From Paludibacteraceae bacterium (lineage in GTDB: Bacteria; Bacteroidota; Bacteroidia; Bacteroidales; Paludibacteraceae): a stretch of DNA of 64,000 bases. The notes under the pieces are model-generated. The model made no database searches and had not been told where the DNA came from. It saw only the letters and a list, made by a program, of their open reading frames with translations. The stretch spans positions 1 through 64,000 of the forward strand of contig JAFUVS010000010.1 in the NCBI GenBank assembly GCA_017471175.1. Direction: 5' to 3'. Position 1 is the stretch's first letter. The number at the start of each line of letters is the position of its first letter. Of the stretch, positions 1-64,000 are shown piece by piece. The translations under genes and the position numbers were made by a program.

Positions 1-58
1 AACCATTCAGATACAAAGAGCGGCGTAGAGGGGAAAAAGAATAATCAGCAACTCAACA

Positions 59-95
59 GGCGGTACTCACGGTTCGTGGGTATCGCTTTGTAGTT
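59..95 (+). terminator. Possible terminator of an off-window upstream gene
   Basis: A hairpin with a stem of about 12 bp (60-71 pairing with 75-86, two G-T wobbles, 3-nt loop) is followed by a T-rich stretch. It resembles an intrinsic terminator for a gene ending left of the window. Frame 1 is open from base 1 to a TAG at 91-93, but nothing recognisable is encoded. From here to the first start codon at 160 I see only AT-rich DNA and no clear TAnnTTTG promoter. Confidence 0.4.
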
Positions 96-159
96 TTTTA
101 TATTAATATGATTTGTCGATTTTTATATAATAAATCATCAAAAATACACACATACTGAT

Positions 160-3100
160 ATGAAAAAGAAGATTGTAAATGAACGTTTATGGGCTATCAG
201 AGTACTGATTGTAGTACTGTCGGTTGTCTCGGGAGTTGTTCCCGCGTGGGCGCATGGTACTCACTACGCCGGCGTGTCTGTAACAGCAACGCCTACAGGA
301 CAGGGCAAGGTATATATGACCACTGACGGCGATTATGCGCCGACGGGCGAGGATTGGCAGAACAGTATGTCCGCCACATGGAATTGTGATGACGGAGTGG
401 ATGATGAAAATGACACCCGCATCTATTATGTCCATGCGCAGCCGACCTCAGGAAACCATTTTGTGAAATGGTCGTCCAACAGTAGCGGTTCGGACTCCAA
501 ATCAACGGATACCAAATATGCCTATAGCACTTCGGCAGAGAGCGAAAGTTCCGGCAGTCCTACCGCGAATAATATCTATGCTATCTTTGAAGCCAATCCG
601 GTGTATACCGGTACCTTCCTTCTATCTGAAAACGGTACTTTCAAATACCAATACGGCGAGTCGGCGGAAGTGACCGTAACGTCCGAGCACTCTGTCATTA
701 CCGACCAGAACTTCACGTTTACGGCACTACCCGATGCAGGCTATACCGTATACGGCTGGTACACCAAAAGCGGCGGCACCAAGACCTATTTCGACTATTC
801 TTCTACGACTATCCCGTCCTATGCCTTGCCAGGAAATATCAGTATCGGTGTGGACTTTGTGCCTGTTGGTACGCCTATATTCCGGATTAAAGGCACCAAT
901 CTGTATTATTCGGATCTGAGCGCGGCGATCACCGCTTGTGGTTCGGCAACCAAAACCATTGTGCTGATTAACAACGGCACTCTTCCGGCAGGAAACTATA
1001 CGATACCTGCCAATGTAACTCTCCTTATCCCGTTTGATGAGGGCTTTACCTGTTATACCACAACTCCCGCATTGACCACCAACGCCTTTCTCACACCGGA
1101 GGTATATCGGACGCTGACCATGGCTCCGGGCGCTACATTGACGGTTAACGGAGCCATCAGCGTCAGTGCCAAACTGTCGAGCAGGTCCGGGTATGGCCCC
1201 AACGGTGCCACATCCGGCAAATACGGCGCAATAAAAATGCTATCGGGAGGAAATACCAAGAGTAAGATTACTTTGAATAGCGGTGCCAAACTTTATGGCT
1301 GGGGATATATCTATGGCGAAGGCGCAATAGAGGCACTTTCCGGCTCGACGGTGTATGAAGGCTTTGACATAATGGACTGGCGGGGAGGAAATAATACATT
1401 AGATATGTATGACAACAGAAGCACGTATAAAGTCTTCCCGTTTAACCAGTATTATATTCAGAATATCGAGGTGCCGCTCACCATTCATAAAGGCGCTACC
1501 GAGACGGTGTACTCCAGCGTCTATGGTAACGGCAGTGATAACCCCTTGGCGATTACCATGGTAGGTGAGAGTAACGGTTTGTTCCGCATAACGGGTACCG
1601 GTGCCAAACTGACCAAATGGTATGACCCCTTCTACGACCGGCAGCATTATGAGTTGGAAGGCGCGGCGGCAATCAATGCTATCTCGTTCACAGCATTTAG
1701 TATGACTGTTTCGTCCTCTGCTTTTGTGCTGCCGATTACCAATAATATGGACATCACGGTGCGTCAGGGTGCTACGGTATCGATTGCGGAAGATATATGT
1801 ATCATGCCGGATGCGTCGGTCACGGTAGAACAAGGCGCAACTGTGAATATCGCCAAGAATGTGTATGTCTATGATATACAGGCATACACCAATGCCGACA
1901 CTTATACAACTAACCGGAGCGGATACCCGTCCGCAGGACCCGGCAGATATGCCGCCGGAGCCTATGTTCGTCGCACCAGCTATTCGCCGTCATGGGCGGC
2001 ACTCTCTGACCGTGAAATCCGCAGAGTGCAAAACATGAGTTCGGCGCATTTCCAAGTGAACGGAACGCTCAATGTGAGCGGCAAACTATACACCACCGAA
2101 GGCGGTGCCGATATCTTCAGCACCACAGACGGGGCAGCCGTCAAACTCGTATCCGGTGCCGGTACGGCAAACAAGACCTACCAAGTGGATCATGAAGATT
2201 ATGATGCGTACTATTATACTATTCCCATCACTTCCGCCCAACTGCATAATGCTGACGGCACCTATCAGGCTACAGCAGGCAATGCGGCGAACACCACATG
2301 GACCTATGCCCACGGCCACTGGGGATGGTGCATCATCTGGAGACTGGAAGACGGCACGGAACTCAAACGCATGTATCAGCCTGCGCAACCCAATACCGCT
2401 TGGCTCTCTTCCAACGCACCGGCAACCGGCAGAGCCGCAGAAGGAACCTGCTCCTTTGTCTTCAACGGCTGGAACACCATCACAAACACCTCTCAGCAAG
2501 AAATCATACTAACCGCCGATTACACCAAGACATGTGCGGAGTATTATGATGTGCTCTGGAAATCCGAAGACGGCACTGAGACCTACGAAACGGACGAGAA
2601 TGTAGGAAAAGGCGAGACGACGCGCTATAACGGTGCCGCCCCCGTGAAAGCTGATGATAATATCAACGGCTTCACCTATACCTTCGACGGCTGGACCACG
2701 CAGCCCAATGGCGGCGGTACAAAATACAATATCGGTCAGACACCTGCCGCTACGGGCAATGCTACCTATTATGCACATTTCACAGCCACCGAAGTAGCGG
2801 CAACAGTGACCGCCAACGGCGTGGTTACCTATTATCCGTCCATAGCAGATGCCTTCGCGGCGGCGAACACCTCTGACTATACGCCTACCATCCAAGTATG
2901 GAGAGATGCGCCGAACACGCCTGCGCTGACTTATACCGCTAAAAACCATTGTACCCTCGACCTCAACGGACATACCGTTTCAGGAACAAGTATGCCTTTG
3001 CTGACGATTAATGATGAGGGTTTCACCTTTACGGTTACCGACCGTACCGAAACGAAGGAGGGAAAACTTGCCGGCATTTCGGGAGCGTCGACTGCTTTTG

Positions 3101-6100
3101 TAGTTAGTCTCGTTTCCGGTGTATTCCGTTTGGAGGCGGGTACTGTCTATGGGCAAAATACAGGCACAGGAGTTATGGCTGGTGTTTACGCCGGAGCAAA
3201 TCGCGAGGTCATCATGACCGGCGGAACAATACAGGTGGATGCCAACAGCGGAACCGGCTATGGTATTTTTGCGCAAGGAAAGGGAACCATCAATGGCGGT
3301 ACCATCCGCGTCGAGTCATCGGCTAAAGCGGCGTATGCCGTGCAAGCCCAAGGTGCCAATGGAAACGTAACCGTCGCCGACGGTAAGTTCTATGCCGCCG
3401 GCAAAACTACGGTTACCTGCGTTCTCGCCAAGGGCGGTGCTTCGCTGACAGTGAACGGCGGATATTATAACACCGCAACCGACCTCACTACCTACCTCGG
3501 TGCCGGCCGTCATATCTTCAACCTGCCAAGTTCAGAACTGCCGTATAAGTACAAGGTCGGAGCCGGAGGTTATACCGTGACCTTCAAAAATACAGACGGC
3601 ACGGTGCTGCAATCCGGTTTGTGGGAGGGCGGCGCTACGCCGGAATATACCGGCGATGCCCCCGCCAAGCCCGGCGATACCGGAGGAGAGTTTATACACA
3701 GCGGTTGGACGCCGGAATTGGCTCCGGTAACAGGCGACGCCATCTATACGGCTACTTATGTTCCTGCTCCGCCTGTGGCTTCCGTCACCATCAGCGGCAC
3801 CACAACGGAATATATTCATTTCAGCGATGCATGGACGGCAGTCAACGGTGCAACCGCCGTATCAACCCTCACGCTGTTGCAGGATGTAACGGTTAACAGT
3901 TTCTTGACATATAATAATAGCAGCAAGAAAAACTGTACTTTTAATCTGAATGGTCATACTATTTCGACTACCGATATCGCTATGTTTAACCTTAACACGG
4001 CAGATATAACATTTACCATTACGGATAATTCGGAGGGTCAATCCGGTAAAGTGTCAGTCAATTCGACAAGCGTAGGGAGTACTGCATATGGCGTGTTGGT
4101 TAGTAAGGGGCGTTTCGTATTGGCTGCGGGAACGATAGAGGCAAACTTGAGAACGACCACATCGCAAGGTGTTCGTGTAGCGAACGGTGCTTCCTTCACC
4201 ATGAATAGCGGCACAATAGATGTTCAGACCACCAATAATAGAAACGGCGATGGCGTATTCGTAAACACAACGGGTTCCGCTACTATCGGAGGGGGTGAGA
4301 TTCATGTGCGTGCAGCAGCAACAGGCTATGCTGTGAATGCTGCCGGAACTACAACCATTACGGGTGGTAAATTCTCAGCCGAGGGCGGCACATCTGCTGC
4401 TTGTGTTTACAGGACGGGGACTCTTACGCTGCAAGGCGGTTATTATAGTTTGAACACCAACCTGGCAGACAACTGCGCAACGAACTATCATGTTTTCCCG
4501 AATGACGATGCCACCTATCTGTACAAAGTAGCTGAGGGCTATACCCTTTCGTGGACTACGGATGGCGACGCGCTCACCGGCGATTACACCTCAGGTCTCA
4601 CGGAAGTAGGTACGCCTATTGCAGCGCCAAACACCCCGACAAAAGCAGGTTATACCTTCTATGGTTGGACACCTGCCGTAGTCGCTGCGATGCCTTCGGC
4701 GGATACGGAATATACGGCACAATGGGCGGTAGCGAGTGTGACGATCAGCGGCACAACCACCTTATATACCACTTTCTTACCCGCATGGACGGCAGCGAAT
4801 AGCGCAACGGCAGCATCTACCCTTACGCTATTGCAGGATGTAACGGTTACCACAGAGTTGACGTACAATAATAGCAATAACAAGAACTGTACGCTCGATC
4901 TCAACGGGCATACGCTCACAAGCAATACTTCTCAACAAAGTCCGCTGCAAATTAACAACACAAATGTCACCTTTACCATTACTGACGGAACGGAAAACAA
5001 GTCAGGAAAATTGTCGCTGACGACGAGTTATTCAGCTGGTGCCATCTTTGGTGCGTATGTAAAATATGGTACTCTCCAGCTGAATGCGGGTACGATTGAG
5101 GTAACCTCAAGCACAGCTACCGCCTGTGGTGTAACAATCCATTATGGTACTTTTACGATGAATGGCGGTACAATACATGTGAGGACCACCAACGGTCAAG
5201 ACGGTCGTGGCATATATGCCAACTCCACCACTATTATCAATGGCGGTACGTTTCATGTAGAGGCTGCCGGAACAGCCTGCGGAGTCAGACGTGACGGTGG
5301 TACGATTACCATTAATAACGGTAAGTTTAACATCTCCGGCTCTACCGCATCATACATGAATTATAAGGCAGACGCTGATTCCAAAATAATCATAAAAGGC
5401 GGTTATTATACTATTAACACCCGTTTAGGGACTTATGTTTCTAATCCATACCACATCTTTGATTTGAGCTCCGGCGCAGAGTTCGACGAAGGTTATCGCT
5501 ACAAAGTAGCAGAGGGCTATACAGTAACCTTCAATGCCAATGGTCATGGCTCAGCACCGGATGCACAACTGATTGAAAAGAACACTCATGCGACTACTCC
5601 GACCGCTCCGACAGCTACAGGTTACACCTTTGGCGGTTGGTACAAAGAGGCTGGATGCGAAACCCCGTGGAACTTTGCATCGGATGTTGTAACTGCTGCA
5701 ACGACCTTGTACGCCAAGTGGACTGCGATAAACTATTCCATCAACTATGAATTGAATGACGGTAGTGTGACTTCGGCTAACCCAACGAGTTATACGGTAG
5801 AGAGCAGTACAATCACGCTCAACAACCCGACCAAAGCCAATTATGTCTTTGCCGGATGGACAGGTACGGACTTGGCGGTGGCGACGATGAATGTCACTAT
5901 TTCGGCAGGTTCTACCGGCGACCGCTCTTATACGGCGACATGGACTCCGGCGGTGGCTTCCGTCACTGTCAATGATGCAACGACACTATACACGACATTT
6001 GACGATGCTTGGTCTGCTGCCAATAGTGCAGGGTCTGCATCAACCATTCAACTGCTGCAGGATGTAACGGTTAATACACAGTTGACATACGATAACACGA

Positions 6101-9100
6101 ACACCCAAAACTGTACGTTGGATCTCAACGGACACACGCTGACAAGTACAACGAACTCACGATATCCGCTGTATATTAACAAAACCGGTGTTACCTTTAC
6201 CATTACCGACTCCGACGCATCCGGAACGTTGTTATTGAATACAACGAGTACATCTGCTATCTTTGGTGCTTTTGTGGACAATGGTACTCTCCTGCTGAAT
6301 GCGGGTACGATTGAGGTAACCTCAAGCACTGCTACCACCTGTGGTGTAACAGCCAATAGTAATGGTACTTTCACTATGAATGCGGGTACGATACATGTGG
6401 TGACCACCAACAGCAAAGAAGGACGTGGCATCTATTCCGCCGGTTCCGTAACCGTTCATGACGGTACTATCCATGTAGAAGCGGCTGGAGATGGTTATGG
6501 TTTGAAACGAGATGCCGGAACAATTACCGTGAATAATGGTAAATTTAACATCACCGGTTCTACTGCATCTGTATCCACAAATGCCAATCCGGTTATCCAA
6601 GGTGGTTATTATAATATAAATAGCAATTTGGGCACCTGTGTACCTGCGCCGTACCATGTCTTTGACCTCACTTCCGGCACTGAGTTCGACGAAGGGTATC
6701 GCTACAAGGTGGCTGAAGGTTATACCGTCACCTTCAAGAACGAAGATGAAACATTGCAATCAGGTTTGTGGGAGAAAGGTGCTACTCCTCTTTACTCAAG
6801 TGCAACACCTACCAAAGCCGCCACAGCACAATACACCTACACCTTTGACGGTTGGAGTCCGGCAATAACCGCCGTCACCGCCGATGCCACTTATACAGCG
6901 CAATTCAGCAGCACGGTAAACACTTACACCGTGACGTGGAAGAATGCTGACGGCACGACATTAGAGACGGACGAGAATGTACCCTATGGTGCCACGCCTG
7001 CATATAACGGCGCCACGCCTCAAAAGGCAACCGATGCCGAGTATGCTTATACTTTTAACGGTTGGTCACCGGCAGTAAGTAGCGTCACAGGCGATGCCGT
7101 CTATACGGCAACTTACACCACCACGCCTGTCGTGGCATCCGTGTCTGTCAATGAGAGCGGCTATACACTTTACTATACGGATTTCAACACAGCCTTCACG
7201 GAAGCCAGGGGTGCGGCATTCGCTGTAACTATCACACTTTTGAAAGATGCAAATTCGGCTTCGTTGCAATATAGCAGCAATAATACCGACTGTACGCTCG
7301 ACCTCAACGGTCATACGCTGACATGTACCTCAACGCAACTTATATTGAATATGAATAAAGCCGGCAGTACCTTTACTATCACCGACAAGTCAGAAAGCAA
7401 GTCGGGACAGATGAGGATTGCGGCAACACATACAAGTGAAGCCTACGGCGTGTATGTCAACAAAGGTCATCTCAAATTGGAAGCGGGCACTATATACGCA
7501 AGCATGATTGCGCCTACATGTGCAGGTGTAAGGGCTGTTACTGCAAATTCCTCCTTCACCATGGATGGCGGTAAGATACATATAGTAACTACCAATACGA
7601 ACAACGGTATAGGTGTAACTGCATCTAACGGCACCACAGTCATCAATGGCGGTACGGTTCATGTGGTGGCAGCCAAAGACGGTTATGGTATAAATCGTAC
7701 CGGCGGTACGGTAACAGTCAATGACGGCAGGTTCAATATCTCAGCCACCGGCTACGCTTATGCGACAAATCAGACATCAACAAATGCCTCTGTGGTTATA
7801 CGCGGCGGTTATTATACGACCAACAGCCAACTCAACCCGACTGCGCCGTACCATGTCTTCGGTTTGGATAATCAGAGTCCTTACCTCTACGAAGTAGCCG
7901 AGGGTTACACCCTGACATGGACGACCGACGGCGATCCGCTGACGGGTACCTATACTTCGGGTGTCACGAAAGTTGGCACAACCATCGTAGAGCCTGCCAC
8001 CCCGACCAAGACGGGTTATACCTTTGCCGGTTGGTCGTCTGCCGTTGCGGCTGCCATGCCAGCGGAAGACACCGAATATACGGCTACATGGACACCGAAT
8101 ACCAACACGGCTTATACCGTTAAGCACTATCAGGAGAATATTGCCGATGACGAATATACATTGTTTGAAACCGAAAACCTGACAGGCACTACAGATGCCG
8201 CCACGGAGGCTGTTGCCAAATCATACACAGGCTTCACCGCTCAGAGTTTCTCGCAGAGCACAATAGTACCTGACGGTTCAACAACAGTAAGTATTTACTA
8301 TGATCGTGATAAGTTCACCATTACATGGAATAATGCTGACGGCACAACATTGGAAACGGATGCAAATGTCAAATACGGTGCATTACCCGTTTATGACGGC
8401 ACAACCCCGACAAAGGCGACCGATGCCGAGTATGCTTATACATTTGATACGTGGTCACCGACGGTAAGTGCCGTTACAGGCGATGTTACCTATACGGCAA
8501 CTTACACGACCACCCCCGTTGTGGCATCCGTGACAATCAATAGCACAACTAGGTATTATACAACTCTCGCCGCCGCTTGGACTGCTGTCAATACAGCAAC
8601 CGCCGCATCTACCCTTACGCTGTTGCAGGACGTATCTATTACCGATTATTTGCAGTACAATAACAGCAATAATAAGAACTGTACGCTCAATCTCAACGGA
8701 CATACGCTATCCAGTACAACGGCTCAGGCATTGCTTTATATCAATAAGGCAGGTATCACCTTTACCATTACTGACCTCACAGAAAGCAAATCTGGCACTC
8801 TACACTTGGAATCCACAAGCACAGCCAACAGATGGTGTGTGTATGTGGCAAAAGGTAATCTTCAAATGGATGCAGGTACGGTATTCCTGCGTTCAAAAGC
8901 CAATACCTACAACGAAGGTATCCGCATTGATCCGGCGTCAAGTACATTCACTATGAACGGCGGCAAGATACATGTAGTAACCACTGACGGCCAACCGGCT
9001 TGCGGTATCGTCTCAAGGGGTGTTGCTGTCATCAATGGCGGTGCTGTGCAAGTAGAGACTTCCGGAACCGGTTATGGTATAGAGGCACGCGTTAGTGATG

Positions 9101-10104
9101 ACGGAAACAATATAGGAAATGTCACCGTCAATGGCGGTAAGTTCCTCGTTACCGGCACAACCGCTGCCTGCGCTTACAAATCAGCTGCTAATGCAACACT
9201 GAAACTCCAAGGCGGATATTATAACTCCGACACCAATCTGTCAACTTACTGCGCTGCGAACTACCTTGTGTTCCCGAACGACGATGCGACCTATCCGTAC
9301 AAAGTGGCAGAGGACTACACCATCCCCGATGAAGCCATAATTACCCTCACCGAGAACGGCGATAATGACTACTATGATGCGTTCAAAGCCGCTTACGACG
9401 GTCAGACGATTAACGTTACCTACAACCGTCAGTTCACAGAGGGTCGCTGGTCCACGATGTGCCTGCCCTTCAACGTAGCAGGCGGCATGATGCGCAGCAA
9501 CGGGATGTACGGACGGGTGTATGAGTTCAAGTACGCTACAGGCAATGCGAACGTAGGCGAAGGCGTGAACCTGTACTTCGCCATTGCCAAAGAGATAGAA
9601 GCCGGCAAGTGTTATATCGTGAACGCTAACGCGACCTTGGCAGGTAAGACCTCGTTCGTGTTCATCGGCGTTACCATTGACCTGTCGAAGGACAACGGCG
9701 ATGCCCTGAACTCGGAGGAAGCCTACAACGCCCTGCCGGGCTACAAATCACAAGGCACCATCGAGTTGGTCGGCACATTGCGTAACGGCACATTGAAAGG
9801 TACGGCTACGGGCAATACGTATATGGGCTTGAAGTCGAACCATATCTATTATCCGAACATCGAACAGGGCAGCACCGTCTATGCCTACCGCGGTATATTC
9901 CGCAGCACGGAAACGCTGAACGTGGAGAAGATGCGCATCGTGGTGGACGGCGAAGACCGAGGCGAACTGATTATTGATGCGGACGGGGACGTCCGCGCTC
10001 CAAGCGATGCTCCAAGCCGTAAGTTCATTGAAAACGGCGTACTCTACATCGAGCGCGAAGGCGTGATTTACGATGCCCAAGGAAAAAAAGTGGAGGGGAT
10101 GTAG
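160..10104 (+). CDS. Giant secreted repeat protein, probable T9SS-exported surface adhesin
   Basis: This gene encodes 3314 residues with a Sec signal peptide (about 1-31, ending in AWA). Residues about 32-880 are beta-rich and contain InlB-type repeats. From about 880 to 3060 a large module occurs six times. Each module starts with VASVT-like sequence and a short F..AW.A.N stretch, passes a conserved CTLDLNGHTL core (codons near nt 2950, 3940, 4890, 6115, 7290 and 8685), and continues with GG-T-I-type rungs typical of right-handed beta-helices. It ends in a GGYY motif followed by YKVAEGYT and Listeria-Bacteroides/InlB repeats (F.GW.P). Residues about 3061-3270 form a C-terminal domain with a W-T-CLPF motif. 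The last 26 residues carry an NGVLYIER...YDAQGKKV tail that resembles short T9SS-type tails. Surface adhesion is inference; no enzyme motif is visible. The gene appears monocistronic, with a strong terminator after it. Confidence 0.85.
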   Translation: MKKKIVNERLWAIRVLIVVLSVVSGVVPAWAHGTHYAGVSVTATPTGQGKVYMTTDGDYAPTGEDWQNSMSATWNCDDGVDDENDTRIYYVHAQPTSGNHFVKWSSNSSGSDSKSTDTKYAYSTSAESESSGSPTANNIYAIFEANPVYTGTFLLSENGTFKYQYGESAEVTVTSEHSVITDQNFTFTALPDAGYTVYGWYTKSGGTKTYFDYSSTTIPSYALPGNISIGVDFVPVGTPIFRIKGTNLYYSDLSAAITACGSATKTIVLINNGTLPAGNYTIPANVTLLIPFDEGFTCYTTTPALTTNAFLTPEVYRTLTMAPGATLTVNGAISVSAKLSSRSGYGPNGATSGKYGAIKMLSGGNTKSKITLNSGAKLYGWGYIYGEGAIEALSGSTVYEGFDIMDWRGGNNTLDMYDNRSTYKVFPFNQYYIQNIEVPLTIHKGATETVYSSVYGNGSDNPLAITMVGESNGLFRITGTGAKLTKWYDPFYDRQHYELEGAAAINAISFTAFSMTVSSSAFVLPITNNMDITVRQGATVSIAEDICIMPDASVTVEQGATVNIAKNVYVYDIQAYTNADTYTTNRSGYPSAGPGRYAAGAYVRRTSYSPSWAALSDREIRRVQNMSSAHFQVNGTLNVSGKLYTTEGGADIFSTTDGAAVKLVSGAGTANKTYQVDHEDYDAYYYTIPITSAQLHNADGTYQATAGNAANTTWTYAHGHWGWCIIWRLEDGTELKRMYQPAQPNTAWLSSNAPATGRAAEGTCSFVFNGWNTITNTSQQEIILTADYTKTCAEYYDVLWKSEDGTETYETDENVGKGETTRYNGAAPVKADDNINGFTYTFDGWTTQPNGGGTKYNIGQTPAATGNATYYAHFTATEVAATVTANGVVTYYPSIADAFAAANTSDYTPTIQVWRDAPNTPALTYTAKNHCTLDLNGHTVSGTSMPLLTINDEGFTFTVTDRTETKEGKLAGISGASTAFVVSLVSGVFRLEAGTVYGQNTGTGVMAGVYAGANREVIMTGGTIQVDANSGTGYGIFAQGKGTINGGTIRVESSAKAAYAVQAQGANGNVTVADGKFYAAGKTTVTCVLAKGGASLTVNGGYYNTATDLTTYLGAGRHIFNLPSSELPYKYKVGAGGYTVTFKNTDGTVLQSGLWEGGATPEYTGDAPAKPGDTGGEFIHSGWTPELAPVTGDAIYTATYVPAPPVASVTISGTTTEYIHFSDAWTAVNGATAVSTLTLLQDVTVNSFLTYNNSSKKNCTFNLNGHTISTTDIAMFNLNTADITFTITDNSEGQSGKVSVNSTSVGSTAYGVLVSKGRFVLAAGTIEANLRTTTSQGVRVANGASFTMNSGTIDVQTTNNRNGDGVFVNTTGSATIGGGEIHVRAAATGYAVNAAGTTTITGGKFSAEGGTSAACVYRTGTLTLQGGYYSLNTNLADNCATNYHVFPNDDATYLYKVAEGYTLSWTTDGDALTGDYTSGLTEVGTPIAAPNTPTKAGYTFYGWTPAVVAAMPSADTEYTAQWAVASVTISGTTTLYTTFLPAWTAANSATAASTLTLLQDVTVTTELTYNNSNNKNCTLDLNGHTLTSNTSQQSPLQINNTNVTFTITDGTENKSGKLSLTTSYSAGAIFGAYVKYGTLQLNAGTIEVTSSTATACGVTIHYGTFTMNGGTIHVRTTNGQDGRGIYANSTTIINGGTFHVEAAGTACGVRRDGGTITINNGKFNISGSTASYMNYKADADSKIIIKGGYYTINTRLGTYVSNPYHIFDLSSGAEFDEGYRYKVAEGYTVTFNANGHGSAPDAQLIEKNTHATTPTAPTATGYTFGGWYKEAGCETPWNFASDVVTAATTLYAKWTAINYSINYELNDGSVTSANPTSYTVESSTITLNNPTKANYVFAGWTGTDLAVATMNVTISAGSTGDRSYTATWTPAVASVTVNDATTLYTTFDDAWSAANSAGSASTIQLLQDVTVNTQLTYDNTNTQNCTLDLNGHTLTSTTNSRYPLYINKTGVTFTITDSDASGTLLLNTTSTSAIFGAFVDNGTLLLNAGTIEVTSSTATTCGVTANSNGTFTMNAGTIHVVTTNSKEGRGIYSAGSVTVHDGTIHVEAAGDGYGLKRDAGTITVNNGKFNITGSTASVSTNANPVIQGGYYNINSNLGTCVPAPYHVFDLTSGTEFDEGYRYKVAEGYTVTFKNEDETLQSGLWEKGATPLYSSATPTKAATAQYTYTFDGWSPAITAVTADATYTAQFSSTVNTYTVTWKNADGTTLETDENVPYGATPAYNGATPQKATDAEYAYTFNGWSPAVSSVTGDAVYTATYTTTPVVASVSVNESGYTLYYTDFNTAFTEARGAAFAVTITLLKDANSASLQYSSNNTDCTLDLNGHTLTCTSTQLILNMNKAGSTFTITDKSESKSGQMRIAATHTSEAYGVYVNKGHLKLEAGTIYASMIAPTCAGVRAVTANSSFTMDGGKIHIVTTNTNNGIGVTASNGTTVINGGTVHVVAAKDGYGINRTGGTVTVNDGRFNISATGYAYATNQTSTNASVVIRGGYYTTNSQLNPTAPYHVFGLDNQSPYLYEVAEGYTLTWTTDGDPLTGTYTSGVTKVGTTIVEPATPTKTGYTFAGWSSAVAAAMPAEDTEYTATWTPNTNTAYTVKHYQENIADDEYTLFETENLTGTTDAATEAVAKSYTGFTAQSFSQSTIVPDGSTTVSIYYDRDKFTITWNNADGTTLETDANVKYGALPVYDGTTPTKATDAEYAYTFDTWSPTVSAVTGDVTYTATYTTTPVVASVTINSTTRYYTTLAAAWTAVNTATAASTLTLLQDVSITDYLQYNNSNNKNCTLNLNGHTLSSTTAQALLYINKAGITFTITDLTESKSGTLHLESTSTANRWCVYVAKGNLQMDAGTVFLRSKANTYNEGIRIDPASSTFTMNGGKIHVVTTDGQPACGIVSRGVAVINGGAVQVETSGTGYGIEARVSDDGNNIGNVTVNGGKFLVTGTTAACAYKSAANATLKLQGGYYNSDTNLSTYCAANYLVFPNDDATYPYKVAEDYTIPDEAIITLTENGDNDYYDAFKAAYDGQTINVTYNRQFTEGRWSTMCLPFNVAGGMMRSNGMYGRVYEFKYATGNANVGEGVNLYFAIAKEIEAGKCYIVNANATLAGKTSFVFIGVTIDLSKDNGDALNSEEAYNALPGYKSQGTIELVGTLRNGTLKGTATGNTYMGLKSNHIYYPNIEQGSTVYAYRGIFRSTETLNVEKMRIVVDGEDRGELIIDADGDVRAPSDAPSRKFIENGVLYIEREGVIYDAQGKKVEGM
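9976..10004 (+). repeat. Small GC-rich element, copy 1 (inside the giant gene)
   Basis: This is a 29-nt element beginning GATGCGGAC and ending CGCTCCAAG, with an internal GCGGAC/GTCCGC inverted repeat. It matches the copy at 11775-11803 at 25 of 29 positions by eye. Here it is coding and lies in the linker between the C-terminal domain and the sorting-like tail of the giant protein. Confidence 0.6.
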
Positions 10105-10126
10105 TTGAAAGATTATCGCTGAAATA

Positions 10127-10165
10127 CCAAACACTATTGGGATGATCCATCCCAATAGTGTTTGG
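10127..10165 (+). terminator. Terminator hairpin after the giant gene
   Basis: A perfect 16-bp inverted repeat (10127-10142 with 10150-10165, 7-nt loop) starts 22 nt after the stop codon. The T-run after it is weak. It separates the giant gene from the promoter at 10206. Confidence 0.75.
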
Positions 10166-10205
10166 CATTTACTGAACATACCGACATAATTTTTTTTGTC
10201 ATATT

Positions 10206-10236
10206 TTTGCCTATCCGTAAATAAGTAGTACTTTTG
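10206..10236 (+). promoter_or_regulatory. Bacteroidota promoter for the DUF4293 gene
   Basis: A -33 TTTG (10206-10209) and a -7 TACTTTTG (10229-10236) are 19 bp apart. The start codon at 10258 follows 21 nt after the -7 box, so the upstream in-frame start at 10234, which lies inside the promoter, is unlikely to be used. Confidence 0.8.
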
Positions 10237-10257
10237 CGGCGAAAGAAAGATAATAAT

Positions 10258-10758
10258 ATGATTCAACGTATTCAGAGCGTTTACCTGCTCATAGTTGTTC
10301 TTTTAGGTTTGGTTCTGTACTTTATGCCTGTTGTAGCGTTTACGACCCCTTACGATGCGGGTGTTCAACGTATGTTCGAGTTGGGTGCACGGGGTTTGGA
10401 GGAGGTTACGGACGACATTAGTTTTACGGGTCGGATGTTAGAACCTGTCAGTTTGTCAGGCACGGGCGTGTTGGCAGTAGCGAACCTGATTATTCCCATT
10501 TTAGCTTTTGTTATTATTTTTATGTATCGTCGTCGCATTTGGCAGGCGCGATTGAGCATCTTCCTTGCGATGTTCTGCTTGGGATACTATGCGGTGTTGG
10601 GTGTGTTCATCTGGTACGGCAAGCGGGAAGTAGCAGCCGATTGGGATATGCTTTTCGGTTCGTGTATTCCGCTGATTTGCTTTGTGCTGACGCTGATGGC
10701 AGCGCGACAGATACTGAAAGACGAGGCGAAGGTTCGGGCTGCTGACCGGCTGAGATGA
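10258..10758 (+). CDS. DUF4293 family membrane protein
   Basis: This 166-residue protein begins MIQRIQSVYLL and has four hydrophobic segments (about residues 5-27, 68-86, 96-118 and 127-148). A polar loop of about 35 residues separates the first two. The MIQRIQ-start and four-helix layout match DUF4293, an inner-membrane family confined to Bacteroidota whose function is unknown. It has its own promoter and is followed by nusB after 67 nt, so the two are probably cotranscribed. Confidence 0.8.
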   Translation: MIQRIQSVYLLIVVLLGLVLYFMPVVAFTTPYDAGVQRMFELGARGLEEVTDDISFTGRMLEPVSLSGTGVLAVANLIIPILAFVIIFMYRRRIWQARLSIFLAMFCLGYYAVLGVFIWYGKREVAADWDMLFGSCIPLICFVLTLMAARQILKDEAKVRAADRLR

Positions 10759-10759
10759 T

Positions 10760-10797
10760 GATGCGGGCGGGGACCGGCAATCCTACCGCGCTCCAAG
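10760..10797 (+). repeat. Small GC-rich element, copy 2 (intergenic)
   Basis: This copy has the same arms as copies 1 and 3 (GATGCGGGCGGGGAC and CCGCGCTCCAAG) but a longer middle of about 11 nt. It fills most of the gap between the DUF4293 gene and nusB. Confidence 0.6.
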
Positions 10798-10825
10798 AGA
10801 AACAGATAAAAAGAAGATATACTTT

Positions 10826-11755
10826 ATGATTAACCGAACGATGGTGCGAACGCGTGTAGTACAGACGCTGTTTGCCTATTATCAGAGGGAAGATTCGACT
10901 CCCTCTACAGCCCGAAAGACGTTGCAGAAGAGTTATGAAGACATTTACGCGCTTTATATTCATCTGTTCGGGTTTGCCAACGAGCTGTTGCGTTATGCGG
11001 AGTTGCAGATAGAGGAGAATCGCGCTCGCGCCAAGGCTACGCACACGGCTTATATTCCTGACCGTAAGTTTCTGAACAACAAGTTTGCTGCCGACTTATT
11101 CAACCATCGTGAACTGCGCCGCTGGACGGAGGAGTATCACTTGGACTGGGACGCGGGTATGAATGCGGTGGCAAGTATGTACAAGATGCTGCAGTCGCAA
11201 CCTTTCTTTCTTGACTATATGAAGTTGGAACAGCCGAGTTATGAGGATGACCGTCGCGTGTTCCGCCGTATCTACCAAGACCTGCTGCCGAACAACGAGT
11301 CGATGCACCAAGCCCTTGAGGATATGGAGATTGCGTTGGATCGCAACCACTGGTCCACGGACTTTGAGGTGGTGTTGAGTTACGTCATAAAGACGATGAA
11401 GCAGTTCAAGCAGGAGGGCGATGAACCGAAACTGCTGCCGATGTTTGAGAACGAGGAGGAGTTGCAATTCGGATTGGATCTAATGCAAAAGACCATCGAT
11501 AATCGCGATACGTACAGCAAGATGATTGACAAGTACTTGCGCAACTGGGAAGCCGACCGCGTGGCGTATATGGACCGCATCATTATGCTGACGGCTCTGA
11601 CGGAGATTCTCTGCTTCCCCAATATAGCGTTGGAGATTTCGCTAAACGAGTACATCGAGATTGCCAAAGAGTACAGTTCGGAGAAAAGCCACCTGTTCAT
11701 CAACGGGATATTGGATAATATACTGAAAGAACAAGGGGACGGGAAGATTCTATGA
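10826..11755 (+). CDS. nusB: Transcription antitermination protein NusB (long Bacteroidota form)
   Basis: NusB binds boxA RNA with NusE/S10 during antitermination on rRNA operons. The 309-residue length is about twice that of the E. coli protein but usual for Bacteroidota, where a helical N-terminal half of about 170 residues precedes the canonical fold. The start MINRTMVRTRVVQTLFAYYQ and the C-terminal signature FPNIALEISLNEYIEIAKEY followed by FINGILD (about residues 266-300) identify it. It sits between DUF4293 and yajC, the order I expect in this phylum. Small GC-rich repeats lie on both sides of the gene. Confidence 0.93.
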   Translation: MINRTMVRTRVVQTLFAYYQREDSTPSTARKTLQKSYEDIYALYIHLFGFANELLRYAELQIEENRARAKATHTAYIPDRKFLNNKFAADLFNHRELRRWTEEYHLDWDAGMNAVASMYKMLQSQPFFLDYMKLEQPSYEDDRRVFRRIYQDLLPNNESMHQALEDMEIALDRNHWSTDFEVVLSYVIKTMKQFKQEGDEPKLLPMFENEEELQFGLDLMQKTIDNRDTYSKMIDKYLRNWEADRVAYMDRIIMLTALTEILCFPNIALEISLNEYIEIAKEYSSEKSHLFINGILDNILKEQGDGKIL

Positions 11756-11774
11756 TTGTGATGTATTTGCCGGA

Positions 11775-11803
11775 GATGCGGGCGAGGACGACCGCGTTCC
11801 AAG
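11775..11803 (+). repeat. Small GC-rich element, copy 3 (intergenic)
   Basis: This 29-nt copy begins GATGCGGGC and ends CGTTCCAAG, and lies between nusB and yajC. It aligns without gaps to copy 1 inside the giant gene. Confidence 0.6.
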
Positions 11804-11834
11804 AAGACTATAACCTAATAAACCTATAAACAAT

Positions 11835-12164
11835 ATGTTAAGCACTATTTTACTGCAAGCCGCACAGCCTGCCGGTCAGGGAGCCGGAGGATGGAGTTTT
11901 TGGATAATGATGATTCTCATCTTTGTCGTGTTCTATTTCTTTATGATTCGTCCGCAGACCAAGAAGCAAAAAGAGCTTCAGAAGCAGCGTGAGGCGATGA
12001 AGAAAGGCGACAAGGTAGTAACCGCCGGCGGTATATACGGCATCATCAAAGAGGTGAACGAGACCACTTTCCTTATTGAAATCAGCAAAGACGTGGTTAT
12101 CAAGATAGATAAGGGCAGCGTCTATGCTTCCGCCGATGAGGTTCAGACAGAGGAGAAGAAATAA
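11835..12164 (+). CDS. yajC: Preprotein translocase accessory subunit YajC
   Basis: This 109-residue single-pass protein associates with SecDF in the inner membrane. It has one transmembrane helix (about residues 20-38) ending in FFMIRPQTKKQKE, the hallmark of YajC, then a conserved cytoplasmic part containing GDKVVTAGGIYG. Length is normal. It follows nusB and is 6 nt upstream of a YbbR-like gene, so nusB-yajC-ybbR is probably one transcript. Confidence 0.95.
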   Translation: MLSTILLQAAQPAGQGAGGWSFWIMMILIFVVFYFFMIRPQTKKQKELQKQREAMKKGDKVVTAGGIYGIIKEVNETTFLIEISKDVVIKIDKGSVYASADEVQTEEKK

Positions 12165-12170
12165 CGCAGG

Positions 12171-12596
12171 ATGAAATGGAGTAAGGACATACTGACTTAC
12201 CTGCTATTTGTAGCGATAGCGTTTCTTATCTGGTGGACCAACGCTTGGCATAACCAAGCGGCGGAGCACGAGGGTGTTGCTACGGCACAAAACGCTCAGA
12301 CACAAGCAGACGAGAGCAAACAGATGGTAACAGAGAAACTGTTTGAGTTGCCCATTGAAGTGGTGGGTGTGCCGCAAGGTAAGAGTGTGCGTGTGTTTCC
12401 GAGCAAGGCAGACGTGTATGTCCGTGTGCGGATGAGCCACTACGAGGAGTTGTCGAAAGAGGACTATCGGGTGTGGTGTACCTACCCTTCCTCGCAGACC
12501 GATGTGTTGGTTCTACACGTGGACGCAAATGAGTCACGGTCGCTTAGCATCCGCATTGAGCCGGAGGAAGTGGAGTACTTGATTGAAGAGAATTAA
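12171..12596 (+). CDS. Short YbbR-like membrane-anchored protein
   Basis: This 141-residue protein has an N-terminal membrane anchor (KDILTYLLFVAIAFLIWW, residues 4-21), a polar linker rich in A, Q and E, and one beta-rich domain (about 58-141) with features of a YbbR repeat (P.EV.G.P and a V-V-V strand). In other Bacteroidales the gene after yajC encodes a YbbR-like protein of roughly 300 residues; this one is less than half that. It ends cleanly before the next gene, so it looks like a shortened but intact form. Assignment rests on position and the N-terminal sequence. Confidence 0.6.
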   Translation: MKWSKDILTYLLFVAIAFLIWWTNAWHNQAAEHEGVATAQNAQTQADESKQMVTEKLFELPIEVVGVPQGKSVRVFPSKADVYVRVRMSHYEELSKEDYRVWCTYPSSQTDVLVLHVDANESRSLSIRIEPEEVEYLIEEN

Positions 12597-12638
12597 GGGC
12601 GGGGGAGTTAATATAGTAAACATAACCTATTTTATACT

Positions 12639-13787
12639 ATGCGCAAGATACAGATGGTTGATTTGCAGACGCAGTATCAGCAGATCAAGTCAGAGATAGA
12701 CAAGGGCATACAAGAGGTGATTGACTCGGCGGCGTTTGTGAAGGGGAAGAAAGTAAGTGAGTTTGCCGAACACCTGCAAACCTATACGGGTGCGAAACAT
12801 GTCATCCCTGTCGGGAACGGTACGGATGCGTTGCAGATAGCGTTGATGGCGTTGGGTTTGGAGCGCGGCGACGAGGTGATTACCCCTACGTTCACGTTTA
12901 TTGCCACGGCAGAGGTAGTGGCTTTGTTGGGGTTGAAGCCGGTGGTAGTGGATGTGGATTGGGACACGATGAATATGGACATCGAAGCCGTTCGTCGTGC
13001 CATCACGCCGAGGACGAAGGCGATCGTGCCTGTTCACTTGTTCGGTCAGTGCGCCGATATGGAGCCGCTGCTTTCGCTTGCCCGCGAGAAAGGTCTGCAC
13101 ATAGTAGAAGATGCCTGTCAGGCGATTGGTGCCGAATATACGTTCAGCGATGGCAGAAAAGCGCAAGCGGGCACGATGGGCGTGATAGGTTGCACCAGTT
13201 TCTTCCCGAGCAAGAACTTAGGTTGCTACGGCGACGGCGGTGCGCTGTTCACGAACGATGACGCATTAGCGGCTCGTATTCAAGCGATTGCCAATCACGG
13301 TATGGTAGTGAGGTATCACCACGATATGGTGGGTGTGAACAGCCGTTTGGATACGATACAGGCGGCAGTGTTGGATGCCAAGTTGCCTCATTTGGACGAG
13401 TATATCTCAGCGCGTCAAAAGGCTGCGAGGTACTATGACGAGGCTTTCCGCTCGTGTGCGGACTTACTCATTCCCGTTGTATCTCCCCACTCTACGCACG
13501 TTTATCACCAATATACCTTGCGCTTGAGTGAGCGCGTGGCATCTCGTCGCGACGAGATTCGTAACCGCTTGGCGGAGAAAGAAATACCGGCGATGGTTTA
13601 TTATCCCGTACCACTCCACGAGCAGAAGGCTTATCAGGATGCGCGTTATAAGACGGGTGATTTTCCTGTGGCGGAGCGTTTGGCAAAGTGCGTACTGAGT
13701 TTGCCGATGCACACCTGCTTGGACGAGGAGCAATTGGCGTATATAACGAGTAATGTGATTCAAAGATTCAAAGATTTGAAGATTTAA
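12639..13787 (+). CDS. DegT/DnrJ/EryC1/StrS family PLP aminotransferase
   Basis: This 382-residue protein is a fold-type I PLP enzyme of the sugar-aminotransferase family, which transfers an amino group from glutamate to nucleotide-linked keto-sugars. The start MVDLQTQYQQIKSEID, GNGTDAL (60-65), the cofactor aspartate in VEDACQAIG (D158, Q161) and the Schiff-base lysine in FFPSKNLGCYGDGG (K192) are all present. No other sugar-nucleotide genes lie nearby, so the substrate is unknown. The last nine codons fall inside an octanucleotide tandem repeat (13757-13820) that also carries the stop codon, so the C-terminus may vary between strains. Confidence 0.9.
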   Translation: MRKIQMVDLQTQYQQIKSEIDKGIQEVIDSAAFVKGKKVSEFAEHLQTYTGAKHVIPVGNGTDALQIALMALGLERGDEVITPTFTFIATAEVVALLGLKPVVVDVDWDTMNMDIEAVRRAITPRTKAIVPVHLFGQCADMEPLLSLAREKGLHIVEDACQAIGAEYTFSDGRKAQAGTMGVIGCTSFFPSKNLGCYGDGGALFTNDDALAARIQAIANHGMVVRYHHDMVGVNSRLDTIQAAVLDAKLPHLDEYISARQKAARYYDEAFRSCADLLIPVVSPHSTHVYHQYTLRLSERVASRRDEIRNRLAEKEIPAMVYYPVPLHEQKAYQDARYKTGDFPVAERLAKCVLSLPMHTCLDEEQLAYITSNVIQRFKDLKI

Positions 13788-13820
13788 GGATTCAAAGATT
13801 TGAAGATTCAAAGATTGCGG
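13757..13820 (+). repeat. Octanucleotide tandem repeat spanning a gene end
   Basis: Eight consecutive 8-nt units of the type GATTCAAA or GATTTGAA fill 13757-13820. The first three and part of the fourth encode the end of the aminotransferase; the fourth supplies its TAA stop. Adjacent TTCAAA and TTTGAA units are complementary. Confidence 0.85.
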
Positions 13821-13842
13821 ATTTAGATTTTTACTTTATACT

Positions 13843-15318
13843 ATGCAAGGGTTAAGTCTTTCCCAAAGCCTCAAGCAGCAGCAGAAACTGTCGCCTGCAC
13901 AGATACAGGTGGTGAAGATGTTGGAGATTCCTTCGGTGGAGTTGCGTCAGCGTATCGATGAGGAGTTGCAGGAGAACCCTGCCTTGGAAGAGGGGAAAGA
14001 GGAAGTGCAGACTGACTACGAGCGCGAAGCGTCGGAGGAGGAGAGTTACGACGGAGAATACGATAATCCGCTTCAGAACGAGGATTTCAACTACGATGAG
14101 TATGTGAGCGATGACGAGAGTACGGATTACCGCTCATCGGGAATGACCGCACAACAGACGGAAGCCGCCGAGATACCGATTACATCGGGTACGAGTTTCG
14201 GCGAGTACTTGAAGAGTCAGGTCTATCTGACGAAGATGACGAAGCCGGAGCGTCATATAGCCAAGTTCGTAGTATGGAACATAGACGACAACGGCTACTT
14301 GCCGAGGACGGCGGAGGAGCTGTGCGACGACTTGGCATTCCGCGAGGGTCTGACCGTCAGTGAAGAGCAGATGAAGCAGATAATAAGCGAGATACAGGCA
14401 TTTGATCCGCCCGGTGTGGGAGCCCACAACCTGCAAGAATGTCTGCTCATTCAGCTTCGTCAGAAGCCATCTACCCCCATCATAGAGAAAGCAATAGCCA
14501 TTATCAGCGAAGACTTTGACAATTTTTCGCATCGGCGATTGGATCGTATCCGTCAGCGTTGGCAGATAGACGAAGAGGAGATGAAGGCGGTGCTGCACGA
14601 GGTGTCGCAACTCAATCCGAAGCCGGGAAGTGCCTGGGTGGGGACGGTGTATGAGCGTCAGCAGACGACGGTGATACCCGACTTTATCGTAACGAATCAG
14701 CAGGGAGAATTGGTGATTCAACTCAATCAAGGGGACATCCCCGACCTGCGCGTGAACGCCTCGTATGACCGAATGTACGCGGATTTGGCGGATACGAAAG
14801 GTGGTCAGACGGCGAAGCAGAAAGAGACGTTACGTTTTGTGAAGCAGAAGATTGATGCGGCGCATTGGTTTATCGATGCCGTTCGTCAGCGAAACGAGAC
14901 GTTGATGCGGGTGATGGGTGCTATCGTGCAGGCACAGAAGAGTTTCTTCGAGCAAGGCGACCCGTCGTCGTTGCGTCCGATGGTGCTGCAAGAGATAGCC
15001 GACAAGACGGGTTATGACGTGAGTACCATATCGCGGGTGAGCAACTCGAAGTATGTGCAAACGGACTACGGGGTGTATCCCGTCAAGTATTTTTTCACAG
15101 AGCGAATGACCACCACCGAAGGAGATGAGATCAGCAATGAGGAGGTGAAGAATAACTTGCGCCAACTGATTGAAGAAGAGGATAAGAGGAATCCGATGAC
15201 CGACCAGCAGGTAGTGGTGGCGATGGAGAAAAGGGGCTATACGATAGCGCGGCGCACGGTGGCCAAGTACCGCGACCTGTATGGCATCCCCGTTGCCCGC
15301 TTAAGAAAGGAGATCTGA
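13843..15318 (+). CDS. rpoN: RNA polymerase sigma-54 factor
   Basis: This 491-residue protein directs RNA polymerase to -24/-12 promoters and needs an ATP-driven enhancer-binding protein. Region I is residues about 1-47 (LKQQQKLSPAQIQVVKMLE, with the QENPALE end). It is followed by an acidic linker (about 48-100), the core-binding region, a helix-turn-helix near TGYDVSTISRV, and the RpoN box ARRTVAKYR near the C-terminus. Length is typical. The TGA stop overlaps the next start (TGATG). A sigma-54 promoter is present in this window upstream of hsp20 (37941-37957), but no enhancer-binding activator is encoded here. Confidence 0.97.
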   Translation: MQGLSLSQSLKQQQKLSPAQIQVVKMLEIPSVELRQRIDEELQENPALEEGKEEVQTDYEREASEEESYDGEYDNPLQNEDFNYDEYVSDDESTDYRSSGMTAQQTEAAEIPITSGTSFGEYLKSQVYLTKMTKPERHIAKFVVWNIDDNGYLPRTAEELCDDLAFREGLTVSEEQMKQIISEIQAFDPPGVGAHNLQECLLIQLRQKPSTPIIEKAIAIISEDFDNFSHRRLDRIRQRWQIDEEEMKAVLHEVSQLNPKPGSAWVGTVYERQQTTVIPDFIVTNQQGELVIQLNQGDIPDLRVNASYDRMYADLADTKGGQTAKQKETLRFVKQKIDAAHWFIDAVRQRNETLMRVMGAIVQAQKSFFEQGDPSSLRPMVLQEIADKTGYDVSTISRVSNSKYVQTDYGVYPVKYFFTERMTTTEGDEISNEEVKNNLRQLIEEEDKRNPMTDQQVVVAMEKRGYTIARRTVAKYRDLYGIPVARLRKEI

Positions 15319-15974
15319 TGGAGCGGCGTTTCCAAAGACATATTTCGCAGGCACTGAGCGGACTATTTCATCCGCTGCTGATGCCTATGTACGGTATTTT
15401 TGCTCTTACATTATCCGTCTATGAGTCGGGGTATGCGGAGCGGTACCTGATGAGTTATGCTTTGAGCCCGGCACTGAAGCTGACTATGCTTTGGGGCTTT
15501 GCTATTCCGGTGGGTATCATTCTGTTGTTGAGGATTTTCCGTCAGTTTTCTTCGCTTGAGATGGAGGATCGGAGCGAGCGCAATGGACCCTATTTGGCAT
15601 GTTCATTATGCTATATTGTGTGGAACGTGCAACTGTACAAAGCGCAAGTACCGATTGAGTGGCTGCTGATAGCGATGGGGGGTACGTTGGCGTTGATGAT
15701 GGTGGCGGCGGTCAATCTGCGTTGGAAGATTTCTGCCCACGCGACGGGTGTCGGCGGTATGGTGGGGAGTGTGTTGGCGTATGGTTTGGGTACGGGTTCG
15801 TTCAGTTGGGTTGTTTTTCTTACCGTATCCGCGATAGCTATCGCGGTGATGTGTGCGCGTCTGTGCCTCCACCGGCACACCGTGATGCAAGTGACGGCGG
15901 GCTGGTCAGTCGGGCTGCTTTGTACGCTGCTGCCGACGTATCTATTTACTTTAACTGCTCTGCCGAATGTTTAA
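15318..15974 (+). CDS. PAP2-like integral membrane protein
   Basis: This 218-residue protein has about six hydrophobic helices. The segment LRWKISAHATGVGG and later HTVMQVTAGWSVG resemble the second and third phosphatase motifs of the PAP2 superfamily (SxHA and H at the end), whose members dephosphorylate lipid pyrophosphates or phosphates. The N-terminal phosphatase motif KxxxxxxRP is replaced by MEDRSERNGPYL, so catalysis is uncertain. The start overlaps the rpoN stop and the end overlaps the DUF4105 start, so it is translationally coupled in this run. Confidence 0.6.
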   Translation: MERRFQRHISQALSGLFHPLLMPMYGIFALTLSVYESGYAERYLMSYALSPALKLTMLWGFAIPVGIILLLRIFRQFSSLEMEDRSERNGPYLACSLCYIVWNVQLYKAQVPIEWLLIAMGGTLALMMVAAVNLRWKISAHATGVGGMVGSVLAYGLGTGSFSWVVFLTVSAIAIAVMCARLCLHRHTVMQVTAGWSVGLLCTLLPTYLFTLTALPNV

Positions 15975-16947
15975 GTTGTTGGTCATCTACATATCGTTGC
16001 TGACGTGCAGTCCGGGCGAGGAGTTATATGCTCATTACGGGCATACGGCTATCCGTTTGCAAGACACGGAGGCGAAGGTGGACTGGTGCTTTAACTACGG
16101 GACGTTCTCGTTTGAGGAGAGCAATTTTTATGGGAAGTTTGTTCGCGGGGAGACGTACTATCAGTTGAGCGTGGAGACAACGGAGGAGTTTCTATCGGAC
16201 TATGCGGAGGAGCATCGTGCTGTGTATGAGCAGCGGCTGAACTTGACGGATGAGCAGGCACGGGCGATGCGCGATGCGCTGCTGAAGAACTGCCGAAGAG
16301 AAAACAGGTCGTACTTGTACAACTTCGTATATGATAACTGCGCTACCCGTCCGTATTACCTCATAAAAGATGTGTTGGGCGAGGAGTTGCATTCCACCTA
16401 CCAGGGTTGGGAGGGAAAAACCTATCGGGAGTTTATCCGCCACTACACGCGCAAGAACACGGTGACGGACTTTATGATCAATATGCTGTTCGGCAAACGG
16501 GCGGACCAACCGATGCGAGGAGAGCAAAGACTGTTCCTGCCGGAGGAGTTGATGAATTATATGAGCAAAGTGAGATTGGCAAACGGCGAACGGCTTGTTC
16601 GGGAAGAGAATACAGGTGTCTTCGCAATACGTCCTACGCGGTGGTGGGAACATATCGGCACATACTTGGTATTAGCGGCATTGCTGCTGACGGGATTGAG
16701 TTATCGGGATGCCCGGAGAGGCAGGATGAGCAAAGCGGCGGACATTGTGATGGGGAGTGTGTATTTGTTAGTAATCGGATTGGTTATATTTTTGGTTTAT
16801 TTTTCGATTCACCCGATGGTGGGTTGGAACTGGCGGCTGTTAGTTTTTCCTGCCTTGTGGTTGGTGTTTCGATGGGGGAGTTACAGATTGTTTACATTTA
16901 GAAGTAGGAACGGCGAATCGTATTCGCCGACAATGAACAACGTTTGA
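15967..16947 (+). CDS. DUF4105 family protein, apparently without a normal signal peptide
   Basis: This 326-residue protein is recognised by SLLTCSPGEELYAHYGHTAI, FNYGTFSFE and NFVYDNCATRPYYL, all typical of DUF4105, a papain/NlpC-like cysteine family. Here C and H residues in GHTA and DNCATR are intact. The C-terminal 100 residues contain two or three membrane helices. Family members known to me begin with a full signal peptide before SLLT; here only eight residues (MFKLLVIY) precede it. An in-frame TAA 15 nt upstream (15952-15954) rules out a longer version. The gene overlaps the preceding one by 8 nt. Function is unknown. Confidence 0.8.
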   Translation: MFKLLVIYISLLTCSPGEELYAHYGHTAIRLQDTEAKVDWCFNYGTFSFEESNFYGKFVRGETYYQLSVETTEEFLSDYAEEHRAVYEQRLNLTDEQARAMRDALLKNCRRENRSYLYNFVYDNCATRPYYLIKDVLGEELHSTYQGWEGKTYREFIRHYTRKNTVTDFMINMLFGKRADQPMRGEQRLFLPEELMNYMSKVRLANGERLVREENTGVFAIRPTRWWEHIGTYLVLAALLLTGLSYRDARRGRMSKAADIVMGSVYLLVIGLVIFLVYFSIHPMVGWNWRLLVFPALWLVFRWGSYRLFTFRSRNGESYSPTMNNV

Positions 16948-16958
16948 ATAAAGGCAAG

Positions 16959-18323
16959 ATGCAGACAATACGAAAATTATATATTGCTGTGTTGTTACTG
17001 ACAGCGGCGGTGTGTATGTACGGTACGCCCCGTCTGACGGTAGTGATAGCGGTGGACGGGTTGCGCTCGGATAATATGGAGTATATGCGCAATCTGTGGT
17101 TGCCGGGCGGTTTGCGCACGCTGCAAGACGATGCCGTGGAGACGCAGGTGAAATATGATTTCAACGTACAGGGGGACAATGAGACATTAGCAACGTTGCT
17201 GACAGGCGTGCAACCGTCGGAACACGGACTAAGTCATAATCAGTACTTTGACCGCAAGGAAAAGCAGGTGCGTTCGTTCTTTGAGGACAAGAGCGAGCAA
17301 GGGATAGGGACAAAGGAGCAGGTGTCGCTTCGGCGTATGCCTGTGGCGACATTGAGCGACCGCTACCGCCTACGCTACGACAAGTACACGAAGATCTATG
17401 CGGTGGGGTTGCAAGCGGGTCCGACGTTGCTGTTGGCGGGACATAATGCGAACGGTTTCTGCTGGTTAGACAAGAAAACAAGGAAATGGGTAACGAGTAC
17501 GTACTGCGGTGCCGGACTGCCTGCCGCCGCCGATGCGGAGAATATAAGCGAACAGAAGTCGGACAACCGTAATGCACCTAAAATCAACTCAATGGTGGTA
17601 GATATGGCACTTCGTCTGCAAGAGCAGGAGCAGATGGGAATGGACGATACGCCCGACCTGCTGTTGCTACAGATGAGTGTGGTGTCGTCCTTGGCGACCG
17701 ATCGCATACAGGGAAAGAAAGACGAGGATATCCATCAGGGGCTGAATCAATACCTCGGTTTCTTGATTGAACAACTGCAAAAAAGGGTCGGCAGGGACAA
17801 GGTGCAATTCGTGGTAGCGGGTATTCCGCGTCACGGTCAGTCGGCGGAGCAGTTGGAGCGAATCGGTATTGCGACGCATACGTTCAATTTGGGTCGCGCG
17901 ACGGCACTGACATCGGTGTATCTGATGGCGTTGTACGGCTACGAGCAGTGGTTGGAAGGGAGTTACGGCGAGTCGGTTTTTCTGAACCGGAAACTGATTG
18001 AAGAGAAAGGATTGGACGTACATAAGATCAGTCGTCAGGTGGCTGATTTTCTGATGGATTTTGACGGTGTGCAGGCGGCTTATCCTCGTGATGATGCTTT
18101 GTTAGTGCCGGCTGTTACCACGGGGTTGGCGAAGGCTTATATAGGGGATGTGGTGGTTAGTCTGCTGCCCGGTTGGCGTATGGCGGGAGACGAAGATAAG
18201 GAAGTGGATCACGTGATGGACAGTCAGCCGGATGCGCCGCTGTATTGGTTGCGGTATGATGAGGCGGTGAGTCTGCCGATGCCGATGGCGGGGGTGGATT
18301 TGGTGCATCTGCTGCTACGGTAG
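16959..18323 (+). CDS. Alkaline-phosphatase superfamily protein with lost metal ligands
   Basis: With ATG at 16959 this is 454 residues with a signal peptide (about 1-22); a TTG at 16944 overlapping the previous stop is an alternative. The fold resembles PafA-type periplasmic phosphatases: the VDGLRSDNM start (D33), nucleophile region DNETLATLLTGVQPSEHG (T76), and AGHNANGFCWLDKKTRKW (160-177). The remaining metal ligands appear to be lost. The canonical D-Y-I-G-H motif reads DRIQG (D248, with G252 in place of His), the DHG motif reads RHG (291-293), and the C-terminal T-H-x-P-L reads PDAPL. It is therefore probably a pseudoenzyme or has a changed activity. It is also about 90 residues shorter than PafA. 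Confidence 0.7.
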   Translation: MQTIRKLYIAVLLLTAAVCMYGTPRLTVVIAVDGLRSDNMEYMRNLWLPGGLRTLQDDAVETQVKYDFNVQGDNETLATLLTGVQPSEHGLSHNQYFDRKEKQVRSFFEDKSEQGIGTKEQVSLRRMPVATLSDRYRLRYDKYTKIYAVGLQAGPTLLLAGHNANGFCWLDKKTRKWVTSTYCGAGLPAAADAENISEQKSDNRNAPKINSMVVDMALRLQEQEQMGMDDTPDLLLLQMSVVSSLATDRIQGKKDEDIHQGLNQYLGFLIEQLQKRVGRDKVQFVVAGIPRHGQSAEQLERIGIATHTFNLGRATALTSVYLMALYGYEQWLEGSYGESVFLNRKLIEEKGLDVHKISRQVADFLMDFDGVQAAYPRDDALLVPAVTTGLAKAYIGDVVVSLLPGWRMAGDEDKEVDHVMDSQPDAPLYWLRYDEAVSLPMPMAGVDLVHLLLR

Positions 18324-18391
18324 GGTAAGCTCATAAAATCGCTTACACAGAAAACCGATAAAATAAACTTACTAAATATATACTTACTAAG

Positions 18392-18805
18392 ATGTTATTT
18401 TACGAAGTAAAGATTACTTATCAGCGTCAGACGGGGGAGAGTACGCCTTCGTCGGTGAAGGAGACGTACCTTGTAGAGGGATTGACGATAGCGGACGTGG
18501 AGAACCGACTGATGGAGGAGTTGCGTCCGTATATGTTCGGCGATACGGAAGTGCCGAGTTGCAAAAAAGCGCAGTTCTACGACATACTGCCATCAACAGA
18601 GGGCGACCGCTGGTTTAAGGCTCGCGTGGAGATGATTACGATAGAGGACAGCGGCAAGGAGAAGCGCAAAGGCGTGTCTATCTTGGTGGAATCGAGCACG
18701 ATAGATGAGGCGATGAAATCGCTGCAAAAGCAACTGAACGGTGTGGATTGCGAAGTGGTAAGCATTGCGCGTTCGCCGATATTGGATGTTCTTCGGGCGG
18801 TATGA
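18392..18805 (+). CDS. DUF4494 family protein
   Basis: This 137-residue cytosolic protein begins MLFYEVKITYQRQ and contains EGLTIADVENRLMEELRPY and DRWFKARVE. These match DUF4494, a small Bacteroidota family of unknown function. It ends in the ATGA overlap that starts the GlsA-like gene, so the two are coupled. The 68-nt gap upstream holds a short GTAAGC/GCTTAC inverted repeat and no clear promoter. Confidence 0.8.
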   Translation: MLFYEVKITYQRQTGESTPSSVKETYLVEGLTIADVENRLMEELRPYMFGDTEVPSCKKAQFYDILPSTEGDRWFKARVEMITIEDSGKEKRKGVSILVESSTIDEAMKSLQKQLNGVDCEVVSIARSPILDVLRAV

Positions 18806-19656
18806 GTAAGACAGAGAATGATACGGGCGAAACAAGTAAGCCGCTGATTGATTTTGATGCAGTGGTTCGCTCGCGTGCGCCGCACCTGCCGCGATTTATA
18901 AAAGAGTGGCTCAGGCGGATTGTGCATGTGGACGAGATGAATGCCTTTTACGACACTCATCAGGGGATATATGACTTTGATTTTGCGCGTGTCTATTTGG
19001 ACGAGGGTTTGCACTGCTCGGCAACGGTAGAGGGCGCGGAGAATATCCCGCAGGAGCGGAAACCGTTAGTATTTGTGAGCAACCATCCGTTGGGCGGCTT
19101 GGACGGGATTATACTCAGTCTGCTAATCGGTGAGCACAGGAACTACCATCTGAGGCTGATAGTGAATGATTTTCTGCTGTTTATCCGTCCGTTGGCAGGG
19201 TTGTTCGTGCCGGTGAACAAGGTGGGCAAACAGAGCAGAGAATATGCGAAGAAGCAGCAGGAGCTGTGGGAGTCGGATATGGATGTGCTGACGTTTCCCG
19301 CCGGAGCTTGCAGTCGGCTGCAACGGATAAAAGGCGAAGGGTTTGTAATCAAAGACTTGGAATGGAAGAGTTCGTTTATCCGGCATGCGGTGAAGACCGA
19401 AAGGGATGTGGTACCGATCTACTTTGAGGGGAAGAACTCGAACTTCTTCTATCGGTTGGCTTTTTTGCGCAAACTACTGCATATCAAGGTGAATATAGAG
19501 ATGCTGTACTTGGTGGACGAGATGTACGGGGCAAAGAACAAGCATTTTCGTGTGCGTGTGGGGCAGCCTATTCCTTACACTACTTTTGATAAGAGCCGCA
19601 CGCCTGATGAGTGGGCGGCTTGGGTCAAGGAGAAGGTGTATGCATTAAAAAAATGA
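18802..19656 (+). CDS. glsA: GlsA-like O-acyltransferase (glycine-lipid synthesis)
   Basis: This 284-residue PlsC-like acyltransferase probably transfers an acyl chain to the hydroxyl of an N-acyl-(3-hydroxy)acyl glycine precursor, the second step of glycine-lipid synthesis described in Bacteroides. The start was set to ATG 18802, which overlaps the previous stop (ATGA), rather than the longer reading from 18748. The catalytic block is NHPLGGLDG (H95, D101), so histidine and aspartate are five residues apart rather than the usual four (HX4D); I believe this spacing is normal for this Bacteroidota subfamily. The glsB-like gene follows after 58 nt with its own promoter. Confidence 0.75.
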   Translation: MSKTENDTGETSKPLIDFDAVVRSRAPHLPRFIKEWLRRIVHVDEMNAFYDTHQGIYDFDFARVYLDEGLHCSATVEGAENIPQERKPLVFVSNHPLGGLDGIILSLLIGEHRNYHLRLIVNDFLLFIRPLAGLFVPVNKVGKQSREYAKKQQELWESDMDVLTFPAGACSRLQRIKGEGFVIKDLEWKSSFIRHAVKTERDVVPIYFEGKNSNFFYRLAFLRKLLHIKVNIEMLYLVDEMYGAKNKHFRVRVGQPIPYTTFDKSRTPDEWAAWVKEKVYALKK

Positions 19657-19661
19657 TCGGG

Positions 19662-19693
19662 GTTGTATGAATGGTAAAATCTGCGTATCTTTG
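19662..19693 (+). promoter_or_regulatory. Bacteroidota promoter for glsB
   Basis: GTTG at 19662-19665 and TATCTTTG at 19686-19693 are separated by 20 bp, followed by GCGGCG and a start codon at 19715. Confidence 0.75.
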
Positions 19694-19714
19694 CGGCGTT
19701 AAAATGACATTCTG

Positions 19715-20713
19715 ATGAAAGATGTTATACCGCGCGTTAGTCGCGAATTGCTGAAGAAAGAATTGACGAAGAAGAATTTTCTTCGTCCTACGAATAAGGC
19801 TGACAACGAGATATACGATTTTGTGGCATCTGATGCGCCTAATCTGATGCGTGAAGTCGCCCGTTTGCGCGAACTGAGTTTCCGCACGGCAGGCGGTTCG
19901 ACCGGCGAGGAGATGGATATGGACGATATGGACACGATGCAGCCGCATCCGTATCACCAGTTGATCGTATGGGATCCGGTGAACGACGAAATCGTAGGCG
20001 GTTACCGCTACCTGCTATGCCGCAACTGCCAGTTCGACGAAAAGGGTCAGCCGCGTCTAACTTCCTCACATCTATACTATTACACGGACTATTTTATTCG
20101 CAACTACCTCCCCTACACCATCGAGTTGGGTCGCGCTTTTGTACAGCCGATGTACCAGAAGAGGGAGATGGGGAACAAGTCGCTGTATGCGTTGGACAAT
20201 ATATGGGACGGCATCGGGGCGGTGCTGTACAACCATCGGAACGATGTGCGCTACCTGATTGGCAAGGTAACGATGTATCCGCAGTACGATGCGCTGTCGC
20301 GCAACCTTGTGTATGCCTATCTGCGCCGGTTCCATAACGACCCGAAGGGCTTGTTCTACCCCTACAAGCCGATAGACATATCCGCCGAGGGTCAGGAGTT
20401 GGCAGACAATATCTTTGTGGGCGATGACCCGACGCTGAACTACCAATTGCTACAGCGTGCGCTGCGCGCAAGAGGTACGACCATACCGCCTATGTTCTCC
20501 GCTTACCTGAACGTAACCAACACGTTGCACTTCTTCGGCAACACAGTGAATGATGAGCTGTCGGATGCCTACGAGACGGGCATAATGGTGACGGTGGACG
20601 ACATCAAGGAGGACAAATGGACACGTTATATCGGAGCCTATATTCACTATCTGAAACATCTGTTTGCGGAACGCTCAATGAACAGGACGTCTATCTTGAC
20701 GGAAGAGCATTAG
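19715..20713 (+). CDS. glsB: GlsB-like N-acyltransferase (glycine-lipid synthesis)
   Basis: This 332-residue member of the OlsB/GNAT-type acyltransferases is predicted to N-acylate glycine with a 3-hydroxy fatty acid, the first committed step toward glycine lipids. Recognisable parts are ADNEIYDFVASDAPNLMREV near the N-terminus, the GGYRYLLC acceptor strand, the ELGRAFVQPMYQKRE acyl-donor segment (about 137-151) and a C-terminal helical half. In Bacteroides thetaiotaomicron glsB and glsA are neighbours; here the order is glsA then glsB, each probably able to be expressed separately. Confidence 0.78.
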   Translation: MKDVIPRVSRELLKKELTKKNFLRPTNKADNEIYDFVASDAPNLMREVARLRELSFRTAGGSTGEEMDMDDMDTMQPHPYHQLIVWDPVNDEIVGGYRYLLCRNCQFDEKGQPRLTSSHLYYYTDYFIRNYLPYTIELGRAFVQPMYQKREMGNKSLYALDNIWDGIGAVLYNHRNDVRYLIGKVTMYPQYDALSRNLVYAYLRRFHNDPKGLFYPYKPIDISAEGQELADNIFVGDDPTLNYQLLQRALRARGTTIPPMFSAYLNVTNTLHFFGNTVNDELSDAYETGIMVTVDDIKEDKWTRYIGAYIHYLKHLFAERSMNRTSILTEEH

Positions 20714-20734
20714 GGTCGCATAATCTCCCGCAAA

Positions 20735-20773
20735 TCACCTACTAATCACATACTAATCACCCGCTAATTACAT
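20735..20773 (+). repeat. Three imperfect 12-nt repeats
   Basis: Three degenerate units built on CTAATCAC or CTAATTAC, spaced about 12 nt, fill most of the gap between glsB and the YggS-like gene. No hairpin or promoter was recognised. Confidence 0.4.
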
Positions 20774-20783
20774 ACTCTACACC

Positions 20784-21473
20784 TTGCATACTATCGAAGA
20801 ACATATTGCGAAAATACGGGCTACCCTGCCTCAGGGCGTGGGGTTGCTGTGCGTCAGCAAGTTCCAGCCCGTGGAAGCCATTCGTGCGGCATGCGAAGCC
20901 GGCGAGAGAGATTTTGGCGAGAGCCGAGTACAAGAACTGCTCATCAAACAGGAGGCACTGCCGAAGGATATCCGTTGGCACTTTATCGGTCACTTGCAGA
21001 CCAACAAGGTGAAGCAGATTGTGCCGTTTGTGCATCTGATTCACAGCGTGGACAGCGAGCATCTGCTGCGCTGTATTGACCGCGAGGCGGAGAAAATAGG
21101 ACGGACTGTGGATGTGCTGCTTGAGTTGCATGTGGCACGTGAAGAGAGCAAGACGGGCTTTACGCCGGAGGAATTGGACGCGCTGATTCGAGTGCTGCAA
21201 TCGGACGAGAACGCCTATCCGCATATTCGGGTACGCGGAGTGATGGGAATGGCGACGAATACGGACGATGTGGCGGAGTGGCGGCGGTGTTTCCGTGAGA
21301 TAGCCGCAGCGGGGAAACGATTGGGAGAGGCTCTTGGGGACAGTACAGGAGATCCGATGGTGATTTCGATGGGTATGTCGGAGGATTATCCGATAGCCGT
21401 TGAAGAGGGTTCGACGATGGTTCGCATCGGGTCGTCTATCTTCGGGGCAAGGGACTACACAACTGCCCGATAA
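20784..21473 (+). CDS. YggS family PLP-binding protein
   Basis: This 229-residue protein belongs to the YggS/PROSC family, single-domain fold-type III PLP carriers needed for vitamin B6 homeostasis. CVSKFQP carries the PLP lysine (K26), HFIGHLQTNK (about 72-81) and the phosphate-binding MGMSEDYPIAV and GSTMVRIGSSIFG regions are intact. The start appears to be TTG at 20784, because no ATG lies upstream in frame and the family normally begins 8-10 residues before the first helix as here. Confidence 0.9.
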   Translation: MHTIEEHIAKIRATLPQGVGLLCVSKFQPVEAIRAACEAGERDFGESRVQELLIKQEALPKDIRWHFIGHLQTNKVKQIVPFVHLIHSVDSEHLLRCIDREAEKIGRTVDVLLELHVAREESKTGFTPEELDALIRVLQSDENAYPHIRVRGVMGMATNTDDVAEWRRCFREIAAAGKRLGEALGDSTGDPMVISMGMSEDYPIAVEEGSTMVRIGSSIFGARDYTTAR

Positions 21474-21565
21474 TAAAAAAATCAGGCTACTAATACACAC
21501 AGGATAAAGGATATCAGAACCATAAAAGATTCCCAGCATAAAGAAAAACAGGCTCAAAACAATAG

Positions 21566-21578
21566 CCATTGGCAATGG
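21566..21578. repeat. 13-nt palindrome before the TonB receptor start
   Basis: CCATTG and CAATGG flank one base, 12 nt upstream of the ATG at 21591. It may be an operator or part of a translation-control hairpin. No TAnnTTTG box was seen in this 117-nt gap. Confidence 0.3.
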
Positions 21579-21590
21579 AAAAATAAGATT

Positions 21591-24080
21591 ATGCATTGGA
21601 GAAAGTTCATCATACTGTTTTTTTGTTTACTCTTGACTCTACCGGCAGCAGCAGAGCGGACGACGCGTGTGTATGGCTATGTATTGGATAGGCAAAACGT
21701 GGGTATCGAGTTGGTGAACGTGTATTTGGACGATGGCGTAACGGGTACGACGACCAATAAGAACGGCTACTACACCCTCGCTATTCCGATGCGGGACACG
21801 GTGTGTCTGACCTATTCTTTCCTTGGCTATACGACTCTCAAACAGTATATCTACACGGAGCAAGACGTTCTGAATGTGAACGTTGTGATGCAGGAGGAGA
21901 CGACGGCATTGGGCGAAGTGGAGGTAAAAGGGATACAGAAGCAGGAAGGGATGATGGACAGGACATCGACCGAGGTCATCCACCTGATGCCGGACGCTAC
22001 GGGCGGTTCGATAGAGAGCCTGCTCATCACGTTTGCGGGGGTGAACCAGAACAACGAACTGAGTACGCAATACAATGTGCGCGGGGGCAGTTTTGACGAG
22101 AACTCGGTGTATGTGAACGGGATGGAGATTCACCGTCCGTTGCTGCTACGGAGCGGGCAACAGGAGGGGCTGAGTTTCGTCAATCCGGATATGGTGGAGT
22201 CGGTGAGTTTCTCGGCAGGCGGCTTCACGGCAGAGTACGGAGACAAGATGTCGAGCGTATTGGATATCCGCTACAAACGCCCTACCCGCTTTGAGTCGGC
22301 GATGAGCCTGAGTCTGTTGGGCGCGAATGCGTACTTCGGTTGGGGCGACAGCGTACAAAGCCAGATGCACGGCGTGCGCTACAAGACGAGCAAATATATG
22401 TTAGGCGCGCTGCCGACCTCGGGCAACTACCAGCCGAACTACTTCGACTACCAGACGCAGATGACTTGGCGGCTGCCGCAGCAGTGGCAGTTGGCTTTCT
22501 TGGGCAACTTCTCGCTGAATAACTATACGTTCCTGCCGGACTCGGAGAGCGAGGGCTTCGGCTCCTATACGCAGGCGATGAACCGAACGATCTATTACGA
22601 GGGCAAAGAGAAAGACCGCTTCCTGACGACGTTCGGCGCGTTGAGCGCATCGAGGCAGTATGACCTGGCACGCGGGAAGGGAACGAAATCGCTATTGGAT
22701 ATAGGTTTCACGCTCAACGGGTTCTACACACGCGAACAGGAGACATACGACATATTAGGCGACTATATACTCTCGGAGCAATCGTTAGGCGGGACTAAAG
22801 CCACCGCCGAGCAACAGGGCGAGATTATGCGGGACAGCCTAAGCGACAGGAACGTAATAGCTGAGGGTATGAACCACGAGCATGCGCGCAACCAACTGCA
22901 AGCGGGCGTGATAGCGTTGTCGCACAGCGGTAAGTGGCAGGCGGCACAAAACACTTTATCGTGGGGAGTGAAAGGTCAGGCAGAACTGATTAGCGACCGC
23001 ATCAGCGAATGGGAATGGCGCGACTCGGCAGGGTACTCTATGCCGAACGACAATAGGACAATGCAACTGTTCTACACGATGAAAGGCGAGAACAGGATGC
23101 GCAGCGCGCGGATGGAAGCCTACATACAGGATGCGTACAAATGGAACACGGAGGCTGGGAACGTGATATTGACAGGGGGCGTAAGGCTCAACTGGTGGAA
23201 CTTCACGAACGAGGTGTTGGTATCGCCTCGTGCCAATGTGGTATGGTTCACGGGCAAGCAGCGAGACTTGGCTCTTCGCTTCGGGACGGGACTGTACTAC
23301 CAAGCCCCCTTCTACAAGGAGTTGCGCGACACGATGACGACCAACGGGGTGACACGTATCGTGCTGAACGACAGACTGAAAGCGCAACGGTCGGTACATA
23401 CGGTGGCGGGGTTGGACTATTATTTCCGCGCATGGGGCAGACCGTTCAAGTTCACGACCGAACTGTACGCCAAATACACCGACCGAATGGTGTCCTATAC
23501 GGTTGAGAACGTGCGCGTAAGGTACTCGGGCAAGAACGACAGCCGTGCCTATACATTGGGAGCGGATCTGAAACTATACGGCGAGTTGGTGCCCGGAGTG
23601 GACTCGTGGATTAGTTTTAGCGCGATGCGCAGCCGTATGCACATGGAAAATGATGTACATCACCTCGGCTGGTTCCCCACCCCGCAGGAGCAACGCTGGG
23701 CGGTAACGTTCTTCTTCCAAGACTATATCCCGAAGTTCCCGCAATACCGTCTGCACCTGAAGTTTATCTACTCGGAGGGTCTGCCTTTCGGCTATCCGCA
23801 CCGCGAGGATATGCGTTACTTGGGACACCTGTCCTCGTACAAGCGATTGGACGTAGGGGCGAGCCGCACTTTTTCGGCACAGACCGATAAGTTTATGCGC
23901 AAGGACGGAGCGAAACATATCGAATCGTGGAGCATCTACTTTGAGGTGTTCAATATAGTGGGCTGGAAGAATGTCAATTCGTACTACTGGATCTCTGCCG
24001 CCAACGGCAACCAATGGGCAAGCCCGAACTACCTGACGGGCAGGATGTATAACCTGCGCTTGGCTATCAACCTCAAATAA
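21591..24080 (+). CDS. TonB-dependent receptor with CarboxypepD-like N-domain
   Basis: This 829-residue outer-membrane protein has a signal peptide (about 1-21), then a carboxypeptidase-regulatory-like beta-sandwich (about 25-105: VYGYVLDRQNVGIELVNVYL, TTTNKNGYYTL). A plug domain follows (about 130-225: YNVRGGSFDENSVYVNGMEI, GGFTAEYGDKMSSVLDI), then a C-terminal 22-strand-type barrel. No SusD-like gene follows, so it is not a standard Sus-type glycan uptake pair. The substrate cannot be told. It precedes mutS by 28 nt. Confidence 0.9.
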   Translation: MHWRKFIILFFCLLLTLPAAAERTTRVYGYVLDRQNVGIELVNVYLDDGVTGTTTNKNGYYTLAIPMRDTVCLTYSFLGYTTLKQYIYTEQDVLNVNVVMQEETTALGEVEVKGIQKQEGMMDRTSTEVIHLMPDATGGSIESLLITFAGVNQNNELSTQYNVRGGSFDENSVYVNGMEIHRPLLLRSGQQEGLSFVNPDMVESVSFSAGGFTAEYGDKMSSVLDIRYKRPTRFESAMSLSLLGANAYFGWGDSVQSQMHGVRYKTSKYMLGALPTSGNYQPNYFDYQTQMTWRLPQQWQLAFLGNFSLNNYTFLPDSESEGFGSYTQAMNRTIYYEGKEKDRFLTTFGALSASRQYDLARGKGTKSLLDIGFTLNGFYTREQETYDILGDYILSEQSLGGTKATAEQQGEIMRDSLSDRNVIAEGMNHEHARNQLQAGVIALSHSGKWQAAQNTLSWGVKGQAELISDRISEWEWRDSAGYSMPNDNRTMQLFYTMKGENRMRSARMEAYIQDAYKWNTEAGNVILTGGVRLNWWNFTNEVLVSPRANVVWFTGKQRDLALRFGTGLYYQAPFYKELRDTMTTNGVTRIVLNDRLKAQRSVHTVAGLDYYFRAWGRPFKFTTELYAKYTDRMVSYTVENVRVRYSGKNDSRAYTLGADLKLYGELVPGVDSWISFSAMRSRMHMENDVHHLGWFPTPQEQRWAVTFFFQDYIPKFPQYRLHLKFIYSEGLPFGYPHREDMRYLGHLSSYKRLDVGASRTFSAQTDKFMRKDGAKHIESWSIYFEVFNIVGWKNVNSYYWISAANGNQWASPNYLTGRMYNLRLAINLK

Positions 24081-24108
24081 ACTTTTCTAAAAAACATTTT
24101 CAGCGCGT

Positions 24109-26718
24109 ATGAAAGAGACCCCGATGATGGAGCAGTTTCGCAAGATAAAAGAGCAATACCCCGATGCGTTGCTTCTCTTCCGCTGTGGAGACTTCTATGA
24201 GACCTATTCGGAAGATGCCGTAAAGGCTGCCAAGATACTGAATATCACGCTGACGCACCGCAATAACGGCAATTCGACACCTACGACGGAGATGGCGGGT
24301 TTTCCGTTTCACGCCTTGGACACGTACCTGCCTAAGTTAGTGCGTTCGGGGCTGCGCGTAGCGATATGCGACCAGTTGGAAGACTCTAAACTGACCAAGA
24401 AATTAGTGAAACGGGGGGTGACGGAATTGGTTACGCCCGGGCTGAACTACTCGGATGCCGCCACGCCTGCGAGGGAAAACAACTTCGTTAGTTGCGTACA
24501 TTTTGCGCCGGCTCAAAAGGGGCAACCGCAACATTTCGGCATCGCTTTCTTGGATATATCAACGGGTGAGTTTCTTGCCGCCGAGGGGAGTGCGGACTAT
24601 GCGGAGCGGCTGCTGTCATCGTTTGCGCCCAAGGAGGTGCTGTTCATACGCGATAAGAAACAGCAGTTTGAGGAGTTGTTCGGCACCAAGTATTTCACCT
24701 ACTGTTTGGAGGACTGGATGCTGACCACGGAGGCTTGTACGGAGCGGCTGAACAAGCAGTTCGGTACGCAGAGTCTGAAGGGTTTCGGCTTTGCTTCGCT
24801 GCCCAATGCCGTGATAGCTGCCGGCGGCATACTCCACTACCTTGATATGACGCAGCACTTGCAGACGGGTCATATCCAACATCTGAGCCGTATCGAAGCC
24901 GACCGCTACGTATGGTTGGATCCGTTCACGGTGCGCAACTTAGAAATCTTCGGTGCCCAAGCCGATGATCCGCATACGCTCTTCGGCATACTGAACCGCA
25001 CGCTCACGCCGATGGGCAGTCGTCTGATGCGCCGCTGGACGGGTATGCCGCTCAAAGAGTTGCGCCCGATACGGAACAGGCAACAGGTGGTGGAATATCT
25101 GTTCAAGCAGCCTAATGTAAGAGAGCTGCTGACGCAACAACTCAACGGGATGAGCGATGTGGAGCGATTGGTGAGCCGTCTGAGTACAGGGCGAATCAGT
25201 CCGCGTGAGATGGTGCATTTAGGTACTGTACTGCAAGCCATTGCGCCCATCAAGCAGGCTCTGATGCAGGCAGAGGACACCCCTTATCTGCATACGTTGG
25301 GCGAACAGATGACGCTCTGCAAGGAACTGGGCGAGAGAATCAAGAAGACGATGGCACTCAATCCGCCCTCGGTACAAGGACGACCGGATATGATCGGGCA
25401 GGGCGTGGACGAAGAATTGGACAACCTGCGCGATATTAGAAGCCACAGCAAAGAGTACGTGATGAAGATACAGCGCGATGAGGCAGAGCGGACGGGCATA
25501 CAGAGCCTGAAGATAGGCTTCAACAACGTGTTCGGCTACTACTTGGAGGTGCGCAATACGTATAAAGACCAAGTGCCACCGGAGTGGCTACGCAAGCAAA
25601 CCCTGGTCAATGCCGAACGCTACATAACCCCCGAACTGAAAGAGTACGAAGAGAAGATTTCGACCGCCGACGATAAGATACAGATTATAGAGAACCGTAT
25701 CTTCACCGACCTGATGCTCTTTGGCGGGAAGTATGCGGCTGACCTTCAGACAGATGCCAATATACTGGCACAAATAGACTGCCTGTTGAGTTTCGCGCTC
25801 GTAGCGGAAGAGTATCACTATGTATGCCCGGAGGTGAACAAAAGCCTGAAGATAGATATCCGTCAGGGGCGACACCCTGTCATTGAGCGGCACATGCCCG
25901 CAGGCGAGAGTTACGTAGCCAACGATGTGCTGTTAGACAATGAAAGTCAGCAGATTATTATGCTGACCGGTCCGAATATGGCGGGTAAGTCGGCATTGCT
26001 TCGTCAGACGGCACTGATCACACTGATGGCTCAAATGGGTTCGTTCGTTCCGGCAGATAGCGCGTCTATCGGATTGGTGGACAAGGTGTTTACGCGTGTG
26101 GGCGCGAGCGACAATATCACGTCGGGCGAATCGACCTTTATGGTGGAGATGAACGAGGCGGCAGGCATACTGAACAACCTGAGTGAGCGGTCGTTAGTGC
26201 TCTTTGACGAATTAGGACGTGGCACTTCGACCTACGACGGCATATCCATAGCGTGGGCCATCGTGGAGTACCTGCATGAGAACCGCTGCCACGCCAAGAC
26301 GCTGTTTGCCACCCACTACCACGAACTGAACGAGATGGAACGCACATTTGACAGGATACGCAACTACAACGTATCCGTTCGAGAAGCAGGCGGGAAAGTG
26401 ATCTTCCTGCGCAAATTAGTGCCGGGCGGGTCGGAACACAGTTTCGGTATCCACGTGGCACAATTGGCGGGTATGCCCAAGTCCATCGTGGAGCGCGCGA
26501 AAATCATTCTCTCCGACCTTGAAGGCAAACAGACCAACAAGGCGGGCGCATTGCAGTCCGCATCGCAACGAGAGGGATTGCAACTGTCGTTCTTCCAGTT
26601 GGACGACCCCGTGTTAGAACAAATACGCGATGAGGTGAAAGCACTGAACATCAATGCCATCACCCCTATCGAAGCACTAAATAAACTCTCTGAAATCAAA
26701 AAATTAGTCGGCGGATAG
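24109..26718 (+). CDS. mutS: DNA mismatch repair protein MutS
   Basis: This 869-residue protein recognises mismatches and recruits MutL. The mismatch-binding domain is at the start ([29 protein letters not shown], with the F-x-E motif in GDFYE), the lever and clamp domains lie in the middle, and the ATPase follows with Walker [12 protein letters not shown] near residue 621, FMVEMNEA, and Walker [13 protein letters not shown]. The C-terminal helical dimerisation tail is present. Length is normal. Confidence 0.97.
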
Positions 26719-26730
26719 CCACTGCATAGT

Positions 26731-27774
26731 ATGACCTTATTACTTCTATTTCTACTTTTATCAATTGCGTTGTCGTTCCTCTGTTCGCTGTTGGAATCGA
26801 CCTTGATGTCCACTACGCTCAGTTACATTACGCTGCGTGAACAGGAAGGCTATAAGCCTGCCACACGCATGAAACAGTACAAGACCGAGCCGGACCAACC
26901 GTTAGCAGCCATACTGTCGTTCAACACGATAGCCAATACGGCGGGTGCTACCGCCGTGGGTCATCAAGCCACGATTGTCTTTCAGTCGCTGCCTATCGGC
27001 GTGGTGAGCGCGACGATGACGCTGCTCATTCTGATTTTTGCGGAAATCATCCCCAAGAAAATCGGCACTACCCACTGGAAGCACTTGATGGGCTTTGCAG
27101 CGGAAATGATACGTATTCTGATTGTGCTGATGTATCCGTTTGTGATGCTGTTCCGATGGATCGGTCGTCTCTTCCCGGACACGGACGAAGCGTCGGTGAG
27201 CCGCGATGAGGTAGTGGCGATGGCAAGCGTAGGCGAAGAGGAGGGCGTGATAGAAGAGGACGAGAACAAGTTCATCCATAATATCATACACATCGACGAC
27301 GTGAAGGCGAGCGATGTGATGACCCCGCGCGTGGTGGCAGCCATAGCAAGCGAGCAGATGACGCTCAGAGAGTACTACGATGATGACCAATATGACCACT
27401 TCTCGCGCATACCCGTCTATGCCGAGTCGCCGGAATACATAACAGGTTACGTGCTGCGCGACGATGCCTTGGAAGACTTGGCGGAGGATAACTTTACCAA
27501 AAAATTAGGCGAAATCAAGCGACCTATTCCCATCTACAACGAAGATATGTCGATTGGCGAGATTTTTGACCTGCTGCTTAAGGAGCGGAGCAAGATAGCC
27601 GCCATCATCGATGAATACGGCTGCTTTCAAGGCATATTGACGATGGAAGACATTATCGAAACCATCTTCGGGTTGGAGATTGTGGACGAGAACGACGAGA
27701 TAACGGATATGCAGGCGTATGCCCGCGAAAGGTGGCAACAACGGTTGAAACGATACAAGAAGGAAAAGAAATGA
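26731..27774 (+). CDS. CNNM/HlyC-type membrane protein with CBS pair
   Basis: This 347-residue protein has an N-terminal DUF21/CNNM transmembrane domain (about residues 1-150, three to four helices, with FNTIANTAGATAVG and FAEIIPKKIGTTH) and a CBS pair (about 190-320, VMTPRV through GILTMEDIIETIFGLEIVDE). Relatives act in Mg2+ transport or homeostasis. The extra CorC/HlyC C-terminal domain is absent, which is also true of short Bacteroidota members. It follows mutS by 12 nt, and its stop overlaps the next start (ATGA). Confidence 0.88.
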   Translation: MTLLLLFLLLSIALSFLCSLLESTLMSTTLSYITLREQEGYKPATRMKQYKTEPDQPLAAILSFNTIANTAGATAVGHQATIVFQSLPIGVVSATMTLLILIFAEIIPKKIGTTHWKHLMGFAAEMIRILIVLMYPFVMLFRWIGRLFPDTDEASVSRDEVVAMASVGEEEGVIEEDENKFIHNIIHIDDVKASDVMTPRVVAAIASEQMTLREYYDDDQYDHFSRIPVYAESPEYITGYVLRDDALEDLAEDNFTKKLGEIKRPIPIYNEDMSIGEIFDLLLKERSKIAAIIDEYGCFQGILTMEDIIETIFGLEIVDENDEITDMQAYARERWQQRLKRYKKEKK

Positions 27775-29492
27775 TTCTAACCGATAAGAGAGAGAGACGT
27801 TCGGCATTAGGGATGATGCTGTTTTTGGTGTCGCCGACGTTATTGGGGTTGATTATGGCAGACAACATCTCGTCTGCTGATTTTCGTTATATGGCGAATA
27901 CAACGGCAGGGGATATATGGGCATATATGCTGTACTTCACGGCGGGGATAGCGTGCTATGGGATGGGGTTAGCCTTTTTCAAGCGGCGGACGTTCTTCTA
28001 TATTGCGATGCTCACGTTCGTGCCTGCAGGTATCGATATCGTGCATCTGATTCTGAACGGAGCCACGACCTCCCTACTCTTTCTCTATACGTGCGCGATA
28101 GCCGAGCCGGGCGAGTTGTGGGAACTATTCACAACCTATTGGTGGGTGCTGGGGACGGCGATGACGCTGTGGACTATCTATTTGGTGCTCAACCGGCGAT
28201 ATATCAAAAACGAATATACGATTAAGAATCCCGTATGGCGTTACCTTATCGTTGGTTTGGGGCTGATTTTCTACGTCAGTTGCGGCAGAATGGAGCCTGT
28301 TCGCCGCTCCAATCCGACGAATATCTACCTTCAGACCGCCGAAATAATCCGCTTGCAGCGCACGATAAAGAACGCCGATGATGTGCTACGGAATTTTCGT
28401 TTCGGAGCGACTTATATGGGTGGTTCGGAAACGGATAAGTCAGAGGGGGAAGAGTTGGTGGTGTTCCTTGTGGGCGAAACCTCGCGCTACGACCACTGGC
28501 AGTTGAACGGCTACGAGCGCGCCACATCACCTCGTCTGATAGAACGCGGTGAGCAGATTTTGAGTTTCGACAGTTGTTACAGCGTGAGCAACCTGACCGC
28601 TGTGAGTGTGCCAATGATGCTTTCGCGCGCTACCCCTACTGAACAGGAGCGGCTGTATCAAGAAAAGAGCCTGCCGGAAGCGTTTGGGGAAGCGGGTTAT
28701 CGCACGGCGTGGATAGCCGACCAGAGCTTTACAAACGAGCAGTTGCTGCGAATCTCTTCCGCCTGCGATGCTTCATATTACTTTGAGGCGGGCAGCAAGT
28801 TGCAAAGGTCGTATATGGACTCGGTGCTGCTTGAACCGTTAGCTCAGGAGTTGCAAGCCTCCAAAGGACAAAAAGAGATGATTGTGATTCACTCTCTTGG
28901 TTGTCATTTCAAATACTCGGCGCGCTATCCGAAGTCGTTTAGCGTGTTTGAACCGGATTTGAAAGAACGGGACATACGCGCTATGATAGAAGATATGGAC
29001 ATAAAAAGCGGCAGGCTTATACGTGATCGAGTGGTGCTGAACGAAATAAGGGAATTGTTCGTCAATAGTTATGACAATGCCATCCTCTATACGGACTACT
29101 TTATCGATGCGGTCATCCGTCAGTTGGAGCAGACGGGCAGACCTGCGGTGTTGGTCTATGTGGGCGACCACGGGGAGAACCTCTTGGACGACGAGAAGAA
29201 TATGCTGATGCACGGAACGTACTACGGCAGCAAATACGAATACCACGTACCGCTGTTCGTATGGACTTCGCAGCAGTACCAGGAAGCCTATCCCAAACAA
29301 GTTCGGGCGATGCGGCAAAACAAAGACAAGGTATTCAGCACGATGCATCTTTTCCACTCGTTGCTTGACTTGGGGCATATCCGTATGGCGGATTGGGAGC
29401 CGACAAAAAGTTTGAGCAGCGACTCCTGCCGTGGGGAGCATCCGATTATCGGGTTGGATGCCAACCTCAAACCCAAAGAACTGCCTTTATAA
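27771..29492 (+). CDS. EptA-like phosphoethanolamine transferase
   Basis: With ATG at 27771, overlapping the previous stop, this is 573 residues. Five N-terminal membrane helices (about 10-180) precede a periplasmic sulfatase-fold domain. The catalytic set of EptA/MCR-type enzymes is present: GETSRYDHWQLNGYERATSP with the metal-binding E236, nucleophile T276 in SNLTAVSVP, and D466/H467 in GDHGE, followed by HGTYYG and YHVPLFVW. These enzymes transfer phosphoethanolamine from phosphatidylethanolamine to lipid A, which lowers the negative charge of the surface. The acceptor here is inferred, not shown. Confidence 0.88.
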   Translation: MILTDKRERRSALGMMLFLVSPTLLGLIMADNISSADFRYMANTTAGDIWAYMLYFTAGIACYGMGLAFFKRRTFFYIAMLTFVPAGIDIVHLILNGATTSLLFLYTCAIAEPGELWELFTTYWWVLGTAMTLWTIYLVLNRRYIKNEYTIKNPVWRYLIVGLGLIFYVSCGRMEPVRRSNPTNIYLQTAEIIRLQRTIKNADDVLRNFRFGATYMGGSETDKSEGEELVVFLVGETSRYDHWQLNGYERATSPRLIERGEQILSFDSCYSVSNLTAVSVPMMLSRATPTEQERLYQEKSLPEAFGEAGYRTAWIADQSFTNEQLLRISSACDASYYFEAGSKLQRSYMDSVLLEPLAQELQASKGQKEMIVIHSLGCHFKYSARYPKSFSVFEPDLKERDIRAMIEDMDIKSGRLIRDRVVLNEIRELFVNSYDNAILYTDYFIDAVIRQLEQTGRPAVLVYVGDHGENLLDDEKNMLMHGTYYGSKYEYHVPLFVWTSQQYQEAYPKQVRAMRQNKDKVFSTMHLFHSLLDLGHIRMADWEPTKSLSSDSCRGEHPIIGLDANLKPKELPL

Positions 29493-29498
29493 AATAAG

Positions 29499-29510
29499 GA
29501 TACCGGTATC
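29499..29510. repeat. 12-bp perfect palindrome upstream of lpd
   Basis: GATACCGGTATC lies 42 nt before the lpd start codon. It is a possible operator; no TAnnTTTG box was found close to it. Confidence 0.3.
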
Positions 29511-29552
29511 AACCCCAAAAAAGACATAAAGAACTATAAAACATATACGATT

Positions 29553-30890
29553 ATGCAGTACTTTTTAGCAGTTATCGGTGGCGGACCTGCCGGTTACACC
29601 GCCGCAGAAAAGGCTTTGAAAGCCGGTAAAGAAGTGGTTATTTTTGAGCAAGAGTCGTTGGGCGGCACGTGCCTGAACGTAGGGTGTATTCCAACCAAGA
29701 CACTGCTTTACAGCGCGAAGCAGTACTATAATGCGCTGAACGCAGACAAGTACGGCGTGCATGCCGACGGCGTACAGTTCGACTATGCGAAGATGGTACA
29801 GCGCAGGCAGAAAGTGGTGCGCAAATTGGTGGCAGGTATCAAGCAACGTCTGAAGAGCGACCTCTGCACCGTAGTGAATGCGGCTGCGAAGGTGGTCAGC
29901 CGCACGGACGAGCAAGTGGTGATTGAGGCAAACGGCGAGCAGTATGAAGCGCAGAACCTGCTTATCTGCACGGGTTCGACCAATTTTGTTCCTCCTATCG
30001 CAGGCGTAAAGGACAATGCTGCCGTATGGGATTCGACCGACGCGTTGGCTGCTACCGTATTGCCGCAGTCGATGATTATCGTGGGCGGCGGCGTGATCGG
30101 TATGGAGTTTGCCACCTTGTACCACGAGTTGGGCGTACCCGTAACGGTGGTGGAAGCGATGCCGCAGATCCTGCCCAACCTTGACCCCGATGTAGTTAAG
30201 ATACTGCGCGACAAATACGAGAAGAGCGGTATCCGCATCCTGACCGAAACGAAAGTGATGGCATTGGACTGCGGCAAAGTAACCGCGCAATCAGCCACGG
30301 GCGAAGAGCTGACCTTGGAAGCCGAACACGTTCTGATTAGTGTCGGTCGCCGCTCAAACCTTGTCGGATTAGAGGCTCTGACCGACCTTGCCGTCAATCG
30401 CGGTATCACGGTGAACGAGAAGATGCAAACGAACCTGAGGAACGTCTATGCGGCAGGCGATGTGACGGGCAAGATTATGTTGGCACACGTGGCAAGCCGT
30501 CAGGCGGAAGTGGCAGTAGCCAATATGCTCGGCGAGACCGACCAAACGATTGATTATAACGCTATTCCGTCGGTTGTTTATACCAATCCGGAGATAGCGA
30601 GCGTAGGGCGAATGGAAAAAGACCTGCAGGAAGGCGAATATGAGGTACGTTCGCTGCCGATGGCTTATTCGGGACGCTTCGTTGCCGAGAACGAAGGCGA
30701 GACGGGATTGTGCAAGATGCTGCTTGACAAGAACAAACACGTCATCGGCGTACACATGTTAGGTAATCCCTGTTCGGAGTTTGTGGCAGCCGCCTCGTTT
30801 GCAGTCCGTATGGGTTACACGGTAGAGCAGATGGAACAGGTGGTGTTCCCCCACCCGACCGTGAGCGAGATACTGAAAGAGATTCTATGA
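29553..30890 (+). CDS. lpdA: Dihydrolipoyl dehydrogenase
   Basis: This 445-residue flavoprotein is the E3 component of 2-oxoacid dehydrogenase or glycine cleavage complexes and reoxidises dihydrolipoamide with NAD+. It has the FAD motif GGGPAGYTAAEKALKAG (9-25), redox pair GGTCLNVGCIPTK (C40, C45), an NAD-binding GGGVIGME, the second FAD motif VYAAGDVTGK, and the C-terminal VVFPHPTVSEIL with the catalytic His-Glu. No E1/E2 genes are adjacent, so the complex it serves is not visible here. Confidence 0.95.
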   Translation: MQYFLAVIGGGPAGYTAAEKALKAGKEVVIFEQESLGGTCLNVGCIPTKTLLYSAKQYYNALNADKYGVHADGVQFDYAKMVQRRQKVVRKLVAGIKQRLKSDLCTVVNAAAKVVSRTDEQVVIEANGEQYEAQNLLICTGSTNFVPPIAGVKDNAAVWDSTDALAATVLPQSMIIVGGGVIGMEFATLYHELGVPVTVVEAMPQILPNLDPDVVKILRDKYEKSGIRILTETKVMALDCGKVTAQSATGEELTLEAEHVLISVGRRSNLVGLEALTDLAVNRGITVNEKMQTNLRNVYAAGDVTGKIMLAHVASRQAEVAVANMLGETDQTIDYNAIPSVVYTNPEIASVGRMEKDLQEGEYEVRSLPMAYSGRFVAENEGETGLCKMLLDKNKHVIGVHMLGNPCSEFVAAASFAVRMGYTVEQMEQVVFPHPTVSEILKEIL

Positions 30891-30933
30891 TTTCGACAAA
30901 CTTCTGAATCCAAATTTTTCTAACTCACTTTCT

Positions 30934-31863
30934 ATGACTATACAAGAAGAGATACGCCAACTATGCCGCCAAAAGAACGCGGTCATTATGGCGCACTACT
31001 ACCAGCGCGGTGAGGTGCAGGATGTGGCTGATTTCATCGGCGACAGCCTTGCCCTCGCGCAGCAGGCAGCGAAGACCAAAGCAGACATCATCGTGATGTG
31101 CGGCGTGCACTTTATGGCAGAGACCGCCAAGTGTCTGTGTCCCGACAAGAAAGTGCTCATTCCCGCTCCCGAAGCGGGTTGCAGTTTGGCAGACAGTTGT
31201 CAGGCAGCCGACCTGAGGAAGTGGAAGGAGCAGCACCCCGACTATACGGTGGTCAGTTACGTGAACACGTCCGCCGAGGTGAAAGCCCTGACGGATGTGG
31301 TGGTAACAAGCAGCAATGCACTGAAGATTGTCAATCAGTTGCCCAAGGACGCAAAGATTCTGTTCGGACCGGATCAAAACTTAGGCAACTACATCAACTC
31401 GATGACGGGCAGGCAGATGGAACTGTGGAACGGCTCGTGCCACGTGCATGCGCGTTTTTCCGCTGAAGCGTTGATGCGCCTCAAACAGGAACACCCGAAC
31501 GCCAAAGTGTTGACCCACCCCGAGTGCAAGCAGGTGATTATCAACCTAAGCGATGTAGTGGGTTCGACGCAGGCTCTGCTCAATTATGTGCGCGAGCATA
31601 AGGACAGCGAGTACATCATCGTTACCGAGTGGGGCGTTATCCACGAGATGCAGAAGTCGTGTCCCGATGTACGCTTCATTCCTGTGCCGCCGGAAGTAAC
31701 GGAAGGTGTGGGCTGCTCGTGCAACGAGTGCGAGTATATGCGTATGATTACCTTGGAGAAGTTGCGTGACACATTGCATGATGAAACAAACACAGTCGAA
31801 GTGCCTCTTGATATAGCAGAACAAGCCATTCGCAGCATTCGCCGTATGTTAGAGATGTCTTGA
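30934..31863 (+). CDS. nadA: Quinolinate synthase NadA
   Basis: This 309-residue [4Fe-4S] enzyme condenses iminoaspartate with dihydroxyacetone phosphate to quinolinate in de novo NAD synthesis. MAHYYQRGEVQDVADFIGDS, CGVHFMAETAKCLCPDKKVL (first C at 56), DVVVTSSNALKIV, the HVHARF motif and the CSCNEC cluster at 261-266 are characteristic. Length matches the family. No nadB or nadC is adjacent. Four 22-bp repeats begin 20 nt after its stop. Confidence 0.96.
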   Translation: MTIQEEIRQLCRQKNAVIMAHYYQRGEVQDVADFIGDSLALAQQAAKTKADIIVMCGVHFMAETAKCLCPDKKVLIPAPEAGCSLADSCQAADLRKWKEQHPDYTVVSYVNTSAEVKALTDVVVTSSNALKIVNQLPKDAKILFGPDQNLGNYINSMTGRQMELWNGSCHVHARFSAEALMRLKQEHPNAKVLTHPECKQVIINLSDVVGSTQALLNYVREHKDSEYIIVTEWGVIHEMQKSCPDVRFIPVPPEVTEGVGCSCNECEYMRMITLEKLRDTLHDETNTVEVPLDIAEQAIRSIRRMLEMS

Positions 31864-31883
31864 CGGGTATCGTGTCCGGACTG

Positions 31884-31971
31884 AAATCGCAGATTTTTTC
31901 ACGAAGAATCGCAGATTTATTTGAGAGAAATCGCAAATTTGTTTTGGCAGAATCGCAGATTTTTGTACTTT
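31884..31971 (+). repeat. Four 22-bp iteron-like direct repeats
   Basis: Four copies of a 13-nt core AAATCGCAGATTT (variants GAATCGCAGATTT and AAATCGCAAATTT) start at 31884, 31906, 31928 and 31950, exactly 22 nt apart. The core is itself a near-palindrome (AAATC-GCA-GATTT). The array ends on the promoter of the following ATPase gene: the fourth core lies between its -33 and -7 boxes. Confidence 0.9.
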
Positions 31972-31973
31972 TG
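31942..31973 (+). promoter_or_regulatory. Bacteroidota promoter inside the 22-bp repeat array
   Basis: TTTTG (31942-31946) and TACTTTTG (31966-31973) are 19 bp apart and are followed by GCGGCG. Repeat core 4 (31950-31962) lies in the spacer, so a protein bound to it would cover the promoter. Confidence 0.8.
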
Positions 31974-32006
31974 CGGCGTTTTTAATCTGATAAATACGAT
32001 ACGGTT

Positions 32007-33194
32007 ATGATAGAGCGGGTACAAATACAGGACATCATTGCGCGGCTGCAAGAGCCGAGGCGAACGATTCAGGTGGTTGCCGGTCCGCGACAAGTGGGCA
32101 AGACGACCACAGTGAAGCAGGCACTGCAGCAACAGGCTATTCCCTTCCGCTTTCTCAATGCAGACGGTGTGGACGCGGAAGACAACGCTTGGATAGCCGC
32201 CCAATGGGAAGAAGTGCGGGCTTGGATGCGCTTTAACGGCTATAACGAGGCGGTGCTTGCCATTGACGAGATTCACAAGATCAACAATTGGAGCGAGCAG
32301 GTCAAGCGCGAATGGGACGCGGACACGTTTAACGACTTGGGCATCAAGGTGGTGCTGTTAGGTTCGTCGCGAATGCTGCTGAAGAAAGGGCTGACGGAGT
32401 CGTTAGCCGGTCGGTTTGAAATCATACCGATGGGGCATTGGTCGTTCGCGGAGATGCAAGAGGCTTTCGGCTGGGACATCAACCAATACATCTACTTCGG
32501 CGGTTATCCGGGCAGCGCGCCATACATAAAGAACGAAGCACGTTGGCGGCGTTATATGCGCGAAGCGATCATCTCGCCTGCCATCGAAAAGGACGTGCTG
32601 CAAACCACCTATATCTATAAGCCGGCACTGATGCACCAACTCTTCCGCTTGGGCTGTGCCTATTCGGGCGAGCTGCTGTCGTACAACAAGATGCTGGGTA
32701 TGCTGCAAGACGCGGGCAATGCCACCACGTTGGTCAATTACATGGAAGTATTGGGCGAGAGCAAACTGCTGACGGGGCTGCCCAAGTACGTAATGGATGC
32801 GTCCCGCAAATACCGCACCATACCTAAATTGCAGGTTTTCAATAACGGTCTGCTGACTGCTCTGTCGGAGGGGGCTACGTATGAGAAAGTGGTAACCGAC
32901 CCGAAGCGATGGGGACGATGGGTGGAGTCGGCTGTGGGCTGCTACCTGTTGGATAAGGCGGACGAGTTGGAATACACGGTCTATTATTGGCGTGAGAACA
33001 ACGAAGAAGTGGATTTCGTGATTCGGCGCGGGGACAGACTGCTTGCCATTGAGGTCAAGAGCGGCAGACGGCAGATGAACAGCGGCGTGGGCAAGTTCCG
33101 CGAGCTGTATCGTCCGCAACACACGCTGATGGTGGGCGGCGACGCAATGCCGGTGGAGCAGTTGTTCAAAGGCGACATCGGTACACTACTCTAA
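32007..33194 (+). CDS. AAA ATPase with C-terminal DUF4143
   Basis: This 395-residue protein joins an N-terminal AAA domain (AAA_14: Walker A GPRQVGKT 26-33, Walker B LAIDEIHK with D87/E88, sensor LLGSSRM) to a C-terminal DUF4143 domain. The latter contains EEVDFVIRRGDRLLAIEVKSG, a PD-(D/E)xK-like arrangement. The family is widespread in bacteria and archaea, often in many copies and mobile, and its role is unresolved. The gene sits between nadA and mnmA with its own repeat-covered promoter and is probably a single-gene accessory insertion. Confidence 0.88.
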   Translation: MIERVQIQDIIARLQEPRRTIQVVAGPRQVGKTTTVKQALQQQAIPFRFLNADGVDAEDNAWIAAQWEEVRAWMRFNGYNEAVLAIDEIHKINNWSEQVKREWDADTFNDLGIKVVLLGSSRMLLKKGLTESLAGRFEIIPMGHWSFAEMQEAFGWDINQYIYFGGYPGSAPYIKNEARWRRYMREAIISPAIEKDVLQTTYIYKPALMHQLFRLGCAYSGELLSYNKMLGMLQDAGNATTLVNYMEVLGESKLLTGLPKYVMDASRKYRTIPKLQVFNNGLLTALSEGATYEKVVTDPKRWGRWVESAVGCYLLDKADELEYTVYYWRENNEEVDFVIRRGDRLLAIEVKSGRRQMNSGVGKFRELYRPQHTLMVGGDAMPVEQLFKGDIGTLL

Positions 33195-33207
33195 CATCTA
33201 TAAATCA

Positions 33208-34266
33208 ATGGCAACACGGGTACTAATGGCAATGTCGGGGGGGATAGACTCTACGGTGAGTGCTATGCTGCTTCGGGAACAGGGATATGAATTGGTGGGC
33301 TGCACGTTCCGCACGTTTGACTCCATCAAAGAGTCTTGTTTGGCGCGCGAGAAAGGCTGCTGCTCGGTGGAGTCGATTATGGAAGCCAAACAGATGGCGG
33401 AGCGTCTCGGCTTTGAGCATCGTATCATTGACTTCCGCGACACGTTCCGCGAACATATCATCGGCAATTTCACGCAGGAGTACCTGCACGGAAGGACGCC
33501 TAATCCGTGCGTGCTGTGCAACTCTTACATCAAGTGGGGCGTACTGATGGACTATGCCGACAGCCTCGGTTGCGAGAAGATAGCCACCGGTCATTATGCC
33601 CGCATCACACAAAAAGACGGGCATTATTTCCTGCGCACCGCCGCCGACACGGTGAAGGACCAGACTTATTTCCTATGGATGCTGACGGAGGAGAACCTGA
33701 GCCGCACGCTCTTCCCGTTGGGCGACTACACCAAACCTGAGACGCGCCAAATGGCAGCCGAGCGGGGTTTTACCAAGTTGAGCGAGAAGAAAGAATCGCA
33801 AGACATCTGCTTCATACCGAACGGCGACTACCGCACGTTCCTGCACGAGCAGGCAGGCGACGAGGCTGACAAGGCTTTCACGGCGGGCGAGTACGTGGAT
33901 GCCGAAGGAAAGATAGTAGGCAGGCACAGCGGCTACGCCAACTACACCATCGGGCAGCGCAAGGGCTTGGGCATCGCGTTGGGTTATCCGGCTTTTGTTA
34001 CGAAGATTGATGCCGAACTGAACCGCGTTCAGATAGGCACGCACGACAGTCTCTATACCCGCGAGGTACGACTACGGGGCGGTTTCTTCCGAGGCGATGA
34101 ACAGCAGCCGGTAATGGCGCGCATCCGCTACCGTAGCCACCCTACCCGAGCCTGCTACAAGGACGGGGTACTGACCTTCGATGAGCCGGTATGGGCAGTT
34201 ACGCCCGGACAGTCGGCAGTTATCTACCAAGACGACCGCGTGGTCGGGGGAGGTTTCATTGAATAG
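33208..34266 (+). CDS. mnmA: tRNA-specific 2-thiouridylase MnmA
   Basis: This 352-residue enzyme thiolates U34 of Lys, Glu and Gln tRNAs. The PP-loop SGGIDSTVSAMLL (10-22), catalytic cysteine in NPCVLCN, GHYARI, KDQTYFLWML, SQDICFIPNGDYRTFL and the C-terminal beta-barrel (IGQRKGLGIA to the end) are all present. It begins 13 nt after the ATPase gene and overlaps the MATE gene that follows. Confidence 0.95.
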   Translation: MATRVLMAMSGGIDSTVSAMLLREQGYELVGCTFRTFDSIKESCLAREKGCCSVESIMEAKQMAERLGFEHRIIDFRDTFREHIIGNFTQEYLHGRTPNPCVLCNSYIKWGVLMDYADSLGCEKIATGHYARITQKDGHYFLRTAADTVKDQTYFLWMLTEENLSRTLFPLGDYTKPETRQMAAERGFTKLSEKKESQDICFIPNGDYRTFLHEQAGDEADKAFTAGEYVDAEGKIVGRHSGYANYTIGQRKGLGIALGYPAFVTKIDAELNRVQIGTHDSLYTREVRLRGGFFRGDEQQPVMARIRYRSHPTRACYKDGVLTFDEPVWAVTPGQSAVIYQDDRVVGGGFIE

Positions 34267-35575
34267 GCAGATTCTGCGTTTGACATTGCCGTCCATCTTG
34301 GCGAATATCACTATTCCGCTGGTGGGCTTGGTGGACACGGCGATAGTGGGTCATCTGTCGGATGCCACCGCCATCGGCGGTATCGCTATCGGCACGATGC
34401 TCTTCGACCTGCTCTACTGGAACTTCGGTTTCCTGCGTGTCGGTTCGTCGGGTCAGACGGCGCAGGCTTACGGACGGCAGGACTGGGACAGTTGCGCCGC
34501 TTACCTGAGGCACTATACGGGCATAGCAATCAAAGCGGCATTGGCTATATGGCTCATTCAATGGGTGTTCGTGACGGGGGTGCTGATGGTGGTGCCCTGC
34601 TCGGCAGAGGTGGCGGCTTTCGCCAAACAGTACTTCTTCATTCGTGTATGGGCGGCACCTGCCACCTTGTCGCTGATGGCACTCAAAGGCTGGTTCATCG
34701 GTATGCAGGACACGGTGAGCACGATGATGACCGACATCACGGTGAATGTGGTCAATATAGCGGGTTCCTATCTGCTGGCAGTCCATACGCCGGTCGGCTT
34801 GATGGGCGTGGCATACGGCACGCTGATTGCCCAATACACGGGGCTGCTGCTCTGTGTGGGGATACTGCTCGTTAAGTACCGTAGATTCCTTCGTCCGAAG
34901 ACAAAGACAAGGGTCTCTACCCTCAGGCAGAACTTAGACCTCTTTATCCGTTCGCTGTGTTTTATGGTCGTTTATGTGGGGTTCACTTCGTTGGCTTCGC
35001 GTTACGGCGATGAGGAATTGGCGGTGGCAAGCATACTGATGAAACTGATGATGTTCTTCTCCTTCTTCGTGGACGGCTTTGCCCACGCCGGGGAAGCATT
35101 GGTAGGCAGGTTTATCGGTGCAAGAGAGAGGGAGAATGTGCGTCAGGTGGTTCGCCTGCTGTGGCTGTGGTCGATGGGTGTGGGGCTGCTCTTCACCGCC
35201 GTCTTTTGGGTAGCCGATGATGCGTGCCTGAGGCTGCTGACCAACGACAAGGACGTGCTTGAATTGGCACAACGATACAGTATCTGGCTCATTCTGATGC
35301 CGTTGGCTTCCACGCCCGCTTTTATGTGGGACGGTATCTATGTGGGCGCGATGGCGAGCCGCGCCATACGCAATGCTATGATTGCAGCCGCCGTGGGATT
35401 TGTGGCTGTCTATGCTGCTTTATTCAGGTTTTGGGACATCAATGCGCTCTACTTGGCGTACCTGACGCACTTGATTGCCCGCTCGATATACTTAACCTTC
35501 AAATGGAGAAACGTCTATGATACCTCAACCCGAACATCGCCCGTGGAAAGTCATCAAGAGCGAGAACATTCTTAA
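34259..35575 (+). CDS. MATE family efflux transporter (DinF-like)
   Basis: This is a polytopic antiporter with about 12 helices, beginning NRQILRLTLPSILANITIPL and containing VDTAIVGHL and GQTAQAYGR, typical of the DinF branch that exports drugs or metabolites with Na+ or H+. The reading frame opens at 34181 inside mnmA, but family members start right before the NRQIL segment. I therefore place the start at TTG 34259, 5 nt after a GGGGGAGG stretch, giving about 438 residues; the exact start is uncertain. Its 3' end overlaps the Nudix gene by 59 nt. Confidence 0.85.
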   Translation: MNRQILRLTLPSILANITIPLVGLVDTAIVGHLSDATAIGGIAIGTMLFDLLYWNFGFLRVGSSGQTAQAYGRQDWDSCAAYLRHYTGIAIKAALAIWLIQWVFVTGVLMVVPCSAEVAAFAKQYFFIRVWAAPATLSLMALKGWFIGMQDTVSTMMTDITVNVVNIAGSYLLAVHTPVGLMGVAYGTLIAQYTGLLLCVGILLVKYRRFLRPKTKTRVSTLRQNLDLFIRSLCFMVVYVGFTSLASRYGDEELAVASILMKLMMFFSFFVDGFAHAGEALVGRFIGARERENVRQVVRLLWLWSMGVGLLFTAVFWVADDACLRLLTNDKDVLELAQRYSIWLILMPLASTPAFMWDGIYVGAMASRAIRNAMIAAAVGFVAVYAALFRFWDINALYLAYLTHLIARSIYLTFKWRNVYDTSTRTSPVESHQEREHS

Positions 35576-36068
35576 TATCGGTCCGTGGCTCAATGTGCGC
35601 CAACAGACCGTTGAGTTGCCCAACGGCAAGCAGATACCGACATGGTTCATTTTGGACTACCCGAACTGGATTAACGTGATAGCCGAGACGAAGAACGGAC
35701 GGCTTGTGATGATTGACCAGTACCGCCACGGCTTGGGCGTGACCAAATACGAATTGGTGGCAGGGGTGATAGATAAAGGCGAAACACCCCTTGAAGCGGC
35801 TCAACGCGAACTCATGGAAGAGACAGGTTTCGGCGGCGGCGAATGGGAGCAGTTTATGGTGCTCTGTCCGAATACAAGCAGCCAAAGCAATCTGAGTTAC
35901 ACGTTCTTGGCTCGCGGCGTGGAGCGGCAGAGCGAGCAGCACGAAGAGGAAACGGAGGACATCCGCGTACACGTGATGGACAAGAAGGATGTGCGCGAAC
36001 TATTGGAAGCGGGCGAAATCATACAGGCTCTTCACGCTGCGCCGCTTTGGAAATACTTCGCCTCGTGA
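35517..36068 (+). CDS. Nudix hydrolase (ADP-ribose pyrophosphatase-like)
   Basis: This 183-residue protein has a complete Nudix box (G-x5-E-x7-REL-x-EETGF, starting at GVIDKGETPLEAA, about residues 82-104) preceded by IDQYRHGLGVTKYELVAG. That arrangement is typical of the NudF/ADP-ribose pyrophosphatase branch, which cleaves nucleoside diphosphate derivatives to limit toxic metabolites. It is translationally coupled to the MATE gene. It ends 33 nt from the convergent trpB2 stop, with no clear terminator between. Confidence 0.88.
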   Translation: MIPQPEHRPWKVIKSENILNIGPWLNVRQQTVELPNGKQIPTWFILDYPNWINVIAETKNGRLVMIDQYRHGLGVTKYELVAGVIDKGETPLEAAQRELMEETGFGGGEWEQFMVLCPNTSSQSNLSYTFLARGVERQSEQHEEETEDIRVHVMDKKDVRELLEAGEIIQALHAAPLWKYFAS

Positions 36069-36101
36069 GAGCCTGTACGTAAAGTTTTTGTTTTCTACCG
36101 T

Positions 36102-37475
36102 TTAATCCATTTTAGGCAGTTTGGCGAGGGAGCGTGCCAACTCCTCGTCGGTGGGGATATAGTCGGTCATCGTGCCATCGTTGTACTCCTCGTAGGCTTT
36201 GAGGTCGAAGTAGCCAGTGCCTGTCAGACCGAAGAGGATAGTTTTCTCTTCTCCCGTTTCTTTGCAACGGATAGCCTCATCGAGCGCAACGCGGATGGCG
36301 TGGCTGCTTTCGGGCGCGGGCAGGATACCTTCGATGCGGGCAAAATACTCGGCAGCCTCAAAGACAGAAGTCTGCTCTACGCTGCGCGCTTCCATCAAGC
36401 CCTGATCATAGAGTTCGGAGAGGATAGGACTCATACCGTGGTAGCGCAGACCGCCTGCGTGGTTGGGCGAAGGGATGAAGTCGGAGCCGAGGGTGTACAT
36501 CTTCGCCAAGGGGCAAATCATACCCGTGTCGCAAAAGTCGTAAGCATACTTACCGCGCGTCAGGGAAGGACAAGAAGCGGGTTCTACGGCAATGATGCGA
36601 TAGTCGGCTTCGCCGCGCAGTTTCTGCCCCATAAAGGGAGCGATGAGTCCGCCGAGGTTGGAGCCGCCGCCGGCACTGCCGATGATGATATCGGGACGGA
36701 TGCCGTACTTGTCCATAGCCGTTTTGGTTTCCAATCCGATAACACTCTGGTGGAGCAGGACTTGGTTGAGGACGCTGCCTAAGACGTAGCGATAGCCTTC
36801 GTGGGTGACGGCGTACTCGACCGCTTCGGAGATGGCACAGCCGAGACTGCCGGTGGTGTCGGGATGGGCGGCAAGGATACGGCGACCCACTTCGGTGGTG
36901 TCAGAGGGCGATGGCGTAACCGATGCGCCATAGGTACGCATCACTTCGCGGCGGAAAGGCTTCTGGTGGTACGAGCCTTTTACCATATAGACCTTGAGGT
37001 CCATATCAAGGTAGGCGCACGCCATCGAGAGAGCCGTCCCCCATTGACCGGCACCCGTTTCGGTGGTCAGACCTTTGAGTCCCTGCTTCTTGGCATAATA
37101 GGCTTGGGCGATGGCGGAGTTGAGTTTGTGGCTGCCGCTGGTGTTGTTACCCTCGAACTTGTAGTAGATATGTGCGGGGGTCTGCAACTTACGTTCTAAT
37201 TCGTACGCGCGCACGAGAGGCGAGGGGCGATACATCTTGTAGAAAGAGCGAATCTCATCGGGAATGGCGATATAAGGCGTATCGTTGTCTAATTCCTGCT
37301 GTACGAGTTCGGTGCAGAAAACGTGCTCCAACTCGGCAGCGGTCATCGGCTCGCGAGTACCGGGATTGAGCAGGGGAGCGGGTTTTTGCTTCATGTCCGA
37401 GCGGACGTTGTAGTAATGCGTAGGCATTTCTTTTTCTTCAAGATAAATCTTGTAGGGAACAGGTTGTTTTTCCAT
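36102..37475 (-). CDS. trpB: Tryptophan synthase beta chain, TrpB2 type
   Basis: This 457-residue PLP enzyme condenses indole with serine to make tryptophan. It is of the TrpB2 class, longer than standard TrpB, with the N-terminal extension seen in that class. The PLP lysine is in NTSGSHKLNS (K117), followed by TETGAGQWGTALS and the phosphate-binding GSAGGGSNLGG. No trpA is adjacent, as is usual for TrpB2. The 260-nt leader carries a Trp-Trp leader peptide and a terminator/antiterminator pair, which argues that expression responds to charged tRNA-Trp and supports a true role in tryptophan supply. Confidence 0.94.
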   Translation of the reverse strand: MEKQPVPYKIYLEEKEMPTHYYNVRSDMKQKPAPLLNPGTREPMTAAELEHVFCTELVQQELDNDTPYIAIPDEIRSFYKMYRPSPLVRAYELERKLQTPAHIYYKFEGNNTSGSHKLNSAIAQAYYAKKQGLKGLTTETGAGQWGTALSMACAYLDMDLKVYMVKGSYHQKPFRREVMRTYGASVTPSPSDTTEVGRRILAAHPDTTGSLGCAISEAVEYAVTHEGYRYVLGSVLNQVLLHQSVIGLETKTAMDKYGIRPDIIIGSAGGGSNLGGLIAPFMGQKLRGEADYRIIAVEPASCPSLTRGKYAYDFCDTGMICPLAKMYTLGSDFIPSPNHAGGLRYHGMSPILSELYDQGLMEARSVEQTSVFEAAEYFARIEGILPAPESSHAIRVALDEAIRCKETGEEKTILFGLTGTGYFDLKAYEEYNDGTMTDYIPTDEELARSLAKLPKMD

Positions 37476-37560
37476 AGTTGTTGGTTTTTGGGTTTATTTG
37501 TTTATTGGTTTATTGGTTTAAATGCGTTTAGACGGGTTGCTATCTTTGAATCCGTAATCT

Positions 37561-37603
37561 TTCAAAAAAACAAAATCAGCCGTAGGAGGGTTCCTACGAC
37601 TGA
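37561..37603 (-). terminator. Attenuator terminator hairpin of trpB2
   Basis: On the minus strand TCAGTCGTAGGA (37603-37592) pairs with TCCTACGGCTGA (37587-37576) through a 4-nt loop, 12 bp with one wobble. A T-rich run follows (37575-37561). It ends about 85 nt before the trpB2 start codon, so it would stop transcription inside the leader. Confidence 0.85.
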
Positions 37604-37735
37604 CGTTGTCTTTTATTATTATGAGAAAAAAAAACTTACAGATTACGACAAACGACAAGGTGACCCTCCTTTTTCAAAGAGCGTGCGCCACCAACAAAAA
37701 TTTGCCATTTGTGCGTTCATAATTCTTACAAAAAA
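37584..37735 (-). promoter_or_regulatory. Ribosome-mediated Trp attenuator (leader RNA)
   Basis: The leader RNA can form two exclusive structures. AGGAGGGT inside the leader-peptide reading frame (37670-37663) is perfectly complementary to ACCCTCCT (37591-37584), the loop and 3' arm of the terminator; CCT/AGG pairs and a CGTTTGTC/GACAACG stem inside it extend this antiterminator. A ribosome stalled at the two Trp codons (37693-37688) would leave AGGAGGGT free and so prevent termination. A ribosome reaching the stop at 37643 would cover its neighbourhood and allow the terminator. I recall a described Bacteroidota motif of this kind (Bacteroid-trp) but could not compare it. Confidence 0.82.
37643..37720 (-). 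CDS. trp leader peptide with tandem Trp codons
   Basis: This is a 25-codon open reading frame starting ATG at 37720 and ending TAA at 37645-37643. The peptide begins MNAQMANFCWWRTLF, with Trp codons at positions 10 and 11. It begins about 20 nt after the predicted -7 box and overlaps the antiterminator arm. Its job would be to sense charged tRNA-Trp, not to make a functional product. Confidence 0.8.
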   Translation of the reverse strand: MNAQMANFCWWRTLFEKGGSPCRLS

Positions 37736-37740
37736 CGGCG

Positions 37741-37772
37741 CAAAAGTACAGGCTTTTGCAGGACTGACCAAA
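37741..37772 (-). promoter_or_regulatory. Bacteroidota promoter for the trp leader and trpB2
   Basis: On the minus strand a -7 TACTTTTG (37748-37741) lies 20 bp downstream of a TTTG (37772-37769), followed by TGCGCCG. It places the transcript start just upstream of the leader peptide. Confidence 0.8.
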
Positions 37773-37864
37773 TGACGGACTAATTTTTCCCGAAAAAACT
37801 TTCTATCTTACTGATATTCAAATATGATTTTTGCATAATTTTCATCGATTTGTAGCAAAAAGCA

Positions 37865-37918
37865 GACAAAATGGCACAAAATCGGACAATTTGGCACCCT
37901 AAATCGGACAAAATGGCA
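37865..37918 (+). repeat. Three GACAAAATGGCA repeats upstream of the sigma-54 promoter
   Basis: Copies start at 37865, 37885 (GACAATTTGGCA) and 37907, spaced 20 and 22 nt, that is about two helical turns. Two are preceded by AATCG. They lie 25-80 nt upstream of the -24 box, where an enhancer-binding protein could sit. Confidence 0.6.
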
Positions 37919-37940
37919 GGCAAAAACCGAAAAAACGGGG

Positions 37941-37957
37941 TTGGCACGGAGGTTGCA
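37941..37957 (+). promoter_or_regulatory. Sigma-54 (-24/-12) promoter of hsp20
   Basis: TTGGCAC, five bases, then TTGCA matches the sigma-54 consensus exactly, with GG at 37943-37944 and GC at 37955-37956. The predicted transcript has a leader of about 105 nt before hsp20. The rpoN gene is in this same window. Confidence 0.85.
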
Positions 37958-38032
37958 ACATTGAGGGTGAAAACGTTACGAACGGATTGAAAAAAGCAAA
38001 GGAGTTCGGAACGCCAAGAAAAGTTTAACAAA

Positions 38033-38066
38033 GGCTTCGGAAACGGAGCCGCAAAAAAATAGGAGG
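38033..38066 (+). promoter_or_regulatory. hsp20 leader hairpin and strong ribosome-binding site
   Basis: GGCTTCG and CGGAGCC form a 7-bp stem closed by a GAAA tetraloop (38033-38050). AGGAGG (38061-38066) lies 8 nt before the ATG. Strong Shine-Dalgarno sequences are uncommon in Bacteroidota, so this one may mark high or special translation. Confidence 0.5.
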
Positions 38067-38074
38067 ATAAGATT

Positions 38075-38503
38075 ATGACACCTGCAATGTATCGTAGAAA
38101 CAGTTGGTTCCCGACCGTATTTGATGAGTTCTTTGACTCGGATTTGATGAACAGCGCAAGCACTACTGCTCCCGCAGTCAATGTAAAAGAGACAGAAAAA
38201 GCCTATATCGTGGAGTTGGCTGCTCCGGGCGTAAAGAAAGAGTACTGCCGTGTTCATATCGATGAAGACCACAACCTGTGCGTTGCCATCGAGAACAAGT
38301 TCGAGCACAAAGAGGAAGACAAGCATTCGCACTACCTGCGCCGCGAATTCAGTTACACCAACTACGAGCAACGTTACACCCTGCCCGAAGACGTGAACGA
38401 AGAGCAGATTAACGCCAAAGTAGAAAACGGCATCCTTACCATCGAACTGCCCAAAGTTCAGAAAGTAGAAGGCAAGACGACACGGCAAATTGAAATCGGC
38501 TGA
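38075..38503 (+). CDS. Small heat-shock protein Hsp20
   Basis: This 142-residue ATP-independent chaperone holds unfolded proteins in soluble oligomers. The alpha-crystallin domain spans about residues 28-125 (VKETEKAYIVELAAPGVKKE through VENGILTIELPK), flanked by a short N-terminal arm (MTPAMYRRNSWFPTVFDEFF) and a short tail. Transcription appears to depend on sigma-54 rather than the housekeeping factor. It is monocistronic with a terminator 24 nt downstream. Confidence 0.95.
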   Translation: MTPAMYRRNSWFPTVFDEFFDSDLMNSASTTAPAVNVKETEKAYIVELAAPGVKKEYCRVHIDEDHNLCVAIENKFEHKEEDKHSHYLRREFSYTNYEQRYTLPEDVNEEQINAKVENGILTIELPKVQKVEGKTTRQIEIG

Positions 38504-38526
38504 TAGTCGAAAGTCAAAAGTCGAAA
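38504..38526 (+). repeat. Heptamer repeat after hsp20
   Basis: Three 7-nt units of the AGTCGAA/AGTCAAA type lie between the hsp20 stop and its terminator, of the same kind as the arrays at 54895 and 58521. Confidence 0.5.
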
Positions 38527-38559
38527 GAATGGTAGCCTTGCGGCTGCCGTTCTTTTTTT
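38527..38559 (+). terminator. hsp20 terminator
   Basis: An 11-bp stem (38527-38537 with 38542-38552, two wobbles, TTGC loop) is followed by seven T residues. Confidence 0.85.
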
Positions 38560-38674
38560 GTGAAATCTTCCTTTCAACGAGCGATGTCGGAACATTTGCG
38601 TCTAAAAGCCTGTAATTTGTGCCAAAAGAAAGAGGTTTTCGGCGAAAAAATCGCATTTTGTGCTAAAAAAACAA

Positions 38675-38712
38675 GATAATTCCTAAAAACGTTGGTATTT
38701 ATAGGAATTATC
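38675..38712. promoter_or_regulatory. Operator-like inverted repeat around the -33 box
   Basis: GATAATTCCTA (38675-38685) and TAGGAATTATC (38702-38712) form a perfect 11-bp inverted repeat with a 16-nt spacer that contains the -33 element of the next gene. Because hsp20 already has a terminator, this looks more like a regulator site than a terminator. Confidence 0.5.
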
Positions 38713-38722
38713 TATATTTTTG
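38691..38722 (+). promoter_or_regulatory. Promoter of the first large T9SS cargo gene
   Basis: GTTG (38691-38694) and TATTTTTG (38715-38722) are 20 bp apart. The -7 box overlaps the longest reading of the gene, which is why the start is placed at 38747. Confidence 0.75.
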
Positions 38723-38746
38723 CGCGTTAATCAAATCTATGTCATT

Positions 38747-41700
38747 ATGACACGTTCTTCTGTTAGAGTTCTTACTCTTCTCCTACTCTCTTGTTTCAGT
38801 TTGCTTGCTTACGCTCAAGATTGCTGTCCCGTCAAAGAAAAGGTCGGGAAGGTTAACCAATATCTCTATGAATATGACAAGATTGAAATTGACCTTTATA
38901 CTGATACAAACGAAGATTGGCTGCGGTATGTGGGAGACCAAAAAGAACCACAAAATTGGAATTACAATAAATTCATTCGTGTGCGTGCTTGGTCAGACCG
39001 TGCAGAAAACCCGCATAATTATATTCAATTCTATTGGTGGGTAGGCGATGGCAACAATTCTTCCCTTACACAGACTTATGCTAATGGTATTGGTCCTAAA
39101 GCAGGGACGTATAATTTTACCGATCCGATGATGGGGGCTTGGGGACCGTATATAAATGGTACTCCTCAAATTTACTATTGGACACATACTACTTTACCAT
39201 CTACGCAAGCCACGTTATTAGGATACCGAGTTCACTCATATTATAACCAATACACAGGACAGGTATGGGTATGTCCGTTTTCTTCGTATGCGTCCAATGC
39301 AGGCGATTTATCCAACAACAATACCCAATACGTAATGGGACAATCCACTACGGGACACATTACAACAATGAACTCCTACCAAGTAACTGTGGACGTAGGC
39401 GATGACGGAAATATCTACATTCAAGTCGGCGGGCAGGATTGTGATAGCAATCCGGTAGTTACCATAGGGCGTAAGACCAATAGCAACGTCCACGCCTTGT
39501 CCGTTTCAACGGAGGGAAACGGGACAGTTACTACCAAACCTAACTGCGAGAACCACATAGAAGGTGATAAGATTATTCTTACTCCTACTCCTGCTAATTC
39601 TTCCGTCTGCTTCAAAGAATGGACAGGCACACACGCGGAGTATGTGACCGACAACGGGGATGGGACGTACAGCGTAACGATGCAAAGCGAGGATATGAAC
39701 CTTACCGCCGTATTCGGCGATTGCGTAAAAGAAGTGACGGACATTATTGATACCTGCTCTGCAGCACTGCCTTTCGTATGGCGGCCGTGGAATAACGGCG
39801 GTATAGAAATCACTTCCTACGCGCAGAACGGAACAAAAGACATTGTTTATCAGAAAGGTAGCACTACCATTCAAGACTCTATCGTGACGCTGCTGCTCAT
39901 CCTGCACGAACCGCAAAAAACACCTGTAGAAGTAACAGATACACTCTGGCAATGCGACTACGATTTAGGTGAGGGGAACTGGGTTAACTTAGTCGTAGAT
40001 GACTACGAACAGGGAGAAATCGAATTGGATATCCCCAACGCTATCGGCACGACTTACAAGACGATGGATCCGGACATACACGGCTGCGATTCAATAACCG
40101 TTCACGAAGTGATTATTATCCCTGAAAAAGTGCAACGACTGTTTGAGTTCTGCCAAAGCGACCTCAATCTGGGCGACAACAACTATATCAATTTGGAGAT
40201 AGAGCCGCGCCTTGTGTTGGAAGGCTCGTTCTGGGGCAATTTTGCGGGCGACTCCATTATCAGAGACACTACCGAATCCACTTATTGTCTTGGTTTTGAC
40301 TCGATTACGATAGACACTATACGTATTTATCCCGCCTATCGCGAGACGTGGAATCCGGGTATCTGTGCCGACAAGATGGAAGAGGCTTTGGCAGAAGGCA
40401 TACCTTTTTACGATTTAGGTCCGATAACAGATATGTCGCAAAACGGGATGGAATACTATACGGAAGGATCGATTCACGGCTGCGACTCGGTGATTGTGTT
40501 GGATCTTACTCCCCTGCCCAACGACACGATTTATGAGCCGATGTCCGTCTGCTCGTACCCCATCACGTGGCGCGGCAAGACGTACAACAGCAAGGAAGAT
40601 ACGGAAAAAGACCCCGTGATTGCACCTGGAAAAGAGAAAGGCGACTGCCGCCAGTACTTCTTCCTCGTTCCCGAAGAGGCACCTGCTATAGAAACGAGCA
40701 TCGATTCGACTATTTGCGCCAGTGCGCTGCCATTCTACTGGGAGGAAGCCGACCTGACCTTTGAAGAGGCGGGAAGCAAAGAGCATACGTTCCACACCAT
40801 GTTTGGCGGCTGCGACTCGATTGTGACGCTGAACTTGAATGTGCTGCCCTCGCCGGAAATCGTAGAAACACGCACTATCTGTCCCGAGCAACTGCCTTAC
40901 ACATGGGGCGAGGTGGTCTTCACCGAAGCGGGCACACAAACCAAGACCTTTGAACGGGAAAACGCTTGCGACTCGATCGTAACCTACACCATTGTAGTCG
41001 TTCCCGACCTGATACAGGACGGAGATACCGTATGCGAGAGCCAATTAAGCACACCCTATACGTGGGAGGACGAGACGATAGCGGCTGACGATGCGCGCTT
41101 CGTAGTGAACGAGACAACGGGCGTGAAGACACTGACCATCGGACCGAAAGTGCTGCCTTCGTCTTTGGTTTGCGATTCAACCGTGCAGTTTACCCTCACC
41201 GTCATTCCGGAACATATTAACGATAGTTATACCATCTGCGAAAGCGAACTACCCTTCACGTGGAAAGCAGGCGAAGAAGAGATAGTGATTAACACGGCTT
41301 CGGATGCCGTCAATCGGTCGGTAACGCTGCCGTCCGTTCTCGGCTGCGACAGCACCGTTCATCTTAACCTGACTATTCTTCCGACTGCCCGCAGAGGTCT
41401 CGGCACAGTCTATATCAAAACGGGCAATAGCTTTACCGTATTTGAAGGCACAGCCTACGAGCAATCGTTCGACACGAACGGCGAATACGAAGTAGTAGGC
41501 AAAGGATTGTCTGCCGTAGGTTGCGATTCAGTGGTAACCTTCACCCTCGAAGTGCGCGACACCGAGATAGAGAATATCTATGACGCTATATGCGAAGGCG
41601 AACCCTATGTATGGAACGGAATAGAATGCACGCAAACAGATGTATATGAATATAAGACCACGACCATCTATACGGGATTAGACTCGATTGCTTATCTGCA

Positions 41701-43531
41701 CCTGACGGTGAATCCTAAATATGACCAACTGACCGATGGCAAAGCCATATGCGACAGCGAATTGCCTTTCACGTGGGAAGGCGAGACGTTCACCGCGAAC
41801 GATGACTATACTGATCTTGACGAGCAGACGCGTTACCGCGAAGTTACAAAGAACGTCCAAACCAAAGCCGGCTGCGACTCGATTGTAACGTTCCGCTTGA
41901 CCGTTTATAGAACCTTCAACACGCCCGTGGAAAAGATCATTTGCAGCAGCGAGTTGCCCTACATGTGGGAAGGCGAGACATTCACGGAAGGCGGCAGTAA
42001 GACTTTATCACTCAAGACGGTTCACGGCTGCGATTCCATCGTGACGATGACCTTGCGGGTAGCCGACCAAGAAACGACCCCGCTTGAGAGACAGATATGC
42101 GAGAGCGAGTTGCCCTATACATGGGACGGCGAGGTATTTACCGAAGCAGGAACAAGAACCAAACATTATACATCCGTTTACGGCTGCGACTCGACCGTAA
42201 CCTATACGTTGAACGTTATACCCTCCTATCATCTTACGGCACCTGACATAACCGTCTGCGAGAACGAGTTACCGTACCGTTGGGGCAGCGTCACCTTTAC
42301 GGAAGCGGGTACACAAACGCAGACGTTCACTTCGTCGTTGGGTTGCGACTCGACCGTTACGCTGACGCTGAATGTCAATCCGACTTATAACGAAACGGTA
42401 GAAAGAACCGTATGCCAAGACGCACTGCCCTATACGTGGGGCGACGTTACCTTCACGGCGGCAGGGTCACAAACTAAGAGGTATCAGTCCGTAAACGGCT
42501 GCGACTCAACGGTAATGATGGTTCTCAACGTACAAACGCCGACTTCGGACACGCAGACAGAGAAAGTGTGCGACAACGAGTTGCCCTACCAGTGGAATCC
42601 GACGGGCAGTTACACGCAAGCCTTGACGGAATCGGGGACGTATAACTACACGCTTAAGAGCAGCCTCGGGTGCGATAGTGTTTACTATACGATGAACTTC
42701 ACGGTGGATCGCGACTATGTAACGGCGCAACCTGCTATCACCTTGGAGACGTGCGCCAACGATGAGGCGGTGATGATTACGCTGAACAGCACGGCGGGGA
42801 TGCCTGCCGCCTACGACATCGTGTTTGACGAAAAGGCTGCCGCACAAGGATTGGAGAACGTGAGCCACCAGACGATAGCGAGCGATGGTATCATAGCCGT
42901 TCCCCTACCCCACAACGAGGACTCGACACGCTACGTGCGACCCGATGACTATACGCTTACGCTCACCGTCTATGACCAGTGCGATAGAAAAACCGACTAT
43001 CCGCTCTTGTTCCGTATCCTCTATCCCTCGTGGCTCATTCAGCAACGCTGGCGCGATGTGATGGCTATCTACAATAAGAATTACAACGGAGGGTATGACT
43101 TCTCGTCCATCCGTTGGTACAAGAACGGCATAGAGATTCAGGGCAAGGGAGTGCACAACTCCTACGTACAGATGTCGCCCGTATTGGAGATGGCTACCTA
43201 TTACGCATTGGTAACACGAACGGACGACGGCAAGGCGTTACGCACCTGCGACTTCGTACCGAATTTGGCTTCGCCTTACTATATGCCCGACATAGAGAAG
43301 ATACGGCTCAAGCAGCAAACGGACTCGCGTCATATAACGATTGAAACCGAACTGTCGGGCGAGTACCAAGTCTATGACGTAACGGGCAAGCAAGTGATGA
43401 CCGGCTATTTCGGCGAGATGTACGGCAGTCCGATGATTGTGTTCAGTCCCGCCACAGCGGACGGAGCGTATATCCTGCGCTTCCAAGCCACGGACGGCAC
43501 AAGAGACACCAAGAAGTGGTTGATTCGATAG
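38747..43531 (+). CDS. Large secreted T9SS cargo protein with Cys-rich repeats (paralog 1)
   Basis: With ATG at 38747 this is 1594 residues with a signal peptide (about 1-23, ending AYA). Residues about 40-245 form an N-terminal domain marked by NYIQFYWW, GIGPKAGTY, CPFSSY and GNIYIQVG, which I do not recognise. An InlB-type repeat follows (about 248-327). Then about 15 units of 60-90 residues run to about 1320, each with a C-x-SELPY-W core and ending in GCDS-V-x-L. The final 320 residues are almost identical to paralog 2 and end in a type A sorting domain (YDVTGKQVMTGYF ... KKWLIR). It is predicted to be exported by T9SS and attached at the surface. No catalytic motif is visible. Confidence 0.85.
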   Translation: MTRSSVRVLTLLLLSCFSLLAYAQDCCPVKEKVGKVNQYLYEYDKIEIDLYTDTNEDWLRYVGDQKEPQNWNYNKFIRVRAWSDRAENPHNYIQFYWWVGDGNNSSLTQTYANGIGPKAGTYNFTDPMMGAWGPYINGTPQIYYWTHTTLPSTQATLLGYRVHSYYNQYTGQVWVCPFSSYASNAGDLSNNNTQYVMGQSTTGHITTMNSYQVTVDVGDDGNIYIQVGGQDCDSNPVVTIGRKTNSNVHALSVSTEGNGTVTTKPNCENHIEGDKIILTPTPANSSVCFKEWTGTHAEYVTDNGDGTYSVTMQSEDMNLTAVFGDCVKEVTDIIDTCSAALPFVWRPWNNGGIEITSYAQNGTKDIVYQKGSTTIQDSIVTLLLILHEPQKTPVEVTDTLWQCDYDLGEGNWVNLVVDDYEQGEIELDIPNAIGTTYKTMDPDIHGCDSITVHEVIIIPEKVQRLFEFCQSDLNLGDNNYINLEIEPRLVLEGSFWGNFAGDSIIRDTTESTYCLGFDSITIDTIRIYPAYRETWNPGICADKMEEALAEGIPFYDLGPITDMSQNGMEYYTEGSIHGCDSVIVLDLTPLPNDTIYEPMSVCSYPITWRGKTYNSKEDTEKDPVIAPGKEKGDCRQYFFLVPEEAPAIETSIDSTICASALPFYWEEADLTFEEAGSKEHTFHTMFGGCDSIVTLNLNVLPSPEIVETRTICPEQLPYTWGEVVFTEAGTQTKTFERENACDSIVTYTIVVVPDLIQDGDTVCESQLSTPYTWEDETIAADDARFVVNETTGVKTLTIGPKVLPSSLVCDSTVQFTLTVIPEHINDSYTICESELPFTWKAGEEEIVINTASDAVNRSVTLPSVLGCDSTVHLNLTILPTARRGLGTVYIKTGNSFTVFEGTAYEQSFDTNGEYEVVGKGLSAVGCDSVVTFTLEVRDTEIENIYDAICEGEPYVWNGIECTQTDVYEYKTTTIYTGLDSIAYLHLTVNPKYDQLTDGKAICDSELPFTWEGETFTANDDYTDLDEQTRYREVTKNVQTKAGCDSIVTFRLTVYRTFNTPVEKIICSSELPYMWEGETFTEGGSKTLSLKTVHGCDSIVTMTLRVADQETTPLERQICESELPYTWDGEVFTEAGTRTKHYTSVYGCDSTVTYTLNVIPSYHLTAPDITVCENELPYRWGSVTFTEAGTQTQTFTSSLGCDSTVTLTLNVNPTYNETVERTVCQDALPYTWGDVTFTAAGSQTKRYQSVNGCDSTVMMVLNVQTPTSDTQTEKVCDNELPYQWNPTGSYTQALTESGTYNYTLKSSLGCDSVYYTMNFTVDRDYVTAQPAITLETCANDEAVMITLNSTAGMPAAYDIVFDEKAAAQGLENVSHQTIASDGIIAVPLPHNEDSTRYVRPDDYTLTLTVYDQCDRKTDYPLLFRILYPSWLIQQRWRDVMAIYNKNYNGGYDFSSIRWYKNGIEIQGKGVHNSYVQMSPVLEMATYYALVTRTDDGKALRTCDFVPNLASPYYMPDIEKIRLKQQTDSRHITIETELSGEYQVYDVTGKQVMTGYFGEMYGSPMIVFSPATADGAYILRFQATDGTRDTKKWLIR

Positions 43532-43562
43532 AGAAACATTCCATATCGTAACAATTTTTCAT

Positions 43563-43598
43563 AAATTCGGCAATAATGTTTCATTTATTGCCGAATTT
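43563..43598 (+). terminator. Terminator between the two paralogs
   Basis: A perfect 14-bp AT-rich inverted repeat (43563-43576 with 43585-43598, 8-nt loop) is followed after two bases by TTTATTTTTG. That same stretch holds the -7 box TATTTTTG (43603-43610) of the next gene, so terminator and promoter overlap. Confidence 0.7.
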
Positions 43599-43602
43599 GC
43601 TT

Positions 43603-43610
43603 TATTTTTG
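43603..43610 (+). promoter_or_regulatory. Probable -7 box of paralog 2
   Basis: TATTTTTG followed by CGGCG, 56 nt before the start at 43667. The -33 region falls in the terminator loop (TTTC) and is weak. Confidence 0.6.
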
Positions 43611-43666
43611 CGGCGTTATTGCTAAAATCTGTTTTCGACAGACTGCAAAAGCGTAATTGCGAGCCT

Positions 43667-46600
43667 ATGAAAAAAATCTCCTTCGCTCGGCTTTGTCCGA
43701 TAGTATTTCTTCTTTTTCTTTCCTGCTTTGTAACGAATCTTTCTGCCCAAACGCCCTCGTGGGGTGCTTTTTGGGAGGGGAATAACGGCGACCATATCGT
43801 GATGGATAAGTATGTCGCCACGGATGAAGTGGATCCGTGGTATTACACGGCGGCGCGGACTTTTCTGCGTATCCGCGCTTGGAACACGAATCGGACGACG
43901 AACAACTATATTCAGCTCTTCTTTTGGATAGAGGATTGGGATCAATTTACTACCGAATACACAGACGGTATCGGTCCGAAAGAGGGTAACTGGCAGATGA
44001 ATAAGCCATACGTATTCTACGATGGTTACGGCAATCCGTACTGGCGGTTGGGTTTTGAAAAGGAGGGGAATATATACGACCAGCTGAACAAATGCGTCAT
44101 CGGCTACGACCCGAATTTGGATTTTGTCTGTGCCTATTCGTCGTATGGCGCAAGCGCGAGGAATACAACGGACACGTATGAAGGGGATTGGGATAAAAGC
44201 GATATTACTTCCTTTACGGACTACAGCGTCAAAGTAGCGGTAGGCGAGGGCGGCAATATCTACATAGAGATTGGTTCGCCATCGCAGTTGGTGGCAACAA
44301 TCGGCAAGCCATACGTTGACAATTCGGTGTTTATCAATCTGAATAGTGATGCTGATTTTGAAGACAATACGAGTGCCGGAAACAATCCGTATATGCGTTT
44401 GACAGGCACGGGGCAGGGCAGCAACGGAAAGGATTATGACATCCAATTACGGCTGAATTGGAATCATACTACCGGCACATTCAGCCAATCGGATATAGAC
44501 TTCTCGCAATCCTATTTCCGCCACAACGGCGAAGATATAGTGTGTACGGCAATAAGCGGTACGATAACGGAAACATCTCCGGGCAGTTATCAGATGATAG
44601 CCACCTTGACAGGCGAGGACGGAACGGTGTATTCGGTGATTTCCAATTACTCCCATTGCCCGAAGCCGGAAGAATTCAAGGGCGGTTCGATGGCTACGTT
44701 CAGCATATTTAACGATGATGTGATTCAGATCGGGACAGCACGATTCAGCACGAATCCCGACTTGGACAATTGGTATTACGATGGCGTTAATTATGACTCG
44801 AAGAATCTGAACAAATTCTGGGTTATCAAGGCGCAATCCAATACACAGGAATACAATTATATACAACTCTATTTCTGGGTGGACACGGACAACGAACTTT
44901 ACACCTACAAGGACGGTAATAAGTGCGTCAAACCCGGTACGTACCATTTTCAAGCCCCGCAAATGCAGTCTATTTATACCTACGGTTCTACAACCTATTA
45001 TGCTTGGTACGTAAACGAGCAATACTACAATAAGTGTCTGTTGGGTCTGACGCGCGATTCGTACTGGGGTGTATGTCCCTACTCTTCGTATTTGGCAAGA
45101 GGTTGGTCGCAATACTTTGATCCGAATTACAACACGGTAACGAATATGAATATGGCGACCGTGGTGGTCAAGGAAGGCAAGGGCGGACATATCTACATAG
45201 AGATATGGGTTACGCCTAATGGCGGTTCTACACCTGTTTTGGCGGTAACCATCAACGAGCCGAAGCACGCGGGCGTGGAAACGTACCAACTCAATGTCTA
45301 TACAAACGGCAACGGAAGAGTCGAGTTCCCGACCAACGAATGTAATTACATAGAAGGCGAGGAGATAGTGATAACGCCTACTTGCGAGGAGGGATATGAG
45401 TTTGTGGGCTGGAGCGGCGACTGCGTGGATCAGATTCGCGATAATGGCGATGGCAGTTATACCTTTACGATGGGTAATCAGGACTGCTCGCTGACCGCCA
45501 ACTGCAAAGAGGAAGTGCAGACCTACCAACTGAATATACAGATAGAAGGACAAGGGGCAGTAACCAAGAATCCGAATCAGAGCGAATACGAGGCAGGGAC
45601 GGAGATTATCCTCACGCCGAATCCTAATAGCGACTGGTTCTTCGACTCATGGAAAGGCGGCTGCACGGGGCAACTACAAGATAACAGGGATGGCACCTAC
45701 ACATTTACGATGCCCGAACAGAACTGCACACTGACCGCCGTATTCACGAATACTATCATCGAAACATTGGAGGTATGCGACAAGGATCTGCCTACTACGT
45801 GGCGCGGACAAGAAATCACATCGGAAGAGCAAGACGGACTGAAAGTAACGGTCTATAAGGAAGGTAGTGAAACAGAAATAGAGGGTATTTACCAATTAGA
45901 TCTACGTATATACAAGACCTTTGAAGACCTCGGCATAGAAGACCATTGCTCGGACGAATTCTCGGACGAGGGTGTAGCCGGTTTAGTGGTGTTAGACAAA
46001 TATGAGACCTACTTGGTCGGCTTCACGGGCGATACTGTTTTCTATGATACGGTTCCGAATGCGTTGGGCTGCGACTCAATAACCAAACTAACGCTGCGTA
46101 TCAATATCGCACCGCTTGAATACTGGAATCCCGGTATCTGCGCCGACCGAATGGAGGAGGCTTTGGCGAACGGCGAAATCAGTTTCTTCGGCTTGCCCAT
46201 AACCGATATGTCGCAGAACGGCGAGATGCACTTTGAAACCACCGAAGAGGGCTGCGACTGGACGTATATCCTTGACTTGACCCCGACACCCAACGACACG
46301 GTAGAAGAAATCGTGGAAATCCATTCGTTCCCATATACTTACAAAGGACAGACTTTCAACTCCAAAGAGGATACACTCTACATCAAGACCCCGCAGAAAG
46401 ACGGATGCCCTCTATACACCAAACTCATTCCCGACTACAAAGATACACTCAAGACGGAAGTGTATGAACTGGCTTGTATGGAGTACACGTGGGACGAGAA
46501 CGGCAAGACCTATACCGAATCGGGGAATGACACGATTTTCCTGCGCTCGACAGACGACAAATCGGATAGTATCGTGGTGCTGCACTTGACCATCGATTAT

Positions 46601-48583
46601 CCGAAGACTGGCATTGATACGACAGCCACTGCTTGTCAGCAGTTCACTTGGTACGGAATCACCTACACCGAATCGGGTGACTATACCCAACCCTTGAAGA
46701 GTGTATCAGGGTGCGATTCTATTGTACCGCTCCATTTGACCATCTATCATCCGCAAGTGGTATCCGAAGAGACTCAAACTGCTTGCGAAGCGTACGAATG
46801 GCACGGGCAGACCTACACGCAATCGGGCGATTATGAATATGAATTACCTGAAAACGAACACGGCTGCGTGGACAAGGAGGTGCTGCACCTGACCATTGCT
46901 CATACGCCCGCTCCCGTTGATTTGGGCGAAATAATAATAGGTATCGGCAATGTATTTACCGTCTTTGAAGGTACGGAATACGAGCAGCACTTTGATACGG
47001 ATGGCGATCATACTGCTACGGGACGAACGTATATGGGTTGCGACTCGGTGGTGACGTTTAACTTGACCGTTCTAACCCAACTTGAAGATAATGTCTATAA
47101 AACCATCTGCCGCTATGATTCGGACGAATATCCGTTCGTATGGAACGGAAAAGAATACACCGAATCGGGTGTCTACGACTACAAAACAGTCAGCATAAGT
47201 TTCGTTGGTGTTGACTCCATCGCACACCTCCATCTGACGGTCAACGAGCCTACTTCGTCAGAAACAACAGTTGCTCAATGCGCATCTTACACTTGGTTCG
47301 GACAGACTTACTATGAATCGGACGACTACGAACATCATCTGACGAACGCTGCCGGCTGCGACAGTACTATTACGCTCCATCTGACTATCTATCCTGCGTA
47401 TGACAATGTGGAGGACGGGGATACGATTTGTCCGTCTGAATTGCCTTATACGGTGAACGGCATGACGTTTACGGAAAGCAGTGCTTATACGGCAATTGAC
47501 AGTCATTACAAGCAGGCAACGCAAACCATACGACTGCAGACCGTGAACGGTTGCGACTCCGTGGTTACTTTTACGCTGACCGTACAAACGGCGACTTCCG
47601 AAACATTAGAACAGACGACGTGCGACAATGAGTTGCCGTATCAGTGGAATCCAACGGGCAGTTACACGCAAGCCTTGACGGAATCGGGAACGTATAACTA
47701 CACGCTCAAGAGCAGCCTCGGGTGCGATAGTGTTTACTATACGATGAACTTCACGGTGGACCGCGACTATGTAACGGCACAACCGGCTATCACCCTTGAG
47801 ACCTGCGCCAACGATGAAGCGGTACAGATTATACTCAATACCACTTCAGGTACGCCTGCCGCATACGACATCGTGTTTGACGAAAAGGCTGCCGCACAAG
47901 GATTGGAGAACGTAAGCCATCAGGCAATAGCGAGCGATGGTATCATAGCCGTTCCCCTACCCCACAACGAGGACTCGACACGCTACGTACGTCCCGATGA
48001 CTATACGCTCACGCTCACCGTCTATGACCAGTGCGAGAGAAAAACCGACTATCCGCTATTGTTTCGCATCCTCTATCCCTCGTGGCTCATTCAGCAACGA
48101 TGGCGCGATGTGATGGCTATCTACAACAAGAATTACAACGGAGGGTATGACTTCTCGTCCATCCGTTGGTACAAGAACGGCATAGAGATTCAGGGCAAGG
48201 GAGCGCACAACTCGTATGTACAGATGTCGCCCATATTGGAGATGGCTACCTATTACGCATTGGTAACAAGAACAGACGACGGCAAGACGCTGCGCACCTG
48301 CGACTTCGTGCCGAATTTGGCTTCGCCTTACTATATGCCCGACATAGAGAAGATACGGCTCAAGCAGCAAACGGACGCGCGTCATATAACGATTGAAACC
48401 GAATTGTCGGGCGAGTACAGCGTCTATGACGTAACGGGCAAGCAAGTGATGACGGGCTACTTTGGCGAACTGTACGGCAGTCCGATGATTGTGTTCAGTC
48501 CTGCCACAGCGGATGGAGCGTATATCCTGCGCTTCCAAGCCTCGGACGGCACAAGAGACACCAAGAAGTGGTTAATTCGATAA
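43667..48583 (+). CDS. Large secreted T9SS cargo protein with Cys-rich repeats (paralog 2)
   Basis: ATG 43667, downstream of the promoter, gives 1638 residues with a signal peptide (about 1-27). The unrecognised N-terminal domain of paralog 1 occurs twice (about 28-218 and 342-533: NYIQLFFW/NYIQLYFW, GIGPKEGNW, CAYSSY/CPYSSY, GGNIYIEIG/GGHIYIEIW), separated by a different beta-rich segment. Two InlB-type repeats (about 538-697) and about ten GCDS-type repeats follow. The last 320 codons align with paralog 1 without any gap (constant offset of 5052 nt), including the type A sorting tail. A YncE-like lipoprotein gene follows after 10 nt. Confidence 0.85.
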   Translation: MKKISFARLCPIVFLLFLSCFVTNLSAQTPSWGAFWEGNNGDHIVMDKYVATDEVDPWYYTAARTFLRIRAWNTNRTTNNYIQLFFWIEDWDQFTTEYTDGIGPKEGNWQMNKPYVFYDGYGNPYWRLGFEKEGNIYDQLNKCVIGYDPNLDFVCAYSSYGASARNTTDTYEGDWDKSDITSFTDYSVKVAVGEGGNIYIEIGSPSQLVATIGKPYVDNSVFINLNSDADFEDNTSAGNNPYMRLTGTGQGSNGKDYDIQLRLNWNHTTGTFSQSDIDFSQSYFRHNGEDIVCTAISGTITETSPGSYQMIATLTGEDGTVYSVISNYSHCPKPEEFKGGSMATFSIFNDDVIQIGTARFSTNPDLDNWYYDGVNYDSKNLNKFWVIKAQSNTQEYNYIQLYFWVDTDNELYTYKDGNKCVKPGTYHFQAPQMQSIYTYGSTTYYAWYVNEQYYNKCLLGLTRDSYWGVCPYSSYLARGWSQYFDPNYNTVTNMNMATVVVKEGKGGHIYIEIWVTPNGGSTPVLAVTINEPKHAGVETYQLNVYTNGNGRVEFPTNECNYIEGEEIVITPTCEEGYEFVGWSGDCVDQIRDNGDGSYTFTMGNQDCSLTANCKEEVQTYQLNIQIEGQGAVTKNPNQSEYEAGTEIILTPNPNSDWFFDSWKGGCTGQLQDNRDGTYTFTMPEQNCTLTAVFTNTIIETLEVCDKDLPTTWRGQEITSEEQDGLKVTVYKEGSETEIEGIYQLDLRIYKTFEDLGIEDHCSDEFSDEGVAGLVVLDKYETYLVGFTGDTVFYDTVPNALGCDSITKLTLRINIAPLEYWNPGICADRMEEALANGEISFFGLPITDMSQNGEMHFETTEEGCDWTYILDLTPTPNDTVEEIVEIHSFPYTYKGQTFNSKEDTLYIKTPQKDGCPLYTKLIPDYKDTLKTEVYELACMEYTWDENGKTYTESGNDTIFLRSTDDKSDSIVVLHLTIDYPKTGIDTTATACQQFTWYGITYTESGDYTQPLKSVSGCDSIVPLHLTIYHPQVVSEETQTACEAYEWHGQTYTQSGDYEYELPENEHGCVDKEVLHLTIAHTPAPVDLGEIIIGIGNVFTVFEGTEYEQHFDTDGDHTATGRTYMGCDSVVTFNLTVLTQLEDNVYKTICRYDSDEYPFVWNGKEYTESGVYDYKTVSISFVGVDSIAHLHLTVNEPTSSETTVAQCASYTWFGQTYYESDDYEHHLTNAAGCDSTITLHLTIYPAYDNVEDGDTICPSELPYTVNGMTFTESSAYTAIDSHYKQATQTIRLQTVNGCDSVVTFTLTVQTATSETLEQTTCDNELPYQWNPTGSYTQALTESGTYNYTLKSSLGCDSVYYTMNFTVDRDYVTAQPAITLETCANDEAVQIILNTTSGTPAAYDIVFDEKAAAQGLENVSHQAIASDGIIAVPLPHNEDSTRYVRPDDYTLTLTVYDQCERKTDYPLLFRILYPSWLIQQRWRDVMAIYNKNYNGGYDFSSIRWYKNGIEIQGKGAHNSYVQMSPILEMATYYALVTRTDDGKTLRTCDFVPNLASPYYMPDIEKIRLKQQTDARHITIETELSGEYSVYDVTGKQVMTGYFGELYGSPMIVFSPATADGAYILRFQASDGTRDTKKWLIR

Positions 48584-48593
48584 TAACAACGAT

Positions 48594-49721
48594 ATGAAAA
48601 AAGCAGTGATTATCCTTATGGGGATTTTGAGTGTCTGCTCCTGCCGCAAAGAAGATGTGCTATGGCAGACAGAGGAGGAGAAGAAGGGCGATACGATCGC
48701 GAGTGAGGTGGTAGGATTCTACTTGCTGAATGAGGGCAATATGGGTTCGAACAAAGCTACGTTGGACTACTATGACTATGCTACCGGTGTGTATCACCGC
48801 AATATTTACAGCGAGCGCAACCCCGACCGCGTGCAATCATTGGGGGATGTGGGCAACGACTTGAAGATCTACGGCAACCGCCTGTATGCCGTGATTAACT
48901 GCTCGAATATCGTAGAGGTGATGACAGCCGACTCGGCGAAGCATATCGGCACGATTGAGTGTCCTAACTGCCGCTACTTGCGCTTCAAGGACGGGTATGG
49001 GTACTTGACTTCTTATGCGGGTCCCGTTCTGATAGACCAAGACTACAAGCAGAAAGGGTTTGTGGCGAAGTTCGATACGGCTACATTGCAGATTGTCGAT
49101 ACGTGCCACGTAGGTTTTCAGCCGGATGAGCCGGAGATCGTGGGTAATCGGCTGTACGTAGCCAATTCGGGCGGGTATATGGTACCCAATTACGAGAACA
49201 CAGTGAGCGTGATAGACCTCAATACGTTCAAGGAGGTGAAGCGTGTGGAGGTCGTCAATAACCTGCACCATCTACGTGCGGACAAGTACGGTCAGTTGTG
49301 GGTAACGTCTCGCGGGGATTACTATAATCAGCCGTCCAAACTCTACTGCATAGACACGAAGACTGAGGAAGTGACGGACTCGGTGGATGTAGCGGTGAGC
49401 GACTTATGGTTGGACGGCGACAGCCTGTATGTCTATGGTACGGAGTGGAGTTATGTGGATATGAACAGCAGCGTGCAATACAGCATCGTCAATGTACGGA
49501 CGCACGAGGTGGTGAGCCGTGCGCTTATCACGGACGAAGAGGTGCAGATTACTATTCCCTACGGCATAATGGTTCACCCTGTGACAAAGGATGTGTATCT
49601 GACGGATGCAAAGAACTACGTATCGCCCGGGGCGTTGTGGTGCTTGGATAAGGAGGGCAAAAAAAAGTGGACGGTACGTACCGGAGACATACCCGCCCAC
49701 TTTGCGTTGCTATACAAATAA
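48594..49721 (+). CDS. YncE-like beta-propeller lipoprotein
   Basis: This 375-residue protein has a lipoprotein signal (VCS|C, Cys17) followed by RKED, which fits the Bacteroidota lipoprotein export signal for surface display (K then acidic residues). The rest is a seven-bladed propeller with repeated N-x-LYV-N and V-x-V-I-D-x-NT motifs (VSVIDLNTFKEVKRVEVVNN), similar to YncE/DUF5074 proteins. It begins 10 nt after paralog 2, so it may be cotranscribed and work at the surface with it. Ligand is unknown. It converges with the next gene with only 3 nt between stops. Confidence 0.8.
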   Translation: MKKAVIILMGILSVCSCRKEDVLWQTEEEKKGDTIASEVVGFYLLNEGNMGSNKATLDYYDYATGVYHRNIYSERNPDRVQSLGDVGNDLKIYGNRLYAVINCSNIVEVMTADSAKHIGTIECPNCRYLRFKDGYGYLTSYAGPVLIDQDYKQKGFVAKFDTATLQIVDTCHVGFQPDEPEIVGNRLYVANSGGYMVPNYENTVSVIDLNTFKEVKRVEVVNNLHHLRADKYGQLWVTSRGDYYNQPSKLYCIDTKTEEVTDSVDVAVSDLWLDGDSLYVYGTEWSYVDMNSSVQYSIVNVRTHEVVSRALITDEEVQITIPYGIMVHPVTKDVYLTDAKNYVSPGALWCLDKEGKKKWTVRTGDIPAHFALLYK

Positions 49722-49724
49722 TTA

Positions 49725-51341
49725 TCAGAGTTCTTGTCCTACGGCGTTGATTTTTTTGTCTTGGATTTGGATTACCATTTGTCCTTTCTCTAACCGTTTG
49801 ACGGGTTTGAAAGTTGCTTTGAGGGCATCGGAGAGGTCGGTAACGGGTTTCTTCGGGTCGCGAACGGAAACGTCTTCGAGGTAGGCACCTTCGGCATCTT
49901 CTACTTCGGTATTGCCGGAAGCGTCAGCGGTGTAGTATTCGGTTTCGCCTACGGTGACGGTGTTGTTGTAGATGCTATTGAACATAAGTATGGGATCTAC
50001 TCCGAAGTCGGCGTTCATACCGGCGAGGTTCATAGCAAATACGAGGGTTTCGTAGTCCACGCCGACCAGTTCTTCCAACATCGCATTGAAAGCATCGATA
50101 CCGGCTTGCGCTTCATCGTCATAGTAGAAGACATCTTCGTCTCCGCGCGAGAGCGCGCACAGAGCTTTGTGCAGGTCTTTGCCTAAGTACTTACGTGCCA
50201 CTTGGCGCATACCGGCTGCATCGTACTTATCGAGAGCGGAAACATCAATAATGTCTTTGATTTTGGGGTGTTTGTCCACTTTCTCTTTGATGAGTCCTAT
50301 GTTCGCATAGAGTTTAGCGGCGAGGGTATTGATGGCACTATTGGCAAGAACGGTGTCGCGGTCGTAGCCTTCTGCCTGGTACTTGGTTATCTCGTCGCCC
50401 ATAAGCATAATGAGTCCTTTGTCGGTGTCGAGTGAACCGATACGGATGGGACTGGGATAGGAGCTGACCGAGCCGGTAGAGATGTCGTATAGGTCGCCGT
50501 TGGCGGTGGTGATATGGGATGCGGTATGGATGTGGGCGTGTCCGGTGAAGACAACGTGTACGTGTGCGGCGGTGAGTTGTTCTTGAATAGTGGCGAGCGG
50601 AATCATACCTTCCGTCATATTGGCGATGTGGTTGATGTCGATAAAGGCTTGTCCGTTGATATGTTCCATAACGGGATGGTGCGCCATGACGAGGATGTTC
50701 TTACGTCCTTCGGCGAGGGCTTTTTCTGTGCATTGTGCGAGGAAAGCCATCATCCCTTCGGTGAATCCGCCGGCAGATTTATGTCCGCCAATATTGGAGA
50801 GGTTGGTATTAAGACCGATGATGGCGATGTCGTCCGCGAAATAGGTCATATATGCGAGCGAGTCTTCGCCTTTATTTAGGCTCATAACGGCATCGCCGTA
50901 GCCGAAGTCGGCATAGAGTTTAGCAAATTCTGCTGCGGTCACATTGGCTGCTTTGACAGCTTTACCGGAAGAGTAGTCTCTTGCACCCGGGTCGGAAATG
51001 TCGTGGTTACCGGGAACGACAAAGACTTCGATACCTGCTTCTTCTATTTCGGCGAATTTCTTAGCCACGTATTCGTGGTTTTTCTTTTCGCCGTTGTAGG
51101 TAAGGTCGCCCGGAACGAGCAGGAAGTCGGGAGCGTTGTCAATAACGCGCTGTACGGCAAGGTCAAAGAGTTCGTGGGAGTGTTCGACCATTTTGGGGTC
51201 GGAGTAAAAGACTTCGGGGTGATTTTGATCCCAGAGCGAATTGACCATTACGTGCATGTCGCTCATAACCATAAAGTTCTTTTCGTCGGCATACATCATC
51301 GTAGTAGCCGCGAGCAAAAGAAAGAGGAGTGTTTTTTTCAT
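49725..51341 (-). CDS. Secreted calcineurin-like metallophosphoesterase (copy 2)
   Basis: This 538-residue protein has a signal peptide (about 1-18) and a complete metallophosphoesterase set: SDMH (D28, H30), GDLTYNG (D79), GNHD, AHHPVM and GHAHIHT. Residues beyond about 310 form a C-terminal helical and beta part. It ends with RLEKGQMVIQIQDKKINAVGQ, the same short tail pattern as the giant protein at 160-10104, which suggests T9SS export. It is a tandem paralog of the gene just upstream, 21 nt away, and probably on the same transcript. The substrate is unknown. Confidence 0.87.
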   Translation of the reverse strand: MKKTLLFLLLAATTMMYADEKNFMVMSDMHVMVNSLWDQNHPEVFYSDPKMVEHSHELFDLAVQRVIDNAPDFLLVPGDLTYNGEKKNHEYVAKKFAEIEEAGIEVFVVPGNHDISDPGARDYSSGKAVKAANVTAAEFAKLYADFGYGDAVMSLNKGEDSLAYMTYFADDIAIIGLNTNLSNIGGHKSAGGFTEGMMAFLAQCTEKALAEGRKNILVMAHHPVMEHINGQAFIDINHIANMTEGMIPLATIQEQLTAAHVHVVFTGHAHIHTASHITTANGDLYDISTGSVSSYPSPIRIGSLDTDKGLIMLMGDEITKYQAEGYDRDTVLANSAINTLAAKLYANIGLIKEKVDKHPKIKDIIDVSALDKYDAAGMRQVARKYLGKDLHKALCALSRGDEDVFYYDDEAQAGIDAFNAMLEELVGVDYETLVFAMNLAGMNADFGVDPILMFNSIYNNTVTVGETEYYTADASGNTEVEDAEGAYLEDVSVRDPKKPVTDLSDALKATFKPVKRLEKGQMVIQIQDKKINAVGQEL

Positions 51342-51362
51342 AGTACTAAAATTGTATTTGGT

Positions 51363-52970
51363 TTATTGTATTTGTCCGAAGAGGTTGTATTTTTTATTGC
51401 AACGGAGTATGAATATTTGTCCGTTTTCGAGGCGTTTGACAGGGCGCACTGTATCTGAATAGGTGTCGCCGATGGCACTTCTTGATCCTTCGCGCACATT
51501 GATGGCACGGAGCGTGGTGCAAGATGCATCGGGTGTAGTGATTTGTTCGCCGTTGATGGTAACATAGTTGTAGTAGAGGCTACCCAAGAGTGCTTCGGGC
51601 ATCATAGAGGAGTCGATATTGATACCTTTCTTGGCGAGAGCGGGTTGGAGGATGGGAAGTGCTTTGGACATATCCATACCTACGATGTCGGTAGCCATCT
51701 TGTAGAAAGCATCAACGCCGGCTTGGTAGGCACTGTCGGTATTGAAATAGATATTGGCATCCTCATCACCACGCGAGAGGGCGGTGAAGCCGTGATGGAT
51801 GGCAGGACCCATATAGAGCCACGTAAGGAGTTTGAGACCATCCTTGTCGATATTGGAGAAAGCACCTCCGCTGAACATCAGTTTGAGCATCGGGTCGGAG
51901 TCGATCATTGTTTTGAGTTCGTCCAACTTGGGATAAACGCGCTCAATGACGGAGTTGACAGCGGCTTTAGCAAGGACGGTATCGCGGTCGTAGCCTTCTT
52001 GTTGGTAACGTGTGATCATTTCGGAGGTGATAGCGAGGTTACCTGTTTCGGTATTGAGTATGCCGTATCGGATGGGGCTTGGGAAGGCGCAGAGAGCACC
52101 GGTGGAGATGTCGTAGAGGTCGCCGTTGGCGGTAGGAACACGGCTGATAGTATGGAGGTGTCCGTGACCGGTGAAGACGGCGTGGACGTGAGCGGCTGTG
52201 AGATGTTCTTGAATCTCGTTTAGAGGGATCATACCTTCCGAGAGATTGGCAATATGGCTGATATCGATCATTGCTTGGTTGTCGATATGCTGCATAATGG
52301 GGTGATGTGCCATAAGTATGATATTGGTATGATGGTCGGCGAGAGCCTTGGCGGTGGATTGGCGAATAAAATCGAGAACGCCTTGCGTTATACCGCCTGC
52401 GGACTTATGACCGCCGAGATTGGAGAGATTGGTATTGATACCAATGATTGCCATATCATCGGCAGGATAGACCATATAGGACAGAGAATCGGACTCGGTA
52501 TCTAAACGAAGAACAGCGTCTCCGTAGCCGAAATCGGCATAGAGTTGCGCAAAGTCTTCGGCAGAGAGGTTGTCTGCTTTGACGGCATTACCGCTTGAGA
52601 AATCCTTTGCTCCCGGGTCGGATATGTCGTGATTGCCCGGGATGACGAAGACCTGTGTGCCATTGGCTTGGATACGTGCTAACTGAGCGGCAACATATTC
52701 GTGGCTTTTGCGCTCGCCGTTGTAGGTGAGGTCGCCCGGGATGAGGAGGATATCGGGACGGCGTGCGAGGATACGCACTACCGCCGAGTCGAAGAGTTCG
52801 ACGGAGTGTTCGGGCATCTTGGGGTCGGAGTAGAAAACGGCGGGGTTGTCGTGATCCCAAAGGGAGTCATCAAGCACGTGCATATCACTGATAACCATTA
52901 TAGTACGTTCATCAGCGAAGAGGGAAGTTGTACAAAAAATAAGGGAAAAAAGCAGTAAAAAATGTTTCAT
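51363..52970 (-). CDS. Secreted calcineurin-like metallophosphoesterase (copy 1)
   Basis: This 535-residue protein has the same architecture as the downstream copy: signal peptide, SDMHVLDDSLWD, PGDLTYNGE, PGNHDISDPGA, AHHPIMQH, FTGHGHLHT, and a C-terminal tail RLENGQIFILRCNKKYNLFGQ. The two differ mainly after the catalytic domain, so the duplication is not recent. A -7 box lies 29 nt upstream. Family members include phosphodiesterases, nucleotidases and acid phosphatases. Confidence 0.87.
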   Translation of the reverse strand: MKHFLLLFSLIFCTTSLFADERTIMVISDMHVLDDSLWDHDNPAVFYSDPKMPEHSVELFDSAVVRILARRPDILLIPGDLTYNGERKSHEYVAAQLARIQANGTQVFVIPGNHDISDPGAKDFSSGNAVKADNLSAEDFAQLYADFGYGDAVLRLDTESDSLSYMVYPADDMAIIGINTNLSNLGGHKSAGGITQGVLDFIRQSTAKALADHHTNIILMAHHPIMQHIDNQAMIDISHIANLSEGMIPLNEIQEHLTAAHVHAVFTGHGHLHTISRVPTANGDLYDISTGALCAFPSPIRYGILNTETGNLAITSEMITRYQQEGYDRDTVLAKAAVNSVIERVYPKLDELKTMIDSDPMLKLMFSGGAFSNIDKDGLKLLTWLYMGPAIHHGFTALSRGDEDANIYFNTDSAYQAGVDAFYKMATDIVGMDMSKALPILQPALAKKGINIDSSMMPEALLGSLYYNYVTINGEQITTPDASCTTLRAINVREGSRSAIGDTYSDTVRPVKRLENGQIFILRCNKKYNLFGQIQ

Positions 52971-52998
52971 AGATATGATGATATTAAATATAACGCGG

Positions 52999-53006
52999 CA
53001 AAAGTA
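52999..53006 (-). promoter_or_regulatory. -7 box of the metallophosphoesterase pair
   Basis: TACTTTTG on the minus strand followed by CCGCG, 29 nt before the start codon. No good -33 TTG was found. The rest of the 120-nt gap has an 8-bp inverted repeat ACTTTTCG/CGAAAAGT (53050-53085), possibly the end of the sua5 transcript. Confidence 0.6.
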
Positions 53007-53090
53007 GTATAAAAAGCGGTATTACACAGCATTGTGCTTATTTTTTTATACTTTTCGCATATTCGGGTCTGTTAGGACGAAAAGTGGTTA

Positions 53091-53750
53091 TTAGGGACGA
53101 ATGACGTGGAAAGAAAATTGGCGGTCGGGAGTCTGACTGAGTTGGAGGATGGTGCTGGGCTGTGCGGGGTTGAGGTCGTCTTGTCTGTAAGTACATATAT
53201 AGTCAGCGGCGGAGCGGATGTGCGGGCTGATTTGTCCGAAGAATTGGGGCGAAGGCTGTCCGCTGATATTGGCGGAAGTGGAAACGAGGGGATGACCGAG
53301 GGCGGCGCAGAGGTCGCGTGAAAAGGCTTCGCGAGTAATACGGATGGCTACTGAGCTGTCGGATGCTTTCAGGAAATCGGGGAGGTGGGTTACTTGGGGG
53401 TAGATGATGGTGGTGGGTTTTATCTGATGGTTGGTAGAATGGTCAGACTGAATTGTAGATTGGTCTTTTTGATTGGGTGATAGGGGTTGGAGATATGGTA
53501 TTAAGGCAGTCATTATATCTGCGGGATAGTTGTCAATGGGTACGTAGCGGCGAAGGGTTGCGAGGCTGTCTATGAGCAGAATGAGGGCTTTGGAGTCGCT
53601 ACGTTGCTTGATTTGGAAGATACGTCTGACCGCTTCTTCGTTGGTGGCATCGCAGCCTAATCCCCAGATGGTGTCGGTGGGGTACAGGATAACACCTCCT
53701 TGTTGGAGGATGGTGAGTGCGTTCTTCAAATCGTCTGCCTGATAATCCAT
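53091..53750 (-). CDS. Sua5/YciO/YrdC-type threonylcarbamoyl-AMP synthase, with an insertion
   Basis: This 219-residue protein makes L-threonylcarbamoyladenylate for the t6A modification of tRNAs. GGVILYPTDTIWGLGCDATNE, IKQRSDSKALILLI and VSTSANISGQPS are diagnostic. Residues about 88-110 are low-complexity (S, N, Q, T, D, H) and replace most of the usual WPGPLT-type segment before PTTIIYP. The corresponding DNA (about 53421-53489) has short imperfect repeats, so it looks like repeat DNA that became coding. Whether the enzyme is fully active is uncertain. It follows smpB by 11 nt. Confidence 0.88.
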   Translation of the reverse strand: MDYQADDLKNALTILQQGGVILYPTDTIWGLGCDATNEEAVRRIFQIKQRSDSKALILLIDSLATLRRYVPIDNYPADIMTALIPYLQPLSPNQKDQSTIQSDHSTNHQIKPTTIIYPQVTHLPDFLKASDSSVAIRITREAFSRDLCAALGHPLVSTSANISGQPSPQFFGQISPHIRSAADYICTYRQDDLNPAQPSTILQLSQTPDRQFSFHVIRP

Positions 53751-53761
53751 AAATCTTTGAA

Positions 53762-54202
53762 TTACCTTTTGATATATCTTGCCGTGTCGCGGTCGAGGTC
53801 TTTTTCGCGGATGGATTGTCGTTTATCGTAGTTATGTTTGCCTTGTGCGAGGGCTATCTCCATTTTGGCAAGTCCTTTGTCGTTGAAGAAGATTTTGAGC
53901 GGTATGATGGTTTTGCCGCTGTCGGCTACTTGTCGTTCCAAACGTCTAAGTTCTTGTCGGTTGAGTAGGAGTTTGCGGTTGCGCATTTCGTCGTGGTTGG
54001 CGTAGGAGCCGAATTTATAGGGGGCAATACGCATTTGTTTGACCCACAGTTCGCCTGCTTCGAATTGGCAGAAAGCATCGGTGAGGGATGCTTTGCCTTC
54101 GCGGATGGATTTGATTTCGGTGCCGTAGAGAACGATACCGGCGGTAAGGCGATTGATAAGAAAGTAGTCGAACGAGGCGCGACGATTGACTATATTGGGC
54201 AT
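53762..54202 (-). CDS. smpB: SsrA-binding protein SmpB
   Basis: This 146-residue protein carries tmRNA to stalled ribosomes in trans-translation. [31 protein letters not shown] and the basic C-terminal tail ([14 protein letters not shown]) are typical. The length is normal. No tmRNA gene is present in this window. Confidence 0.96.
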
Positions 54203-54210
54203 AAGGCAAA

Positions 54211-54891
54211 TTATGATTTATCGATGAGCATATATCCTTTTCCTCTGACGGGCAGGATTTGGACGGTAGATGTATTGCTGAGGTGGTGGCGTAGTCGGTT
54301 GATATAGACGCTGAGTGAGCGCGAGGCGAAGACATCATCTTTCGCCCAGATGGAGCGCAGGATATGGGAGCGGAGAACAGTTTTGTTTTTGTATCGGCAG
54401 AGGAGTAGTAGCAGGTCGCTTTCGCGAACGGAGAGTGTTTGGTTGCCTAAAAGGTGTTTGGTACCGTCAAAGCGCGTTGCTCCTAACTTAAAGACGGTAG
54501 GCATAGAGTCTTCCTTGTCGGGTTCGAGCAAGCGAATGAGGGCTTTCATACGCGCCAGGAGCAGTTCCATATCCGTAGGAACGGGTATATAGTCCGCTAC
54601 GCCTGCTCGGAAAGCTGCCACTTGTTCTTCGCGTGACGGTGCAGCAGTGAGCATCAGGACAGGCAGATGGGGATAGTGGACGCGCAGGGAAGCGGTCAGT
54701 TCAAAAGCCTGATTGGCAGTTAGATGTGCGTCAAAGAGACAGAGTTGAAAGGAACGGGTATTAAGCATCAAAAGCACTTGGGTAGGTTCCATCGTGCCGG
54801 AGACCGCAAAGTCTCGTTCGCGGATATAGTCGCTCAACAAGGCGAGGTAACTCGGGTCGTGGTGGCAGATGAGGATAGCGGGAAGCGACAT
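54211..54891 (-). CDS. OmpR-type response regulator with degenerate receiver
   Basis: This 226-residue protein pairs a receiver domain (1-120) with an OmpR/PhoB winged helix (about 132-225: [40 protein letters not shown]). The phosphoacceptor position D54 (LCLFDAHL) and T82 remain. The two acidic metal-binding residues are H10 and H11 (ICHHDP), and the conserved lysine is V104 (YIPVPTD). It probably does not use normal Mg2+-dependent phosphorylation. No histidine kinase is adjacent. It lies between the PagL-like gene and smpB in one operon. Confidence 0.85.
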
Positions 54892-54894
54892 AGT

Positions 54895-54920
54895 TTAGTT
54901 GAGAGTTGAAAGTTGAAAGT
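54895..54920 (-). repeat. Heptamer repeat between operon genes
   Basis: Three to four 7-nt units of the AGTTGAA/GAGTTGA type fill most of the 35-nt gap between the PagL-like and response-regulator genes. Confidence 0.5.
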
Positions 54921-54926
54921 GGGAAA

Positions 54927-56303
54927 CTAAATACGGAATCCTAAGCCGGCATCGATAAATTCGGCTTTGAAGATATGGAGTTTAAGTCCGACGTGTAGGA
55001 AGAAATGACGGGAGCAGTAGTAGCGCAGGATGAGTTTCTGATAGCACCAGCCGTCTTGGTAGTTGCTTGATTTGGCGGGGTTGTAGGCGTAGAAGATACC
55101 TCGGTTGAGGGGTTTTCCTCCATTGTTTTTGACATCGGCAAAGGGTTCGAGGTTTTTGACGGGGTCGTAGAGATAGAAACCGATATGGTATCCGAAGGTG
55201 AGGTTGCCGAAGACGAATTCGGGTTGGAGGCTGATGCCTGCGCGAAGGCAGTTAGTTACCTTACTTGCGTTGAGATACGTCTTGCCATAGTAGGTAATGT
55301 GTTTCGTTTGCTCGGAGGCAAAGTCCTTGTAGATAGCGGCGTATGCTCCGTCGTAGTAGAGATCGGCACCGAGGCCGATGCGGAAGATGCTATAGGGCTG
55401 CCAGTAGGCGGCGAGGCTGAAGGAGGCGGTGGGGAACCAGTCGCGGTCGCGGTAATAGACGCTTCGTGCGCCTGCTCCGAGAGTGAAGTCGATGCCCCAT
55501 TTCTTGGTAACGCCATCGTGGAGTTTGGAGGGGACATCGGGGTCAGGACGGTAGTAGTGGAAACCGTTGGTTTTGCGGTCGGGCGTATAGGCGATACCGG
55601 CTTCGACGTTGAACATATTGTAGCCTCCGTTGGGGGTCATGATACTGCCGTTGCTAAGATGTTGCCAGCCGCCGGAGAAAGTGAAGTCCCAGCCTTCGAC
55701 CAGATTGACATCAAGGTAAAGCCCGCCGGAAAGAAAGACGTTGGCTATACTACCGATGGATCGGTTGGCAATGGGTTTGCCTTCTATCTGGTAGGCTTGC
55801 CATTTGTATTCGGCGGGAACGGTATTGGCATAGGTGCGATTGACGAAGGCTACGCCGAGTCCGGGTCGGAGTCCGAAGGTGACGCGTGACTGCCGGACGA
55901 GGGGGACATTCAAGTAGGCGTGTGGCGTGAAGACTTGTCCGAGGTAGCGTTGCTGTCCGAGGTCGAAGACGGAGAAAGCGAGACCTATGGAGGCGTTGTT
56001 CCACTGCTGCATGCATTTCCATCTGCCTGTGGGTAGGAACTCGACAGCCACCGTACCGCCTGTGATGACGGGTCGGTCAAAGCGGAAGTCGCGCACTTTG
56101 TCGTCGCGGTTGAGGAAGCCGACAGCACCTGCCATACGGTAGCGCAACTGGTAGGAGGTGGCGGTACGTGTTTTGGGATCGGCTTTTCGGTAGAGACGCG
56201 GCGTTTTGCCCAACAAGGCAGTCGGGAGAAGGCATAGGATAAGGAGCAGCGAGATTCGGGTGAAAAGCCCTACCCTACTTTTATGGGGATGATAGATGGT
56301 CAT
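54927..56303 (-). CDS. PagL-like lipid A deacylase / acyloxyacyl hydrolase
   Basis: This 458-residue outer-membrane barrel protein has an N-terminal signal sequence (about 10-32, LLLILCLLPTALLG). The motif WQHLSNGS (H215, S217, N218) matches the His-x-Ser-Asn active site of PagL lipid A 3-O-deacylases, which remove an acyl chain from lipid A. It is far longer than PagL (about 150-185 residues); the C-terminal half is additional beta-strand sequence of the kind seen in larger Bacteroidota acyloxyacyl hydrolases. It lies 32 nt downstream of gmk. Confidence 0.75.
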   Translation of the reverse strand: MTIYHPHKSRVGLFTRISLLLILCLLPTALLGKTPRLYRKADPKTRTATSYQLRYRMAGAVGFLNRDDKVRDFRFDRPVITGGTVAVEFLPTGRWKCMQQWNNASIGLAFSVFDLGQQRYLGQVFTPHAYLNVPLVRQSRVTFGLRPGLGVAFVNRTYANTVPAEYKWQAYQIEGKPIANRSIGSIANVFLSGGLYLDVNLVEGWDFTFSGGWQHLSNGSIMTPNGGYNMFNVEAGIAYTPDRKTNGFHYYRPDPDVPSKLHDGVTKKWGIDFTLGAGARSVYYRDRDWFPTASFSLAAYWQPYSIFRIGLGADLYYDGAYAAIYKDFASEQTKHITYYGKTYLNASKVTNCLRAGISLQPEFVFGNLTFGYHIGFYLYDPVKNLEPFADVKNNGGKPLNRGIFYAYNPAKSSNYQDGWCYQKLILRYYCSRHFFLHVGLKLHIFKAEFIDAGLGFRI

Positions 56304-56335
56304 CAGACAGGATTACTTGGCTATTTGGGGACAAA

Positions 56336-56905
56336 TCAGTTGGCTTTTGGTGAGGACAGGAAAGCATTTACTTTGTGCAGGAGTTCCGTTTGTGCTTTAT
56401 GGAGGTCGTCGTTGACGATAACGAGGTCGAAATTAGTTTGCTCTTTGAGTTCTTCTTCGGCTTTGAGGACTCGTTCGCGAATTTTTTCGGGTGCGTCCGT
56501 GGCGCGGAGGATAAGTCTTTTTTCGAGTTCCGAGATGCTTGGTGGTGCTACAAAGACAGACAGTGCGCGGTCGCCGAAGATGCGTTTGAGGTTCATACCG
56601 CCCTTCACGTCCACATCGAAGACGGCGTGGCAGCCTTTGCTTTCGATGCGTTCTATTTCTCGTTTGAGTGTGCCGTAGTAAGTGCCGGCATAGACGTTTT
56701 CGTATTCGATGAAGGCATCTTCGCGGATGAGTTGCTCAAACTCGGTGTCGGAGATAAAGTAGTAGTCAATGCCGTTTTGTTCTTTGCCTCGTGGTGCGCG
56801 CGTGGTGCAAGAGACGGAGAACTCGAGGTCGCTGCGTTGCGAGAGGAGGTAATGGACGAGTGTGGACTTGCCGCTGCCGGACGGTGCTGAAAAGATGAGG
56901 ATCAT
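56336..56905 (-). CDS. gmk: Guanylate kinase
   Basis: This 189-residue enzyme phosphorylates GMP to GDP. It has the P-loop SAPSGSGKST (6-15), the GMP-binding SCTTRAPRGKEQNGIDYYFI and ENVYAGTYYGTLK. The start overlaps the yicC stop by 4 nt (ATGA-type coupling). The gene order yicC-gmk is common in many bacteria. Confidence 0.97.
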   Translation of the reverse strand: MILIFSAPSGSGKSTLVHYLLSQRSDLEFSVSCTTRAPRGKEQNGIDYYFISDTEFEQLIREDAFIEYENVYAGTYYGTLKREIERIESKGCHAVFDVDVKGGMNLKRIFGDRALSVFVAPPSISELEKRLILRATDAPEKIRERVLKAEEELKEQTNFDLVIVNDDLHKAQTELLHKVNAFLSSPKAN

Positions 56906-57813
56906 AGGACGTTGAGTACTTGTTCTTTGATTTGTTCGAGGAAGTCTTTCATTTTGACCACGATGATTTGCATTTCGCTATGGTTGGCTTTGGAGCCGAG
57001 GGTATTGATTTCGCGTCCCATTTCTTGTGCGATGAAGCCGAGTTTCTTACCTACGCCGTCGCTTTGTGCGGTATCCATTGTTTCGCGGAAATAGCGGATG
57101 TGGTTACGGAGTCGGACTTTTTCTTCGGTGATGTCGAGTTTTTCGAGGTAGTAGATGAGTTCGGCTTCGAGTCGGTTTTGGTCAACGGATTGTCGGGTTT
57201 GTTCGACGAGTTGGTCTAATTGACCGATGAGTCGTTGGCGTATTTTGTCGATACGTTCTTTTTCGAGGGGTTCGACTTGGCTTAAGAGATGTTCGATGTC
57301 GTCTAACTTGTCGGTGAACATTGTCTGCAAGGCTCTGCCCTCTTGGGTACGAAAGGCGTTGAAGGCTTGGATGGCTTGCCCGAGAGCGTCTTGTAGCAGA
57401 TGCCATTCGTCATCGTTTATGGAGGCTTCGGCTGCGGTCTGCATCACGTCGGGGAGGCGCAGGACGGCTGCAAAGAGAGATTCTTGGGGTGCGCCGAGTT
57501 GGGTTTGGAGATCGCGCAACTGATTGTAATAAAATCGGAAAGCGTCCTTATTGATAGCAGCGAAGGAAGCGGCGGGGCGGTCCTGCGGTGTTTGGCTATC
57601 CAAGGGTATGGTAGTGAGCGAGACATCCACTTTGCCGCGAAAGAGGGCGGCGGCGAGCAGCGAACGAATGTCTTGCTCGCGCAGGCGGAAGAAGGGGGTA
57701 AGTTTGAGGGTGAGGTCTAATTGTTTGGAATTGAGACTGCGAATCTCAAGGAGTGTCTTATGGTCGGCAAAGTTGTATTCGGCTCTGCCGTAGCCGGTCA
57801 TACTGCAAATCAT
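56902..57813 (-). CDS. yicC: YicC family endoribonuclease
   Basis: This 303-residue protein begins MICSMTGYGRAEY and contains EIRSLNSKQLDLTLKL and, near the C-terminus, GKKLGFIAQEMGREINTLGSKAN. These are the two conserved halves (YicC_N and DUF1732) of the YicC/YloC family of RNases, implicated in RNA turnover. It is the first gene of the operon yicC-gmk-pagL-regulator-smpB-sua5. Confidence 0.93.
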   Translation of the reverse strand: MICSMTGYGRAEYNFADHKTLLEIRSLNSKQLDLTLKLTPFFRLREQDIRSLLAAALFRGKVDVSLTTIPLDSQTPQDRPAASFAAINKDAFRFYYNQLRDLQTQLGAPQESLFAAVLRLPDVMQTAAEASINDDEWHLLQDALGQAIQAFNAFRTQEGRALQTMFTDKLDDIEHLLSQVEPLEKERIDKIRQRLIGQLDQLVEQTRQSVDQNRLEAELIYYLEKLDITEEKVRLRNHIRYFRETMDTAQSDGVGKKLGFIAQEMGREINTLGSKANHSEMQIIVVKMKDFLEQIKEQVLNVL

Positions 57814-57845
57814 CTCGAAAGTGAGGTTTTTAGAATAGTTGCGGG

Positions 57846-57853
57846 CAAAGGTA
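57846..57853 (-). promoter_or_regulatory. -7 box of the yicC operon
   Basis: TACCTTTG on the minus strand, followed by CCCGC, 32 nt before yicC. No convincing -33 TTG. It is divergent from the promoter at 57948. Confidence 0.6.
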
Positions 57854-57947
57854 CAACTATTTTGTCAGTTTTGCGTCATCGGCACGTTTTTTTTCGTATG
57901 AAACACACATTTTTCGTGCAGAAAGTACTTTTTTCAAATTATATATG

Positions 57948-57955
57948 TACTTTTG
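57948..57955 (+). promoter_or_regulatory. -7 box of the 58010 gene
   Basis: TACTTTTG followed by CGGCG, 54 nt before the start codon at 58010. The leader holds a 7-bp inverted repeat GGTTGCC/GGCAACC (57967-57992). The -33 is unclear. Confidence 0.7.
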
Positions 57956-58009
57956 CGGCGTGAACGGGTTGCCTTGAAGATAGCAGGCAACCGTAAAAAA
58001 CAGGAAACT

Positions 58010-58522
58010 ATGATAGAGATACTGAAATTTACGATACCTTCGTTGGTGGTGTTGTTGTGCGTATGGGTAGTGATGCGTTACCTGCTGAAAGGTGAGCAGG
58101 AAAGACGGCTGTGGGAGATGAAGAAGAACACGGAGAAAGAGGTGACACCGATTCGTTTGCGTGCTTACGAGCGTTTGGCATTGCTGTTGGACCGCACGGA
58201 GCCGGAGCACCTGCTGGCAGATATGGACTTGACGCAGATGACGAAAGCGGAATTAGAGCAACGATTGCTGCTGACCGTTCGGCGCGAGTGGGAACACAAT
58301 ATGAGTCAGCAGATTTACGTGGGGGATGATGTATGGGCGAAGGTGATGCAGGCGCGCGATGAAATAGCCTCGTTCATTCATACGATGGCACTTCAGATGC
58401 CTGCCGAGAGTACAACGTTGGACTATGCCAAGGTACTGATGAGTGCCTATCGGCTGAACGGTACGACACCGCATCAGATAGCGATGGAGGCGTTGAAAGG
58501 GGAAGTGAGGGAGATGTGGTGA
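58010..58522 (+). CDS. Bacteroidota membrane-anchored protein of unknown function
   Basis: With ATG at 58010 (the longer reading overlaps the promoter) this is 170 residues. One N-terminal membrane helix (about 7-26, FTIPSLVVLLCVWVVMRYLL) precedes a cytosolic helical domain with RLRAYERLALLLDRTEPEHLL, MTKAELEQRLLLTVRREWEHN and MSQQIYVGDDVW. I recognise this as a conserved Bacteroidota protein, but I know no function. It is followed by a heptamer array and then a DUF6048-like gene. Confidence 0.75.
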   Translation: MIEILKFTIPSLVVLLCVWVVMRYLLKGEQERRLWEMKKNTEKEVTPIRLRAYERLALLLDRTEPEHLLADMDLTQMTKAELEQRLLLTVRREWEHNMSQQIYVGDDVWAKVMQARDEIASFIHTMALQMPAESTTLDYAKVLMSAYRLNGTTPHQIAMEALKGEVREMW

Positions 58523-58608
58523 GGAGTTGAGTGTTGAGAGTTGAGTGTTTAGTGTTGAGTGTTAAGAGTTGAGTGTAGTTGATAGTTGATCGTTGATAGT
58601 TGAAAGTT
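58521..58608 (+). repeat. Heptanucleotide tandem array
   Basis: About twelve units of GAGTTGA, GTGTTGA and close variants in 7-nt register occupy the whole gap between two genes and run up to the GTG start of the second one. Confidence 0.8.
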
Positions 58609-59229
58609 GTGAAAGAGCGTAGGGTTCTAATAGTAGGAATAATCTGTTTTTGTGTGGCGGGTCTTGCTGCGCAGACAAAGAGCAGTGCTTCGGCGGTGGA
58701 CAATCCGCTGCGTCCCTATAGCGATACGGCCGTGTATCAAGGTACGATGCTGAAGATTGATGCGTTTACACCTGTGTATGAAGCGGCACGGTCGAGAGGT
58801 GCGCTGCAGAGTTATGAGGCTGCCGTCAATGTGCGTCTTATCAACAAACTCTACCCTACCGTGGAAGGCGGTTATGCGTTCGGCAAAGCTGTACAGGACA
58901 GCATAACACAACAAGTGAACGGGGGTTTCCTGCGTGCCGGATTGGACTTCAATCCCTTGAAAAAGAGCGTTCGTCTGCCACACGCACTGCTTATCGGGCT
59001 TCGCGTAGGCGGCTCGTTACAACAAGTGTGTGATGCTTGGGGCGAAGTGGCAGCGGGGTGTCAGGTGCAGATTGTGAGCGGTTTCTATATGGGATGGACG
59101 TTCCGGCTGAAGATGCTGTTCACGCATAGGGGAGCGAGTGCGGAGGTAGCACCTATATATATACCGGGCTACGGGGAAAGGAAAGACCTGACATGGGGAC
59201 TGAATTACTACTTGGCTTGGCGTTTTTAG
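58609..59229 (+). CDS. DUF6048-like outer-membrane protein
   Basis: This protein of about 206 residues starts at GTG 58609 (TTG 58600 is an alternative inside the heptamer array). It has a signal peptide (about 1-20, ending GLAAQ), then a small beta-barrel-like protein with the segment LKIDAFTPVYEAARSRGALQ, strands such as LYPTVEGGYAFGKA, and a C-terminal aromatic LNYYLAWRF as in outer-membrane barrels. It resembles DUF6048 of Bacteroidales. Function is unknown. Confidence 0.65.
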   Translation: MKERRVLIVGIICFCVAGLAAQTKSSASAVDNPLRPYSDTAVYQGTMLKIDAFTPVYEAARSRGALQSYEAAVNVRLINKLYPTVEGGYAFGKAVQDSITQQVNGGFLRAGLDFNPLKKSVRLPHALLIGLRVGGSLQQVCDAWGEVAAGCQVQIVSGFYMGWTFRLKMLFTHRGASAEVAPIYIPGYGERKDLTWGLNYYLAWRF

Positions 59230-59231
59230 GC

Positions 59232-59269
59232 AAACAATTCGTTTTTCGAGCATAAAAAACGCATTGTTT
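59232..59269 (+). terminator. Terminator after the DUF6048-like gene
   Basis: A 15-position stem with one mismatch (59232-59246 with 59255-59269, 8-nt loop) rich in A and T, 3 nt after the stop codon. Confidence 0.65.
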
Positions 59270-59281
59270 TGCTATGTATGG

Positions 59282-59312
59282 TTTGCAAATACAGAAAAAA
59301 GCCGTACTTTTG
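59282..59312 (+). promoter_or_regulatory. Promoter of the asparaginase gene
   Basis: TTTG (59282-59285) and TACTTTTG (59305-59312) are 19 bp apart. The start codon at 59340 lies 27 nt further. Longer readings of the gene begin upstream of this promoter and are rejected. Confidence 0.85.
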
Positions 59313-59339
59313 CAGCGTTTTTTTTGCAAACAAGGCCGT

Positions 59340-60404
59340 ATGAAAATTCTTGTCATTCTAACCGGCGGAACTATTACGATGGTTCGCAACGAGGCGACAG
59401 GGGCATTACATCCTGCCGACACGGACACATTCAGGGCATTTGTACCCGAGTTATTTACCTCTCCTATTCAGATTGATATGCTGCCGTTTGAGCCGCTGAT
59501 AGACTCATCGGACGTATGTATTGAGTTATGGGCAAAGATCGCGCGCACGATTGAAGCGAACTACGAAAAGTACGATGGTTTTGTGGTGCTTCACGGTACG
59601 GACACGATGGCTTATACGGCGAGTGCGCTGTCGTTTATGCTTCGCAATCTGAATAAGCCTGTGATATTCACGGGCAGTCAGTTGCCGATAGGTGTGCTTC
59701 GTTCGGATGCGAAAGAGAATTTGATGACGGCGGTGGAGATAGCCTCGGAGAAAGACGAACAGGGGCGATGCCGCGCGCCGGAAGTGTGCATCTATTTCGG
59801 ATCGGCATTGCTTCGCGCCAATAGGACGACCAAGAAGAACGCCGAACATTTCTCCGCCTTTGAGAGCAGCAATTATCCTTCGCTTGCCAAGGCGGGCGTA
59901 CATATATTCTACCGCACACCTTTAATACACTATGAACCGTCAGATGCCAAATTACAGGTCGTAACGGATTGCGACGACCGCGTGGTGGTACTGCGGCTGT
60001 TCCCGAGCATTCGTCAGGATGTGGTACACGCCATCTTGTCCACTCCATCGCTTCGGGGCGTGGTTTTGGAGACATACGGTTCGGGCAACGCACCTTCTGC
60101 CGAATGGTTGTATAACGAATTAGTAGCAGCCACTTCGCGCGGAGTGATAGTGGTCAATAAGACACAGTGCAGCACGGGCAGCGTGGAGATGGGGCGTTAC
60201 GACGCGAGCATCAACCTTATGAAAGCAGGTGTGCTGTCCGGCTACGACATAACAACCGAGGCTTTGCTGACGAAGATGATGGTACTCTTCGGCGAATACG
60301 GAAAGGACACCGGGAAAGTAAAAGAAATGATGCAAGAGTCGTTAGCAGGCGAGATGTCGGTAGATTTGGTAAAACAAAGAAATAGAAATAAAAAGATTTG
60401 GTAA
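59340..60404 (+). CDS. ansA: Type I L-asparaginase
   Basis: This cytosolic enzyme of 354 residues hydrolyses asparagine to aspartate and ammonia. The first catalytic threonine is in LTGGTIT (T11), and the second motif HGTDTMAYTASALSFML starts at H85 with T87 and D88. A C-terminal NKTQCSTGSVEMGRYDA segment is typical of type I enzymes. There is no signal peptide, consistent with a cytoplasmic form. pepD follows after 26 nt, so the two probably form an amino-acid scavenging operon. Confidence 0.93.
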   Translation: MKILVILTGGTITMVRNEATGALHPADTDTFRAFVPELFTSPIQIDMLPFEPLIDSSDVCIELWAKIARTIEANYEKYDGFVVLHGTDTMAYTASALSFMLRNLNKPVIFTGSQLPIGVLRSDAKENLMTAVEIASEKDEQGRCRAPEVCIYFGSALLRANRTTKKNAEHFSAFESSNYPSLAKAGVHIFYRTPLIHYEPSDAKLQVVTDCDDRVVVLRLFPSIRQDVVHAILSTPSLRGVVLETYGSGNAPSAEWLYNELVAATSRGVIVVNKTQCSTGSVEMGRYDASINLMKAGVLSGYDITTEALLTKMMVLFGEYGKDTGKVKEMMQESLAGEMSVDLVKQRNRNKKIW

Positions 60405-60430
60405 ACCAATAACCTAAACCTTAAAGACGT

Positions 60431-61876
60431 ATGAGAACACAAGAACCTAAAGCGTTGTGGGAGAACTTCTACAGTCTCACACAGATTCCCCGCCCCTCGG
60501 GCAAGAAAGAAGCCATCGGTCAATTCCTCGCCGACTACGGCAGGAAATTAGGATTGGAGACAGTAGTGGACGAGATTGGTAACGTGATAATTCGCAAGCC
60601 AGCCAGTCCGGGTTATGAGAACCATCCGGGCGTAATTCTGCAAGGGCATATGGATATGGTGCCTCAGAAGAACGGCGACAAGGTGTTCGACTTTGAGAAA
60701 GATGCTATTTGTGCCTATGTAGAGGAGAATAAGGAATGGGTAACGGCAGACGGTACGACATTAGGTGCGGATAACGGTATCGGCGTGGCGGCTGCGATGA
60801 CCATATTAGCAGACAAGACGCTGCAACATCCTGCGTTGGAGGCTTTCTTCACGGTGGACGAAGAGACGGGTATGTATGGTGCGCAGGCTTTGCAGGGCGG
60901 TGTACTGAAGGGCAGCACATTGCTCAACTTGGACTCGGAGACGGAAGGCGAACTGTATATCGGTTGCGCCGGCGGTGTGGACACGACGGCGCGCTTTGAC
61001 TTTGAGCCGGTAGCCACGGAGGAAGGCGATATAGCACTCAAAGTAGTCATCAAGGGACTGAAAGGCGGACATTCGGGCTGCGATATTCATCTGCAGCGCG
61101 CGAATGCCAACAAACTGCTGTTCCGTTTCCTGAAAGATGCGGTTGCCAACTACGAGGCTCGCTTAGCTTGTGTAGAAGGTGGTTCGCTGCGTAACGCCAT
61201 CCCGCGCGAAGCAGAAGCCGTGATAACCATTCCTGCCGACTCGAAGGAGGAGGTGATGCAGTTGGTAAGCGACTACGAAGACCTGTTTATCCGCGAATAC
61301 AACGGGGTGGAAGATAACTTGCAGTTTACGGCTACGGAGGTAGAATGTCCGAAGGAGGAGATGCCTGAGGATGTACAGGACTTCCTGATTCACGCCATCA
61401 CGATTTGCCCGCACGGTGTATTCCGTATGATACCCGAAATGCCGGACGTAGTGGAGACGAGTAACAACCTGAGTACCATCACGATGGAAGGTAATAGCGT
61501 GAAAGTGCTGTGCTTGACCCGCTCATCGGTTGATTCGCGCAAGGAGGAGTTGAAGCAGATGATTGAATCGACCTTCAGTCTGGCGGGAGCTACCGTTGAG
61601 TTCTCGGGTTCGTACCCGGGATGGAAGCCGAATGTGAAGAGCCATATCTTGCACGTAATGAAAGAGATTTATGAGAAGAGGTACAATCAGGAGCCGAAAG
61701 TGATAACGATTCACGCGGGCTTGGAATGCGGCATCATCGGCAGGAACTATCCGGGAATGGATATGATTTCGTTCGGTCCGACGATTGAGCATCCGCACTC
61801 GCCGGATGAGCGCGTGAATATCAAGACGGTACAGAAGTTCTACGACTATCTGTTGGTTGTACTGAAAGAGTTGTAA
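60431..61876 (+). CDS. pepD: Aminoacyl-histidine dipeptidase (M20 family PepD)
   Basis: This 481-residue metallopeptidase cleaves Xaa-His and other dipeptides. LQGHMDMVPQKN has the first metal-binding histidine, TTLGADNGIG the bridging aspartate, and TVDEETGMYGA the catalytic and metal-binding glutamates. KGGHSGCDIH marks the lid domain, and the C-terminal FGPTIEHPHSPDERV supplies the last histidine. Length is normal. A strong terminator follows. Confidence 0.95.
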   Translation: MRTQEPKALWENFYSLTQIPRPSGKKEAIGQFLADYGRKLGLETVVDEIGNVIIRKPASPGYENHPGVILQGHMDMVPQKNGDKVFDFEKDAICAYVEENKEWVTADGTTLGADNGIGVAAAMTILADKTLQHPALEAFFTVDEETGMYGAQALQGGVLKGSTLLNLDSETEGELYIGCAGGVDTTARFDFEPVATEEGDIALKVVIKGLKGGHSGCDIHLQRANANKLLFRFLKDAVANYEARLACVEGGSLRNAIPREAEAVITIPADSKEEVMQLVSDYEDLFIREYNGVEDNLQFTATEVECPKEEMPEDVQDFLIHAITICPHGVFRMIPEMPDVVETSNNLSTITMEGNSVKVLCLTRSSVDSRKEELKQMIESTFSLAGATVEFSGSYPGWKPNVKSHILHVMKEIYEKRYNQEPKVITIHAGLECGIIGRNYPGMDMISFGPTIEHPHSPDERVNIKTVQKFYDYLLVVLKEL

Positions 61877-61911
61877 TACAAAGGATTGGAACTGCTATTA
61901 GCAGTACGTAT

Positions 61912-61954
61912 AAAGAGCCAAGCCATTGCCGGAATGCGATGGCTTGGCTCTTTT
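61912..61954 (+). terminator. Terminator after pepD
   Basis: A perfect 15-bp stem (61912-61926 with 61939-61953, 12-nt loop) ends in TTTT. Confidence 0.85.
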
Positions 61955-61992
61955 GTATGGAGTCCGTATGTTACAATGCTAAATATTACGTT

Positions 61993-62028
61993 TATCTATC
62001 GTGTATGTAACGTATATCTATCGTGTAT
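61993..62028 (+). repeat. Two 14-nt direct repeats 22 nt apart
   Basis: TATCTATCGTGTAT occurs at 61993 and 62015, in AT-rich DNA about 150 nt upstream of the lptD promoter. It is a possible tandem binding site. Between here and the promoter at 62160 I see nothing else in the gap. Confidence 0.5.
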
Positions 62029-62159
62029 ATATCGTTTTAGACACGGAAAATATAGGGGAAAAGCAGGATATGTTCGGGGGATATGCAGGAGAGGCGTGAG
62101 AAAAGACGGGGATAAGGGGAGGTAAAAGTGACGGAAATAATACCTAAATTGTATGTTTT

Positions 62160-62191
62160 TTTGCTATTCTGTTCGGATTGTTGTATCTTTG
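62160..62191 (+). promoter_or_regulatory. Promoter of lptD
   Basis: TTTG (62160-62163) and TATCTTTG (62184-62191) are 20 bp apart and followed by CGCGC. The leader before the lptD start codon is about 185 nt. Confidence 0.7.
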
Positions 62192-62228
62192 CGCGCTTTT
62201 TATCGGGTCTGATTTCGGAGAGAGGAGA

Positions 62229-62330
62229 AACAGTGGATTCTGAGAGGAAGAAGCAGTGGATACAAATGGGAAGAAGTTGTGGATTCGGATGGGGAAGAAG
62301 TTGTGGATATAGACGGGGGGAAGTTGTTTT
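62229..62330 (+). repeat. Five 23-24-nt repeats in the lptD leader
   Basis: Units built on AGAAG-(C/T)(A/T)GTGGAT start about every 23-24 nt (aligned positions 62229, 62252, 62275, 62299, 62322). They lie wholly in the predicted 5' untranslated leader. The mixed 23/24 spacing argues against coding. Confidence 0.6.
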
Positions 62331-62383
62331 TCAGATAGAGTATGATTGTATATTACGAACGGCAATAACATTGTAGTGAAGAG

Positions 62384-64000
62384 ATGCGTGTGTGGAGGTG
62401 GATATGCCTTTTGCTGATGCTGTGTGCGGCGTTTGCCGTGCACGGTCGGGGCGTATCTGATATTATACGAGACGAGAACACTGCTGCCGATACAATACTG
62501 AGAGAGGAAACTATTGTAGATACGCTACAGCGAGCAGAGGTGATGAGGGGTGAAGCGTATAGAAGGGATACGTTGCGGAAGCCGAAGGGGAAGATAGATG
62601 CGCCGATACATTATACGGCGAACGATTCGATTGTGCTGACGGGCAACGGTATAGCCGTTCTGCACGGAAACGGGAAAGTGAACTATGAGCAGATGGAGCT
62701 GACATCGGCTTATATCCGAATGGTAATGGACAGCAACCTGGTGTATGCAGCGGGCGTGATGGACACGGCAGAGAACGAGGTGGTGGGCAAACCCGTTTTC
62801 AAGGATGGGAAAGACAGTTACGAGAGCAACGAAATAACGTACAACATCAAGACAGGCAAGGGCTTTATACGCAATGTAGTAACTCAACAAGGCGAGGGGT
62901 ATGTAGTAGCCGACAAGACAAAGCGTGCCGACAAAGAGACGATGATGATGGCGGGCGGCAAATACACAACGTGCAACCAGCACGAGCAGCCTCACTTCTA
63001 CCTGAAGATGACCAAAGCCAAAGTGAAGCCGGGCGACTACATAGCGACGGGTCCGGCGTATATGGTGGTGGGCGATGTGCCTGTGCCGTTGGCGATACCG
63101 TTCGGGTATTTTCCGTTCACGAACAGTTATTCGAGCGGATTGATAATGCCTACGTTCGGCGACGACTACTCGCGGGGTCTGTACCTCAGGGGATTGGGAT
63201 ACTACTTTGCCATCAACGACTACTTGGACTTTGAGGTAACGGGGGATATTTACACGAAGGGGACTTGGGCTGTGTATGCGGCATCGCACTACGTGAAACG
63301 CTACCGGTTCCGAGGCGATATACAATTCAATTACCGCTCGGACAAGACGAGCGAAAAAGGAATGCCGGACTATGCGGAAAGCACGAATATGCGTTTGGCT
63401 TGGACGCACCAACAGGACGCGAAAGCCAATCCGTATAACAACTTCTCGGCGAGCGTGAACTTCTCGACGAGCGGGTATAACCGCAGCAATATCAACACGT
63501 ACTACAACGGTGCGTTGAATTCGGAGAATGTGAAATCGAGCAGCGTGAACTATACGCAACGTTTCCCCGAGAGTCCGTGGACTATATCACTGAGCGCACT
63601 GCTGAGCCAACAAACGAAGGACTCAACGCTGACCGCCACCCTACCCGATGTGAGCGTGACGATGAGTTCAGTATATCCGTTCAAGCGCAAGAACAGGGTC
63701 GGCAAAGAGCGATGGTACGAGAAAATCAAACTGTCGTACTCGGCGAATACGAAGATAGCGGTGTCGCATATCAAAGAGAACCGGTTCTTCAAGTCGGATT
63801 TCCTTCGCGACTGGCAGACGGGGATACGCCACTCGGTGCCGATCAGCGCATCGTGGACACTATGGAAGTACCTGAGTATCACGCCGCAAATCAACCTGAC
63901 AGATAGGATGTACTTCTCGCGGGTGAATCAGAGTTGGAACGAAGAGACGCAGTCGCTGCAACGGGATACGACCACAGGGTTCTACAACGTGTTCGACTTC
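62384..64000 (+). CDS. lptD: LPS-assembly protein LptD (partial, runs off the window)
   Basis: 539 codons are visible, with no stop before the window end. The start ATG 62384 gives a signal peptide (about 1-22, LLLMLCAAFAVHG) followed by a polar linker. An LptA/OstA-like periplasmic domain comes next (about 70-220: DSIVLTGNGIAVLHGNGKVN, YESNEITYNIKTGKG, CNQHEQPHFYLKMTKAKVKPG). The beginning of the barrel follows (from about 230: IPFGYFPFTNSYSSGLIMPTFGDDYSRG). This matches the Bacteroidota OstA/LptD family that places LPS in the outer leaflet. The leader contains 23-nt repeats. Confidence 0.88.
   Translation, partial: MRVWRWICLLLMLCAAFAVHGRGVSDIIRDENTAADTILREETIVDTLQRAEVMRGEAYRRDTLRKPKGKIDAPIHYTANDSIVLTGNGIAVLHGNGKVNYEQMELTSAYIRMVMDSNLVYAAGVMDTAENEVVGKPVFKDGKDSYESNEITYNIKTGKGFIRNVVTQQGEGYVVADKTKRADKETMMMAGGKYTTCNQHEQPHFYLKMTKAKVKPGDYIATGPAYMVVGDVPVPLAIPFGYFPFTNSYSSGLIMPTFGDDYSRGLYLRGLGYYFAINDYLDFEVTGDIYTKGTWAVYAASHYVKRYRFRGDIQFNYRSDKTSEKGMPDYAESTNMRLAWTHQQDAKANPYNNFSASVNFSTSGYNRSNINTYYNGALNSENVKSSSVNYTQRFPESPWTISLSALLSQQTKDSTLTATLPDVSVTMSSVYPFKRKNRVGKERWYEKIKLSYSANTKIAVSHIKENRFFKSDFLRDWQTGIRHSVPISASWTLWKYLSITPQINLTDRMYFSRVNQSWNEETQSLQRDTTTGFYNVFDF

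Follow-up and report, generated by a model that had tools for sequence, protein, structure and literature searches.

A predicted ribosome-mediated tryptophan attenuator upstream of stand-alone trpB2 in Bacteroidales

Organization of the trpB2 locus

The window, a stretch of 64,000 nucleotides from a Paludibacteraceae bacterium (contig JAFUVS010000010.1), carries a leader element between hsp20 and trpB2, spanning positions 37772-37564 of the minus strand. The promoter, the 25-codon leader with an adjacent Trp pair, the terminator with its T-run and the 8-nt complementarity that an earlier sequence-only reading had described were all located on that strand (Table 1). The promoter call at 37772-37741 is based on the Bacteroidota promoter consensus, TTTG...TAnnTTTG. 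The core of segment 2, AGGAGGGT, sits inside the leader ORF, and the codon at 37696-37694 (minus strand) is TGT in the window and TGG in the three closest relatives. At the leader stop, CGTAATCT (37647-37640, minus strand) is complementary to AGATTACG directly after the T-run (37560-37553, minus strand), possibly by chance.

Table 1. Features of the trpB2 leader region in the window
Feature	Position	Strand	Basis or remark
-33 promoter element TTTG (putative promoter)	37772-37769	-	sequence
-7 element TACTTTTG (TAnnTTTG)	37748-37741	-	20-nt spacer from the -33 TTTG
Leader ORF, 25 codons and stop, peptide MNAQMANFCWWRTLFEKGGSPCRLS	37720-37643	-	ATG at 37720, TAA at 37645-37643
Two adjacent Trp codons (putative control codons)	37693-37688	-	sequence and relatives
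Candidate 1:2 hairpin CTCTTT-GAAA-AAGGAG	37681-37666	-	predicted fold without ribosome
Segment 2 core AGGAGGGT	37670-37663	-	exact complement of 37591-37584
Intrinsic terminator hairpin (3:4), 13 bp, 4-nt loop	37604-37575	-	terminator scan and fold
ACCCTCCT, terminator loop and first part of 3' arm, predicted pairing partner of segment 2	37591-37584	-	
Terminator T-run TTTGTTTTTTT	37574-37564	-	sequence
trpB2, putative regulated gene, 457 aa	36102-37475	-	NCBIfam profile scores
hsp20, small heat-shock gene	38075-38503	+	

The gene downstream of the leader encodes TrpB2 and not TrpB1 by the curated NCBIfam cut-offs, as its product scores 681.9 bits against PRK12391 (cut-off 366) and 590.9 against TIGR01415 trpB_rel (518.85), with 150.5 against TIGR00263 trpB being under the cut-off of 392.45. 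A nudix gene adjoins trpB2 on its downstream side and lies on the opposite strand, so trpB2 is probably transcribed alone.

The hsp20 gene is preceded by an exact match to a sigma-54 type -24/-12 site (TGGCACGGAGGTTGCA, 37942-37957, plus strand), the one site of this type in the window, where 0.63 would be expected with at most one mismatch. The match is kept in one of the closest relatives (L031/L250). Upstream of it, three direct repeats of about 22 nt (37859-37922, spacing 20 and 22) resemble activator sites.

Distribution and conservation of the leader

Taken alone, the window sequence is only suggestive, since the 8-nt complementarity is weak (p ~0.066 against shuffles of the segment) and the four terminator-like sites in a 4-kb stretch are a chance number (shuffle mean 4.8). 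It is the comparison with relatives that decides that the element is real.

TrpB2 is present in 142 of the 393 genomes of the order (E 1e-100), and in a set of 61 relatives 32 gave matches at E 1e-3, TrpB1 accounting for some of them. In all, 156 trpB2 upstream regions were collected, window included. The 155 with at least 400 nt were scanned for an ORF that starts with ATG, is 8-45 codons long, contains clustered Trp and is followed by a terminator at a distance of 5-100 nt. Such a leader with its terminator was found in 57 of the 155 Bacteroidales regions, window included, of which L124, L207 and L219 were judged probably false. The remaining 98 regions gave no such leader, some of them perhaps being missed leaders, as only ATG starts were considered.

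Each element of the window lies near chance before comparison, which would suit a terminator that ends some unrelated short RNA, with the Trp-rich ORF being fortuitous. The same scan, however, found leaders in 0 of 155 regions on the opposite strand and in 0, 0, 0, 0 and 1 of 155 in five dinucleotide shuffles, and the pairing described below is specific to each leader's own terminator, so that a fortuitous ORF is hardly credible.

The Trp codons occur as WWW in many leaders and as WWWW, WRWRW or WCW in others, and clusters of two are also seen in L008, L133, L211 and L237. The 60 nt preceding the leader ATG contain TAnnTTTG in 33 of 56 trpB2 leaders, against 2.0 expected from mononucleotide shuffles.

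The three closest distinct leaders found belong to genomes G012 (L023/L251), G431 (L250, which reads as L031) and G441 (L252). All three have AGGAGGGT and ACCCTCCT unchanged and three Trp codons each; the window leader has lost the first of three Trp codons (TGG to TGT). Over codons 1-20 of the window and these relatives, one, two and seven columns vary at the first, second and third codon position, respectively. When 61 genus genomes were searched at the DNA level with the window leader as query, all homologous leaders among the matches examined stood before trpB2 (L250-L252). Four more short matches (L253-L256), within query bases 6-60, have no TrpB2 nearby, and the search gave two further short matches besides. 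The Trp codons and the pairing of AGGAGGGT with ACCCTCCT, on whose conservation in close relatives the sequence-only reading had staked its case, are kept there, and elsewhere in the order leaders of other sequence show the pairing again.

By the ATG-only scan, no leader precedes trpB2 in ten congeners whose TrpB2 is 50-54% identical to that of the window (G001, G003-G005, G016, G025, G026 and G034-G036). The same holds for relatives of the window's own type, namely L003 (84% identical), L004 (81%), L122 (82%) and five of the loci L123-L128 (75-78%), the sixth, L124, having been flagged and judged false.

Pairing of segment 2 with the terminator

Pairing was assessed in 56 leaders (L124 was dropped), which are variously related to one another, and the permutations take no account of this kinship. 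The segment following the Trp codons scores on average 22.8 against its own terminator (n = 56), compared with 16.1 against the terminators of other leaders (sd 0.47; highest 17.5 in 200 permutations) and 14.7 for shuffled segments (sd 0.33). Duplex energies agree: they average -19.6 kcal/mol with the own terminator and -13.3 kcal/mol with those of other leaders (sd 0.49), where 300 permutations went no lower than -14.6, and the own terminator is within the best tenth by this measure for 36 of the 56. The best pairing takes in the terminator loop in 50 leaders and leans to the 5' arm in 37 and to the 3' arm in 17, the window among the latter. Different sequences keep the pairing in different leaders, as in L033 (ATCGTAAG/CTTACGAT) and L009 (GTATTAAACAATC/GATTGTTTAAAAC), and it is weak in L032 (p 0.72 in the ungapped test). 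The 8-nt match to which the sequence-only reading drew attention is exact and conserved in close relatives, and it belongs to a longer 2:3 pairing, of which it is the strongest part.

Given the usual footprint, a ribosome that stalls on the last Trp codon would have its leading edge 14-25 nt past the first base of that codon. The pairing starts within this interval in 47 of the 56 leaders, against 26.8 in permutations (sd 3.6, highest 36), in keeping with the proposal that the geometry fits control by tRNA-Trp charging. Features by which an attenuator is recognized are present: a short ORF with a Trp cluster lies between promoter and gene, an intrinsic terminator lies between this leader and the gene, and sequence comparison indicates a competing pairing that starts downstream of a ribosome halted on the Trp codons.

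A short Trp-bearing leader before a gene of indole metabolism also recalls TnaC, in which case free Trp would arrest the nascent peptide and tRNA-Trp charging would not be sensed. TnaC induces on Trp excess, which is the wrong sign for an enzyme that makes Trp. The peptide past the Trp cluster, moreover, varies widely over the 57 leaders, all of which retain the cluster (judged by eye). The pairing begins immediately past the expected edge of a ribosome halted on the Trp codons, and related genes carry T-boxes, which are sensors of charging. We therefore consider arrest of the TnaC kind very improbable and favor the sensing of tRNA-Trp charging.

Folding and the proposed switch

Equilibrium folds with set ribosome positions were computed for the window leader only, in four states. 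Without a ribosome, the candidate 1:2 hairpin ties up segment 2 and the terminator forms as well. When segment 2 is free and the RNA ends inside the 3' arm of the terminator, all eight AGGAGGGT:ACCCTCCT pairs are in the minimum-energy fold (-22.6 to -23.3 kcal/mol); for an RNA that has been made no further than ACCCTCCT, the best fold is at -22.6 and the pairing runs on imperfectly along the 5' arm. The antiterminator had been expected in the equilibrium fold with a stalled ribosome, where the terminator won instead. Once complete, the terminator has a pairing probability of 0.87-1.0 per pair in all four modelled states, and antitermination must for this reason be kinetic. In the model, the antiterminator would have to form and hold while the polymerase clears the T-run, which the order of synthesis would permit.

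That the terminator dominates every modelled state, and that Trp-Trp-Trp of the three closest relatives is replaced by Cys-Trp-Trp in the window, could also mean that the family is real and that this member of it is decaying, being mostly closed or unresponsive. The promoter and the leader frame are intact, however, as are segment 2 and the terminator, and the window shares its cluster of two Trp codons with the four other leaders named above. As for the dominance of the terminator, it was seen in folds of the window leader only and may not be peculiar to it. Decay is thus improbable, if less so than the other alternatives, and a working attenuator is preferred.

In such an attenuator, RNA polymerase would start about 10-20 nt before the leader ATG, at a putative start site, with a ribosome following behind. 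When Trp-tRNA is plentiful, the ribosome would clear the Trp codons and either it or the 1:2 hairpin would mask segment 2, upon which the 3:4 terminator would form and transcription would stop before trpB2. With the usual footprint, segment 2 lies just outside a ribosome sitting at the leader stop codon, and masking under Trp excess would therefore rest on the predicted 1:2 hairpin. When Trp-tRNA is scarce, the ribosome would presumably stall at TGG TGG with its leading edge just short of AGGAGGGT, and the free segment 2 would pair with the 5' arm, the loop and the start of the 3' arm of the terminator before the 3' arm is complete. The terminator would be delayed by this kinetic antitermination, and trpB2 would be read.

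Sequence and comparison establish the parts, their conservation and their pairing; the transcription start, the stalling, the kinetic antitermination and indole as the substrate in vivo are what we infer. We put the probability at roughly 0.88 that the element is a ribosome-mediated attenuator which senses tRNA-Trp charging and controls a stand-alone TrpB2 making Trp from external indole and serine.

Tryptophan genes and indole salvage

No trpA over the cut-off, no trpC (PF00218) and no trpD (TIGR01245) was found in the window's own genome (78% complete) and 24 congeners. In four of the congeners, including G012, trpA gave weak matches that stayed under the cut-off. In control genomes, each of the three families was found in 14 of 14. 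No second TrpB match was found in the window's own genome. The view that TrpB2 works in Trp supply without trpA, which was proposed from the window, is strengthened by these absences. Because this genome and the 24 congeners yielded none of these genes, with the cut-off applying to trpA, the switch most likely governs indole salvage, and the element would tune that salvage to the need for Trp. Elsewhere in the order, leader-bearing trpB2 also occurs in genomes that have trpA, trpC and trpD, namely at L008 (G038), L024 (G043) and L025 (G050).

The beta-2 protein is termed indole-scavenging in PMC2700814. TrpB2 of Bacteroides thetaiotaomicron gave a growth benefit to an E. coli trpA deletion in a cross-feeding assay, which the authors explain as the use of secreted indole (PMC11535334). 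The leader offers a sequence-based reason to assign TrpB2 of Bacteroidales, which carries only the name TrpB-like in NCBIfam, to the supply of Trp. Where trpA, trpC and trpD are missing, cells would take up the indole of their neighbors under the control of Trp.

T-boxes before related genes in Bacillota

The TrpB2 of the window shares 80-84% identity with the proteins of 75 loci labelled Bacillota, most of them Clostridia, and only 50-54% with the TrpB2 of ten of its own congeners, which suggests transfer between phyla. Of the Bacillota loci, 73 have an upstream sequence of 300 nt or more, and in 47 of these a T-box motif precedes trpB2; a TGG specifier-like motif is present in 43 of the 47, the next commonest codon occurring in 11. 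Five of the 47 were picked for comparison with the Rfam T-box model, which matched all of them with E values no higher than 2e-8; one match exceeded the gathering score. In the window, no T-box was found at gathering, nor in 37400-37950 with E up to 10.

A quick tree put the window trpB2 inside the T-box sequences. This placement was given up, as a careful tree is consistent with a single Bacteroidales clade (AU p 0.41); in it, the window groups with five other Bacteroidales sequences (99/94), and transfer in either direction would fit it. An older study of the genomes then known states that recent transfer is unlikely to explain the spread of trpB2 in bacteria (PMC1854888). We give about even odds to a history in which trpB2 passed between Bacillota and Bacteroidales, uncharged tRNA-Trp coming to be read by a T-box in the former and by an unrelated leader-peptide attenuator in the latter. 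In the window's genus this attenuator, possibly derived from a native Bacteroid-trp leader, would govern indole salvage in cells that lack Trp biosynthesis. The locus also offers a natural example of two unrelated RNA sensors serving one signal before related genes of two phyla.

Two Bacillota loci without the T-box motif, L045 and L099, have a different Trp leader with the shared peptide FGFxxGWWFSRxFxVP, about 340 and 220 nt upstream of trpB2 and followed by an apparent hairpin (judged by eye). This leader was seen in 2 of the 26 Bacillota loci lacking the T-box motif.

Comparison with known systems

Bacteroid-trp (RF01692) appears in a list of cis-regulatory Bacteroidetes motifs in PMC2864571. 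The family carries the name tryptophan peptide leader in Rfam. Its matches in the 61 relatives number three (L111-L113), just upstream of TrpB1-like genes that are 31-33% identical to the window TrpB2. Bacteroid-trp and the window leader are alike in phylum, in a leader peptide with a Trp cluster and in the terminator. All three matches were compared. In two of them, L112 and L113, GTCGTGAG matches CTCACGAC, which is terminator loop and 3' arm, exactly over 8 nt (by eye), the same layout as that of AGGAGGGT/ACCCTCCT, and the L111 leader MYTQMVNRFWWWH resembles MNAQMANFWWWR. The comparison with Bacteroid-trp that had been called for thus yields a shared layout, while the covariance-model score is not reached: RF01692 gave no match in the window with E up to 10 (gathering 49 bits) and none in the window's own genome, and 0 of 33 leader-bearing trpB2 loci scanned were at the gathering score, two having 40.8 and 35.4 bits against 49. 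The window leader would work like a Bacteroid-trp leader while standing outside the Rfam family as its gathering score delimits it, and homology between the two is suggestive only. Since Bacteroid-trp exists, both the mechanism and the phylum of the leader have a precedent; attenuation in Bacteroidota, as claimed from the window, is supported by the leader and is not new for the phylum.

Rfam gave nothing at gathering on the window. The matches around the leader with E up to 10 (Qrr, BTnc060, Srn266, Trp_leader, S15 and MH_s25) are all below their cut-offs and were set aside. Classical Trp_leader logic consists of Trp codons, alternative 2:3 and 3:4 hairpins and a T-run. The enterobacterial Trp_leader (RF00513), which scores 15.4 bits in the window against a gathering score of 41, follows the same logic as the window leader. 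It differs in controlling a trp operon, whereas the window leader controls a stand-alone trpB2 with segment 2 inside the leader ORF and the best match including the terminator loop. T-boxes bind tRNA directly without a leader peptide and sense its charging. The T-box (RF00230) before the Bacillota relatives of the same gene, whose TGG specifier-like motif suggests a readout of tRNA-Trp charging, is unrelated to the window leader in structure.

Among predicted actinobacterial trp attenuators, PMC1262725 places one before the C. diphtheriae operon that it names trpB2A. This attenuator too is predicted to be ribosome-mediated and to act through Trp, and the gene behind it bears the name trpB2, but there the gene stands with trpA and the phylum is another; the parallel goes by the gene name. 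Searches of the openly accessible literature turned up no description of a trpB2 attenuator in Bacteroidota. To these systems the present leader adds a widespread class of loci (57 of 155 regions), which the Rfam Bacteroid-trp model misses in the 33 loci scanned.
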